Below are positions 1-64,000 of a DNA stretch of 64,000 nucleotides, one piece after another. Location of the stretch: assembly GCA_019775845.1 (NCBI GenBank), contig JADQAV010000018.1, positions 1,123,044-1,187,043 on the forward strand. The letters are read 5' to 3'. Numbering within the stretch: position 1 is the stretch's first letter; each line of letters begins with the position of its first letter. The stretch comes from Myrmaecium sp. VS I D KN 1. Lineage: Eukaryota > Ascomycota > Dothideomycetes > Valsariales > Valsariaceae. Below the pieces are notes generated by a model. It was given only the letters and a program-made list of their open reading frames with translations. It was not told the origin of the DNA and ran no database searches. A program made the translations under genes and the position numbers.

Positions 1-1231
1 TTCGCCGGCACGCTCTTCTCGAAGTCCAGCAAGCCCACCTGCGCCAGCACGCTCGCCTGATCCCAGTACACGTGCTCCGAGTAGATCCTGCCCGCCTTCA
101 AGCACACCACGATCACCATCGCGATCTCGATCTTCTTGTTCGTCGCGGGGATCCCGGGGAGCAGCCAGGCCACGGGCTGCGAGTGCGTGAGGGAGACCTG
201 GAACTCGTCGACGATGCGGTCGGCGCCGATGGTGCGCGAGAGGAGGCGGAGTGTGAGAGAGGGCGGCGCCGGGTGGAAGAAGGTCGTGTAGAACCGCATG
301 AGCTCTGGCTTGCCGAAGCCGCCCGTCATCGTGGGCACGTACAGCACGTGCGGATCGAGCGGGTCGTCGGTCATGGTGCTGAGCGTTTTGTCGGTGGAGG
401 GCGAGTAGAATTTGTCTGCGGAGTAGTAAGATATTAGTTAAACCTCTTGGTCGTTGTAAGATGGAAAGGGAAAGGGGAGATGGAACGCACGCTCAATGTT
501 TTGCTCCCACATCTTCTCCAGCTCGACCTCAGCCTGGAAAGCCCGTCGGACGGTGGACAGACTCCGACTCCACGCGATCCCGTCCGCGACCTTATCATAC
601 TCCTCCAGATCGCTCTCCGCGAACCCCGGATCCACGCCCTGGTAAAAGTAGCACGGGTACGCGAACTTGCTCTGCAAACCCCCGGCGCCGATGCCGGGCG
701 TGATGTGCTTCGTCTTCGTCCGCCGCTTCCCTTGGATCCCGAGCACCTCCGCGTTCCGGCTGACCCCGACCGTCCCGCCCGCGAGGTGGACGAGCACGCG
801 GAAGTTCGCCGGGAAGCGGACGTTGGGATCCGGGACGGTGCCGGGGTAGTACGCTACCAGGGCGCACAGCTTGGAGACGGAGGAAGCAGGCTTGACGAAG
901 GCCTCGAGCGCGACGGAAGCGGCATCGCCGAAAGCTGTATGGTCGGCGCGTCAGCATGCTTACGGGCGGGAAGACGGATGGGTTGAAATCATGTACCTAC
1001 GATCGCGTACCGGTCCCCGATGCCCAAGCCATCGCCCAGGCGCTGCAGCTTGGAGACGTACCCCTTCCCGCCCTCGTGCATGGGGATGTAGTGCACCTCG
1101 AAGCCCTCGTTCGCCCAGGCCTGCAAGGTCAGCTCGTCGAACTCGTCCGACTCGGCGGTGACATAAAGCTTCGGCGTGGACGAGTGCCAGCTCAGCCAGC
1201 CGTTCCTGTTCGCCAGGAACTGTACGGCCAT
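1..1231 (-). CDS. Dienelactone-hydrolase-like protein with C-terminal SnoaL-like domain (partial)
   Basis: Exons run 1231-997, 934-491 and 415 to the left edge, so the C-terminus is missing. The donors read GTACAT and GTGCGT, the acceptors CAG, and phase is kept. The first two exons resemble fungal dienelactone-hydrolase/carboxymethylenebutenolidase-like proteins (alpha/beta-hydrolase fold). The third exon looks like a SnoaL/NTF2-like domain, with the stretch TMTGGFGKPELMRFY followed by a beta-rich region. At the place of the usual hydrolase nucleophile elbow I read AFGDAAS, with no Ser or Cys in the G-x-S/C-x-G position, so hydrolase activity may be lost or the elbow may lie elsewhere. No signal peptide is seen, so it is probably cytosolic. 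The start ATG at 1231 is chosen because upstream codons lack a better in-frame ATG with coding character. The family call is from recalled similarity; the substrate is unknown. Confidence 0.7.
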
Positions 1232-1773
1232 GAGGTTAGGTTGCGTCGATGTTGCGGATGAAGATAGCGCGATGCGGCGCACCACCACTGGAAGGCATGA
1301 GATTGAGGTAATAAGTGGTGGTTAGATGGAGAGATGTATGTAAGAGGGTGGGAGGGAGGGGGATGCGAAGCTGCACTGCGAATGGGAAGAAACCCATGTC
1401 CCTTCTGCGACAGCGATCCGGTTTTTCGTGCAAGTGAACCACATGCAAACCCCCTCTTCGGCCGTACTCAGCAAGGTTGGTGCCCCTCCCGCTCTTTCCA
1501 TCGTGGCCTGAGGTTGCGAGGACCGGGGGACAGCCTCGAGGCATTGCGTCATCGCTTCGTGGGTGGGGTGTTTGCGCGGTTTGCAGGCATCTACCCCGGA
1601 TTTGATGACCATCGAGTGTCCACCATGCTTCGATTACCGCGGTATCATCGAGGTTCGGCGTGAGAAGGATGATTCCTTATGCCAGGCCGATTTCTTGCTA
1701 CCATCATCAATTCACACGGACGAACTGGAATTTACTCATCCGCCTTATAATCCGACACCGACTACACACAGCA
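1232..1773. promoter_or_regulatory. Shared divergent upstream region
   Basis: This stretch separates two divergently transcribed genes, the hydrolase-like gene on the left strand and the ExoIII-like gene on the right, so it should hold both promoters. I see no coding signal, tRNA or strong repeat, and no clear TATA box. Confidence 0.45.
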
Positions 1774-2943
1774 ATGGACCGCGGAATCAGTCCTCCCCCC
1801 ACCAAACGACGCAAGATCTCCGGGGATAAGGCCATCGCGACTGAGGATACAGCCGTCAAGTCAAGTGAAGAAGCCGACCGACCAGACCAATCCCCTCCAA
1901 AGTCACCCTCGAAGACAATCCGCATCTTCTCCTGGAACATCAACGGCATCACTCCGTTCATCCAAAAACCCATCACCTCCTTCTTCGAGACCAAGGCAAA
2001 AACCTCAACCTCCGCCTCCACCACTACCACATCTGCCGCGCAAGCAACCTCCCATACCAGCACCTTCCCGCAAGGCAAGCCAGCCAGCGCCTCCCTCCGC
2101 GCCTTCCTCCGCCGCCACGACTGGCCGCACATCCTCCTGCTACAAGAAGTCAAAATCGCCCGGACCGACACACGCACGCAACGCGCCGTCCACGCCGCCG
2201 TCAACGCGCGCGAAGGCCCGCACGACCACGGACCCGACTACACCGTCCACTTCACCCTCCCCACCGACCCGATCAACGTGCGAGCGTTCGGGGGGAAAAT
2301 GTACGGCGTCGCCAGCGTCGTGCGGGCCGACTTCGCCGCCGCTTGCCTCCACCGCGTCCGCCCCGTCACCTGGGACGCCGAGGGCCGCGTCCACGTGCTG
2401 GAGACGCGCGACGGCAAGCTCGCCATCCTCAACGTCTACGCCGTCAACGGGACCGACCGCCCGTACCGCTGCCCCGCCACCGGCGCCGTCCACGGCACCC
2501 GCCACGACCGCAAGCGCGCCTTCCACCGCCTGCTGCTGGCCGAGGCGCAGCGGCTCGAGCGCGACGGCTGGCACCTCGTCCTCGCCGGCGACTTCAACGT
2601 CGCCCGCGCCCGCATCGATGGCTTCCCGAACCTGCGCACCTGGCCGCCCCCGCACGTCCTCAACCGGGCCGACTTCAACGCCGCGTTCTTCGAGAACCCG
2701 GACGGCCTGCGGGCGGTGGACGTCTGGCGGGCGATGCGCGGCGACGAGCGACGCTACACGTACTACCCCCGCGGCCGGCCGTTCGGGAGCAGCTGCGACC
2801 GCGTCGATCTCGTCATGGTGTCGCGGCGTCTGATGGAGGAAGGGAGGGTGGTGGTCGTCGATATCCTGAACACCCCGCAGGAACGGGGGCCGAGCGATCA
2901 CGTCCCGATCTTTGTGGAAATACGAGATGACGATGATGAATGA
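1774..2943 (+). CDS. ExoIII-family (EEP superfamily) AP endonuclease-like protein
   Basis: A single exon encodes 389 aa. The start at 1774 gives MDRGISPPPTKRRK, a likely nuclear localisation signal; in-frame codons further upstream look like untranslated leader. The family motifs appear in order: SWNINGI near residue 52, LLLQEVK near 124 (metal-binding Glu), a NVYAVNGTDRP-type strand, LAGDFNVA near 272 (Asp/Asn catalytic pair), CDRVDLVM near 345 and PSDHVPIF near 374 (catalytic Asp-His). All residues expected for Mg2+-dependent phosphodiester cleavage are present. The likely role is base-excision repair of abasic sites in the nucleus, but other EEP nucleases share these motifs. A Ser/Thr-rich insert (residues about 70-105) lies between the first two motifs. 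It is convergent with TAF4. Confidence 0.85.
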   Translation: MDRGISPPPTKRRKISGDKAIATEDTAVKSSEEADRPDQSPPKSPSKTIRIFSWNINGITPFIQKPITSFFETKAKTSTSASTTTTSAAQATSHTSTFPQGKPASASLRAFLRRHDWPHILLLQEVKIARTDTRTQRAVHAAVNAREGPHDHGPDYTVHFTLPTDPINVRAFGGKMYGVASVVRADFAAACLHRVRPVTWDAEGRVHVLETRDGKLAILNVYAVNGTDRPYRCPATGAVHGTRHDRKRAFHRLLLAEAQRLERDGWHLVLAGDFNVARARIDGFPNLRTWPPPHVLNRADFNAAFFENPDGLRAVDVWRAMRGDERRYTYYPRGRPFGSSCDRVDLVMVSRRLMEEGRVVVVDILNTPQERGPSDHVPIFVEIRDDDDE

Positions 2944-3509
2944 TGATGCATTTGCTCCCGTGATATAAGGTCCACCTCCCAATAAGCTATGTTGGTCTGA
3001 TATCAAGTGAAACCGCCGTTTATTGCGGTCAACGCAGGCCTTAGGACATTCCCCTTCATTAACGCAGTGGAACGAGACCGCCACGCGCTCCGAAAACAGA
3101 CTTGTGGTGCACTTTAAGACCACTTCAATCGTGACGGCACCCTCGCCAACCCGAAAAGACCGAGACCGTGTGCTTTAACTGGGAAATGAAGAATAAAGAA
3201 AGGAAAAAAAAGGCAGGCGGAGTGAAAGCAGAAAGGAGCACTCTGCCATGCTGATATGAAGAGACGAAAGAAAAACCAGAAGCCCCCCAACTTGGCATGG
3301 AAACGCCTCTAATGCGAGAAGACGGAAAAACAGGAAAGAGAGAGAAAAAGGGTAAGACAAAAGAAGAAGAAAAGGAAGCTCATGATATAGTCCCCGCTCC
3401 ATACGGAATGGACAAGATCAATATCAACAACCACCGTGTGCATTTTCATTCAGAACACCCTCGCGAGCCGAGCCGAGCCGGCTGAGGATCAGCATCGTCA
3501 TCCTCATCT
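2944..3509. other. Convergent intergenic region
   Basis: This region holds the 3' ends of the ExoIII-like gene and of TAF4, which face each other. It is A/G-rich from about 3180 to 3400, as expected for untranslated tails. I see no additional gene or structured repeat. Confidence 0.4.
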
Positions 3510-5372
3510 TCATCTCTTCTCATCCTCCTTGCTGCTGAGTTTCGCCAGCGTCTTAACCAGCGTCTTCTTCTCGCGGCCATCCAACTCCAACACCTTAACC
3601 AGATCCCGAATCTGTATGCCCGCCCCAACGCTCTGCATCCTCCCCTTCCCCTGCCCATCCTCCCTCCACTCACCCCACCGCCGATCCTTCGCGATCAACC
3701 CGCGGTCCATATTCGCAGCACCGCCCGCAGCCGCTCCTCCCGCGCCAGCAACCGTACCTCCACCGCCGACGCCCGGTCGCGGCGTGACCGTCCCGCTCCC
3801 ACCGCCCGACAGCCACGAATACTTCTTCTTGCCCCCACCCAACGCCATCGACGCCGTGACGTTGGCCGCCCGGTGCAACACTTCGTCCGTCTTCTCCGCT
3901 TTGGCCAGACGCGTCATTTCCTTCTTGCTGATCGGTTTCTTCCCGAGATCCGCGTCGGTGGCCGGGTTTCCGGCGCCGGGGGTACCTTCGGCGGACTTGG
4001 AGGCGGCCGCGGCCCTCTTTTTACGTGCGGCGATGCGCGCTTCTTCAAACTTGCGGTCGCGGGCGGCAACCTCACGAAGCGCACGGATGGTCTCGTTGGG
4101 GAAGGCGATCGTAGGCTGTGGCGTTGGAGGAGCATCGGTTGGGGGAGTGGGGAGGCGGCCGGTGGCATTTGTGCTGCTGGGATCTTTCTGATTGTCAGTA
4201 TCGCTTTGTCCGTGTAAGCTAGGTAATTGCTCTTCCTCACCTTTAGGCGATGCATCTGCAGTGGACCCGCTGGCACCTTCAAGACGATCCCACGTGCTGT
4301 TGGTTATAGAGGTGGGAATAGCGGTGGTGGATTTCTCTTTCCCGTTTCGAGCCGCGAGATCCGCCCACTCCGGAGGCACGATACCATGTGTTCCGAGCTT
4401 CCGTGCGCGACTCAGCGCATACGCATCTTCCAGAATACCTCGAAGTCGTTCTTGGGTGGCCAAAGAGATCAGAGAGATTATGCCTTCCAGAGGCGCGCCT
4501 TTATTCAGTAAGCTAGGAGCATTGACCGCAATCGTACTGCCATCGGGGCCTTTGGCGGTCACGGTGCGGTCGTTACGGTCCGGTATCTTGTCAAACAGTC
4601 CATCAACGTTGAGCCTCACTCCATTGTCATACGCGCGGTGAGAGAGCTTCCTCCTGATGGTCAAAGCATTAAGGAAAGGATTGTTGAGGTGCTGAGTGCA
4701 ATGCTCGTCGTACGTGCGCTTTGCCTTGCGATGCCGCTCCGCCACCTCATCTTCGTATTTCTTGGGCGAAATAGTGGGCTGGCTAAGCGTGCCACTGCTT
4801 TGCAATGCTGGATGTCCATTCGCGCTGTGCTGCCATGCGCTGAAGCTGGTGTTCGGCGAGGTAGTTGAGGCGGAGTTGAAAGAGCTATTTTGGTGCGCGT
4901 TGCGATAGGTATCGGCCATATAGTTCTCTTCCTCTTTCAGATCAATACCGGATCCAGTGATCAAGTCGCTGATGTCGTTGATATCCGTCGATCTCTCTGC
5001 CTTGTCCACTTTTTCAGCCGGACGTTGCGGTGGCCCCATAGATCCCGGAGGCGGCTGTTGGGGAGGTGGCTGAGCTTGCATCGCAACGGGGAGAGGTTGA
5101 GGTTGGTTGAACGGTAGAGGCTGCGGTGGGGGGTGCGTAGCCGGTAGAGAAAGGTACGGTCCGGTCGGCGAAGTGGCATACGGAGAGTTTGAGTATGGCG
5201 AATTCGTGTAGGGCGATGGGGGTGGGTTTGGCGACAGTCGTGGCCGTTTAGCCGGTGGGAAGGAGATACCGCCTGGGGAAGATGTGCTCGGCGACGGCGT
5301 CGCGTTGTATGGCGAGTACGTCCGTTGCACGGGCGGCTGCTGCGGTGGCAGCGCGGGCATTTGCTGGGCCAT
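3510..5372 (-). CDS. TAF4: Transcription initiation factor TFIID subunit 4 (TAF4)
   Basis: An uninterrupted 620-aa reading frame. The N-terminal ~120 residues are Pro/Gln/Ser-rich, with repeats of the type PYTNSPYSNSPYATSP. A short acidic helix (DINDISDLITGSGIDLKEEE) leads to the conserved TAF4 block: NNPFLNALTIRRKLSH, then the alpha-helical histone-fold-like region that pairs with TAF12 (around LISLATQERLRGILEDAYALSRARK). The C-terminus holds the conserved region with KKYSWLSGG and QIRDLVKVLELDGREKK. TAF4 is a core scaffold of TFIID in RNA polymerase II initiation. The length is normal for filamentous fungi. It shares its upstream region with YSH1, another general mRNA-synthesis factor. Confidence 0.92.
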   Translation of the reverse strand: MAQQMPALPPQQPPVQRTYSPYNATPSPSTSSPGGISFPPAKRPRLSPNPPPSPYTNSPYSNSPYATSPTGPYLSLPATHPPPQPLPFNQPQPLPVAMQAQPPPQQPPPGSMGPPQRPAEKVDKAERSTDINDISDLITGSGIDLKEEENYMADTYRNAHQNSSFNSASTTSPNTSFSAWQHSANGHPALQSSGTLSQPTISPKKYEDEVAERHRKAKRTYDEHCTQHLNNPFLNALTIRRKLSHRAYDNGVRLNVDGLFDKIPDRNDRTVTAKGPDGSTIAVNAPSLLNKGAPLEGIISLISLATQERLRGILEDAYALSRARKLGTHGIVPPEWADLAARNGKEKSTTAIPTSITNSTWDRLEGASGSTADASPKGEEEQLPSLHGQSDTDNQKDPSSTNATGRLPTPPTDAPPTPQPTIAFPNETIRALREVAARDRKFEEARIAARKKRAAAASKSAEGTPGAGNPATDADLGKKPISKKEMTRLAKAEKTDEVLHRAANVTASMALGGGKKKYSWLSGGGSGTVTPRPGVGGGGTVAGAGGAAAGGAANMDRGLIAKDRRWGEWREDGQGKGRMQSVGAGIQIRDLVKVLELDGREKKTLVKTLAKLSSKEDEKR

Positions 5373-6002
5373 CGTTCAGCGGTTTAGTCGAATTCCTCCA
5401 CGCGCAGAAGCCTCCTTGCAGCCTGCTTGGCCTTGCTCGCTCGCCGTTCGCCGTTGCACTTTCAGCACCAGATCATTCGCGAGGATGTGGGACGCGGCGG
5501 GGGAAGGTAGGACGCCTGGATCGTCGACGAGGCGGAAGGAGAGTGACCGTCGCACGAGAAGGAGCGCTCGTAATGTTATAGCACTCTATAGCGCTCGGCG
5601 GCGGAGTTGTTGATACGCACTGGAATGGGATTGTTTGAGTGAAGGCAGTGACATGCTCTGCGCCTTGCAAGTTGGACCCACGAGCAAGAGCTCAGCGCCG
5701 GATAAACTCGGTCCGACCCCGACCGCGTCCGGCCGAGCCAAAGCTCCCAGTGCCCTCGTCCGCCGCGCATTCACTCGCCATACCTTTCGCACAACTGCTA
5801 CACTGTCGCCCACGGCGTCTTCATACCGAGTCCCCTCGCGTACAATTGTCCCATGCAAGCGCAGATCGGACGTTTGCGGTTACTGAGTATCGTGTGACTG
5901 CCAGACCGACGTTCAAGCTCTGTAACTACATAACGTACCTTTCAGCGACCGCGGAAATCTGTAACTACACGTCGCGAAAGCCTGCGCGCCAGCTTGGCCA
6001 CC
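5373..6002. promoter_or_regulatory. Divergent promoter region of TAF4 and YSH1
   Basis: 630 bp between two outward-facing start codons. YSH1 begins with an ideal context (GCCACCATGG). I found no TATA box, repeat or uORF that clearly stands out. Confidence 0.45.
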
Positions 6003-9000
6003 ATGGCAGCGAAAAGGAAGCACGCCGCCATGGCGCCGGAAGATGAAGAGCCTGTTGATCCCTCCGATGAGCTCATGTTCTTGTGTCTCGGAGGTGGCAA
6101 CGAGGTCGGCCGGTCCTGTCACATTATTCAGTACAAAGGCAAAACGGTGATGGTAAGGTGCGCGCATCCAAGGAATTCCTACACCCGCTGACCTTGGATA
6201 GCTTGATGCCGGCATGCACCCAGCATACGACGGTTTGGCCGCTATGCCTTTCTATGACGAATTCGACCTGAGCACCGTAGACGTTCTTCTCATCAGCCAG
6301 TAAGCAGAATCTCCTATATTTTCTCGACATTCATAGCGCCTTTTACTCAGCACACACATTCACAATTCGGTGATCCTTCCCATGCGGCTTGTATTCTGGG
6401 GGAACGGTGGACGGGCAGAGCGGAGTTGCAATCTCAACTACCCAAGGATTCTTCTCGTCCTGTTACCTTCACGCACGCCATCCCTATTCATGTGTATAAA
6501 GACAATGCAATTCAATTTGGATACCACAATCTTTTCCTTGCTGTGGTGATACTCTGCACCCCTCGAATACCTGTTGCGAATGTACATAGCTCAAGCGCCC
6601 CCCCAGATCCACCATAAAGACTGACTATAGATGCTAACATCCCTACCCTATAGTTTCCATATTGATCATGCGGCATCTCTTCCTTACGTGCTGGCAAAGA
6701 CGAACTTCAAGGGGCGCGTTTTCATGACGCACCCTACCAAAGCGATCTACAAGTGGTTGGTACAGGACAGTGTGCGCGTAGGAAACATATCGTCCTCTTC
6801 AGAGCAGAAAATCCAGCTGTATACCGAAGCAGACCACCTTGCAACCTTCCCCATGATCGAGGCCATCGACTACTACACCACCCACACCATTTCCTCAATC
6901 CGCATCACGCCGTATCCGGCCGGACACGTCCTCGGCGCAGCTATGTTCGTGGTGGAGATTGCAGGGCTGAAGATCCTGTTCACCGGAGACTACTCTCGAG
7001 AAGAGGACAGACATTTGATCTCGGCGTCCGTACCAAAGGATGTGAAGATCGACGTCATCATCACCGAGAGCACATACGGAATTGCATCACACATTCCGCG
7101 GCTGGAGCGAGAAGCGGCTCTCATGAAGTCCATCACGGGTATCCTGAACCGGGGCGGGAGAGCATTGTTGCCAGTGTTCGCTTTGGGCCGAGCTCAGGAG
7201 CTCCTTCTCATTCTAGATGAGTACTGGGCCAAGCACCCGGAGTACCAGAAATATCCGATTTATTATGCGTCGAATCTTGCTCGTAAATGCATGGTCGTGT
7301 ACCAGACGTACATCTCGGCGATGAATGACAACATCAAACGGCTGTTCCGGGAACGGATGGCGGAAGCGGAGGCCGCTGGAGATGTTGGAAAAGGTGGCCC
7401 TTGGGACTTCCGTTTCGTTCGTAGCTTGAAAAGCCTTGATCGATTCGACGACGTGGGTGGCTGTGTCATGCTCGCATCTCCTGGTATGATGCAGAACGGT
7501 GTTTCCCGAGAGTTGCTTGAGAGGTGGGCGCCAGATCCGAGAAACGGGGTGGTTATCACCGGTTATTCCGTGGAAGGCACGATGGCGAAGTTGATCATGC
7601 AAGAGCCGGAGCAGATTATGGCTGTCATGACGAGAGGGAGTACGTCGACAGCAAGAAGAGGTCCGGGTCAGAAAGACGAACAAGTCATGATCCCGAGAAG
7701 ATGTACGGTGCAGGAGTTCAGTTTCGCGGCACACGTGGATGGCGTGGAAAACCGCGAGTTCATCGAGGAAGTCGCGGCGCCTGTGGTGGTAGGTGAAGGC
7801 ATATCCCACGGCAGCAGTTCTTTTTTTACTGACAGTGTGTTCCTAGATCCTTGTGCACGGAGAAAAGCACAACATGATGCGCCTCAAATCCAAGCTTCTG
7901 TCCCTGAACGCGGACAAGCCCCAACCGGTCAAGATCTTTAGCCCGCCCAATTGCGAGGAGGTACGGATACCGTTCCGGACAGATAAGGTCGCCAAGGTGG
8001 TGGGCAGGCTCGCACAGATCCCACCACCGCTTGCCCACCGGCCCAAAGAAGGTGGAGACGAGGAGTCAGCTGGTCGGAAGATCATCACCGGTGTGTTGGT
8101 GCAGAACGACTTTAAGATGTCCCTCATGGCACCGGATGACCTCCGCGAATACGCCGGTTTGACGACCACGACGATCATGTGTCGCCAGCACATAAGGCTG
8201 AGTGCTGCGGGAGTGGACCTGATCCGCTGGGCGTTAGAGGGTACCTTTGGGGCTCTGAAAGAAGTAGCCACCAAGAGCGAAGCGCTCAATGGAAAGTTGG
8301 AGGCCAACAGAAACGGCGTGAAGCATGAAGAGGCTGATGAGGAAATCGATCGGTCCACGACCTCGTTCAACGTCATGGATTGTGTGACGGTCCATTGTCA
8401 GAGCGGCGGGCAGATCGTGGTCGAATGGGAGGGCAACATGATCAACGACGGAATCGCAGACGCGGTTCTTGCAGTCCTCTTCTCCGTCGAGAGCAGCCCC
8501 GCCGCTGTCAAACGTAAGTACAAAGCTCAAAAGCCATATCCAGCATCAGCCTAGCCACAAAACCCACACTGACAATCCCCACAGAATCCTCCAAGCAGCA
8601 CTCCCACACGCATTCACACCACAACCCCCACGCCACCCTCGACCCCGAAACGCGCTTCCAACGTCTCTGCATGTTCCTCGAAGCCCAATTCGGCGCCAAC
8701 GTCACCCCGCTCTCCCACCCCAAACTCACCACCCCCACCCCCTCCTCCACCCACCCCGCCGTCCAGTCCCCCACCACCACCTCCCCCGCCGCCGCCGCCT
8801 CCGCCCACGCCACCCCCATGCCCGGCACCGACGTCGAGAAGACCCGCGCCGTCGCCGCCAATGGCCCGGGGGCCGATCACGCCGCCGCCGCAGCAGCAGC
8901 AACGGGGGATGAATACACGCCCGAAGAAAAAGCCGAGCTGGCGCGGCTGCACGCTCTGGGCATCCCGGTGCCGGGCGTCGCGATCCGCGTCGATCAGCAT

Positions 9001-9117
9001 GTGGCGACGGTCTGGCTGGAGACGTTGGAGATCGAGTGCGCGTATGGGGTGCTGAGGGATCGGGTGAAGGCGGTTGTGGAGCGCGCGGTGGAGACGGTGA
9101 GTCCGTTGTGGGCGTGA
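6003..9117 (+). CDS. YSH1: mRNA 3'-end endoribonuclease YSH1 (CPSF73 homologue)
   Basis: Five exons, 6003-6152, 6202-6299, 6654-7788, 7847-8513 and 8585-9117, give 860 aa with phase kept at each junction. The metallo-beta-lactamase domain begins with [11 protein letters not shown]. The signature SHFHIDHA (about 81-88) is split by intron 2. Later motifs are HPTKAIY (about 109), PAGHVLG (about 174) and [13 protein letters not shown] (about 192-204), followed by a beta-CASP domain and the [14 protein letters not shown] motif just after intron 3. All zinc ligands seem intact. YSH1 cuts pre-mRNA at the poly(A) site within the cleavage and polyadenylation factor. Intron 2 is long (354 nt). The C-terminal region (about 720-790) is a His/Pro/Ala-rich low-complexity linker before a conserved tail. 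Confidence 0.95.
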
Positions 9118-9925
9118 TGTGGGGGAAGGATGATGTATGGATTTGATTCGTTGGCGGGCTACGTAGGTTCAGTACATACCCTGTTATGGGGAGGATTTAC
9201 AATGCCAGGAAGGTTACCGTCTTTTCGGGGCACGTGTCTGCTTAGGCGTTGTGAGGCGGTTTCCTTTTTCTCCTCTTTTATGTTTCCTGCAACGGGAAGT
9301 GAAAAAAGCTCCGACGAACTAGCTATGCTAGTTGAATCTGGAAGCTGATTGGTTTTGTTCGATGGCTTTCTCTTCAGCATAGGGTTCTTTCCACATTGGT
9401 GTTGCGATGGGACAATATGGGGAAATTCGTGGTTGTTACGATGTTGTCTACGTAGTTTTACCTACTCAAGTACCTTAGATGTCACGAGGAACGTTCACAC
9501 TTGGTCTTTACTTTCCAATGAGGGCGATTGGACAGGGGCTTCCGCGCTTCACTGTGACGTGGATTTATAGGGTGGGTTAAGGAGGATAGTACGAGTAGGT
9601 GAAGGGCTTTAAATATTCCTGCGGTTCCATGCCTGTTCGCTATTTTATTCCCCCTTAACCCAGTCTCTGTTTTCTCTCCCCGATCCACAGCTCAGACAAC
9701 CGTTGTCGATTCGCTCGAAACTTCGGATTGTCGCTCGCCGAGGCTGGAAAAGCGTAAGTGCCTCAGGCTCATCTAACGGACCTCGTATTGAGCGAGGCTG
9801 AGCAACCGAAGGAAAGCGGCAAGGTGTGGCAGTTCCCAGTCCGATCGACCTTTGCCCCCTCCCCTCCTCTCATTCATTCACCAAATCCTATCGTCGTCGA
9901 ACGTCACAGTACGAAATTGTCTAGG
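9118..9925 (+). promoter_or_regulatory. Intergenic region with probable 5'-UTR intron of the CDF gene
   Basis: The region holds the YSH1 3' end and the CDF upstream region. A GTAAGT donor at 9754 and a TCTAG acceptor ending at 9924 bracket a candidate 171-nt leader intron that stops just one base before the CDF start codon. No other gene is apparent. Confidence 0.45.
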
Positions 9926-11425
9926 ATGGCATCGGAATCGGACCTTCGTCACGCCATCTCCATGCGGCCCAGTCCGTTCCACCTGCATCCTCATCCGCCG
10001 CCGTCTCCGCATGGGCATGCGCACCATCCCGTTCACCCGACGCCCCATGGGGCCCCTTCCGACCCTGCCCGTTCCGAGTCCCAGGTCCATCTCCACCCGA
10101 CCTCACCCGATCCGTACGGGATGGCCAACCGGACGGGCACCAGTACCGCCGTAGAGCCCTCAACTCCTCCCCCGGCCGATGCTGACTACGACCCCGTTCT
10201 GACGGAGCGCCTCCATGGCCGTCCGAGCACGGCTGAAGCTGGCGGCGACGACGACGACGTCGAGGGACGACTGCCCTCATACACGAGCCACAACGATCCG
10301 TTCCAGCTGGCGAGCAAGATCAAGACGCCCGGCGAGATCAGCCAGATCCGGGCCAACTCGGCCCGCCGGCGGGACGGGTGCGGGCCGTTGGCGACGAAGC
10401 GGGAGGCGTGGCGGGCCCGCAAGATCCAGGGCTTCTACGAGCGGCAGAACGAGAACATCGAGCGGCTGCTGAAGCCGGTGGACGACCACCGCCGGCAGGC
10501 CAAGGAGGAGCAGGGCGCCGACAAGCTCCAGTACCAGATCGCGGTGCAGGGCAGCTTCGTGGCCAACGTGCTGCTAGCGGCGCTGCAGCTCTACGGCGCC
10601 GCCTCCTCCGGCTCGCTCTCCCTGTTCACCACCATGGCCGACGCCCTCTTCGACCCCCTCTCCAACATCACCCTCATCCTCTCCAACCGGGCCGTCAACC
10701 GGGTCGACTCGCGCCGGTTCCCGTCGGGCAAGGCCCGCATCGAGACGGCCGGCAACATCGTCTTCTGCTTCCTCATGTGCGCCGTCTCCTTCATCATTAT
10801 CGTCATGTCGGCGCGCGAGCTGGCCGAGGGCCACGACAGCGGCGACACCAACACCTTCCACCTCCCCTCCGTCCTCGCCGTCGCCGGCGCCTTCACCACC
10901 AAGCTCGTCCTCTTCCTCTACTGCTACGCCCTCCGCAACCGCTACTCGCAGATCCGCATCCTCTGGGAGGACCACCGGAACGACCTGCTCATCAACGGCT
11001 TCGGCATCCTCACCTCCGTCGGCGGCAGCAAGCTGCGCTGGTGGATCGACCCGGCCGGTGCCATCGCCCTCTCCTGCCTCATCGTCTTCCTCTGGCTCCG
11101 CACCGCCTACTCCGAGTTCCAGCTGCTCATCGGCGTCGCCGCCGACCCGGCCGTCCTCCAGCTCATCACCTACATCAGCGTCACCCACGCGCCCCCCACC
11201 GTCGTCCGCGCCATCGACACCGTCCGCGCCTACCACTCCGGCCCCCGCCTCATCGTCGAGGTCGACATCGTCATGCCGCCCGACGCCTCCCTCCGCGCCA
11301 CCCATGACGTTGCCGAGGCCCTGCAGACGAAGCTGGAGAGCCTCCCGGATGTCGAGCGCGCGTATGTCCATGTGGATTATGAGACGAGCCATGCGCCGGA
11401 GCATTTTTTGAAGAAGGAGCTCTAG
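9926..11425 (+). CDS. Cation diffusion facilitator, Mn-type (metal tolerance protein)
   Basis: A single-exon 499-aa membrane transporter. The first ~200 residues are cytosolic and rich in His and Pro (HLHPHPPPSPHGHAHHPVHP near 19-38), a possible metal-binding tail. Transmembrane segments start near residue 205. The metal-site motif DALFD (239-243) in TM2 and DHRND in TM5 are the two DxxxD motifs of the Mn-CDF group rather than the HxxxD of Zn-CDFs. A C-terminal dimerisation domain (about 400-499) ends with DVERAYVHVDYETSH. The likely function is proton-coupled export of Mn2+ into a compartment such as vacuole or Golgi; the metal is inferred from the motifs only. The third codon positions are strongly C-rich, suggesting high expression. 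Confidence 0.88.
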   Translation: MASESDLRHAISMRPSPFHLHPHPPPSPHGHAHHPVHPTPHGAPSDPARSESQVHLHPTSPDPYGMANRTGTSTAVEPSTPPPADADYDPVLTERLHGRPSTAEAGGDDDDVEGRLPSYTSHNDPFQLASKIKTPGEISQIRANSARRRDGCGPLATKREAWRARKIQGFYERQNENIERLLKPVDDHRRQAKEEQGADKLQYQIAVQGSFVANVLLAALQLYGAASSGSLSLFTTMADALFDPLSNITLILSNRAVNRVDSRRFPSGKARIETAGNIVFCFLMCAVSFIIIVMSARELAEGHDSGDTNTFHLPSVLAVAGAFTTKLVLFLYCYALRNRYSQIRILWEDHRNDLLINGFGILTSVGGSKLRWWIDPAGAIALSCLIVFLWLRTAYSEFQLLIGVAADPAVLQLITYISVTHAPPTVVRAIDTVRAYHSGPRLIVEVDIVMPPDASLRATHDVAEALQTKLESLPDVERAYVHVDYETSHAPEHFLKKEL

Positions 11426-12304
11426 GCCTTTTATCTCCTTCTTCACTCATTATCCTCTCATTCTTTCGTTTGCTCTCCTTGTGATCTCTCCTTTTTTCCT
11501 CTCTGGCTATGTGTCTTTGGTTTCGGTGTTCGAAGAGGGTAGGGGTACACACATGTGGTTGGGTTGATGTGGCAGACCGTGTCGCTCAACAGGCATGGGA
11601 GGACGGCGGAGCCGATCATGGTGAAACCTTGCGTGTCTGCATTTCTTTTCCGACTCTCATTTGGACCGGATCAAGCAACCTCACTCAGCGGTAGTACAAC
11701 AGACAGCAAATACTTGTACATTACGGGACCTAGATGACCCGAACGAGCCAAACAATAGGCCTTCACAGAAAAAAAATGCGTCTTTGAATGTTACTGCCGT
11801 CTTTGTTCATTACCATCTTATAAGAGAAAAGGAATGAAAGAAATAAAGCCCACCGCATACGATCCAAGGCTCATCTTGACATACACAGATTTGTTGTTTT
11901 CTCGAATAACCACATCGCATCCCTCTCCAAATAGACAACAAACACATACAAATAACCCCAAGGACCAAAAAGAAACGCCTCGATGATTCGCCCGTGAAAC
12001 CCCACCTGAAAAACGAAGGAAAGAAAGAAGAACAATTTCCAAAGAGTTGGAGGGAGAAATAGGATAGTAGAAGAACGAAAGATGAGATTCCCATGAAAAG
12101 AAGGCTCTGCTGAAGAATCGTACAAGAAAAGGTTAGGTGTTTCGAAGAAGAAGAGTAAAAGAGGAATACGAAGAAAAGAGAAGGAACGAGGGAAGAGGCA
12201 TTAGAGTTGCGCAAACCGCATCATACACGCGATATTTCCATGACAAGACGTTGCGAGGGCTTCAAGAGGCACACAGAAGAAGGGAAACATCCTCCTTCCC
12301 GTCC
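11426..12304. other. Convergent intergenic region between CDF and SUR2
   Basis: This holds the 3' untranslated tails of two convergent genes. From 11770 to 12200 it is A/G-rich on the plus strand, fitting the U/C-rich 3' end of the minus-strand gene. I see no gene. Confidence 0.4.
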
Positions 12305-13686
12305 TTAATGACTGCTCTCCACGCGGATGTTGCTCGCCTTGCCCTGCAAACTCTCATTGACGCGATCTCGCAAGCCCTTCAAGTTGCCCTGGTGCTCGCT
12401 CAGCGTCTTCCTCCGGGTGCTGCGGCGGAGCGCGACCGGAGTCGCCTTGGCGGAGGCCTCAGGCTCCGACGCTTCCGGGCTGGTGACGTTCTCCGACGGC
12501 GATGGTGTCGTCGCCCCAGGAGCGGCTCCGGTGGCGGCGGCGTCGTCGGCCCTGCGCTGGGCGGCGAGCCGGCTCTTCTCGTAGCGCGCGGCGACGTCGC
12601 CGCCCTTCCACATCGTGTCCAGCAGGCGGTCCCAGAAGGTGAAGAATGGCTGTGAGAAGTTGGTCTTGATGCCCCAGCTCTGGTGGTGGATGTCGTGGTA
12701 GCTGGCGTTGTTGGAGGTGATGAACTGGAGCGGGTCCCAGGGCAGGGCGTAGCCGCAGTGGTCGTCGACGGTCTTGATGGTGGAGCAGCTGAAGAACCAC
12801 ATCGATTGCCGGACGCTCATACCGGAGATGAGATAGGCGATGCCCGTGCCGAGGGTGTCGAGGAGGAATCCCTCGAATGGGTGGTTGTAGAGCGCACCGT
12901 ACGCGTATGGCACGTAGAGACGGTGATGACGGGAGTGGAACTTGGCTGTGCATTGGTCAGTATGAGTAGTTCAATATCGCTGGATTCTTGACTTGAAGAC
13001 ATACCATAGAGCCACTTGTTCACGTGCATAGCACGGTGCAAGAAGTATTGCCAGGTATCAACGATGAGAACACCGACTGTGAACTGGAACGCCGGAATGA
13101 TCCACCAGTAGATGGCCTTCGCGAACAAGAGCTCCCACGATGCGAACGCGGGGACAATGTGCTTCTCACCGTTCACAGTCATGGTCTGCGTCAGCCATGG
13201 GTAATTCCCACCGGCAACGGCGCCAGCGATTGTGGGGTAGGAGCCTGCCAGCTTCGCGGCCAGGCCACTCGCATTCAAGCCGAAGACACCGAGAACAAGC
13301 GGGATGGATCTCTCCGCCAGCCTTATGCGCTGTGCCCACACAGCGACGTCGTAGTCCTCCTTGCCATATGTCGGTTCCGGATCGAAGAAAGCGAGCGCGA
13401 TGCCGACGATACTTTGGATGATTTGCTGAACGATGACGTCGCGGAAAACGTCCCACCTCGACACGTGGTTTCGCATCAAAAGCTCGGCAGGGGTGTGCAA
13501 CCGGTATTGCGGGAAGAGGTCATAGACGTCAATGAGATGGAAGGCCATGGAGACAGCCCAGTACACAATGACAGGAAGCGCGAGGGCGAGGTACTTGTCC
13601 TCAACGCCGGGAACGAGCGGAGGCAATGGATGTAAAGTGTACTCCGGGAGCGGAGGAAGCTCCTGGTAAAGCGTTGTGTTCGCCAT
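12305..13686 (-). CDS. SUR2: Sphinganine C4-hydroxylase (SUR2 / BasA type)
   Basis: Two exons, 13686-13005 and 12945-12305, encode 440 aa; the intron has GTATGT and CACAG ends. It is a fatty-acid hydroxylase superfamily protein with the three di-iron histidine boxes: HRAMH (217-221), HSRHH just after the intron and HDIHHQ. Several hydrophobic segments place it in the ER membrane. It hydroxylates dihydrosphingosine at C4 to make phytosphingosine for phytoceramide. The C-terminal ~90 residues after the catalytic core are a polar Ala/Ser/Glu-rich extension of unknown role. It is divergent from TCTP. Confidence 0.93.
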
Positions 13687-14581
13687 TGCGGTAGATGGTG
13701 GGTGAATGAGGAGCGCAGTGGCGGCGGTGAGGTGAAGTTCAGGCTCCAGGGGAGCTGAGGGGATTGACGCGCCCAGGAGATTGCAGCCGGCGATAACAGG
13801 AAAAGGCGATGGACGAACAAAAAGGCGACGCCGGACGCGCAGGTGGAGGCGGAGAAGAAGGAGAGTGAGGAAGGCAAAGAGGTCGGTCTGGGTCGGTGAT
13901 AGAAAAAGAGCGATGGGAGAGGAAGTGACTCCCTCGGTGCTCGGGCTGCTTGTGTACCTTATTTAATTTTGCCTCAAGGGTGAGCAGATTGACGGCGGAC
14001 GGCGGACGGCAAACAGGTGATTTCACACGCTCGGCAATCCAGGAGGTCCAGCCAGCCCTAGGCGGTCCCCTGCCCTGCCCCTCGCCAGGTGAGTGCCTTA
14101 CCGGTCCGGGCATGGCGTCGGCCGACTGGGTGCCGTCGGCTCTCCTGTTCCCGCTCCGGTAAGGCAGGAGCGTGGCCAGTTAACCAGGCCATCAGGCCAC
14201 CAGACCTTGAAGGCGTCAAGGCATCAAGGCATTAAGCTATTAAGGCATAAAGGCGTTCAGGCGTCAAGGTACAAAGGCATCGATCGAGACATCGAGGCGA
14301 GCCCGACCGGTCCCCAGACCGCCAGGCCGTAAGGCCACCACTCCAGCGACCAGCAAGGCAAAGTGTCGGTCTTGGCGACCCCACCAACCCGAAGCCTCGA
14401 TTTCGAAAAACTGCAGAAAGCTGGAGCGCCCGGCCAAATTCACAAGCGCTACTGCCCCTCCCGCCTTGCCGCATATATTTTATCTACTCCCCCTCGTCCC
14501 ACTCCTACTTTTGTCCCTTCAGCTCCTACTCGCACGCACTTCCTCTACAGTACTTCCTCGTACCACACTCACGCCGCCACA
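13687..14581. promoter_or_regulatory. Divergent upstream region of SUR2 and TCTP
   Basis: 895 bp between two outward-facing genes. It contains the 8-bp tandem array at 14210-14281, a TATA-like CATATATTTTAT at 14472-14483 about 100 bp before the TCTP ATG, and a pyrimidine-rich leader (14484-14580). The TATA plus C/T-rich leader suits a strongly expressed growth-related mRNA. Confidence 0.55.
14210..14281 (+). repeat. Nine tandem 8-bp units, consensus AAGGCATC
   Basis: The 72 bp split exactly into nine 8-mers: AAGGCGTC, AAGGCATC, AAGGCATT, AAGCTATT, AAGGCATA, AAGGCGTT, CAGGCGTC, AAGGTACA, AAGGCATC. It lies about 190 bp upstream of the TATA-like box of TCTP. Related AGGCC/AGGCA words occur just before it (14185-14207). 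Confidence 0.85.
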
Positions 14582-15358
14582 ATGATCATTTACAAGGTGA
14601 GCGGCTCCTCCTCCACGGACTACCCCGCTCCCAGTCTGCGATCGTCGCGCTTTGCCGCCCTTGTTCACCCGTTCGCGATGTCCGTCTGGCTAACCACACT
14701 TCGCACTCGCAGGATATCATCACCGGTGACGAGATCATCTCCGACTCCTACGACCTCAAGTTGGTCGATGGTGTCGTGTACGAGGCCGACTGCAAGAAGA
14801 TCACCGTCGGCAACGAGAACATCGGTCAGTCTCCCCACAATCAGCCATTCCCCGACACAGCATCACCCGGTCAACGTCCCAACCGCAACAACACCACGCC
14901 TGACAATAATTTCCGTAGATATCGGAGCCAACCCCTCTGCCGAGGAGGGTGAGGAGGCCACCGAGGACAACGCCCAGACTGTCATCGATGTCGTTCACTC
15001 TTTCCGTTTGAACGAGACTTCCTTCGACAAGAAGTCCTACCTCAGCCATCTTAAGACCTACATGAAGAAGGTCAAGGAGACCCTGAAGGAGAAGGGCGCC
15101 AGCGAGGACGAGATCAAGCAGTTCGAGCAGGGTGCCTCGGCCTTCGCCAAGAAGATCGTTGCCAACTTCAAGGACTACGAGTTCTTGATCGGCGAGTCCA
15201 TGGACCCCGATGGAATGTGAGTCGAGCATTTTCCCTTCCGCCAATGCTTTCTACGTGCTAACATTATCCGTAGGGTCGTCCTCCTCAACTACCGTGAGGA
15301 TGGTATCACTCCCTTCGTCACCGTCTGGAAGCACGGTCTCGAGGAGATGAAGGTCTAA
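14582..15358 (+). CDS. Translationally controlled tumour protein (TCTP)
   Basis: Four exons, 14582-14596, 14713-14824, 14919-15216 and 15274-15358, encode 169 aa, the normal family length. The first exon codes only MIIYK. The next starts [16 protein letters not shown], the conserved N-terminal beta core. Exon 3 carries the flexible acidic loop ([10 protein letters not shown]) and the helical hairpin with the TCTP signature region around [14 protein letters not shown]. The last exon ends with [24 protein letters not shown] is an abundant cytosolic protein tied to growth, translation and stress. Its codons are strongly biased to C-ending forms, as in highly expressed genes. The gene has several short introns near its 5' end, common in fungal high-expression genes. 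Confidence 0.96.
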
Positions 15359-16346
15359 AAAGTTCTTGGAGGAGTAATTGTAGTTATGCCAGTTACGATT
15401 TTAGTGCATGAATGGATATCCGCCGTAGCGACCTCAAAAAAAAAACTATGAATTGCGCAAGGCTTCTTTGTATTCCCATTGCGATTTCTACCGCGATTGC
15501 TACCGCCCGCTCTAGGCCAGATCACGCCTAGATGCTGTGTCGCGCACCTCTTCGTCGGAGTCTATCGTTCCCCGCGTATTGCCCTGATCCGCGAAATAAC
15601 AATGGCTTGACCATGTTTACTTAGTATGCGCTGCAGCTGATTGGCGACAAGATGTGGAACGGGGCTTAGGTAGGCAAAGGGGTTTGTGTAGAGTACCTAA
15701 TGGGGTTTCGCCGGTTTCTGGACATTCTGTTATTGAGCAGTCAAGAGGGGAAAGAGCGTTAACAACAAATCAAAGCCTGTTGATACACTGTCTACTGTAC
15801 GGATCGTTGACAAGGTGTTCTTGCAACATTTTGATAACAGTCTGTCGAAACCTCCGAACCCCGCAAGGGATCAATCAGAGTACCTAGTACCTCAGGTAGG
15901 TATGTAGGAGAAGCAACCTCTAGCCCGTTCAGCTCCGCTGGTACATGACGTAAACCGTTGCAACAACACCCGCTTTCCAATGTGACCGTCTACAGTCTCG
16001 TCCTCAGCTGTTATGGATAACGTGGGAAGGGTGTTCGTTCAGATGGCTTGCTGTCTGGGCTGTCCAGTTGCGATGATCGAACAGCACCTCATCCAGCCGC
16101 CATCAGTGCGTCTGACGTGGTCCGTGACGAGGGGAAGTTCATCTAAACCCAGGTCTTCGGATACTCGATCGCCGCAGCCTTAAGCGCCCTCTCCCTCCTC
16201 CGTCGTCTCGCACCCTTCGTCTCGCGTTTGTCCGCTCTGATTTTGCTTGATATCGCTATCTCACTGCTTTTCTGTCTCAATTGGTCGCTACCGGCTCTTT
16301 TGTCTGTCATGCCAGTGGCCGTTTGGCCGTTGTCGCACGCCGAATT
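15359..16346. other. Intergenic region between TCTP and the RdRP relic
   Basis: It holds the TCTP 3' end (an A-run near 15436) and the RdRP upstream region. Several short TACCTA/TAGGTA words cluster at 15668-15910. No coding sequence or RNA gene is recognised. Confidence 0.4.
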
Positions 16347-19300
16347 ATGTTTCAAAACAGACCCTCGCACGTCAAGGACCCACGTACGCCGAAGAAGCGT
16401 CAACACGAGGCGATAAACGACATCGTGAGGGGCCTCTCAGCCGAGTATGGCCTGGAGTTCCAGCTTAGGGATTACAATTGGTCCCCCCATCAGAGCTGGG
16501 AGGAACCTCGGTTCTACAGCGCCATTCGGTTTCTATATTTCCAGTCCGTGCCGATCTCCGTGAGAAGTTGAAGCACTTCGAGGAGCACGACTTCAAGACG
16601 CAAGTCCTCCGCCATGAAGAACCGGGCGAGCGTCTGAAACGGCTGCTTGCCCAGCTGGATCCGTTGGTACAGGTATGCAAAGAGCGCATCAGGCAAGCCG
16701 GTCGAAGCCACCAGGAGACCTTGTTGAGTGCATCGCGTGCCGATAGGCAGTCCCGCGATGAGGCGTGGAATAGCTCACCGCCAGCTGCTCCAAGATTCCG
16801 TGAGGATGATCCTTGTACGTTCATTCTTCACCGCATCCTCCTATGTGCTCCTTCCTGGTTCGCACGAGCTCTGTAGCATTGTGTATATGTTAGAGGTGCT
16901 TCTGACGGCCGCACTTCACGATGCCCGCATACCCTCCCGTTACCATCATAATGAAGAGGCCTTCGAACTGACCTTATCTAGCCGAACAGCTGCTGAGAGA
17001 AGCCGGTACAGCTGGGTATGATCATAGCAGAGGCTCAGGATCGTCGACGGAAGATGGAGGGAGTGGTCAAGAAAACGAGGAGTTCAAGACTCCTCCTCAA
17101 TCACCGACTCCATCCGCCCGGAAAAATCCACCCCCAAGGAAGAGGAGGTCTTCAGGATCCATTGATCGAGAGAGAATCTCCCCGAAATTGTCGAGAACAG
17201 CTGGCTGGAAACAGTCTTCCGAGAAACTGGTGGCATCACCGCATCTACCTAGAACCGATTCCGTGCAACAAATGTCCCGCGGAACCTCGATGGCAGGGAC
17301 ATCGTTCCATCCCGTACAGCAGACGTCCCGCGGAACTTCGATGGCAGGGACGTCGTTCAATTCCACCACGACTGTGGCTACATCAGCTTCCTCCTTCATA
17401 GGATACCCTCGAAATGCGGACACACCTAATACGTCTTTTAACTCAGATGGCCCCGGCTATCCTGACCTAGCTTCCTTTCATCCTGATCTGGCGCCTGCTG
17501 TGCCTGCTCAAATCAACTCTTCTAAGAAGGGTTTCGTTGAAGCCAAGACAGAAACTAGTCTAGGTCAGAATGTAACGCGCACCAAGCATCAAGAAAAGGG
17601 TAGTCTGGCCACTGTCCAGAAGCCTCTAAATGGTGACAGCCCCAAAAAGCGAACCATGCAGCATCAAGTACGAGCCTTGCCGCACGACAATCTTTTCGTT
17701 CCGGATAGCCCAAAATCTCTTCACCGTGCTCCGTTTATTGTGCGTATGGAATGTCTCAGAGTGGCCTTGGCTAACAACATCTCTCAAGAAGATGTCGTTG
17801 GCGTCTATGACGATGGTTTCAGTTAGTATGATAACTTCTGGAGCTACGTGGAAGATAATCCGAAATGTGCGAAGCTGCCAAAGCGATCGCCAAAAGAAGC
17901 TTGGGAAGAAGGAACGTTGTTTCCCAATATGACCCTCAAAGCGAGCGTCGCCCTGAGCCAATCGAATGAAGGGCCCGTGTTTAAAATACAACTCGAGCCT
18001 TTTCAGTGGGAGGACTCGTGCAGGTTTCAGCGGGCCTTTGGTTCCGATAGATTCCTATATCTTACTGTGCCGACCTTCAGAAACATCCCCTGTCACAGCC
18101 ACATCTATGGTCAAAAAGACAATTTGACACTTCAGTACCTTGAGTGGTTGAAGGTTGAGCATACATTCCTAGGGCGGAAATGGAGAGCATTCCATGTAGA
18201 AACCTCGTCCAAGAAGGCTAGAGGACCAGGTCGTGAACCCGAAGTTTTCGACAGGGTTGTCCTGTTCGCAGTCAAGGGCTGCGATATACGTCCTCGGCTG
18301 CAAAGCAGGGTATCTTCATGCGATCCGAGTCCTGGCTCAACCAGATATGAAATGAGCGTCAAGGATCTCCTGAACTGGTTCATGGACCTTGACCTCAACC
18401 GTGGGCAGCCTTACTGTAAGGCATTCGCGAGACTCGACTTGGGATTTTCCAGAACCACACCAACGATAGTGTTCAAGCCATCTCAGGTGCGATACAAAGT
18501 TCAGGACCGTAAAGCGGACTCAAGCCCAGACGATACCTGAATTGATGACCCAAATCTGTCGTGGGCCCAGCCTCCTTGGAAGGACAGTATGCAGGATGGC
18601 TGCTCACGAATCTCTGTTGGGGCCCCGAAAGAGGTCTGGTCCATGTTCAAGCAGCCCGGTCCCATCCCGTCGGCGTTCCAGGCGAGGATCGGAGGCGCCA
18701 AGGGTGTTTGGATCCTGAGTGCGCCTTCGTCAACACTCGATTCCCGTCACACTGATATCTGGATTGAGGTCACGGAGAGCCAGTTGAAGTTCGAACGCCA
18801 TGAGGATGACAGGAACGAGCACACTTCCGACAGGCAGAGGCTGACGTTCGAGGTTGTTGGAAACAGTCAGCGACCTAGTGCATCCAGTCTGCATGTTTCG
18901 TTCTTGCAGATCCTGAAAGATCGTGGTGTGTCGCTAAAACAGATGGATACCGTCGTGAGGAGAGACATGGATGCCGAACGAGAGAAGATCCTGGAGGCTA
19001 TCGATGGCCCGCAGGAGCTGAGGAGCTGGATGTCCAAGGTGCAGTCCACCGCGGAAAAGATGCGGCGGAATTCTGTTGTCCCCATGGAGTCATCTCTTCC
19101 TCTATTCCTGGAAGATAAGATTACGCTCCTCCTTGATGCAGGCTTTGAGCCGAAGAAGCACACCTTCGTAGCTGAGTTGGTGTCTTTCCTCATAGACAGA
19201 TATCTTGAACGCATGCGCGTGAATCTCAAGCTGACGTTGAGCCGGTCGACGCATGTGTACGGTGTCGTAGACCTCTCAGGGGTGCTAAAGCCAGGCGAGG

Positions 19301-20687
19301 TTCAGTTGAGCTTCTCGTCGGTACAGCACAATGAGATTACGCAGGAGAGTTACTCTTACCTGGACGGTCAAGAGGTGCTTATAGCACGACACCCGGCGTT
19401 GAGACGATCGGATATTCAAAAGGTCAGGGCTGTCTTCCACAAAGAGCTCAGCTACTTAACGGATGTTGTGATTTTTTCTTCCACAGGCCCACTGCCAGAG
19501 GCTCATAAGCTTCAAGGAGGCGACTACGATGGTGACCGGTTCTGGATCTGTTGGGATCCGGACCTCACCAGGGGCTTTCATAATGCTCCAGCGCCCGTGA
19601 ACTCTCCGAAACCAGAGGAATACGGTATCAGAGTGGATCGAAGGACTTTGGGAGACGTATTGGTGCAAGATGGCGGTTCGGTCGATGAATACCTGCGTTT
19701 GAGCTTCGAGTTTAAGCGGCAACCTGAGCTTCTAGGCAAGGTCACCAATCTCCATGGAAAACTCTGTTATCACGCGAACAAGCTGGACTCCCCAACAATC
19801 AATGTGTTCAGCGATCTGCACGACCTATTGGTCGACTGGCGGAAGAATGGTTACGTGTTTGGCGACACCGAGTACAACAGCTTGTTGAAACGTTACGCGG
19901 TGAAGTCTAACCCACCACAGCCTGCGTACAAGAAGGCTTTGGAAGAAAGCGAGGACCGCAGCAAGCCAAAAGCGAAGAATCGTGGGCAAACGACGGTCAA
20001 GTTCAAAGCTGAGAATCTTATCGATCACCTTTTATTCGAAGTGGTGCAGCCTCACCACGAGGAGACTCAGAGGCGGCTGAAGCAAGCCTTGGCCAAACTA
20101 GGCGATTCCGACGATCGGGACTTGTGGCAGCCCTATATCAGCATCAACAAGCACTACGGGAGAGATCGCGTGATCCAGGCAGTTCTGGAAGCTCTCAGGG
20201 CCGAAAATCTCGGTCTCGAGAAGTTGTGGCTCGACATGCATCGCTCGGACTGGCGAAGAAGGGCAGAGATGCCTACAACGAGGAACTGGAGCGCCTGCAC
20301 CAGAAGTTCTACGCGTACCAGCCACGGTCCGAGCATCTTCAGCATCCTGTCGTGGCGGAGTGGGTGCGGCCGGCCGTGGAGGGCCCCCCGACCACGTGGG
20401 AGCTCCTCCGGGCATCCGCGCTCTTCAACAAGCACCACGGACGCACCTCCTTCGTCTTCACCCTGGCCGGCATGCAGCTGGCGCAGATCAAGGCGTTCAG
20501 CCGCCCGGGCACGCGATGCCTCACCGAGGCCGCGTGGGGCAACCTGAAGCCGCGCACGTTCCGGAGCAAGCGTGTCATCCATGGAAATGCGGAAGCGACG
20601 GTTGGCGGCGGGGACGACGCCGTCGATGATGATGATAATTCGGAAAATGAGAGCGTGTATGAGATCGCTCGATCGCAGTTGGGCTGA
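16347..20687 (+). pseudogene. Cellular RNA-dependent RNA polymerase (QDE-1 class), broken
   Basis: Homology to fungal RNAi RdRPs runs from MFQNRPSHVKDPR at 16347 to a stop at 20685. One intron, 16815-16981, is supported by phase. The catalytic loop is intact (GGDYDGDRFWICWDPD, around 19516-19563), as are blocks such as GCSRISVGAPKEVW and AFQARIGGAKGVWILSA. The frame is broken: near 16540 the coding frame changes by one base; an in-frame TAG at 17824 sits inside conserved sequence (ending VYDDGFS, resuming YDNFW); an in-frame TGA at 18538 follows PDDT; and near 20240-20260 the frame changes again before GLAKKGRDAYNEELE. I found no spliceable intron of normal size covering these points, although a 161-nt intron starting at 16384 could bypass the first one at the cost of conserved residues. 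A functional full-length enzyme is unlikely unless the assembly is wrong. Confidence 0.8.
17261..17358 (+). repeat. Two-copy 51-bp repeat inside the RdRP relic
   Basis: The segment starting at 17261 is repeated from 17312 with a few changes, giving two copies of the peptide pattern QQ-x-SRGTSMAGTSF in the linker before the polymerase core. It lies in the low-complexity Ser/Thr-rich part of the protein. Confidence 0.75.
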
Positions 20688-22452
20688 TGACCGACCCCTA
20701 TCGCGCGCTTTTCAGAGCCCGGAAATTGGGGCTTCAACTTCACCTGCCTGAATGAACTTGAGGGGGCTATGGACGAGGCTGGGTTGTTTCGAACCTGGTG
20801 CGCTGCTGCTACTAGTGCTTCTTATGCGTGAATCGCATGGAGGCAAGGCACGCATCTTCGTCTTCTTGCCGTATCTTCCCTTGCGATTGTTGCAGCCCCC
20901 TCGACCTTACGACGCTTTACGAATCTCTCGGTTTTGATGATCGTCTTGATGATTGTTTATTTGTCTTTTTCTTTACCTTCTAGGGTGCACATTGGATCGA
21001 TCTCACTTATGCCCTGAAAAAGTCACTCATCTCTTGGATGTTTGATTTAGGGGCGTAGCAACGAACTGTATCTTGGCGTATCTTGGCTACCTCACTCCTT
21101 GGAGGGGTTTGGGAAGAGAGCAACGCTTGGATTTTTCTCAGTTTGGGGATCTTTGGAACTACGACTACTACTAGAATAGAGAAAAGAAAAGAGACGAACG
21201 GGATGGGACACAGGGCATGTTGGTGGCTATATCATCGTTTGGTGGGAGTAGAATATCTCTCGCTCTATATCAACCCCCTTCCTTTCATCGTTACGTCTAG
21301 CACGGATGGACGATTGGATGGACGGCTATATGTATACCTTTCGGTTCTTTCTCTTTTCGAAATGAGAAAACAAAGAAATGAAAAGACAAAGTCATGTGAA
21401 CGATTCTTGATTTCGGGCCACGGTGATTACTATGATATTAACACTAAAGATGTTTAATAGTAGGAGACGGTATATGATATTGAAGGTAGAGTACTAGTTT
21501 TCTCCTACCATTGTACTCTATCAAGAATTAGGAGAAAGTACATGTAGTAACGAGAGGGCCGAGGATGCGTCGGAGATCCTTGCCCCAACCTTTTTTCTTG
21601 GTTTTCTTTTTTGATCTTTTTGTTCCGATCATTGATTGACGACCAGGATCTATATAATCGTGCCATCTATATAATCGACCCGTGGATGGCAGCGAGAGGT
21701 GCTGCTCCGTAGTATACAACTAACAAATACTTACCTATAGACCAATTGCTTGCTCACCCATCTCTTCTTCCCCCACAGCCCTACACCTCCTCTCTCTCCT
21801 CTTCTCTCTATTCTTCACTTTATAATCAAACGGTTGCGCTGGTGCGGGAGTGGGGGAAAATCTGTTGGGAGCAAGGCCAGCGGCGCGCGCGGGGGGGAGG
21901 ATTTTGCCGAGGCAGCGTGCCGCGACGTCATTCGTCCGGAGCTCCCTCTCTCCCTCTCTGCGTCTCCGTCCGCCCTCTCACCAAACAAAAAAATATCGGC
22001 CGTGACGTTACCCGTTCACTGGGACCGCGACCAACCGACAACGTCTCTCTCTCCCCACCTCTCGCATCTCTTCTTCTTCTTCTTTTTCTTCCTCTTCTCT
22101 CTTTTCCTTTCCTTTCTTCTCCTCAATCACCACCTCACACGCATACTTTCTTTCTCATCGCCTTTTGCGCGAGCTTCATCGCTCAGGTCACCTCTACAAA
22201 CGCGTCCGCTAGCTCCCGTTTGTCTACATGCTGGGCGTGACCCTGTGACGGCATCGCACGCCTACTTACCCTCCCCCAGACACCCAACTTTACTTTCCCT
22301 TTCTCTCTTCCCCCTCAACCTTCTGCAACTTTCACCAACCTCCAACCCACGTCATCTCCTCTGCTCCTCTGCGCATCCGCAATCAGCTATCCGTCACCCC
22401 GTGGTTTGAGCAGCATTCCTGCTCTCTTCCACTCGCGCCACCTGCAGCAACC
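20688..22452. promoter_or_regulatory. Intergenic region and pyrimidine-rich leader of the elongase gene
   Basis: 1.8 kb without a supportable gene. The left half is AT-richer than the surroundings. From about 21945 to 22340 the plus strand is a long C/T tract (TCTTCTTCTTC, CTCTCTCCCC), typical of strong fungal promoters and 5' leaders, directly upstream of the elongase start. Confidence 0.45.
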
Positions 22453-24434
22453 ATGTCTGGTCCCGCGATACACATCGGCCTGCCGTCCTGGGATCTCTTC
22501 AAGTTCCCTCCCGACCCAGCGCCGCCAGCGTTACCACCTCCGTCGCACGAGCGCACTTTCGCCCACCCCTTCCCGATCGATTTCGACATCTACAATGAGC
22601 TGCTCGACGTCAAGTACCCCGTCACCATCGCCGCCGTCTACGCCGTGAGCGTGACGCTGCTCAATGCCTACAATAAGAAGCGCGGCAACAAGCCGTGGTC
22701 CATCTCCAAGACCCTGCCCTTCAAGGCCTTCGTCATCCTCCACAACGTCTTCCTGGCCCTCTACTCCGCCGCGACCTTCGCAGCCATGGTCCGCGCCATG
22801 CGCGCCGTCCTGCCCGGTCTGCACTACGAGACCGACCTCGTGCGCACCGTCGATGCGCTCTGCAAGCTCCAGGGTCCGCGCGGCTACGGCGACGCGGTCA
22901 CGTACAACAGCACCACGGGCGCGTGGGGCAGCCGGAACAAGGCAATCAGGCTGGGCGACTACGGCACGCCGGATCCCACCGATCTCGGCCGGCTGTGGAA
23001 CGAAGGGTTGGCGTTTTGGGGCTGGTGGTTCTACCTCTCCAAGTTCTACGAAGTCCTCGACACCGTCATCATTCTTGCCAAGGGCAAGCGGAGCTCCACG
23101 CTCCAGACGTATCACCATGCGGGCGCCATGCTCTGCATGTGGGCTGGCATCCGCTACATGTCTCCTCCGATCTGGCTCTTCTGCCTGTTCAACTCCGGTA
23201 TCCACGCATTGATGGTGAGTATCTCGTGATTTACTTCTGCACATTCACAACCAGAGGCTAACCTTCACAGTACACCTACTACACCGTCTCCGCTCTCCGC
23301 ATCCGCGTTCCGCAGGCCATCAAGCGCACTTTGACTTCCCTCCAGATCTCGCAGTTCGTTATCGGTGCTTCTTTGGCTGCCATCCACCTCTTCGTCCACT
23401 ACACCGTCCCTGTTAGCACTCCCTACCGTCTCCTGACCACGGTGACCTCGCTCGTCGCGGCCGCTACCAGCACCGCTGCCCAAGACATCGCCGCCGCCAC
23501 CGCCTCGCCGCATCTCATTCCGCCTTACCTGCGCAAGCTCGCTTTCCGCGCTGCTGGCTCCGAAGGTCTCGCTGAGAACGTCCTCGACCAGCAAGGGCAC
23601 GTGTTCGGACCCGAGGCCGACCGCTTCGTCGAAAAGGTGCAAGAGACGTGGAAGCAGCGCGACGAGTATCAGTGGACGCATTGTCTGGACACCACCGGGC
23701 AGGCCTTTGCCGTCTGGCTGAACGTTATGTACCTCCTCCCGCTCACCGTGCTCTTCGTGCGCTTCTTCGTCAAGAGCTACTCCCGTCGCTACAAGGCCCG
23801 CCAGGCGGCTCAGGAGAAGACACATCTGCAGCAGTACGAGCGTGACATCGGCAAGTCCATCGGTGACGCGCGCCACGGAGTGGAGAAGGAAGTGGAGCAC
23901 CTGGGCCAGGGCATGGAAGACGGCGTCCTCTCGGCAGCGGAAAAGGCGGGACAGTGGGAGCGGCAGGCGCACGAGATGACCTCGTCGATGCTGGAGGACA
24001 TCACCAACCGAGCCAAGCGCGAGTGGGAAGAGCGGATGAAGAGCGGCGACGCGAGCCTCAGCAGCTCGCAGGTGGTGCAGAACGTCAAGGAGCAAGGGCG
24101 CGTGAGCATGGAGAAGGTGCAGGAGAAGGTCGAGCGCGCCCTGCGCGAACTCAAAGAGACGGAAACGTTCAAGCACTCTGAATCCTCGGCGACGGACGCC
24201 GATGAGAACGCCAGCCGCCCCGGCACCTCCGGCACCTCCGGTAGCGGCAGCTCGGCCCCGGATACTCCGGGCAAGAAGAAGAATGGTAATAAGAAGAGGA
24301 ATAAGAAGAAGGCGGAGAGCGCGGAGGGCCCCGTCGTCGTGGAGAAGGATGTCAGCGCCCATGCGCCGGAGGGCCTGAGCACGACGGATCCGAGAGAGGT
24401 GGGCGAGAGCTATGCGAAGGTTGTGAAGGAGTGA
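22453..24434 (+). CDS. ELO-family fatty-acid elongase with long Lys/Glu-rich tail
   Basis: Two exons, 22453-23214 and 23271-24434, encode 641 aa. The ELO domain spans about residues 45-420 and is multi-pass. KFYEVLDTVIIL (197-208), QTYHH (218-222) and the N-S-G-I-H-A-L-M/YTYY block (split by the intron) are the family signatures. The histidine box starts with Gln (QxxHH) instead of His (HxxHH), a variant known in lower-eukaryote polyunsaturated fatty-acid elongases. After the last hydrophobic segment (around 425-445) comes a ~190-residue charged, probably helical tail ending in a KKKNGNKKRNKKK stretch. The protein should act in the ER, condensing malonyl-CoA with acyl-CoA. The chain-length specificity cannot be told from sequence. 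Confidence 0.9.
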
Positions 24435-25233
24435 GTAGGTAGTAGGTTTCGTGGGTGGTTGAGGAGAGAGAGAGGGGGAGGGGATGATGCGGTGGGGGTT
24501 TTCCTTTTTTGGTGAGAGAGTGAGTTGACGAGATGGTTTTCTTTTTCTTTTTTTTTTTTCTCTTCGTCTTTTCTTCCTTTTTTGTGTTTCGTGGTGGTTC
24601 AGAATTGAAAAAGAGAGGGAGAGAGAGAGTTGGAGAGTGATTTAGTGGTTGAGATCCAGAGAGAAACACACTCATCGTCGAACAATATGAAATGGATATT
24701 GAAAAAAGGCATAGCTCATTCGTTTCTGTTGCCTGCTGGTGAGGCTCCGCTCCTCTCTTTCCCCCTTTTTCTCCTTTATCTTCCTCTGCGTCCGGATCCG
24801 GGGCCCGGGGTGTGATGCTTGATGCTGTAAGGCCAATATGGTTCGTTCCGCAGGGGGGATAGGGAAGAAAGCCATGTACTTATAACCGGGACGGAGATCA
24901 CGCGAAACATGAATAGAGAGGGACAAGTGCTCGAATGAATATTGATAGTATTCGAAGACTAAATCGCATAATACATCCCCAATTCTCCGTTCCCATCCAT
25001 AAACATGACAGAACGAACGCGGAGCATGATTCATAACAAGAGCCCCCGATTCATCATCCATCATATCTCTCCACCCACATTATGTCAGACTTAACCAAGG
25101 AGGGGAGTGTATACACTCCCTTCGTTACCGCTCACTGTTGGAGCCCCATTATCGCGTGTCAGATTACCATATTCGCCGGCTGTTGTCTATAACAATTCAA
25201 AGCAAATACCACCCAGTCAGTGGGGGATCAAAT
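24435..25233. other. Convergent intergenic region between elongase and CPY
   Basis: It contains the 3' tails of two converging genes, with G/A- and T-rich simple sequence at 24440-24620 including a T run near 24549. No additional gene is seen. Confidence 0.4.
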
Positions 25234-27007
25234 TTACTCCCACCACTCACCGCCAATCCAGCGGTTGAGGAAGTCGAGCGAAGCCACAGGCTGGTCGTAG
25301 GGGACCATGTGGCCAGCGGCGTGGATGCGCATGAAGGTGAAGTTGCCCGAGGTCTTGACGGAGCCGGACTTCTCGCCGTTACCGTTGACCTTGAGGTCCT
25401 CAGTCTTCGCATCGTTGAAGGCCTTCTTGCCAGGCCACTCAAGAGCCTCAGTCCAGGCACGGTTACCAAGCCAGTTGCAGATGTAATCGGCGTCACCCTA
25501 TGGCAGTGTCAGACTGGACTCAATGTTTGGAGGTTAGTCAAGGGGGGCACTTACAGCATAGATGAGGACAGGGATCTCCTCAAGGAGGCCGGGAACAACA
25601 CGGTGGAATGGCTTCATCCAGTCACCCTGGAAGAGGAAGTTGCGGTTGATGTCCATGTTGCAGCTCTCGTAGTTGTCGACCTCCGCACCAAGAGCCTCCA
25701 TGACCTCCTTGCGGTTGAGGTACTCGGCGATCCAGCCAAGTTCGGAATAGCACAGGTTGCCAGAGTCCTCACACTCGCCACGAATGTCATAGACGTTCTT
25801 GCCGGTGCGCTGGTAGGGGCCAATCATGGCATTGTTGCAGTAGATGGCAGCAGGAACGCAAGACCAGACGCTCTCAGAGTTGTAGCAGCTCTCGATAAGG
25901 TTAGCGCAGCGAGGGTAGGCATTCTCCATAGCCTGGCACTCGCCAGCGTCAAGGACGGCAGGCCATCCACCCTCACCGCAAGCCATGGGCTTGTAGTACT
26001 CGTACTGGGTGAGGCCGTCGGTGAGACCGTTACCAATGAGCACGGACTTCAGGTTGATGTTCCTCTTCTTGTGGGAGAGGATCTCAGAAGCAAAGACGGG
26101 GATGTAGTGGCCAGCGTAGGATTCACCAGCAATGTGGAAGTCCTGCTTGGCATACTCTGGGAACTGCTTGAAGAAGAGAGTAAGGAGAGCATAGACATCC
26201 TTGCCGGCAGCAACAGTGTTGCTCACTGAGCCACCGCTGTAGGAGAAACCAACGTTGACGGGCTGATCAAGGAAGATGACCGACGCGTTGGCGTTCCAAG
26301 AGTAAGGGTTGTGGACCACCTCGATCTTCTTGTTGATCGAAGCAGGGCCGAGCTCCATGAAGAGCCCGGTGAGCGAGGAGCAGCCAGGGCCGCCGTTGAG
26401 CCAGAGAACGACAGGATCGTTCTTGGGATCGTTACGGGACTCGAAGAACCCTTTGCCAATTGTTAGCTATCGTGTGACAAACGGATACGGATACGGATAC
26501 GGAGTTCGGAATTCACGTACAGTAGAAGAGATGCTTATCTTCCTCGTCGTCATCGAGGTATCCGCTGTACTGCTTGACCTTGTCGACGCCGAGCTTACTC
26601 GGATCCACTTTCTTGGTCCTCAGGCTGTAGCTCTCGAGGTTACCCTCGATCTCTCTCTCCTTCTCGCCGTTGGCGTTCTCGACCCAGACGGCCTGAACGT
26701 CGGCGCCCTTGAGAACGTGATCCCACTCCTTATCGGCCTTGCGGGTGTGAGGCTTGGGCAGTGAGAAGAAGCTAGCCTGGTCGAAAGACTCAGGGAACAT
26801 CAGGGTCATCTCATCCCACACATGGCGGGCCTCGGCAGTGAGGGATTTGAGTGACTCCTCGAGGTTGTGGAGCGGGTTGCTCCAGGACACCTCCTTGTGA
26901 CCCTCCTTGGGCTGTTGAGGCATGCTAGGAGCCTTGAGGACATGCTGGTCAAGAGCGACAGCAGAGGTCGCCGCTCCGAGGAGCAGAGCGGTGGAAGCAA
27001 CCTTCAT
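25234..27007 (-). CDS. cpyA: Vacuolar serine carboxypeptidase Y
   Basis: Three exons, 27007-26521, 26450-25555 and 25497-25234, encode 548 aa. Residues 1-19 are a signal peptide ([19 protein letters not shown]). A propeptide follows to about residue 125, and the mature enzyme starts near [17 protein letters not shown]. The S10 family features are [12 protein letters not shown] (over the first intron), NGGPGCSS oxyanion region, GESYAG with catalytic Ser273, GDADYICNW with Asp463 and [11 protein letters not shown] with His524. Many Cys residues and NxS/T sites fit a secreted glycoprotein sorted to the vacuole. It removes C-terminal residues from peptides in the vacuolar lumen. The first intron contains a short CGGATA triplicate (26481-26500). 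It is divergent from SDO1. Confidence 0.95.
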
Positions 27008-27598
27008 GGTGGCAAGCTTGATGGGTAGCTCTTATCAGCAAGCTCCGGAGGCTGGGGAGCGATAAAGAGAGATGGAAGTGATGCAGGTCACAACCTCGCG
27101 TTCGATGCGAGATAGTTGTGATGGAAAGGAGACGATGAGATGGAGGAGTGAAAAGGAGACAGTGATGAGTTGTCAGAGGAAGGGGAGGAGGATGTGAGGA
27201 GGAAGGGAGGAAGAAGGAAGGCGGTCGGGGTTGGGGTTGGGATGGCGATGCTCAAGGTACCTGCAACGCTACCGAGCTGGCGCATGCTCAGGCAGCCTCA
27301 AGGCAGGCACAGGCCGGTGGTTGGACGATATGACGACGGTGTGGACCTTATCAGCCGTCATGTGACTCTTGGCTTGCCTGGCCTCCCCGCACGGCCGTTC
27401 CGGGAAACCCTAAAAATGGCGGCCTAAGGCCCTGTCACTAGCTGTCAGCCGCAAGGCGCCAGGCATTCAGGCAGCAATCCCGCCCGCCGAAACCTCTCGA
27501 TCGTCATATCTTGGAGGAAAAAAGTGCCTTGGTGCATCTGCACCACGCTTTTCATACTCCAACACCATACCCGCGTACACATACCGTTCACTTTCAAG
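27008..27598. promoter_or_regulatory. Divergent upstream region of CPY and SDO1
   Basis: 591 bp. The part next to CPY (27110-27240) is purine-rich on the plus strand, that is pyrimidine-rich in the CPY sense, as in a leader. No discrete motif beyond this is claimed. Confidence 0.4.
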
Positions 27599-28589
27599 AT
27601 GCCGATTAATCAGGTATGACACTGACACATACGCCTCTCCTTTCTTGAATCTTACTGACGACGTTTTGTCCCCCATCTAGCCCTCCAACCAGATCAAGCT
27701 TACGAACGTGTCGCTCGTGCGGATGAAAAAGGGCAAGAAGCGCTTCGAGATCGCGTGCTACAAGAACAAAGTGATGGAGTGGCGGTCCGGGATCGAGAAG
27801 GACCTGGACAACGTGCTGCAGATCCCGAACGTCTTCATCAACGTGAGCAAAGGGCAGGCGGCCTCGAGCCAGGACCTGGCCAAGGCCTTCGGGCCCAAGG
27901 TGCCGCTCAACGACATCATCCTCGAGATCCTCAACAAGGGCGAGATGCAGGTGGGCGAGAAGGAGCGGCAGGCGCAGCTGGACCGCGTCCACCATGAGGT
28001 CATCGACATCGTCACCGGCAAGCTCGTCGACCCCCGGACGAAACGACCCTACACCCACGGCATGATCGAGAAGGCGCTCGACCAGCTCAGCGCCATGCAG
28101 GCCAAGGCCAAGGAGGAGAAAAGCGGCGCCAACACCCCGACGACGAATGGCGAGGGCGGCGAGCAGCGGAAGAGCCTGCCGACGTGGACGGGCGTCGTGA
28201 CGACGCGATCGGCCAAATCGCAAGCCCTTGACGCCATCAAAGTGCTCATCGCCCACCAACCGATGCCCGTCGCCCGCGCGCGCATGCGCCTGCGCATCAC
28301 CTGTCCGACAAGCGTGCTAAAGCAGACGGTCAAGCTGGCGCCGAAGCCATCAGCAGGGGACGAGGAAGACGGCGAGCCGGAGAAGACGAAGGGCACGGTG
28401 AAGGAGCAGATCTTGGGGTACGTCGAGCAGGTCGAGGCGGAGGACGTGCTGGGCGAGGAGTGGGAGTGTGTCGGCTTCGTGGAGCCGGGCGTGTTCAAGC
28501 ATCTGACTGAGTTTATTGGTAATCAGACGAAGGGACGGGCGCGGGCGGAGGTTTTGGATATGGCGGTTATTCAGGAGGGGGATTCATGA
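27599..28589 (+). CDS. SDO1: Ribosome maturation protein SDO1 (SBDS)
   Basis: Two exons, 27599-27613 (MPINQ) and 27681-28589, encode 307 aa. The FYSH domain (about 5-95) contains VSLVRMKKGKKRFEIACYKNKV and the LQIPNVFINVSKGQ strand. The helical domain II follows, with the conserved PYTHGMIEKAL, and then the ferredoxin-like domain III with KVLIAHQPMPVARARMRLRI. SDO1 works with the GTPase EFL1 to release eIF6/TIF6 from late 60S subunits. The domain II-III linker has a Gly/Asn/Glu insertion (about 165-180), and domain III has an acidic insert (GDEEDGEPEKTKG). It is longer than yeast SDO1 because of these inserts. Confidence 0.95.
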
Positions 28590-29891
28590 GCGTGCGTGAA
28601 GGGACAGGGCGGTGTAGAACTTTCAGAGGGGTTCGAGCGGCGTTTGGGTTCTGAATTGGGCTATTCCGGCCAGGTGTGCTTGCTGAGGTGGCTATACGCG
28701 GCGGCGAGGAAAGGAATGGGCAGATCGTCCGGGAACGGCAGAAAGACATGCACCACAACGACCACAACAGCCTTTCAAACGACCCCTCAAACCAAGCCGA
28801 AAGGTCTGGAGATACGGAAAGAACAGAAGCACGACACAGGAACCCCCCCGAATAGCAAAGGGGAAAACAAAGACGTTCACCGCTTCACATACACTAAAAG
28901 AAAAAAAAGGAAGATACCCGGGTACATGTTCCCCCCACAAGCAAAGCAAACGAAGCACTCTGCGGGAAATTGGTAGGAGGGAAGGTGCGGGAGAACTGCG
29001 CTTGATGGGCTGGATGGATGGATGGGTCGGAGGAGGAAAGAAAGTGCAAGGAAAAGCGAAGTTATGCTCCGGAGCGTATGTAAATAGCAGCTGAGTTGTA
29101 CTGTAGAGCTCGAGGAAAAGGAATAGGGCTTGTGAAGGATGTGAATGGACACGGTGCATTGGATGGTTATAAGTGAAGAGAACGTCGACGTTCTTGTAAT
29201 TATTCCGGGTCCCTGGCTCAACCGTCCTAACTGCTGTATGTTAGAATCGGGGGTAAGGTGAGGGGGTGGTGAAGGCGACTCACCCTATCTAGCCTTGTGA
29301 CGTCAGCCAGCCGTGAACTACGTTGTCCTGCTTAGGTGCTTTTGGCGGACAGTGAGATTGATGGTGAGACGGTTTGATGTTTCACGTGGGAGACTGGATA
29401 AAGAGGATTGCTCGAATGCTCGACAGCGCCGGGGTGATCATGTGTGGATCCCAGGAGTAAAGAGGGGGATGGTAGACCTCCGATGTCCTTTAGCCTTCAC
29501 ATTTCTTGTGAACGCGGCAAGAGCAAGAGGCAGTGCTGTGCATGAAGAGGACGACTTGAGCAAGTTGTTCATTTTCATCCTCCATCTCCTCTCCTCTCTC
29601 CCTCCCATCCCTCCCATCCCTCTCCGTCCTTCTTAGCCCGCCCGATGACGATGAAGATGATGCTGATAGAAATGACACAAAAACCCAAACGCCAGAAACG
29701 CCAGCACATACCACGGTCTTTATATCGCAGCCGCAAGCACAAACCCAAAAATTCCACGGCTTGCCCTTGAATATGTAAAAGAGAGAGAAGAGAAAAAAGC
29801 AGACGGGAAACGCAAAGAAGGCAAGGGAAAAGGGAAGATACTAGCAGGCTGGCAAACGCTTCTATGGATCTTTTCGAACGCTTGGTGGGGT
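28590..29891. other. Convergent intergenic region between SDO1 and CNB1
   Basis: 1.3 kb between two 3' ends. I see short ORFs in all frames without coding character, an A-rich part (28840-28910) and a C/T-rich part (29575-29630). No gene, tRNA or clear repeat is recognised. Confidence 0.4.
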
Positions 29892-30732
29892 TTAAAATTG
29901 ATCTGGAGGAGCTGGTTAGTCGAATTGCTCATGTTTGGTGTTCTTAAGGGAGGCATGGCGGATGGAATGATCCCATGTTGAGACGAAGCGGAGTTCTCGC
30001 GGGAGGGAGCAAAGAAGAAGCGGAGAAAAAGAGGAAACATACCCAATGTCATGCTCATGCTCACGTCCGTGTTCTCCACCATCTTGGTGAACTCCTCAAA
30101 GCTGATCTTGCCGTCCTTGTCCAGGTCCGCTTCCATGATGGTCTTATCCACGATCTAGCAATAGCGAAATCCATCAGTCAGCACTTCAGTTCCGATCGTG
30201 GCCAGGTTTCCAGCCCCCTTTCTCACCACTCTGTAAGGTAAGGGAATGTGTTGCAACGTACCTGTTGCAACTGCTGATCCTTCAAATTGCTGCCCACCAT
30301 CATCTTCAAGACGATGAACAGCTCGCCGTTGCTGATGTAGCCGTCGCGGTCGATGTCGTACACCTTGAACGCGAACCGGAGCTTCTCCTCCTTGTTCCCC
30401 TTGGAGCTGAAGGCGCTCAGGCCGGAGACGAACTCCTGGAAGTCGACGTCGCCGCCGCCGTCCTCGTCGAAGATAGCGATCATCCGCGTCGCGAGCGGGT
30501 TATTCGACACCTGCGGCAGCGCCAGGAACTCGTCCCGCTCGATCGTCCCGCTGTTGTCCTTGTCCAGCTTCATGAACCGCTTCCGCAGCCGGTCCACCTC
30601 GTCGCGGTCGACTGTTTGGTGGGAGGGATCAGCGAGGAGGCTCATGGGGATGTTGAGGTGGTTGGCGGCGTGTGACTTACAGTTGGACCCCTGCGCGATG
30701 TTCTCGAGCATTTGCGAGTTGGCGTTCCCCAT
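29892..30732 (-). CDS. CNB1: Calcineurin regulatory subunit B
   Basis: Four exons, 30732-30681, 30611-30262, 30154-30043 and 29902-29892, encode 174 aa, the family length. The last exon has just 11 nt (completing Asp, then Gln-Phe-stop), giving the conserved ending MSMTLDQF. MGNANSQ offers an N-myristoylation Gly2. Four EF-hand loops are complete: [36 protein letters not shown] and [12 protein letters not shown]. It binds Ca2+ and activates the calcineurin A phosphatase, acting in stress, cell wall and hyphal growth signalling. The tiny final exon is easily missed by gene finders, which would then read through into a false tail. Confidence 0.95.
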
Positions 30733-30978
30733 GGTGGTGGTTTGCGTGTGTGTGATGTTTGCTGGATTCCTGCGTGCTGCGGCAAGGCGTGGTGGTGGGA
30801 AGGGGAAAGGGTGTGAATGGGAGAACGGGGAAAGTCAGTAGTACCTTATTACTTGTATGAAGGCGACTGGGTTGTGATTGCGGGGGGTGGCAGTGGTTGT
30901 CACTTTTTCGGGGTTCAGGCCGGTGGATGCCCCACGATCTCGCCCGGGCGTTGGAGAGCTCCGAGCAAACGGTTAATT

Positions 30979-31142
30979 TACACCCCCTTTGCAAGGCCGA
31001 CGGTTAGCTTACGCCATGCATGTGGCTTGAGATCNNTGAGATCCTGGTTTACACGAATCAAAAGCTGTGCCGAGGTCATTTATTCCTTGTAAGAAGACGT
31101 GCATGAAGGAGCGCTAACCACCGGTTGCGCAAAGGGGGTGTA
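30979..31142. mobile_element. MITE-like inverted-repeat element with TA flanks
   Basis: The left end reads TACACCCCCTTTGC (30979-30992) and the right end GCAAAGGGGGTGTA (31129-31142), an exact 14-bp inverted repeat. The match continues imperfectly inwards: CCGACGGTTAGC faces GCTAACCACCGG and CATGCATGT faces ACGTGCATG, making arms of about 45 bp. The outer TA on both sides looks like the TA target duplication of Tc1/mariner-type elements. There is no room for a transposase, so it would be non-autonomous. The two N bases lie in the central spacer. Confidence 0.5.
31035..31036. other. Two-base assembly gap
   Basis: The only ambiguous bases in the window. TGAGATC occurs directly on both sides (31028-31034 and 31037-31043), which suggests two contig ends that overlapped but were joined by a nominal gap. 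Confidence 0.9.
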
Positions 31143-31325
31143 GGTAGGCGGGTGCACTCCGGGTAAACTGGGCCAGCCTTTAGACAGCTCCCACTCCGCA
31201 GACATCATCGCCGACTGAGATACTAATCCAACATTCACAAACCCATTTGTTCACCGCACAGCAATCCACCAACGACCAACCCATATATACCTACACACCC
31301 CCTTCACACCCTCCCATCTCCCACC

Positions 31326-32278
31326 ATGTCCGGCGCCGCCGCCGAGCTCGCCTCAACGCTGCAATCGGCCTCGATCAACCCGCACCCGTCGCCGGAGCAC
31401 GACGTCAACCCGTCCACGAGCGCGAGCCGGAAGGAGCCCGTCACCCTCGCCGCCTCCTCCTCGATCGACTCCGACATCGACGAGGACGAGATCCCGCTCT
31501 CCGTCCTGCACCCGCGCCCGCGCCGGCACACCCTCCCTCCCTTGCCCGACCTCCGCTTCGAGCAGAGCTACCTGAAGAGCATCGAGAAGGCCGAGGGCTG
31601 GCAGGGCGTGCTCTATATCACCGTTCGGGATCAGGTATGTATTCCCGGGGAACAAGAAAAGGAGAAAGGTCCTCTTCCCGATCATAAGGCTAACCAGTCG
31701 CTCTCTAACAGGTCATCCTCCCCCTCCTCCAAGGCACCCTCTGGACCCTCCTCCTCGCCGGCTGGCGCCACTGGAACCGCTCGACTCAGTTCCAAGGCCG
31801 CTCCCTCGGCGCCCGTCTCCGTCGCTGGTGGTGGTCCGTTAACAAGTGGGCCATCCCACACCCGAATCAGTCCGCTTCCGCTTCCGCCTCCACTACCAAC
31901 AGCGCCTTCTCCTTTCGCAGTCGCCGCTTGGCGAGTAATGTTCAGGAGGTGAGTGCTCAGAATGGCTGTTCTTGGGAGGAGGGGAGGGGTGCTTCTTGTT
32001 TTTCGCCTCCGCTTCTTCCTCCTGCGTCTGCGTTATGTCGTTTGGCTGATTCGACGCCACCCCCTCCCCTCCCCTCTCCTCCTTCCCCCCGCTCCCTTTC
32101 CCTCTCTTTCTTCTTTACCCTTGCAACAGCACGTGCGAGGGTGGGGGTGGGGGAAGAGGGGGAGGAGAGAGGAGGAAGGGGAAAACCTCATTCCGCGCCA
32201 CCCAGATTTTTAAAGCGTTCACTGACCGGTTGACGCAAGTTCTACGAGGATGAGTTCGGTGCGGCGGGGTGGGATTGA
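31326..32278 (+). CDS. DUF1770 domain protein
   Basis: Three exons, 31326-31634, 31712-31948 and 32240-32278, encode 194 aa with phase 0 at both junctions. The last exon gives FYEDEFGAAGWD. The family blocks seen are DEDEIPLSVLHPRPRR, LPPLPDLRFEQSYLKSIEKAEGW, ITVRDQ, then VILPLLQGTLWTLLLAGWRHWN. The hydrophobic stretch in the second exon could be a membrane-associated helix. DUF1770 proteins are found in filamentous ascomycetes and, to my knowledge, have no assigned function. Intron 2 is 291 nt; its acceptor (GCAAG) was chosen because it restores the conserved FYED ending. Confidence 0.82.
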
Positions 32279-32661
32279 GATCGAGAGGTGTGTGGGCCTG
32301 GGACGGTAGGAGATACAAGAGAGGGGTTTTACGCAAGAAAGGGAAAGAATTGTATTTGAAGACCTACCGGGGGATTGATATGATATGATGAGATGAAGCG
32401 GGATGGACGATTGCATGCATGACTGGCTTACATACGTAGATGAATGGGGAGAAAGGCGGGAGCATCATTCTGGATGGGTGTTAGGGCGCTCTTTTATGGT
32501 TGAACAGATCTTATCTATAACTTTTTCATACATACGTCTACACATACACATAGAGAGAGAGGGGGGGTATAAGCCAACCACCATCCACCTACCATCTCAT
32601 GCTGCTCACCCTCCACATCATCCATCCCAACGCACACCTCCGAAACCAACACCCTCCCCCC
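32279..32661. other. Convergent intergenic region
   Basis: 383 bp between the DUF1770 and tRNase Z stop codons. It includes a short GA run (32552-32563). No gene is seen. Confidence 0.4.
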
Positions 32662-35493
32662 TCAAACATTCACAACATCATCATCATCCACCCCCTTCTC
32701 CCCCTCCGCGCGCAGCAACTCCATCACCGCCGGCGCCAACGCATCCATCTCCCACCAGCGGCCCACCACCGTCTTCATAAAGTCAAACGCCACGGTGATA
32801 TGCTGGGGGCGCAGCTCCCCCGGCGACGGGGGCACGTACCCATGGCCGTTGCGCCACACATACCGCTTCGCCAGCGCCTCCTTCGGATAATTCCTCTCCT
32901 CGACCACATCCCCATCCTTCCCCTTCTCCGCTTCCCCAGCGGCAGAGGCCAGAAGCGCACGCTCCCACCCGCCCCTCCTCCGCTCCTGCTCCTCCTCCTC
33001 CTCGCTGACCGGCGCGCCCTTAGCGAACCGCTGGCTGAGGTGCGTCAGCACGACCGTGTGCGCGTTCATCAGCCGGCCGACGTGGATCGCGTCCTCGGTG
33101 GTGGAGTGGCGCTTCAGGCGGGCGTCGGCGCGCATGTGCGCCGCCAGCGTCGCCTCGTGCACCAGCACCGTCACGTCCTTGGCCAGCTCCCAGAACTGCC
33201 GCTCCGGCATGCAGTCGCCGCTGTACGCGATGCTGAGCGGCTCCTCCCGCCCGCCGAGTCGGCTGGCCGCCGGCCGCAGGGCGTGGTCCGTGAACGGCCA
33301 GGTCATCTTCACCGCGCACGCGTGCTGGATGTGGTTCACCGACACGGCTTCTAGGTCCGCCAGCCCGAAGAGCCAGGGGTACATCTCCCGTGGGATTGGC
33401 GGCTGGTACGGCGTGGTCTCGTTCGCGGTCGCGTTGCCGTTCGCGCCTGAGCGGACGGGGATGAAGGGGAACTGCCACAGCTCGGAGCGCAGTCGGGCCT
33501 CGGCCGGGAGGTCGTCGCGGAACCGGCCGTCCTTGGAGATGAACAGCAGGTTCGTTCGGCTCAGGCCGATGTCCTCCACCGAGCTGTACTCCTTCAGGTA
33601 TTGGCAGACGTTGGGGTCCGCGATCACGGTTAAACGATCGCAGCGGCCGAGCTCTTTCAAGCTGACCTCACCCTTCGTGTCCGCTTTCGCCTTGGTATCC
33701 TCGAACTGCTCCACGAGGAACTGCCGGAGTTTGGAATCCTCCCCATGTACCGGGTCGGGCTGTCCTTTATGCACCACCTGATACCATGCCTTCATCACCG
33801 ACATCATGCCGAGGTTGTGATCCAGATGGCCGTGGCTGATCCAGATCATCCGGAGATCCTTCAGCACCCCAATCAACTCTTCCGGGCCGTACATCCGCTG
33901 CAGCTGCCCCAACGTGTTCTCGCCGCAATCGAGGATGTAGTTTCCATATCCGGGCACGCGGACCAGCGTGCTGGAGACGTTGCGATGCTTGGACGGGATC
34001 GCCGAGCCCGTGCCCAGCGTGATGATCTCCGTCTCCGGCAGCGGCAGCGACCGCCGGGACTTGAGGACTTCCTCCCAGTTGTTGCGGATATCCTCCCTGG
34101 CCTTCTCCGCCAACGCGAGCGCCTTGGATATGTCGAAGTCTTGTACTTTGTGCCATGGCACGAAGGAGGATTCTGCTTGCGGAACGATCTTCAGCGCAGG
34201 CTCCAGGGTGATCTGTAAGAGACGGTCGGCCGCGATGACGCCGTCCGGCAGTGGTAATACAGGCTCCGGCTCCAGGTTGAGGAAGCTCTTCTGGGGTAGC
34301 GCTGAATCGTGGTGCAACTCCGGGTAACGGTCCGGCTCCACCTGGCGGAGGCGTCTGGTCGAGTTCATATTGCCATCGAACGAAATCCGGTTAGGGCAGT
34401 AGTCTGGACTGGAGAAGATGTGCTGAATACCACTGGTGTTGCTGATGTACTCCCGAACGCGGGGATGCGAGCCGACGCCGTATCCAAGGATCCAAACGAT
34501 AGCTTTCACGTTGTCCATGAGCTCAGCCGACTTCAGCTCGTCCCGCTCCAGCAACGGCTCGACATAATCCGCGGACGGTAGGTCGAACACCGCGAACGCC
34601 GCACCCACGCGATCCTCATCCATTACCATGTCCGGCGTGACCGTGATCCCATCCTCCGTGACTACCGTCTTCCTTTGCACCAGTTCCTTATAGCGGCTCC
34701 TCGGGATCTTGAACTGCTGCGCCTTTTCCGGGTGAAACTTGCCGCGGATCGGCTGCGAGGGCTGGATCACGTACGAGAGCGCCTCGTGCCGTTCCGTCGT
34801 CGGCGGGAGCGCCACCTTCCGGATGCCGCGCATCGCCTCGCCGTCGCCGGTGCCCCGCCGAGTGAACGACTCGAACATGAACCGAATCATCCGCTTCCGG
34901 ATGTCGTCGTTCCCGCTCTCGTCTAAGGCGCCGTGCGACCGCTTCTGCGACAGAACCGAGGTCGTCGTTGTCGGGTTCGTGCGTCCCTTCGGCAGCACCG
35001 GCAGAGCCCACATCTTGATTGTCTGATCATCGAACGAAGGCGGCGGCGTCGGTCCACGGGGCGACTTGGCCTGCGTGCGGTACTCGATCGGATTCACGTT
35101 CGCACCTTGCCGGATAGCCAAATTCCGGAACGCGGCCATTGTATGCGTCAGGTTCGGTCCGCCGTGAATATTCAAACCCCGCTGAGCGGCGGTAGGTGTT
35201 CCCTTGGATGGCTTCGGTTTGGCGGTGCTCTGCGCGGTGATGCTGGCCGAGACCGAGTCGGCCAGGGTGATGATGGCGCCCATCAGGCCGCCGACGGTGC
35301 GCCAACAGAGCCGGCCCGTGAGGATGAAGTCGCTCAGGCCCACCATCTTGGTGCCGGTCGAGGTGCATGCGCGCTGCAGGCCCTCCGCGGCATGGCCGAT
35401 GAGGTAGTGCTTGTTCTCATAGCGGAAGACGAGCGCGGTACCCGGCGTGTCGGCGGTCGGCGTGGTCACGAACTGGAGATATCCAAGCACCAT
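32662..35493 (-). CDS. TRZ1: tRNase Z, long form (ELAC2/TRZ1)
   Basis: A single 943-aa exon. The start at 35493 gives MVLGYLQFVTTPTADTPGT; upstream in-frame codons have no ATG. The N-terminal half is the degenerate metallo-beta-lactamase domain typical of long tRNase Z, ending in conserved blocks such as VREYISNTSGIQHIFSSPDYCPNRISF. The C-terminal catalytic half has the PxKxRN-type loop (GTGSAIPSKHRNVSS near 498), SHGHLDHNLG (near 552), NHIQHACAV, YSGDC (near 761), LVHEATL (near 780), HSTTEDAI (near 796) and LTHLSQRF (near 820). It removes 3' trailers from pre-tRNAs in nucleus and/or mitochondria. A Thr/Lys-rich insert (about 90-190) lies in the N-terminal half. It is longer than the yeast enzyme. 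Confidence 0.95.
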   Translation of the reverse strand: MVLGYLQFVTTPTADTPGTALVFRYENKHYLIGHAAEGLQRACTSTGTKMVGLSDFILTGRLCWRTVGGLMGAIITLADSVSASITAQSTAKPKPSKGTPTAAQRGLNIHGGPNLTHTMAAFRNLAIRQGANVNPIEYRTQAKSPRGPTPPPSFDDQTIKMWALPVLPKGRTNPTTTTSVLSQKRSHGALDESGNDDIRKRMIRFMFESFTRRGTGDGEAMRGIRKVALPPTTERHEALSYVIQPSQPIRGKFHPEKAQQFKIPRSRYKELVQRKTVVTEDGITVTPDMVMDEDRVGAAFAVFDLPSADYVEPLLERDELKSAELMDNVKAIVWILGYGVGSHPRVREYISNTSGIQHIFSSPDYCPNRISFDGNMNSTRRLRQVEPDRYPELHHDSALPQKSFLNLEPEPVLPLPDGVIAADRLLQITLEPALKIVPQAESSFVPWHKVQDFDISKALALAEKAREDIRNNWEEVLKSRRSLPLPETEIITLGTGSAIPSKHRNVSSTLVRVPGYGNYILDCGENTLGQLQRMYGPEELIGVLKDLRMIWISHGHLDHNLGMMSVMKAWYQVVHKGQPDPVHGEDSKLRQFLVEQFEDTKAKADTKGEVSLKELGRCDRLTVIADPNVCQYLKEYSSVEDIGLSRTNLLFISKDGRFRDDLPAEARLRSELWQFPFIPVRSGANGNATANETTPYQPPIPREMYPWLFGLADLEAVSVNHIQHACAVKMTWPFTDHALRPAASRLGGREEPLSIAYSGDCMPERQFWELAKDVTVLVHEATLAAHMRADARLKRHSTTEDAIHVGRLMNAHTVVLTHLSQRFAKGAPVSEEEEEQERRRGGWERALLASAAGEAEKGKDGDVVEERNYPKEALAKRYVWRNGHGYVPPSPGELRPQHITVAFDFMKTVVGRWWEMDALAPAVMELLRAEGEKGVDDDDVVNV

Positions 35494-36504
35494 GTTGTTC
35501 GCTCTACACGCCGTTAGCTCCAAGTCAGAGGCATGTTGGAGGCATCAGCAGCGCATACCTGAGACTGGTGCTACCTACTACCTGGCACCAGGCAGGGAGG
35601 TCTGTTCAAGCCGTGCCTTCCTGCACGTTTGCGGAGTAGGGGGCGTAGAATGAATGCAAAGAGACGCCCGCTCTATAGCGTCAGCATAGCGGTCGTAGAG
35701 CTTCGATCTCACAAGGATCAGTTGTGGTGGTGGTACTGAGGGGTTTTGGAGGTGCAAGCTCTCGAAGACCGCAGGTCTGCAAGAATTATTTGGAGCGCTA
35801 TCTTATCGTGTATTTGTATGCCTCAGGCTTGATATGAAGCCACACCGCAGCCTGTGGCACACTCACTCCAGTACTAGAAGCCCACAAAACCACATAATTC
35901 GGGAATTTTTCATAAGCAAAGCATTGTAATTTGCACTGTAATTTCAATATGCTGATAAAATAGCTAGTGATGGCCTGGTTGCCCTTCGAAAGCAACCGGT
36001 CGGAGTACTGTATACAAGAGCGAAGTGAAGTACGAGCTGCAAATGAGAACAAGTCCACCAGGGAGGGTATGTGCGCCAATAACCCCAGGGGAAGAGCCCC
36101 ATCCAAAGCGCGGAGCAACAAGGAGCAAGAATTCCATCGAGAATAAAGAAGGAAAATGACGGTAACTGGGTGTAGCTTCCCCTTCGACCAAACTGTTGCC
36201 TTCCTAAACATGTTGTTCCTTTCCCCTCCAAAATTCGAATATCCTAGCCCAAAAAAGTTCCTCCTAATCCAATCTAATTGAGAACGCCGGCGTGAATGAA
36301 GAACCACGGAAAAAGTAAACGAGACTCGTCGAAGGTCGGGGGTCATAGTGATGCCACATGCGGGCCGGTTTTGGGAGATATAAACCAAAGATGTGTTACG
36401 GAAACATAGATAACTGCGGATTGCGAGTGATTGAGCGATAGATGAGTTCAAAGTATTTCAGTGACTTTTCGCAAGTGTTGTTGAAAGAATGAATATTCTG
36501 GAGG
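35494..36504. other. Intergenic region between tRNase Z start and bZIP 3' end
   Basis: About 1 kb, AT-richer than the flanking coding sequence. It should hold the tRNase Z promoter (right of 35493) and the bZIP 3' tail (left of 36505). A TACCTACTACCT word is at 35573-35584. No gene is seen. Confidence 0.4.
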
Positions 36505-38348
36505 TTAGATATCCAGATGGGAGGTGTAGGCCATTAACCGTTGGTAGATCGGTTCGATACGGGCGGTCATGCGCTCAAAGCGGTTCCATTGTCGTTGAGA
36601 GGCGGCCTCATCAGAGACGACTAGTTCGAATTGAGCGGACGCCTTCTCGGGGTTGGCGAAAGTGTCAATGGGGGCGGTAGGAGTGGAGTTGCTCGACGGG
36701 GCCGGGGAGTCGTAGTAGAGTGCGAAAGCGGGGTCGGAAGTGTCCTCATCATCATCGGTTGACTCCATGACGGTAGCAGATTCCTGAACGACAGGGGTCT
36801 CGATGATGGGGTACTCGGCTTTGATCTCCTCTGAAGAAAGCTCCAGTTCGGAGGCGAAGCCTGTCTTCCCGGAGAGCATCTCGGTGTCAATGGGGTTGGC
36901 GGGACCCTCGGGGAGTTCAGTCACGGCGAAGACCTGATGTTGCTGGTAGTTGAACCCGACGTTGGGGGCACTCCAGCTCTGGCCGATGTTCAGCATAGAC
37001 ATGTCGATTGGAGCTGCCTCAGGTATCGTGGCCATGTTGACGTGACTGCTCTCAGCGTGAGAGACTGCGGTCATCTGCGGGGCCGCAGAGAAGGAGTTCT
37101 GAGGGGCCGGAGTAGGGCCCGAGGAGGCGCTGGAGGTCGAAGGCAGAGTCGTGTTCAACACCTCATCACGGGAGAGATCCTCAAGGAAGGGGGTGAATGC
37201 AGGGTGACGAAGGAGCTTCTCGATGAGAGCCCTCGAGCGAGCATTTTCCTCCAGCAGAGCGTGGTTTTGCACGCGAAGCTCATTGACCTCGTTGGTCCTT
37301 TGCGCAACTTCACCCTCGAGTTGGCTGATGTATTCTACATGTTATTAGCATAGTATAAGGAACAGAGTATAAAGAGAGCCTTACCCTTCCTCCTGGAGCG
37401 AAAAGCGCGTGCGGAAACCTTGTTACGGAGTTGACGGCGTTCCTTGCTGCTGAGCTTCTTGCCCTCCTCACTAGCGAGAAGACGCTCGTCCTCATCCATC
37501 TCGTCCTCATCCTTCTTCATCTTCACGATGTGAGGCAAAAGACCTGCGGATTGGCCTAGGGGCGCGTTTTGAGAAGCAAGGGTGCTGCTCTTGCGAATCT
37601 GGTTAACCACACGTGCAATCGTCTCTTCGGTGCGCTGGTCGACAGGCTGGTGAGACCTCAGGCGTTGCGCTTGCTGGGGCCGTTGCTGCTGTTCATGCTG
37701 CTTCTGTTGCTGAATGATCTGCTGTTGCCTCTGCTGTTGCGCCTGCGCTTGAGCCTTTGCAAGAGCAGCCTGCTGCTGATGCATTCCGGGCCAAACGCGG
37801 ACTGGAACCGGTGGCTCCTCCTGGTTGTTGATGGCACTGGGATCGACAAAGTCCTCATTCGGCGATCCTTCGTTGGCACGATAGAAGTAAGTCGCGAAGG
37901 AGTTTCCAGATGACATGTCCATGTCCATGTTGACATCACCCATGCCGAGTCCGCTGGACCATGTGCCCTCCATTCCGTAGCCCATCTCTTCCATACCAAG
38001 ACCACTGTTGGAGAACATTGGGAAGCCACCGTTGAAGGCATGGCCCCCAGGGTGAAGCCCCGGAACCGAGCCAGAGGGCAATCCGGTCTGCTGCTTCCAT
38101 CGCTCGTACTCGTGGCTGGGCTTTGCGGGCGTCTGGAGCTCGTCGGACGAGTCGAGCTTAAGGATTGTAGTTGCGGGACTTGTCGAAGTGGACGCCGTGG
38201 TGGAGGGAGGCAGCCTAGACGTCGACGAGGAGCCGTTGGGTGTGGGAGAGGCGAGGGCGCCGAAATCGACAAAGGAATCCATATCTGGATCCATGCACTG
38301 GGTGCCACCGTGGTTAAACGGGGCCATACTGAGGGCGGTTGCTGCCAT
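36505..38348 (-). CDS. bZIP transcription factor
   Basis: Two exons, 38348-37385 and 37334-36505, encode 597 aa. The basic region KERRQLRNKVSARAFRSRRK ends exactly at the intron; the leucine zipper (EYISQLEGEVAQRTNEVNELRVQNHALLEEN, with heptad Leu) is in the second exon. Before it lies a Gln-rich tract (about 190-230, QQQRQQQIIQQQKQ) and an acidic patch (KKDEDEMDEDE). After the zipper, FLEDLSRDEVL and a Ser/Thr/Glu-rich region suggest activation or stability control. The basic-region sequence matches a conserved fungal bZIP group; I am not certain whether this is the nitrogen regulator MeaB group or another, so I give no symbol. An intron between basic region and zipper makes unspliced mRNA encode a truncated, zipper-less protein. 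Upstream ORF overlap is listed separately. Confidence 0.9.
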
Positions 38349-38874
38349 CAGGGGCGAATGAATAGAGCTGGTGAAAGGCGCGGGATGATATCACAGCCTC
38401 GTGCAGACTGTGAGATTGTTTTGTTTTGTTGAAACGTATAAGAGCAACAGTTGCTCCGCGAGGTGTAGGCGGCTGCGAGTCGTCGTAAGCTGCTGCCTCT
38501 TGCCGGCGGTACCGTAAGCGTAGCTTGATCCCTCGGTCGGCTAAGGGTGAATCCGAGCGAGCGACGGCGGAGTAGATGTCAGAGTGATGCTGCACAACGA
38601 TGGACGATGGCGATAAGTGTGCAGATGGTCGGTAAGGCTGATGTGACAAGAGAAACGAGAGAATGGGATGAAGGAGGATGAGGAGGAGAAGTTGCGGGAG
38701 TGTACGGAGAGGAAAGGGGGCCTTCGATTGGGCCCTCAGACGGGACGGAGACAGCCATCCATTCTGAATGAATTCCGGTCCGTTCATTCCACTTGCAGGT
38801 TTCATGGTGGCAGTGCGATCGACCAGTCCGGTAATCGGTCCGCCTAAATGCCCACTTTTGCCGTGATGTGCCAT
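38314..38874 (-). other. Candidate upstream ORF overlapping the bZIP start codon
   Basis: An ATG-started 186-codon frame (MAHHGKSGHLGG...) on the bZIP strand begins 526 nt upstream and ends 35 nt inside the bZIP coding region in another frame. It has no recognised family. It matters only if the transcript starts upstream of 38874 and no leader intron removes it; I could not place either. Confidence 0.3.
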
Positions 38875-41800
38875 GCCTGATTAGTCAAAATTGTGGTGGA
38901 GTTGCGCATGTTAGCGGTATTTTACGGTGATACGATACTAGTACTGATAGCATTGAAGAGGGTTTCTTCTCGTAAATAACGTATTGTTTTCTTGGGAGGC
39001 CCCTCGTAAAACGTCGACTTTCTCTTCATGTTTATCCTCGATTCCTCGGCATATCGGAGCTCATATAGCTGTCTATAAATAGTAATGCATGATAAGTACA
39101 GTATATACTAATGGTGAAGTACGAGGATGTCCTCCACTGCCTTGTCAGGGCTGTGCTGCTGTGCAACAACCTCTGCATTCCATTCAGGTGGGCTCCACGG
39201 TACGAATACGGAGCGCGTATTGATGTTCAGTTTACGGATACTTAGTAACGACCTCGCAGCGATTCTTTACGGACCGGGATGTGGTCCCGGCGGCGTGGAT
39301 TGCCTGGAACGTGAAGGGTTCGGCATTGAGAAGACGGCAGGCCTGAGAGCGCGCCCGTTTGGCCTGTTTGTTTGGGGTGTCTCCGGCCCCAACTCACACA
39401 TCTCCGTCATTGGCGCTGGTTCGCTTGCTCCACGCCCGGCACCTGCCGTGAGCACGTATTCCGCATCGCCAGCCCCAGCAATGCCCCCGTCCCATTGCTC
39501 ACGAGCGCGCTTCCTGGAGTTTCATCGGTATGTCGAAGGCAACATTCCTCCGGCGTTGACACAGCTGCCAGTTCACACCACTGACCTGGTCGCCAGTCTG
39601 TCTTTGTTTCTCCGCATACGATACTCGCAAAGCTCAACACTCCAATGATGCTCCAAACTTTCGCACTCGGTATGTGGAGGACGCCATCTCTCGCGGTCGA
39701 CGACAGCGGGCCTGGAGAAAGATTGACGAGGTGTTGTAAGCGGCCGCTGCGGCTTGGCAGAGACGGACAAAGGACATTCTTCGGGCTCCACCAACCACAA
39801 ATCGTCCGATGTGCGACAAGCCCCCTACATCATCCCTCTTCCCATGAGTGAGCGAGTGGTATCTCGGCACTTCACAAAGGGTTCTTTGAGAGTGGAGATC
39901 CAAAATCAGAATAACAAGCATTTCGCGGCCAACAACAAGCCTTCCGCTGCCAGGTAAAACAGCGGGTGAGTGAACTACTCCGTACTTGCTCTTCCCCGAC
40001 CCAAGCACAGGGCCGAGGCTTGTTGTACAACGCCGGGAAGCCATCATAAGCCACCAGATCATTTCTGCTGTCTCAGCCTCTCCGGTCTACGTACGCTTTC
40101 TTCGGCATCTGTCATGTCCGTTTTCGGACGGCACTGCTGTGGACGTCGTGTCAAAAGCTGTCCTCCAAGCGAGTCGTAAATAGCATTTCTACGGAGTACA
40201 ACACCAACAGCAACTGGCCTGCCTCTTGTCGCCGATGTGGCAGATCACGAGACAGGGTCATACTCAAACCAGGTTGATAGGAACGCGCGAAAAAGAACAC
40301 CACTCACTGATGTGCGCAACAACAAACAGCTCTTTTCGCTTTCAAACGCAGCCCGTCCGTCCCTGAACATCACTGTGCAGGCCGCCCTTGGCAACGGGAT
40401 CCTCCACGACCGTTCAACGAGCAACCGCGCGACTTCGCCAACGACTGGTAGGTCAAAAGAACGGGTCAACAACACTGCTGAACCAAGGCCATCTGTTGGA
40501 CAGCCTCCAGACGTGAAGCGCTCCATATTCTGTTTTTCTACCTCCCCACCCCCCAATCACAGCATGCTACTGCAGGCACCGCACCAGCGATCCCGCTCGG
40601 GAAGTGGACCGGCCAGAAGCACCACCACTCTCCCCCAAGCCAAGCGCGCCACCACCGCCCTTTTTTAGGTCCGTAGGGGTAACCTTCAACGACTTTTTCA
40701 CTGCCTTTCCTCACGGCATCTGCCGCTGCCACACCATCTTGGGTTGGGATGAATGTGTGAATCTTGGACGAATCTTGTTCCCGACCCGCCGTCAAAAAAA
40801 CCCGGGAAAAAGAAGGCCTGGCCTGGGCGGTCCAGCGCGCGTATCTCTCTCTCCATCTCTGCTCGACGTCTACATACTAATCAACGGAACCGAAACTGTA
40901 ACTGCACTCTGCTTTGTTTACTAATTTCAACGCATCTCGACTTTGCCCTCCAACATCCCCTCCCGCCGGGCCCGCAGGGATGTTCATCGTCCATATCTGA
41001 TCCCCCGATCATCGGCCCTATACATACGGTATAGAACTTCCCCTGAGCGTACCTGAAACACGGGCATCGGTTTGCATGAGCTACCTCCGCGCACGAGCAC
41101 GAGCATGCGCACGAGCCGTGATCGAATTCCAAAGGAAAAAGGGGGCCCGGCCGGGGCCGGTGGGTGGCCCTTCTGGAACTTCCATCCCATTTTCCCCCTT
41201 GCTGGTGGGAGGAGTGCGATCTGGGCTTCTTTTATCGAAGCCCGGAGTTTTCAACCCCTGGGGATTTCTTGGGTTCAATGCGCAAGGCTGAATCGAAGAA
41301 GAGGAGGGGTGTGTGCGGCGGCGTAGCTTTGCTCTCTCTCCTGGGGGAGTAAGCCTTGGTGTGGATCGATGCGCGTTATCGGTGAGGATGGGACAATGTT
41401 TATCTAATCTCTTTCTTTATGGGAGGGTTGTTCCGGAATATTTGCTTTTGATCATCTTCGTTTTCTTCTTCATGCTTTTTTTTCGGGCTTTTAGAGCTCG
41501 TGAATACCAGTGTTTTCTTGATTTTTCTTTTTCACTTCTATTTCTTTCTCTGGCGCGCCGGGCTGTTCGTGTCCGCTCTATTATATTCAAACATATCGTT
41601 ATATGTTTATTTTCTTCTTTTCTCTATTTATTTCTTCGATTTGCTGCCTCAGGTTCGCCCACCTCTCCTTTTCGTTCTCACTCTTCTCCTATCATCATAC
41701 ACACATGCGCTTCCACGCCGCATCGGTAGAAATGCATGAGAGAAACGCTCGATCGCACGGGCATATACAGAACAGTACCAACGGCATCGACTCGTTCGCC

Positions 41801-42508
41801 CACTGGTCCCGTTCATACCCATCCCGGATCTTGATCTTTGCTCCCTTTGTGAGGAGGGCGCTCTCCCTTCCCTTCTCCTTCTATTTTCATCCTCGTATAT
41901 ATGAGAATTTGTATACGGTCTGTTTCCACAGCCCCTGTTTATTTCCGCCAACAGAAGCCATTTAATCCCTACTCAGGCCCCATCAAATAGCTGTCCTGAT
42001 GCTGTTATTCTCTTTTCCTCCCTCTCTCGCAAACCGTGCAAAGAGATTATGCGAAACCATCGGCGGCACTGTGTGACGGTGTAAATATGTACATGCATTT
42101 CCTATGCTCCTCTTGTAGGGCACTATTGATGTCCCTTCTTGTTCTTTACCTTTCATCTGCATTCGACATCGAAACGGGCATGCGTGCTACTCCTCTTACG
42201 ACGAACGCCATCGTGTCTCGCGCATCCCTCCTCGCATGGCGTTACCCTGAACGCACCGAGCCATCCGCTCGGGACGAGCGCGAGGGGAGGAAGGATAAAG
42301 GTCTGCTTTGGCCTTGCCATGCTCACGAGACAGCGGCGTTCGAGACTCGTACCAGGGAAACGAGTTGAGGATGAGACGGGGAAGCTGATGCTATCGTACA
42401 TCCCACGCATATAATCATACTAGTAGTAGTACATCCACACCCACCCGCGCCTTTCTTTCCCTGTTTTCTTTAGCCTTTCACGCCATTCCCGCCTTCCTCC
42501 ATACCTCA
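38349..42508. other. 4.2-kb region without a recognisable gene
   Basis: This lies between the bZIP start and the APC10 stop, both on the minus strand. The part up to about 38900 should be bZIP leader and promoter. Beyond, short ORFs occur on both strands, but none shows a family motif, consistent codon bias or splice-joined continuation. 41380-41720 is a T-rich stretch of UTR-like character. A non-coding transcript or lineage-specific small gene cannot be excluded. Confidence 0.4.
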
Positions 42509-44130
42509 CTACCGCAACTCCGGCACGCCCTCCCAGCCGGGCAAACAATCCCTGACTTTCCGCCGCTCCTCCCTGCCTCCCATGCCCATGCCCATTCCCA
42601 TCCCAGTAGCTCCCAGCCCCCCTTTACCAACAAGCCCATCCGCACCAGCCCTATTCCCAGCACCAACATCCAACTCCTCCAACCCCTCCCTCACGCCAAC
42701 AGGCAGACTCACCCCCCGGTTCCCCCGCCGTTGTCCTTGCCGCTGGCGCCGCACCGCCTCCTTATCCAGCCCGAACACCTGCACCCCGCGCAGATGCGTG
42801 TCCTTGCCGTTCTGATGGTTCTCCAGGATGCGGATCTGCAGGATGTTGCAGCGGAGGACGGGGAGGCGTCGGGTCCGTCCCCGGCGCTTCGTTCTTCCAT
42901 TCGCGTCGGCTGCTGCTTTGGATGGGGAGGAGGATGCGGAGTCGGATGAACGCTCGGACTCGGATTCGCCGGCGGAGACGAAGGGGGATCCGAGGTCGCC
43001 TTCGTCTTCGGAGGTGGGCGCTTCGGGCATGTCTTCGTCGCTGTCGTCGTCGTCACCTCGGCTGCCGCCGAGCCCGCGCACCCACCGCCCCGTCCCCAAC
43101 CCGACGCCCGCCGCGGCCCACTCATCCGCCAGCCCCGGCGCTACGGCGCCGGGCGCGGCGGCACCGTCAAGCCGGATGTCGACCCAGCCGCGGGGGTTCT
43201 CGCCGCGCCAATCGGCCCAGACCTCCAGGTCGGCGAGGGCGGTGCCGGCGAGGAAGAGGATGCGGGTCGGGGTGTAGCTCTCGTCGGCGGCGAAGTCGAG
43301 ATAGAGGCGCAGGCCGACGAGGGAGACGGTCTTGAAGAAGTGCAGCGTCAGCGCGTGCGGTTGGGGCCCGTCGGATTGCCAGAAGAGCTCCGGGGATGGG
43401 TGCCGGAGTTGGGGGATGGAGCATCCGGGCTTGGCGGAGGAGACGGTCATGGAGGTTAGGGGGGTGAGGTCTTTGAGTCCGGGTGGTAGGGGCGGGTTGG
43501 TGAGGGTGTCGGCGGGCTGGTCTGGGTCGAGGTCGGAGGCGAGGGCGCCGTTGCCGTGGGAGGGGGAGGTTAGGGGGTCTTCTTCGTCGAATTCGCCTTG
43601 GTCTTCTTCTTCTTCTTCTTCTTCTTCTTCTTCTTCTTCTTCTTCTTCTTCGTCGTCGTCGTCGTCGTCGTCGTCGGCGGCGGGGAGGTGGTGATGTCCG
43701 TGGGCGGGAAGGCGTGCGTCTTCGTCTTCACCTTCTTCTGCTTCTGGCTCGGAGTAATCTACGGTGATATTGGATTAGTGACGAAAAGGAAGTTGACGTG
43801 CATGTAAACGCTGTTTTGGTTCGAGAGGAAATAAAAGGTCTACAGACGAAAGAGAGAGAGAGAAAATCATGACGGAAAAGAAGCTAGACGGTCAGTGAAG
43901 ATAGGTGCGTGGCAGAAGTGAGCGCATGAGAAGAGGAAGACAAAAACAAACATACCCAACTCTCCCTCCACATCCCCAGCAAACCCTCGCTCGTCGTGAC
44001 TGCCCATTCCTTGTTCCGTCATCGCCTCCTCTTCCTCCCCTTCCGCGGCCGGGTCTGCGTACCCGCGGGATCGAGAGCGTGACTGGTGGTGGCTGGTGGG
44101 TTGGGCGCGACGGCGCGTTGCTGGCGGCAT
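42509..44130 (-). CDS. DOC1: Anaphase-promoting complex subunit 10 (APC10/DOC1)
   Basis: Two exons, 44130-43956 and 43758-42509, encode 474 aa; the 197-nt intron joins GEL to D-YSEPEAEE. The first ~130 residues are acidic and low-complexity, with a run of about 8 Asp then 17-18 Glu. The DOC domain then begins: LKDLTPLTSMTVSSAKPG, ELFWQSDGPQPHALTLHFFK, LRLYLDFAADESYTPTRILFLAG, and, after an ~90-residue acidic/Ser insertion, LRCNILQIRILENHQNGKDTHLRGVQVF. These are the conserved blocks that help the complex capture D-box substrates. The protein is far longer than usual (about 170-280 aa). It ends in LR rather than the classic Ile-Arg tail, and the C-terminus has a GMGMGMGMGG run. Confidence 0.9.
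43602..43676 (+). repeat. Coding trinucleotide repeat (TCT)n(CGT)n
   Basis: About 17 TCT units run into about 8 CGT units on the plus strand. In the APC10 frame they encode the Asp run followed by the Glu run. Such runs commonly vary in length between strains. Confidence 0.9.
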
Positions 44131-44734
44131 TGCTTTGCTTTCTTCCCTATTTTTTCTTTCTTTTCACCTCTTTTCCTTTCCCGATGGACGGTGAGAGAGC
44201 GTGGAGGGGGCGGAGTGAGGTTGCGCAAGTAGTGGTGAGTTCGCGACGGACGCTGTTTCTCGTTCTGGCTTTCCTGTTTAGGTGGTGTACTAGGTGATAT
44301 AGGTTGTGTAACTGGTGCAAGAAAGGCGGAGAGTGAAGATGGTGATCGTTGTCTGAGGAGGAGTTGAAATTGACTGAGAGAAGCGAGTATGCGATACTGT
44401 ACTCCTACGCTTCTGAAGGAAAGTGATTCGATGTTGTTTCCTCTGTCGCGGACGGTGTTGACTGGAAGTGGAAGCTTGTGAACAGGGGTCCAAGCTCGCG
44501 CGGGTGATGTGCAGAACGCAAACCGAGGGATGGAAAGCGGTTGGACGGGAAGATGCAGCCTTTGTGCGACAAGTGACTCGAGTGAAGATATTATCCATTC
44601 ACCACTAAATTAGTGAATACTTCATCAGCGCAACGAGTGATGCTTCCAGCTGCAAACAACCGCTGTCGCATCCATCTCGAACCCGGCAAGATTGTCAAAT
44701 ATAAACATCAAGCCGACTCCGTCCTTAGAAACTC
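44131..44734. promoter_or_regulatory. APC10 upstream region
   Basis: 604 bp between the APC10 start and the tRNA-Thr gene. No coding signal is seen. It should hold the APC10 promoter and the tRNA 5' flank. Confidence 0.4.
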
Positions 44735-44825
44735 GCCGCTATGGCACAGGGGTACTGCGTCGCACTTGTATCGCATCCGCGTACAGATTATGCGAAGATC
44801 CTCGGTTCAATTCCGAGTGGTGGCA
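44735..44825 (+). tRNA. tRNA-Thr (anticodon UGU) with 19-nt intron
   Basis: Acceptor stem GCCGCTA pairs with TGGTGGC (two G-U pairs), followed by discriminator A. The D-arm is GCA...TGC with loop CAGGGGTAC, the anticodon stem TCGCA/TGCGA and the T-arm CTCGG-TTCAATT-CCGAG. The loop reads CT-TGT-A and is split after position 37 by an intron at 44771-44789; removing it leaves 72 nt. Internal A and B boxes match consensus. A T-rich Pol III stop follows from 44826. Confidence 0.88.
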
Positions 44826-45114
44826 TTTCTATTTATCTCTTTTGCTCCGTCATCTTGCTTTTTGTTTTTGTTCACTCGATGGACTTCTTTCGACGATAGA
44901 GGTAGACATGATATTCTCTAATGCAAATATTTTGATCCATGTGCTGAAGAAGAATCTCGCCTCGCGTAATAGATGAGCGTCGGACAGCCCAGCAACGCGG
45001 GAACCCTTTCCCGCTCCCTCACCTCCGAGCTTCTCCGCCGACAGCGAAAAAAGTAAACAAACCACCATCACCTCCACCACTCCCATCACCAAACGCAACC
45101 GACACCCGCACGCA

Positions 45115-47269
45115 ATGGGCGGACTCCCCCAACCCGCTCCAGCACCGCCCACCATGGAGCTCTCCCCGCAATACAAAAGTGAGTAACTCACTTCCTCCTC
45201 CATGCGCCGCCCACCACGCATCTGACTAACAAACCAATGCGCGCAGCACTCACCCAAGCCGTCCCCTCCCCGGACGGACAATACCTCGCCTACGTGACCC
45301 CGGGGCCCTCCTCACGCTTGCAAATCCGACACCTTCGCACCAACGAGCTGATCCGCAGCATCCTCCTCCCCTCCGACCTCCAGCCCTCTTCCAACAGCAA
45401 CAGCGCAAAACAACAACAAGCATACTCCGCACCGCAAATCCGCTGGCCGCAACCATCACCCTCCACCACCTCCACCAATGCCTCACCACCACCCCGCATC
45501 CTCCTCTACACCCCCAACGGCATCCACATCTACACCACAAACCCCCCAGACACCCCCTACCACGCCCACATCAGCAACGGCACCAACGGCCACGGCGGGC
45601 TGACGGGCGCCGCCTTCGGGCCCTCCCCCTTCTTCATCCTCAGCCAAACCGACTTCCACGCCCGCATCCGCATCTGGGACCTGCGCCATCCCCCCCGTCG
45701 ACGCGCGCTCGTCGCCGAGGTCGCCGACCCGAAATTCGCCTTTCCCAGAAGCTGGGCGTGCAACCCGCGCAACGGCACGCTGGCCTTGCTCACCCGACCG
45801 GGTCCGAGGGATGAGCTGGTGTTGTTGGCGAGGGGGAGTTATGGGGTGTTGAGGCGTGTGGGGATCCCGGGCGCGGTGGATGTGGCGGGCTTGAGATGGA
45901 GTATGGATGGGCGCTGGTTGGCGGTGTGGGAGGGGGTGGGGTGGGGGTGTCGGGTGTGGGTATTCGTGGCGGATGGGACGTTGTTTCGGGTTTATGCTGG
46001 GGGGGAGGGGGAGGGGGATGGGGAGGATGTGTTGGGTGTGCGGAGTGTGGAGTGGTGTCCCCGCGGGGAGTACCTGGCGTTGGGCGGGTCGGGGACGCGG
46101 GTTACGCTTTTGGGGGCGAGGACGGTTCGTTTTTCTCTTTTCTTTTCCTTTCCGCCTTCCTTCGTAACGACAAGCTACTAACCACCCCGCAGTTCTCCCC
46201 CGCCGTCCACCTCGACCACACCCCCACCATCCAGCTTCCCGGTCACGCACCCGTGTACACCGAAACCGTGCACCCCTCCCGCACGCGATCCTACACCCTC
46301 ACCCCGCAGCCCTGCACCCCGCCCCTCCTCACCGCCCCATCCTCCGCGGGGCCCGGCATCACCACCCTCGCCTTCTCCCCGCACACCCGCCACCTGGCCA
46401 CGCACGCCGCGGGTGCCCACCCCACCCTCGTCTGGCTCTGGGATCTGGCGGGCCCGACGCCCCGGCCGGCGGCGGTGCTGATTCAGCATAGTCCTGTGCG
46501 AAGGTTGAGTTGGCATCCCCGACGGAAGGGATGGTTGTTGGTTGTTTGTGCGCATGGGGAGGAGGATGGAGAGCTGGAGGAGGGGGAGGGGGTGGAGGAG
46601 GAGGTTGTGTTTTATACGTGGGATGTTGGTGGTAGTGGTAGTGATGTTGTGGGGCCGCCGGAGGTGAGAAGGTGCTTTTTGAAGAGGGATGGGAGGAGGG
46701 GTGGGAGAAGGGGGGCGCGGAAGGCCGGGGTGGAGGTTACTTGGTTGGAGACGCGGGGGGGAAGGGATGGGGATGGGGATGGGGTTGGGGATGAGGGGGA
46801 GGAGGGCGAGTTGGCGGTGTTGGTTGCGGATAAGGAACGTGCGGTGGTGGGATGGTTTGGGGAGGGGACTCGAGGGGAGGGTGAGGGGGAGGCTGGGGGT
46901 GGAAGGGAGGAGAAGCAGCAGCGGGTACAGAGGGTTTGCACGCCGGATGCGAAGGTGGATGAGAAGGGGCAGGAGGAGGATGAAGATAGTCTCTTTGAGA
47001 TCTTGACCGGACGTACGCCCGGCCCGCAAGGCGGACGGGAGAGGCCGCTTGTTCGGCTGGAGGAGGGGGAGGGGGAGTTTGTTGCTGAGGACCCTGAGGA
47101 GGAGGAGAGTTTGGTGGATCTTGTGGGCGATGTGGATGGGGATGTGGATGGGGATAGTGAGATGGAGGATGGGTTGAGTCGGTTGGAGGATACGTTTCGG
47201 GAGGTGAGGAGGAAGGGGAAGGGGGGAGGGAGGGGATTGGGGGATAGTGGGTTGGATGAGATGTTTTGA
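45115..47269 (+). CDS. WRAP73/WDR8-like WD-repeat protein
   Basis: Three exons, 45115-45178, 45247-46124 and 46193-47269, give 672 aa with phase kept. An alternative in-frame start is at 45154 (MELSPQYK). WD-like repeats include AVPSPDGQYLAYVT, DFHARIRIWDLRHPP, GLRWSMDGRWLAVWEG, SVEWCPRGEYLALGGSGTRVTLLG, and, after intron 2, ITTLAFSPHTRHLATHAAGAHPTLVWLWDL and HSPVRRLSWHPRRKGWLLVVC. The order and the VHLDHTPTIQLPG block recall WRAP73/Wdr8, a spindle-pole or centrosome microtubule anchoring protein. The C-terminal ~190 residues are Glu/Gly/Asp-rich and end in a conserved-looking GDSGLDEMF. The intron-2 donor (GTTCGT) is slightly unusual. The function is inferred by family only. Confidence 0.78.
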
Positions 47270-47595
47270 GTTGGAGGGGTTGAGTTTGTCTTTTTTTTTT
47301 TTTTCTTATTTCTTGTTTCTTTCTCTTTGGTTTAATTTTGAGATATATACCCCTTCGTTTTTCTTTCGGCTTGATTATTGAGATGTGTGAGGTGTTTTGT
47401 ACTTGTACTGTGATTCTATAGACAAGGGTTTCGGCGTGCTCTTCTTGTGGATGAGGATGGAAAATATGAGGATACGGACTGGGGCTGAATAGATGTAGGT
47501 AGATAACTCTCACATCTCCTTCCTCTTAGGTAGTATGTTATAAACATTGCTGACACACTCCTCCTTCATCCACCTCTCACACCCTCTCTTCTCTC
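47270..47595. other. Intergenic region
   Basis: It holds the 3' end of the WD-repeat gene, with a T run at 47291-47304, and the 5' flank of tRNA-Glu. Nothing else is seen. Confidence 0.4.
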
Positions 47596-47705
47596 TCCGA
47601 TATGGTCTAGTGGCTAGGATTCTCCGCTTTCATCTCTTCGCACATCCGACGGATTGCAAGGAAAAGGTTGCCGGAGCGGCCCGGGTTCAATTCCCGGTAT
47701 CGGAA
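47596..47705 (+). tRNA. tRNA-Glu (anticodon UUC) with 38-nt intron
   Basis: Acceptor stem TCCGATA pairs perfectly with TATCGGA, followed by discriminator A. The A box TGGTCTAGTGGCTA, anticodon stem CTCCG/CGGAG and T-arm CCGGG-TTCAATT-CCCGG are all present. The anticodon loop CT-TTC-A is interrupted after position 37 by a 38-nt intron, 47633-47670. The mature length is 72 nt. A T-rich stop lies downstream (47749-47756). Confidence 0.92.
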
Positions 47706-49414
47706 ATCATCAGATGGTGCTGTGGCTTGGAGGCTTTCGCTCTCCTCTTTTTTTCTCTATATTTTTAGGTGCCTGGGAGACCTTCCCTCTCTTTCTCTCT
47801 CACTCTGCTTAGAGGAGGCGTAGGAAGGAGGACTGATCTTTTCCTATCCTTTTTTTTTCTTCTTTTTTCTTTAGATGTTAAGATCTTTTCGTGCCCTTAG
47901 CAAAGCCAGTGATGAACCCAAGACAGGCCGGCCGGACGGACGGGCGGACAAGCCCCCGAAAACCCACGCCGCGCCGCGCCGCGCCTCGACTCGAAGCCCA
48001 CTTATCCACCCATCCATTCAAATTGACTGATTGTTGAAAGTGGTTGACGAATGATGGACGATGTATATAGTCACCCACAAAAGAGTTACGGCGGCAGGGG
48101 CACAGGGGGGAAAAGGGAGGGCTGCTTGCTTGCTTGCTTGTTGGTGGGTGATGGGGATGGGGGATGGTGGGGTCCATCCCCTCTTCCCTTTCATGGTGGG
48201 GTGGGGCTGGTTCTATTGCCCCTCCTTTCGTTCTCCCTCGCTCTCCCCTTTGCTGTGCGGCGCGGAGGGGGAGAGGGGGAGGGTGGGAGAGGGGAGAGGG
48301 GAGAGGGGGTTTGGTCGAATAATTTGGGGCTGTATTGTGCTGATATCTCTTCACCTACATACGGTATCTGAGTATATACATATATGTTCAATTGCACATG
48401 TATATGATATCTTTCGGGGAACACAACGATCCAGCCCGCTCACTGATGACGTCGATTTGCGGTGACGACGGCGGGAAGGGGGAGGGACACCACTGGTGAC
48501 TGCATCCTCCTCCATCTTCCTTCCATCGATGACAGCCTGAACGTCATTGCAAAGCACAAAATGGAGGATGCTGAGTGGGCGGATTGGACCAGTTTTCCCC
48601 ACGCTTCAATGGAGCATTGCGTGCTCGGTGCAGCCAGCCATGGAGGTCGGTGGCTGGCCCTGGCCCTGGCCCTGGCCCTGGCCCTGAACTTTGACGGGAG
48701 AAAGATAGTAAGAGTTCATCATTCATCAAAGGGAAAGGAAGAGTGATCGATCTATTTCATCTATCTGAACTCCTATAAAAACTACTAGGTAGGTTTACCT
48801 CCTCCATATCCAAGCTACTCGAACTTCTACCTACCTACAACCTACTAACCACGCCATCTCCTTACTGAAAAAAAGTCCCTGCCCCCTTCTCGGTCCATCA
48901 CCGGCGACTACGGATACTCCTCCTCCTCCTCTCCCGTCCTCGTACCGCTGTGACAGGGTTCATCCATCTGCCACAGCCCCCCCTTGACCTACGTAAAGGG
49001 TAGCGGCTCGAACTCCTACCTAGCTCCAACTATTTCCTCCCCTTCCCTTCCCTACCTAGGTATTCACACATACGATTGACCGACCTCTCCACCACTTCCC
49101 GTCCCTTCTTGCGTGGCAGCAACCCGCCCGCGCTCCTTTCTAGATTGGAATATATTTGGAAAAGAGGGCCCACCTGGTTGCTGTTGTCCCGTCCATCACT
49201 CCGAGTTCCTCACCTGAGACCTTTTTGTCTTACTTTTTTTTTCTCTTCCTTGTTCCCTCAGCACCACCTCTTTTCTCGACTTACGGAATCGGATCTTGGA
49301 AAACAGATCCCCTCCCCTCCTCTTGTCGGCTTCTGGTGTGGGTGTGTGTGTGTGCGAGAGATCAGAAGAAAGAAAGAGAATAAGTTTGGGTCTTCGTGGT
49401 GATTGATATCAACC
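47706..49414. other. Gene-poor region with simple repeats
   Basis: 1.7 kb without a supportable gene. It contains a GCTT run (48121-48139), G-rich purine stretches (48265-48310), a TGGCCC run listed separately, clustered TACCTA/TAGGTA words (48784-49060) and the leader of the following gene. Confidence 0.4.
48655..48686 (+). repeat. Hexanucleotide run (TGGCCC)5
   Basis: Five tandem TGGCCC units in non-coding sequence. Confidence 0.9.
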
Positions 49415-51166
49415 ATGTCGAACAAACCGATTTTCGCGGCAACCCATCCGAGGGCTTGCTCGACGGCTTTTGAGCGGGTATGTCTCTCCCTTCTCCCTCT
49501 CCCTCCTCCCAATGGCATGACCATTGGGTCTCACCTCTCCAGTTCATCATCCTCTGCCTCAATTGACTTGGGTTCCACACCATATCTGACGAGATGTAGG
49601 TCTTCATGACCCGCCGCGATGCGCTCCAATGCGTCCACGAACCCTTCGGCGACGCCTTCTACTTTGGCCCCGAACGTCTGGGCACCCGGTACATGAACGA
49701 CGAGAAGGCGAGGGTGGAGAGCGGGTTCAGCGAGAGCACCTACAAGGACATCTTCGACCGGATCGAGCGCGAGAACACAGAGGTGGGACCGGCATTCTTT
49801 CCTTGCTTTTGCATCGCGTTGTGATTTTCCGCGTTGTCATGCTGTTTCCCCTCACCGGACGGCGGATCACCATGATCTCATTATTTCCCCTCTTCCTTCT
49901 TCCTTGCATCTTTTCTCTCCCCCCTCATCCTGCTGCGCCGCTTTGCGCCGGCTGTAGGCGATCTTGAGGCGCCTCGGTCGCCCCACTTGATCTCGAGCCT
50001 GCGGTCTCGGAACCCCGTCACGGACCGCGTCTTGACTCACGGACCCCTGCGCGGTCATGGTAGCCCGTTCAGCCCTCCTTCCCCGAGCCAGACGATGTCG
50101 ACCATAGATCGCATCTCGGATACCTCCGCACCCATTCATACCCTCGCACTTGCTTTCTGCCATTGCAATACCGCTTCCCTTGGAATGGCCTCACGCACGA
50201 TGGACCGCTTGCTTACCATGGAGAATAGGGAAAGCGCGTGTTCATCAAAGACATCTGCCACTACCTCGTCCCGCCCAACGGACAGCCGGCCGCCATCGCT
50301 CCGAGTCTTGTGCAGTTCAAGCGCGGCGTGGGCACCGAGGACCGGAAGGTGAGCCGGCCGGAGTACCCGTATGACACCTTCGCGGAGCCGGGTAACCCGA
50401 CTGTGGTGCCAGAGGACCTGCTCCGGCGCTTCCACTGGACCTTCCTCATCCGCCACCCGAAGCACAGCATCCCCAGCTACGTCCGGTGCACCGTCCCGCC
50501 GCTCGACGCCGTCACGGGCTTCTACGACTTCATGCCGGAGGAGGCCGGGTACGACGAGCTCCGCCGCACGTTCGACTACCTCAAGAACACGGGTCAGATT
50601 GGACCCCGGATCACCGGGCAGGAGCAGCCGACTACCAACGGAGACGCGCACGGAGAGACGAACGGCGTGGCGGCGACGAACGGCGAGGAGGAGCGGGTGG
50701 ACATTTGCGTCATCGACGCGGACGACCTGTTGGACGACCCGGCCTACATCATCGAGACGTACTGCAAGAGCGTCGGCATCGACTACCACCCGGACATGCT
50801 GCGCTGGGACACGGAGGAGGACCACCGTCGGGCGCGTGCGGCGTTTGAGAAGTGGAAGGGTTTCCACGAGGATGCCATCAACTCGTCTGATCTGAAGCCT
50901 CGGGCTCACGTAAGTGTTTTCCCCTTTCCCTTTTCCCCCTTGGAAGTGAGAAGGAGATGGCGCGCAGATCAGATTCGCTGACGCTTCTCCCGCAGAAGAA
51001 AGAGCCCAAGACGGACGAGGAGCTGTACGCAGAATGGGTGGAGAAGTTCGGCGAGAAGCTGGCGAAGACGATCCAGGAGACGGTGGAGAAGAACGTGGCG
51101 GACTATGAGTATCTGAAGCGGTTCGCCATTCAGCTTCCTTCATCTTCTTCCTCTGAGTCTGTCTAG
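49415..51166 (+). CDS. P-loop sulfotransferase-like protein
   Basis: Four exons, 49415-49477, 49600-49782, 50229-50909 and 50996-51166, encode 365 aa, all joined in phase 0. The N-terminus MSNKPIFAATHPRACSTAFERV has the sulfotransferase-type phosphosulfate loop. Further blocks are HEPFGDAFYFGPERLG, GKRVFIKDICHYLVPP, WTFLIRHPKHSIPSYVR (PAPS 3'-phosphate-type Arg/Ser) and an Asp/Glu-rich WDTEEDHRRARAAFEKWKGFHEDA. It resembles fungal proteins annotated as P-loop NTPases of sulfotransferase fold; the acceptor is unknown. The second intron is long (446 nt); its acceptor was chosen because GKRVFIKD follows directly in phase. An insert (TNGDAHGETNGVAATNGEEE) near 225-245 is low-complexity. Confidence 0.8.
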
Positions 51167-51794
51167 GCAGAACGGAAAACTTAGGTAACGGCCGATGATG
51201 TGGTGGACTTCTTTTTTTTACTGGCTGGGAAGGCAAATCAGGGGGTACAAATTGTTTGTTCGATGGATTGCCTAATTCCTTTTCATACATAGTGTAGTTA
51301 CTGCTGTTCGCCCTATTTCGTTCACATTCGTATCATGATTGAAGTATTCATTTATGCATTGTTTCATTGATTGCGTGTGAGTATCTGGTTGTAAATATCT
51401 AGGTACTCGCGAGATCGGGACCAATCCACGCCTTTCCCCCTTTTCATTGGTTGTCCCGCACGGATCCACCGCCGCCGCCCGCCATCGTCGCCTCCAAACG
51501 ATCGACGGGATCTCCTGGCCTGGGCAGACCGATCAACCTCCTTCTGCGTCCTCTTCGTCCATTCGTTCTACATTCGCGGTTCAATTACACCGTGACACTG
51601 CAGTCCCCGCCCGCACTTGATGCCATCATTTATATGCGGTGACGCCTCGCATTGAAGACCAGCTCGCCCTCCTTCATCTGCTGTTCACCACCGCCGCCGC
51701 CACCGCACCCTTTCCCTCCCATCCCTCCACACGCGCGACGCAGCAACCCCGACCGATTTTCGACGATTACGAATTGAAAAGACACCAACCGGCA
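51167..51794. promoter_or_regulatory. Intergenic region upstream of the glycosyltransferase gene
   Basis: 628 bp with the 3' end of the sulfotransferase-like gene and the upstream region of the next gene in tandem. In-frame codons continue upstream of 51795 but have no ATG. No other gene is seen. Confidence 0.4.
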
Positions 51795-53426
51795 ATGCTG
51801 GGCCGGTCTCGCACCAGCTACCTCGTCGTAGCGGCCGCCCTCACCGTCCTCTTCCTCGTGTACACGAACCTGCAATGGACGACGACGACAACGGGCACGA
51901 AGGCGGCGCCCCGACCACGACCCGCCCCGGCGACGAACACGAACACGGCCGGACCCGCGCTCACGGCCTGCCCGCCGGAGCTCAAGGGGCTCGAGCTCAC
52001 TCAAAAATTCCGCTACCGACGGCGGTGCCTGCGCGCGCGGCCCACGGAAGGGCTCGTCCGGGAGGAAGGACGAAGTATGCAGACGGTGGCGGCTGCGTTG
52101 CTGCCGCCGGCCGAGCGGGCGGTGGAGATCGAGCGGGCGACGTGCGAGGCGCTGCCGGCGTGCGATGAGGTGCTCGAGATCCCGGTCCCGGCGTGGACGC
52201 CGCCGGCGGAGGTGGACACGTCCGCGCTCATCGTGGGCGCGGCGACGACGGCGGCCCGGTTGGTGGATAGCCTGCCGTACATGGCCCGTTGGCTGCGCGG
52301 CTCGGCGACGCATCTCGTCGTCGTGCTGCCGGACGCGGACGTGCGGGACGCGACGACGATGGGCGCGCTTCGTGATGCCCTTGCCCGCCACGCTGTCAAT
52401 GCGACGCTCGTCCCGGATCCGGATGCGGGCGATGGCCAGGCGCAGATGCACTTTGAGATCCTCCGGGCGTTGCATCAGCATAAGACGCCCGCGCACCGCT
52501 GGTTCGCGGTGATCGACGACGACACCTTCTTCCCGTCGCTGCCGCGGCTGCTGGACGCGCTCGCCCGCTACGACCCGAGCCAGCGCTGGTACGTCGGCGC
52601 CATCTCCGAGAACTGGGGGCAAGTGGTGCGGCACGGGTACCAAGCGATCGGAGGCGCGGGGGTCCTCCTCTCCCTCCCCTTGCTCGACGAACTCGTCTCC
52701 CACTTCGACGCCTGCAAGACCGGTCGTCCGGAGGGGGACGTCATGATCCTCGACTGCGTCAACCGACACACCCGGCCCCACGTGCCCCTCACCATTCTGC
52801 CCGGCCTCCAACAACTCGACGTCTGGGGCAACCCGGACGGGGTCTACGAAGCGGGCCTCCACCCTTTACTCTCCCTCCACCACTACCGCTCCTGGCACAC
52901 GTTCCCCGTGCACCTCGCGCACCTGGTCGCCGACGCCTGCGGGCCCGACTGCTTCCTGGAGCGCTACCACTTCACCGCCGACGACGCGGTCCTCAGCAAC
53001 GGGTACAGCGTCGCGGTGTACCCGGATGGCACGAAGGGTGTGGATTTTGTCCTGATGGAACGCACGATGCGCTCCGCCGAGGAAGGACAGTATGAGAATG
53101 CGTGGGGCGTCATGCGCGCCCCGCTCGAACAGCCGGGGCAGAAGTGTAGTTGGAGGTTGGCGGCGGCGGCGAAGGCGGGCGATGCGGGGGTGGCGGTCAG
53201 GAGTTGGTATGTGAGGGGGTGGGTGGAGGGGGGGGAGGAGGGGAAGAGGCGGAGGGGGAGGAGGGATGGGGAGGCGGTGGGGGAGCAGCAGGGTGAGCAG
53301 CAGGGTGAGGGTGCGAAGGGGGAGCAGCGGGAGGAGCAGAAGCAGGGTGAGCAGCAGCAGCAGCAGCAGCAGCAGGGAGGCGAGAAGGAGCTGGATGAGG
53401 TGTTGGAGGTGGTTTGGCTGCCTTGA
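51795..53426 (+). CDS. Fringe-like (GT31-type) glycosyltransferase, type II membrane protein
   Basis: A single exon of 543 aa. The start ATG at 51795 precedes RSRTSYLVVAAALTVLFLVY, a signal anchor, then a Pro/Thr stem. The luminal domain has FAVIDDDTFFPSLPRLLDAL with the Asp-Asp-Asp metal motif, YVGAISENWGQ, IGGAGVLLSLPLLDEL, PEGDVMILDCVN and LPGLQQLDVWGNPDG, as in Fringe/DUF604-related fungal proteins. It probably adds a sugar in the Golgi; donor and acceptor are unknown. The C-terminal ~80 residues are a low-complexity Glu/Gly/Gln tail with a GEQQ repeat and a Gln run. The codons are extremely GC-rich until about 53100. Confidence 0.82.
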   Translation: MLGRSRTSYLVVAAALTVLFLVYTNLQWTTTTTGTKAAPRPRPAPATNTNTAGPALTACPPELKGLELTQKFRYRRRCLRARPTEGLVREEGRSMQTVAAALLPPAERAVEIERATCEALPACDEVLEIPVPAWTPPAEVDTSALIVGAATTAARLVDSLPYMARWLRGSATHLVVVLPDADVRDATTMGALRDALARHAVNATLVPDPDAGDGQAQMHFEILRALHQHKTPAHRWFAVIDDDTFFPSLPRLLDALARYDPSQRWYVGAISENWGQVVRHGYQAIGGAGVLLSLPLLDELVSHFDACKTGRPEGDVMILDCVNRHTRPHVPLTILPGLQQLDVWGNPDGVYEAGLHPLLSLHHYRSWHTFPVHLAHLVADACGPDCFLERYHFTADDAVLSNGYSVAVYPDGTKGVDFVLMERTMRSAEEGQYENAWGVMRAPLEQPGQKCSWRLAAAAKAGDAGVAVRSWYVRGWVEGGEEGKRRRGRRDGEAVGEQQGEQQGEGAKGEQREEQKQGEQQQQQQQQGGEKELDEVLEVVWLP

Positions 53427-53444
53427 TTCGGAGGGGGTTTGGGG

Positions 53445-53502
53445 ATGGGAAATGGAAATGGAAATGGAAATGGAAATGGCAATGGCAATGGCAATGGAAA
53501 CG
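53445..53502 (+). repeat. Hexanucleotide array ATGGAA/ATGGCA
   Basis: About nine ATGGAA-type units, three of them ATGGCA, lie just after the glycosyltransferase stop codon. Confidence 0.88.
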
Positions 53503-53744
53503 GATGGGGAATTAGAAGGATATGGGTGTAGGGGGGATAAGGGGTGTGTATTTTTCTTCTTTTTTTCTTTCTTCTTTTCTCTTCTTCGGCTTCTTGTTTT
53601 TTCTTCTTCCTCTCAGCTTCTCACCGTGGGATTTTGAGCTGGAAAAGGGTCGGTGCGAGAAAATGAGCAAGGCAAAGGGGGCAAAGGGCAGGGAGAAGGG
53701 GGAGGTGTTGGCAGCCTGTTGAATGTTTTTCGCTGACGGCCGTC

Positions 53745-53746
<2 letters not shown>

Positions 53747-53782
<36 letters not shown>
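53747..53782 (+). repeat. Poly-T tract of 36 bases
   Basis: An uninterrupted T run in convergent non-coding sequence. The length is likely imprecise in the assembly. Confidence 0.9.
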
Positions 53783-54794
53783 CTGTTTTTCTGAGCTTCT
53801 GAGCTTCTGATTCTTACTTCTTTTTCCTTTACTTCTTCTTTTCTTTTGTTCTTCATTCATGGTTTGATGACCGCATCGCGTATATACAGTAAATATATAT
53901 ATTTACCTTCACATATCCTACCTTTTCTTTTTCCTTTTCCAAGGAAACAAAATGGACAGACGGACGGACGGACGGAGATCCACGAATGTCTTCTCCAGTA
54001 AGAAAAAGCATGGATGACATCACCAGCACTTCGTACTTCAATTCCAAAAAAGGGTTATTCGATGAACGTTGATGTGAATTAATAATAGGATTGATATATG
54101 TATACGTAGCACCGTTCTCCAGTATCGCCTCACGCCTCGCTTCCTATCTTGGACCAGCAGCTATGAACAGACGCGACAGGGAAAGGAAAGGAACAGCGCG
54201 ATTGTAAGAGCCTTGCAGGGGAAAGAAGAAGGTGTGTATAGAGGCAAAGCTCCACCACGCCCGCAAGAGAGGGGACGGGGAGAGGGTAGGATGATGTGGA
54301 AGCACCAGTGGTGAGGGACCATAGGAGCAGGGCAACAGCAATAGCAACAGAGAATAGAGCAAGAAGACACGCTGATCACGAGAGAAGAGGAGGAAGAAAG
54401 AGGTAGAAGAAAGAGATCGGCCGTCGCGGAGCATACATTTCATAACGCGTGCGCTGTAGACGCGGGCAAGGCAAAGTAAGACAAGACGACCCCGTGCAAG
54501 ATGCTATAAGAAAAGGGAATGATGCCTCCGGCGCCCACGCAAGAAGAGAGAATTGGGAGAGGGAGGAACGCCAACGCCGTATTCGTGGTGGTGCAAGAAA
54601 GATTCAATTACGCGGATCCGGGGTTTCCATGTATGCATGCTGGGTAGGGTGATGTGATGCAAGAACGAGAACGCAAGAGCAAGGAGAAGAGAAAGAAAAA
54701 TGTTGAAATTAATCCAAAGGTTTGCGCTCATTGGGCAAGAGAAGTAAGGGAAACATGGAAGAGCTATTAGTATCGAGCCCCATTTGTCGGGGCA

Positions 54795-57700
54795 TCAGTA
54801 GCGGTGCTTGCCCAGCAGGCTGAAGCAGTAGGCGCAGGTGGCTTCGGTGTCCATCTAAACATCATTGTTAGCTGACTGCTTTCTCTTGCTACGCAACAGC
54901 GCGTGGAAGCATACCTGCAGGATATAATGCTGCGTCATCGCCGTACTCACACCCCCTTCCTTCTTCACGACGCCCAGCGTGCCATCCTCGCCGACCACGT
55001 CCAGCCACACGCTCACGGCAATCGACTTCCTGCCGTTCCTCTCGAAGCAATTTTCCGCCAGCGTTACGTCCAGCAACCTCACCCCCTTCTTCGACGTCAC
55101 CACGATCCGCTTCTCCTCGCTCGGCTCCCCCGGTGCGCGCGTGCCGGGCGACCCCACGCCCTGTCGCTCCCCGGCCGCGCTGTGCTCCGGATCCGGGTTC
55201 ATGATGGTCAGGATGGCCGCGCCGAGCGGATCCCACTTGGTTGCGTTGACTCGCTTCCAGAACTTGACCTTCGCGCTCGTAATCCCGACCGGCACGTTGG
55301 GCACCTTGGACTGGTCGGCCGGGAAGCTGGAAGCGGTGTCGCCGGAGCCGAACGAACCGGCGCTGCGGCTGGTCCGGGTGAGGACGGTTGAGCGGCCGAT
55401 GCTAAAGATGCTCTTCTTGCTGGCAACCCGTTTCAGGTAGTTCATGGCCGATTCGATGGTGCCGATGGAGTTTTCAGATGCCACGGAAGGCGCTCGGGTA
55501 CTGGACGCGCGGTATGATTTGGAGCGGGAGAGGGAGCCTCCAAACTGCCACCAGCTGCTGCTGCTGCCGCCACGAGTGGAGGGCGCAGTGGATGTCCGGG
55601 CAGCGTTGCGGCGGTCCATCACCGCCGCCCAGCTGTCGTCCTTCGCAGGGCCACGGGCGTTTTGCAAGGCAATATAGGTGGGGTTATTGTGCCGAGCCTG
55701 GTTGATCAGGTTGTACAGGTTGTTGGCTTCCGCAGAAGAGCGACTCCGGAACATGATGTAGTTGGACGGAGGCCTCAGACGCGAGTTGCGCGTAGGCGGC
55801 GAGCGAACAGAGATATCCAGGCCGGTGTTGCGACGGAGGACCACAAGCGGAGTGAGTTCGAGGCCAAGCAACGGGCGCTCCTTTTCTGAACCATCTTCAC
55901 TGACTGGGCGTGACTGAGAAGAGTTCATGCTGTAAGCTTCGATCAACCCAGGGGTAACCAGGATGCTACAGTCGTCTGGATGTAATGGCTCGTACCGTCC
56001 TGCCTTGTCAGACCAGCAGAACATCAAGGCGACGACTTTAGACCCAGGCTGGCCTGAAGGTACAGTCCGGTAGGGGGATTGAGACGCGGACTGCGAGGGA
56101 GACAAGGTAGCAGCACTGTTCGGAGTAGTATAGACAGAAGCAGGTGGTGAAGCCCTTTGAAAGCTCCTTGAATCCTCTACCGGAAGCGACTGGGGCCTGG
56201 GTCGTGGCTCGGATTTCGAGGACAGTGCCTCGTCTAGGACCGTGGATTCCTCGCATACTGTCGATAGCTTGGTCGGATCCTTAAAAACGGGGCGATGCAG
56301 ATACGGCTCGCGATCCCCTAGACTTGTTTCACGGCGTGGCGTGGCATCAAGGTCCTCAAGAGAAGATTCACCTTCCAGCGAGCTATGGTCCAGTTCATCA
56401 AGCGACTCCTCCGTAGAGTAATCGGATTCGGACAGATATGACTGAGCCTCTTCAGTGTACGAGGATTCCGTAGCCGTGGATGGCTCGTACTCATGCTTGA
56501 GAGGGGAAGAGGTATGTCGTCTGGTCTTCCATTCGGGGAGTGCAAACTGCGGCGTTGCTGCATTTTTCATGTCCGGCGTTGCGGGCGGGGAACGGTGAGG
56601 AGGCGGTGGGGGTGGTTGACCATCGTCTTCAGGCTCCTGCCGTGCAGAAGGTTCAGGTGATTGCCTCCCTTTTCGAATTTTTGGTATTGTCGGCAAATCA
56701 AGAGATGGAACTGATGATGACCGCCGGTGTGGCAAGGGCCGTGAGCTTGGTGGTGGACCAGAGAGATACGATGCATAGTCATCATCGTCCTCGCTGCTTG
56801 ATGACTCGCTATCACTGTTCGGCTCCGATGGAGGGATCCATACACTGTAACCTTTGCCAGAAGACTTCGACAACCCTTGTGCGGAATGCACAGTGTGCCG
56901 CTTATAATCTTTGTCGCGGGGCCTCAAAGCTGGATCGGCGCTCACTGCTCGCTGCTCGTAGTCATCAAGTGACTGCGTACGAGATCGTGTAACGCTTGGT
57001 GAATGCGGAGAGCTACGATATCTTCTCGCCTTGGATCGTTTGAGCCTCGGCGAGCCGTCGTCTGTGGGGTAGGTCCGTTCGCGTATATGATCATCAGTTC
57101 TGAGATCATTTCGCGGCCGGCTGAGGGATGACGAGGCCACAGTATGAGAAGCAGGTGGATGATCCCTATGTGAGCTTGTAGTCCCTTCGTCTTCGGGTGT
57201 CGTTGGTGGGGAGGCTTCGGGTGATGCCCTGCCGTATTTGTTTTCTTGCCCACTCCATCTCTTAGACGTGGGCTTTGCCGGCGCTCCAAAGGGTACTTCG
57301 ATTTCTGTAGGACTCGGACTTCTACTTTTCGATGGTGTAGTAGAGGCCGTCACCGCAGACACCAAGGATGATTCCTGGCTACTGGGTGGTAAGGAAATCT
57401 TATCTAAAAGCTCATCTCTCCGGGGTATAGGTGGTGGAAGCGGGGTCGACCCCAGCATCCGGATCCAGTCAGCTGCCGTATCATCGTCGCCGGCGGTCAG
57501 CTGCAACAGTTCGTTCCATTCCTTGCCCTTAGAATCAAAGCCTCGTATCATGACCACAAGTTCGTTCGGCTTGTCACCGCTTCGCGAGGAGATGCGTCGA
57601 ACTTGAATCGGAGGGAAAAACAGCCATTTTGCCGTCGTGTCTGTCTCGCAGATGAGCACATCACCACCGTTGGCCCTACCGCCAGGGCTCTCGCGGAGAT

Positions 57701-60700
57701 ACATCTCCACGCGGCAGTCCACCATCTGCCCACTTGAGTGCGGTATGTGCATGTCGAAAAAGTCTCTTGCAATAACACAGCGAGAGGGATCGATCCGTAC
57801 CCCAGCTAACGGAACGAGGCTACGAGGGTCGCGAGACCTCGTGGGGTCTATGGCAGCAGCGGCCTCGTCTTCGAGCCGTGCACGTTCCTCCGTCGCTCGC
57901 CGTCGTGCATCGGTGACCAGATTTTGAAAGATGTCGGCCATCTTTGCCGCGTGCTCCGAGGGCTTGATGAAGTCAATGCCCTTTATACTGTTAGCGAGCG
58001 CAAGTGAACACAGAGTACGGTACGAACCTTCAACGTTTTGGCCAAGTACTTGAGCCTTACGAGCGGGCGCTTCAAGAGGTAGGCGACGTCAACACGCTCC
58101 CCGTCATTGTCCACTACATATCCTTCCTTGTTCCGCGGCATCATGATGCCACTGGCCCCATCGTCGATGACGTCCGGTTTGTCATCATCTGCTGGGGCGA
58201 GATTGACCACCACATCCTGAAATCCGAGTCTCCATGCGCTCACATACTCGGCGTAGGCGCGTTGGGCAGTCTGTGCCCAGCACAAGAGAGACTCAGCGTC
58301 GTGCCTTGGGATGCGTCTGTGAAGCATCTTGAGCCGGCGAAGCGCCACGCCCATATCCACAATCGGCTTCGTGACGTTCATATCGATGCCATCCTTAGGG
58401 GCGTTCTTGCTGAAGAGGCCAGCTGCAATGGCAACTTCAGACTTGGACAAAACACAGTTCAGCAGAACGGGGATGACTCCGTCCACGAGCGTGCGCAGCT
58501 CCCGCATGTACTTCGTCTCATCGTCGTCAAGCTCACGCATTAGGTCGCCAATGGTGGCCGTTTCCAGGCGGCTTCGGTTCGAACGGACGCTTCGAGAAGA
58601 CACGGCGGATTTGGAAACTCTGCGAGCCTTCTGAACATTCCGATCATCCTGATCCTCCTTGGAGAGGACCGTCATGAGTTCATCGTGGGATATAAGCTTT
58701 CGCTTACTCTCGGAGCGCGGAAGCTTTGCGAGCGACTGTGCAGTGAGTTGAGAACCGGATCCTGAAGCCGCTCTTGGCGAACGCTCTTTTCTGTATTCAG
58801 TTCCGGCGGCTCTTTTAGGGGGGGCATTTGATGAGGCTAATGAGTCTGCGGAAGGAATCGTAGACAAGCGTTTCGAGTGAGACGGCTCTCTTGTCGTAAG
58901 GAAGCTATTGCTATATCGTGGCTTTGGGGTGCTGTCGGGTGAAGTGGGTGTGACGGAAGAAGGAGGCGAGGTTACGGACGTTTCGGCTGTATTATCAGTA
59001 GAAGAAACCACATCCCGCAACGGTGAGGACGGCGGCCTCTTCTTTGTAGGAGAATGTAACGAGCGCTTGGCGCCTCGCCGTGTCAACGACGAACTCGACG
59101 AAATCTGTGAGGAGACTTGACTGTCGCTGCGGGTAGGCGCCGTACTAGCTTCTGAAGCCTCATCCATCTTTGGCGGCTGGTTTCTGTCATCTTTGCCATC
59201 GTTGCTGACCGCTTCTGGACTTCTTATCCGATCATGTTCCGGAGAGCGTTGGCTCTTTTCTTCCTGCGGCTTGTCCGAGGTTTCACATATGCTACTAGCA
59301 CTTTCTACAACGCTATGTTCCTTCGCCGTGGAACTCGTGACTTCGGTGGTCGAAAGTGATGGAGCCGACCGCCGCTGTGTCCTCCGTTCAGGATCGAGGA
59401 ACGGGTCCGGCGTAGATGTTAGCCATGCTTCTATTCGATTTCCTGAAGGCTTTTGTGGCGTCTCAGGGAGATGGAACGGCTGCGGTTTGGGCGTTTCAGT
59501 AATATATTCTCGCTTTGGTTCGCCCCGACGCAGGAACCGACGTTCCGCTGAAGCAGCTTCTCGGTTTGCCTCAACAGGTTCGACAACTCTGGGGCTCAAC
59601 TTATATCTTCTTCTTGAGGGACCTTCGTCGCTATCATATGCTCGCTGCGAGGGTTTGACTGGTGGCCTGAGTGCCGTATCGCTGTCGTCTTCCCCGGGCT
59701 CTTTCCTTGCCTTTCGCCGCCTCGACCTTCTCCTGACCGTGAGTTCAGCTTCATGGTCAGTCTCAACGTCTGAAGAACCGTGTACTGTCTCCTTGTGAAC
59801 GCTGATTTTCCTCTTGGGGCCCGGCTCAAGTACTTCGTGAGCGTTTTTCCAATCGTCTCCGCTGGCGCTCTTTGTAGCGTTAACAATTCCTCTTCTCTTC
59901 CACTCTTCCATCAGCGAGTCGTGTATACTCTTTCTCCTCTCGCTCTGCAACAATGCGGCTCCGAGTCTTAAGTCTTCCATGACGGGCTCCTTAGGCTTGG
60001 CCGGCTTCGGCCGGGCCGGCCTCACCCATCCGACCGGACGCTTCACGGTGGGTTTAGCCTTCTCTTTCTCTTTCTCGGAGGGTTGGGCATCTTCGCCCGT
60101 TGTCTCTTTGGTCTCATCGCCCTCCTTAGGTTGAGCGCCTTTTTCTACGGTATCCGTAGTCTCCTTCTCGGTACTTTTCTTGGCGGTGTCTTTATTCTTC
60201 CGCCAGTGGCTATCCGACACAACTCTCTTCTTTGGAGTAGTTGCTATCCGGACGTCTTCATCTAACTCGTTGCTCTTAGGAACCCCGCGCCGAGGAGTAG
60301 AAGTGGCCTTTTTCTTTGGAGCCGGCTTTTTCGCGGGAGTAGAGGAAACAGGACTCTTGACCTTTTTCTCCGAATTGGCGCCATTGTCCGTAGTAGGCTT
60401 TAGCTCCTTGCTGTTGTCTTCCGCACCGGCCGAAGCGGTATTGGCATCGTCTTTCTTATCTTTCTGCGCTTGGTCGGTATTTGTTGAAGCCTTGCTTTTC
60501 GCCGGAGTTGTCGGTCTCGAGTTCGTCTGTGATTTTGACTTCGCTCCGTCTATCTTGTCACTTCCGTTATCTTCCGCAGGATCCTCAACCTTTTCCGGCT
60601 CTACAATGCCGCCTCCTTCCGTCTGCCACTTCTTAATCTTGTCTTGGAAACCTTGCTCCCTGAAAGCTCTAAGCGGTTTGTTCCCTAAGTCAAGCGTGCC

Positions 60701-60877
60701 GGATGACGTTGTAGGTTTCGACTTTCCCGGCGTCTTATTCGGGGTGGATTTTGTGGCGGTTTGTTTCGGACTACCTGTCGCAGGTCCAGCGACGGGAGGT
60801 TTACCAGTGGGTTTGGGCGACGCGGGCATGAGGCCTGCTCTCTCAACTCGGCCATTAGTCACCCAGTTCATGAACAT
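54795..60877 (-). CDS. Giant DH-PH-like (RhoGEF-like) scaffold protein
   Basis: Three exons, 60877-58028, 57980-54915 and 54854-54795, encode up to 1991 aa. Residues 1-770 are mostly disordered, Lys/Pro/Ser/Thr-rich, with GWVRPARPKPAKPKEPVMEDLRLG-type conserved islands. A helical domain (about 774-990) with ETKYMRELRTLVDGVIPVLL and YLLKRPLVRLKYLAKTLKGID resembles a Dbl-homology domain; the intron lies inside it. A PH-like domain follows (about 1010-1140, PLAGVRIDPSRCVIARDFF to DWIRMLG). Further C-terminal beta-rich segments could be additional PH-like folds. The last exon adds just 19 residues, MDTEATCAYCFSLLGKHRY. No upstream ATG exists in frame, but a GTAAAC donor at about 60926 and a CTAAT branch word raise the alternative that translation starts at MPASPKP (60829). 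I do not assign a gene name; a polarity or Rho-GTPase role is inference. Confidence 0.75.
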
Positions 60878-61943
60878 GGCGGTCGTCAGCCAGGTCGCGA
60901 AGATAGCATGCGGTGGCGGTCGTGTTTACCACCATGCATAGCGAATCCAAGGCGTACTGGTGAGGTTTATCCGCATACGAGTGCCGACGATCGGTTGTGC
61001 CGCTTCACTCCCGGTCCGCTCTGCTGCTTCGCGGGCGAAGCGTGGCTGGACGGAAAGGTCGTGAAGTTGCCGATGACTGAATGAGATGTTTGTGTACGCA
61101 CCGTTGCCCAAGCTGCATAGGCCTGGAAGATACTGGAAATGATTTAGGCGGGCTCGGTAGCGAGATTCGAGACAAGGATGAGATGCAGCAAGATTAAAAG
61201 CGCAGAGTCGGTGTGGGAATCGATCTTACAGCTTCTCCGAAGGGCAGATGGGCGGCCGAGTGAGATTCAAGTCCGCTATGTAATATGGCGGTATAACGAG
61301 GCCTCACCTCACAGCGGCCTTGATGGGCGAGAGCTGCGGTAACTTAGCGCAATCTGCCAGGCGGAGATCGAGCGGGATCCAGCGGCCGCCGTCAATCCTA
61401 GTTACCGCCCGTTGTGCGCTTCTTAATTGTCGGCCAAAGGAGACAACGTTCGCAACGTTCGCCGGGCGTCTGTCGCGCAAACTTACCGTAGAACAGTGTG
61501 CTGGCGATGGTTCAGAGTGTTCGGGTCCTCCGCTGACGCGGGATCGAGGTCGGGCTGTTTGTTGACAACCTGGAACTGCACTGACTCGGCAACCCACCGA
61601 CGCCCCGGAGAAAATCACCCAGGCTTGTCGTAGCGGTGCCACACCCTAAAGCCAAACAAGACCAGCTGTCCCTCAAACCTTGGAACACATCGTAAGATGA
61701 TGCAACATAGGTGGAGTCGTAGCTGCGCAATGATTTGGCCACCCAGCCCATGTGCTCATGTAAGGGGCTCGTCCGGAAATATCGCAACTGAAAGTCGATT
61801 CCAGGTGCAAATAATTCGGTGACTAATTATAGCTAAATCCCCAGCCTCGCCCGCTCTGAAGAACCATTCTTTAAACTCCACAGGGGGTATCAGGGTTGTC
61901 CATGCTCATTCAACCGCAACATCCAAACACTGAAATCGGGACC
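60878..61943. other. Intergenic region between the giant gene and the EBP gene
   Basis: 1.07 kb with the promoter and leader of the giant gene, and the 3' end of the EBP gene. Short ORFs on both strands lack coding character. No repeat or RNA gene is recognised. Confidence 0.4.
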
Positions 61944-62826
61944 TCACAAGCTCTTCTTGATGCTTCCATTGGCCCTCAATGACTTGTCCATCTTGTCCAA
62001 TGCGCTGAATGCGCGCATGCTAGCCCTCACGCTGCTGTATAGCAACACCGCTGGGATGACGATCCAAAACGCGTTCATTAAAACATAGTACCCCCAGAAA
62101 TAATATGCTTCCGGCCTTGAGTAGGCCTTGCCGAAAATGTAGTGATCGAACATGCTCGTCGCATAGTACAGGACGTCTCCGTAGATCTGGCCGAGTGACA
62201 CCAGAGCCTGGAGAGGATGGCGGAGAGGGTGTTGGGTCGTAATGAGGGATGCAACAATGAACGATAGAGGGCCCCAACATATCTGTAAAGCGTTAGATAG
62301 GCATGCGGCCAGGCTTTAAGCGACCAAATGCTTACAGCAGTGATGGTCTCCATGCAGAGTACGAATGGATCTTGCGTCAAGTAGCGAGAATCCGACAAGG
62401 AGTATTCCTTCCACAGCTGGCCGAAAAGGCTCTGAAGTGGTCCCATAGACCGGAAGTTCAAGACATAATATCCTGAACCGTGATTGTAAGCTTCTGATCC
62501 AGCAACCCCAATTGAGGTTCTTCGGCTATACCTTCAAAGAACAAATGGATACAGCCACCTACGAGCAATAGTAAGTAACTATGCAGCCTCATGATGGGTC
62601 GCGTTCACTCACACAGCACAAACCATAGGATAGTGAGAAGTTCCGATGCCGGTAGACTCGGCCTGAACCTTTTCACGACCATAAAGGTAAGGGAGAAGAC
62701 CGCAATGCAGGCGCCAGAAAATGCAGAAAGTAATGTAGGAACCGACCATTCGTTGGCTAGGTAGCCAACGATCTCGGCCTCGAGAGGGTAGTAGGGATGC
62801 TCTGGGAGCGCGTCCATCGTTGTCAT
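61944..62826 (-). CDS. Emopamil-binding protein (EBP)-family sterol isomerase
   Basis: Four exons, 62826-62613, 62558-62532 (27 nt), 62472-62336 and 62282-61944, encode 238 aa. The family blocks appear in order: LWFVLCGCIHLFFEGYYV (assembled over two introns), LWKEYSLSDSRYL, DPFVLCMETITA, CWGPLSFIVASL, PLQALVSLGQIYGDVLYY and YFWGYYVLMNAFWIVIP. Four to five transmembrane helices are expected. EBP isomerises delta-8 to delta-7 sterols in the ER of animals and plants. Yeasts use the unrelated ERG2, so in this fungus the EBP protein may act on sterols in addition to ERG2 or have another substrate. The start at 62826 (MTTMDALPEH) is the first ATG. It is divergent from ATG27. Confidence 0.88.
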
Positions 62827-63311
62827 ATTAGCTGCTCCAATAATGCAGAAGGAAAGAACTTGTCGGATAAGAATTGAAGCCCGCGACAAGACAGGACGTG
62901 GAAATGATAGACTTTAGTTCCCTCTCGAACCTGTGTGTAGAAAAACCATGTTTTTGTCCTGGGACAACAAAGAGCAGTAAGGTACTGGACCCTTGCACAA
63001 CTGCCAAGCTCTTTTTCGAGGGTCATAGCTTCCCGGGATTCGCGCTGGGGTTTATATATGCCTGAGGCATAATGATGTGGCACAGCTCTTGGCGCCCAGT
63101 CGGAGCAGCAGTCGAGCTCCATTGATGACATCGGTCAATCTCACAATCTCCACGATAATCAAAGGCTGAAGCTCTCATTAACCACCACTACAACCGCAAG
63201 CGGTCCCAGGACTCGCACTGTGCTCTGCCCACGCGACCCCCGGCGCATCGAGACGTTTATCCTGGCCAAAGCCGTGATCCCATCGTACCCGCATACTTCC
63301 CATCAGCCGTG
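62827..63311. promoter_or_regulatory. Divergent upstream region of the EBP gene and ATG27
   Basis: 485 bp between outward-facing starts. A TTTATATATG word at 63050-63059 could be a TATA element. Nothing else is recognised. Confidence 0.4.
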
Positions 63312-64000
63312 ATGAAGTTCACTCGGAGCTCCGGGCTCTGTCTGAATGCCCTGCTTACTCTCACATCAGTTGCGTCCGCCATCAACCTGGATTGCAAAAA
63401 TGTGCTCGTCAATAAGGAAAGATTCGATCTGAGTCCGTTGGCAGGCGCCCGGACGGTACACTGGTTCAACGAGCCTGCACCACACATATCGTTGAACTAC
63501 ACGTTCACGCTCGATCTCTGTAAACCCCTAAAGAAGACTAAGGGAGCAAAAAAGGGCGAGGACTGCCCCAATGGTACACGGAGTAAGTCTTACCAGACGT
63601 AATCATTTTCTTATAGGAAGATATTTTTGAACCCGGGACTGTTTTAACGCCAAACAGTCTGCTGCAGGCAGGAGCAATATGAGACTGCAGACGAGGAGCC
63701 GAAAGTAGAAGTGTATCCGATCGCTGGTGAATACCTGTCCGACAACCGACCGCTCGAGCCCAAATGGACGCTTCTCAAGGACTCCGAATCGAGTGCGGAC
63801 GCCGAGAAGGAAGGTCTTCGTCTGGCGATAGAAGGCGGGCAGTATCCGTGGAAAGGGAAGAGCGCAAGGGACCAGAAAGCCTACATCGAATTCCTATGCA
63901 ATCCGGACAAGACAGGGCTTGAAGGGCTTGAGCCAGACAACCGCGAGACGGAAGACGATGAAGATGCCAGAGAGTCCGCCATGAGGAAGCGGAACGAGAG
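63312..64000 (+). CDS. ATG27: Autophagy protein ATG27 homologue (partial)
   Basis: Exon 63312-63582, intron 63583-63657, then coding to the right edge; the C-terminus, with its expected transmembrane segment, is missing. Residues 1-23 form a signal peptide (LLTLTSVASA before INLDC). The luminal domain shows DLSPLAGARTVHW, ISLNYTFTLDLCKPL and the Cys pair over the intron (GTR-ICCRQEQ). These are features of ATG27, a mannose-6-phosphate-receptor-like membrane protein that helps deliver ATG9 to the phagophore. A charged insert (KKTKGAKKGEDCPN) lies before the intron, and an acidic insert near the right edge (NRETEDDEDARES). Confidence 0.85.

Follow-up and report, generated by a model that had tools for sequence, protein, structure and literature searches.

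The gene at positions 16347-20687 of the window (the whole 64,000-nucleotide stretch of Myrmaecium sp. VS I D KN 1 DNA that was analysed) raises a question of function: has a QDE-1-class RdRP been lost here, or are the interruptions in its reading frame introns, edited sites or faults in the sequence? The original prediction described a polymerase of this class with a preserved DYDGD loop, broken by two in-frame stops and two frame changes among neighbours that read cleanly. We put the probability that the gene is a loss-of-function RdRP copy at roughly 0.8.

Class and interruptions of the polymerase gene

The genome searched comprises 25.66 Mb in 66 contigs, and the window lies on contig C8. 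A single six-frame match to the Pfam RdRP profile (PF05183) spans window positions 17983-20043 with 401 bits; in two pieces of the gene the profile scores 306.9 and 85.8 bits. The sequence 5' of the TGA matches profile positions 5-153 (E 3.6e-24) and the sequence 3' of it positions 159-582 (E 4.1e-91), so that the two ranges are consecutive, and both flanking pieces match the solved QDE-1 chains 2j7n, 7y7p and 5fsw. The catalytic DxDGD loop is present, together with the double glycine that precedes it (GGDYDGD, 19516-19536). The invariant Q, K and K of DPBB1, as named in the available part of PMC1750930, are also present when aligned by eye with our own mapping.

Sequence comparison places the gene within the RdRP family. 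In a set of six sequences its polymerase part is 31.9% identical to both QDE-1s over 480 aligned residues, compared with 24.8% for the RdRP on contig C64 and 26.5% for that on C29. The RdRP on contig C35 is similarly close to QDE-1 (33.7% in the polymerase part; in the slab part, 26.3% against 28.4% for the window gene). It is the nearest paralogue found: 523 residues aligned with the window gene show 36.3% protein identity, and in a six-sequence tree these two genes group together with a local support of 0.895. One scan of viral_contigs returned no relatives of the window gene. Judged by its sequence, 16347-20687 is thus a cell-encoded RdRP of the QDE-1 class, and the profile match, the GGDYDGD motif and the identity to QDE-1 all uphold the class originally proposed.

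The slab, the two double-psi barrels, the GGDYDGD loop and the C-terminal region are common to the window gene, QDE-1 of Neurospora crassa (2j7n, 7y7p) and the 5fsw QDE-1. Unlike these, the window gene is broken by stops and frame changes, and its slab match is separated from the M(N/Q)DG motif by a longer linker. The uninterrupted reading frame expected of a working QDE-1-class RdRP is absent. The features are collected in Table 1; they include one additional frame step that the original prediction did not list and that appears to be an ordinary intron.

Table 1. Positions in the window of the gene's predicted parts, lesions and main candidate intron.
Feature	Position	Strand	Basis
Exon 1 (inferred), N-terminal region; holds first frame change	16347..16814	+	Codon log-odds by frame; no homologue
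First frame change (approximate)	16530..16560	+	Best frame passes from codon start mod 3 = 0 to 2; codon statistics only
Ordinary intron (inferred), GTACGT..CTGAC..TAG, 167 bp	16815..16981	+	Splice signals and frame step
Exon 2: slab, catalytic and head regions preceded by a low-complexity linker; interrupted three times	16982..20687	+	Pfam RdRP, PDB QDE-1
In-phase 87-bp candidate intron ending exactly at the TAG, GTGCGT..CTAAC..TTAG, fair signals	17740..17826	+	Intron enumeration
In-frame TAG	17824..17826	+	Frame carrying the RdRP match; flank tests
In-frame TGA	18538..18540	+	Pfam profile runs on across the stop
Catalytic loop DYDGD, kept	19522..19536	+	Aligned to QDE-1
Second frame change (approximate)	20219..20262	+	Codon log-odds and homology on either side

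Both stops lie at the predicted positions, in the frame of the RdRP match. For the 40 residues 5' of the TAG (17704-17823), the alignment score was reached by none of 2000 shuffles against N. crassa QDE-1 and by 1 of 2000 against each of 5fsw and C35. The 40 residues on the 3' side gave no clear match (157, 315 and 1213 of 2000 shuffles against C35, N. crassa and 5fsw, respectively), and homology picks up again 34 residues past the stop (E 6.7e-34 to 5fsw). The surroundings of the TGA are weakly conserved relative to C35, with the score reached by 22 of 2000 shuffles upstream, 494 of 2000 downstream and 223 of 2000 for the linker.

To locate the frame changes we used codon log-odds, for which 49 long ORFs (33,903 codons) served as the training set. 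At the second, the score passes from +7.3 (codon start mod 3 = 1) to +7.1 (mod 3 = 0). The downstream frame, which is the last piece of the gene, matches C35 (E 7.5e-8) and, weakly, the QDE-1 C-terminus (E 0.0017). By reading, the window protein is about 12 residues longer than C35 at this point. At the first frame change, log-odds of +6.6 are followed by +7.9 in another frame; exon 1 yielded no homologue in Pfam or among the paralogues, and the best matches of the N-terminal region to the RdRP paralogues had E values of 0.17 and 0.30. The second predicted frame change is accordingly upheld by homology as well as codon statistics, and the first is suggested by codon statistics.

The gene therefore combines disabling lesions with a domain order and catalytic residues that are still recognisable, as is characteristic of a pseudogene. 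Translation from the 5' end would halt at or before the TAG, upstream of the polymerase domains, so that no enzyme would be made.

Splicing, editing and sequence accuracy

Rescue of the message at the RNA level would leave the gene functional. The TAG would be spliced out or else changed in sexual tissue through A-to-I editing, as in the pseudokinase gene puk1 of F. graminearum, the TGA would be dealt with likewise, and the frame steps would be removed by weak introns. We enumerated phase-compatible GT..AG pairs of 40-250 bp and called canonical those in which the donor was canonical and both a CTRAY branch and a YAG acceptor were present. No canonical intron was present among the 81 pairs over the first frame change, the 34 over the TGA or the 35 over the second frame change. 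Over the first frame change, the most convincing candidate (16560-16654) has a coding score of +8.7. The best in-phase candidate at the TGA, 18487-18570 (84 bp), also scores as coding, with +4.1 in the gene's own frame versus -1.8 and -1.9 in the others, and is unremarkable given that 54% of sampled codons have one as good.

Points in favour of rescue are found at the other two lesions. The TAG forms the exact end of an in-phase candidate intron whose signals are fair and which, on its sequence, could splice out this stop; a candidate as good or better was found for 3% of 362 sampled codons in the window gene and 0% of 269 in C35. It scores as coding (+3.1), but the 28 residues within it show a moderate match only (score reached by 11, 31 and 896 of 2000 shuffles against C35, 5fsw and N. 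crassa, respectively). The 40-residue stretch described above, which also takes in residues just 5' of this candidate, matches well (0 to 1 of 2000 shuffles). Over the second frame change lies a phase-compatible candidate of 56 bp (20213-20268), and the junction that it covers is non-coding in all three frames (-2.4, -0.5 and -3.9). Since its splice signals are poor (GTCTCG donor, GAG acceptor), an indel is likelier here than an intron.

Editing could act on the stops, but a frame change is not mendable by this route. Preferred A-to-I editing sites lie in loops and follow a U, and in the predicted fold the A of both RdRP stops is paired, outside a hairpin loop (by our own indexing). Correction of premature stops by editing, including UAG to UGG, is known in filamentous ascomycetes according to the available part of PMC7306014. 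Taken together, we consider RNA-level rescue of all four lesions unlikely.

The RdRP on C29 illustrates how introns look in a spliced gene of this family. We read three interruptions in it, each of which coincides with an intron; the donors are GTAAGT, GTAAGC and GTGAGT, and these introns, as read, show all three canonical signals. Because interruptions can be introns, we did not count an interrupted match alone as a broken gene.

Errors in base calling or assembly could also produce the lesions in a gene that is intact in the organism, and two of the four are frame steps, a usual type of error. The two stops, however, are not frame errors, and the sequence looks reliable. All 14 scored matches to AMP-binding domains, from 50 candidates, are free of stops, with open frames of up to 5,697 codons. 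Within the window, 8 of 10 scanned ORFs keep Pfam matches, including the adjoining TCTP and ELO genes. The earlier statement that neighbouring genes read cleanly holds at the level of these domains. In a protein-kinase control, 29 of 142 matches contained stops (127 of 150 candidates scored), a count in which introns and true stops are not separated. We regard sequence error as slightly less probable than rescue.

A blind scan for internal stops was less informative about the lesions and speaks to some extent against a loss. It covered 1300 candidates in 24 loci totalling 280 kb; seven of the loci (L007-L009, L041-L043 and the window) were a deliberate, non-random choice. Among the 1300, the two RdRP stops come 93rd and 140th, and in another blind scan the frame changes come 17th and 129th; these modest ranks can be attributed to the weak codon bias of the window gene and to introns that give similar signals. 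Besides the two RdRP stops, we checked by eye 11 of the top 25. One is the TGA of an Argonaute gene discussed below, three lie at intron donors by reading (L034 9064, L036 3834 and L037 6509), and the other seven were taken, without proof, for antisense shadows or chance.

Cause and age of the probable loss

The original prediction had suggested that the stops could have arisen by C-to-T or G-to-A changes of the kind produced by repeat-induced point mutation (RIP). Three DNA-methylase genes (five Pfam matches) are present in the genome, and by reading one of the two stops has a dinucleotide context compatible with an origin by RIP. The dinucleotide counts of the gene are nonetheless ordinary: its product index (TpA/ApT) is 0.57, its substrate index ((CpA+TpG)/(ApC+GpT)) 1.22 and its composite index -0.66, compared with a genome composite mean of -0.57 (sd 0.27, 444 windows). 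Composite percentiles of ten 1-kb windows across the gene range from 5 to 77, and even the most RIP-like stretch (16347-16570) reaches merely -0.20. The usual cut-offs are passed by only 2 of the 444 windows, none of them in the gene. RIP does not cause frame changes, and with the nearest paralogue found just 36% identical in protein, a level too distant for RIP, inactivation by this process is highly improbable and the proposed origin of the stops was not borne out.

A rough model based on the stops alone, and assuming neutrality since the first lesion, equates the two stops with about 49-54 neutral substitutions, or 1.17-1.29% divergence (95% range 0.14-4.67%; three transition weights). With a central figure of about 50 substitutions and about 1.2% divergence (95% range 0.15-4.5%), the model agrees with the earlier impression of a recent event, and the loss looks fairly recent on this basis.

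Remaining silencing genes and comparable losses

The genome contains four RdRPs: the window gene, that on C64 (a 1,535-codon frame), the spliced gene on C29 and the QDE-1-class gene on C35. The last is uninterrupted, forming one frame of 1,103 codons (L008:3373-6684), so that the window lesions look like the unexceptional and fairly recent loss of a single member of the family. The persistence of a second QDE-1-class RdRP and of two further RdRPs may have relaxed selection on the window gene. The search for paralogues, Dicer and Argonaute that had been proposed as a check also recovered four Argonaute loci, three of which have no stop in the Piwi match, and three RNase III genes. Two of these last, each carrying a pair of RNase III domains within a single open frame, were taken as Dicer-like. 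In view of these genes and the uninterrupted C35 copy, the expectation that the loss would change small-RNA defence is weakened; any effect on silencing is likely softened by C35. Given the RNAi parts that are kept, the loss could show which silencing branch is dispensable when a second QDE-1-class copy is present.

The Piwi domain of the fourth Argonaute, on contig C10, is interrupted by an in-frame TGA (L043:4117, minus strand), and Piwi sequence flanks this stop on either side. This TGA ranks first of the 1300 stops in the coding-potential scan of 280 kb. It has no phase-compatible canonical intron, and the two canonical-looking introns that cover it break the frame; a second stop in the gene sits in a canonical intron (GTGAGT..CTGAC..ACAG). 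In the predicted fold the A of the TGA is unpaired, in a bulge (own indexing). A PDB search with a 64-residue piece of this Argonaute returned nothing at E 1e-5. Joint decay of an RdRP-Argonaute silencing branch in this lineage, involving the window gene and the C10 Argonaute, is a tentative idea that we think improbable, if less so than rescue or error at the RdRP; a parallel break in the Argonaute, if true, would make such co-decay testable.

Decay of RdRPs in ascomycetes is already described, and the window gene adds another case of RdRP turnover. The available part of PMC4182546 reports four RdRPs in Cryphonectria parasitica, with rdr1 and rdr2 in the QDE-1 clade and rdr4 an RdRP pseudogene. 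The present genome resembles it in its count of four RdRPs, with a pair in the QDE-1 clade and one gene broken. The broken gene differs, since rdr4 belongs to the RRP-3 clade and shows truncation and alternative splicing, whereas the window gene belongs to the QDE-1 clade. A further parallel is the QDE-1 orthologue of Aspergillus nidulans, cited in the discussion of PMC4182546 as apparently degenerated. The parts of the literature examined, including the available parts of PMC4182546, PMC4290597, PMC7763443, PMC7306014 and PMC1750930 and with most subscription literature outside the coverage, gave no other report of a broken QDE-1-clade gene. Against this background, the window gene stands as a clear case in which one QDE-1-class RdRP appears to have been lost recently.

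According to the available part of PMC4290597, RdRPs number two to five in Pezizomycotina, and 83.33% of the fungal RdRPs analysed there have a glycine pair before the loop. By reading, C35 has N in place of the first of the two glycines preceding its DYDGD loop. On contig C34, one Dicer-like gene (a 1,434-codon frame, L041:1791-6092, minus strand) lies 4.5 kb from an Argonaute Piwi match (L042:579-1550, plus strand).
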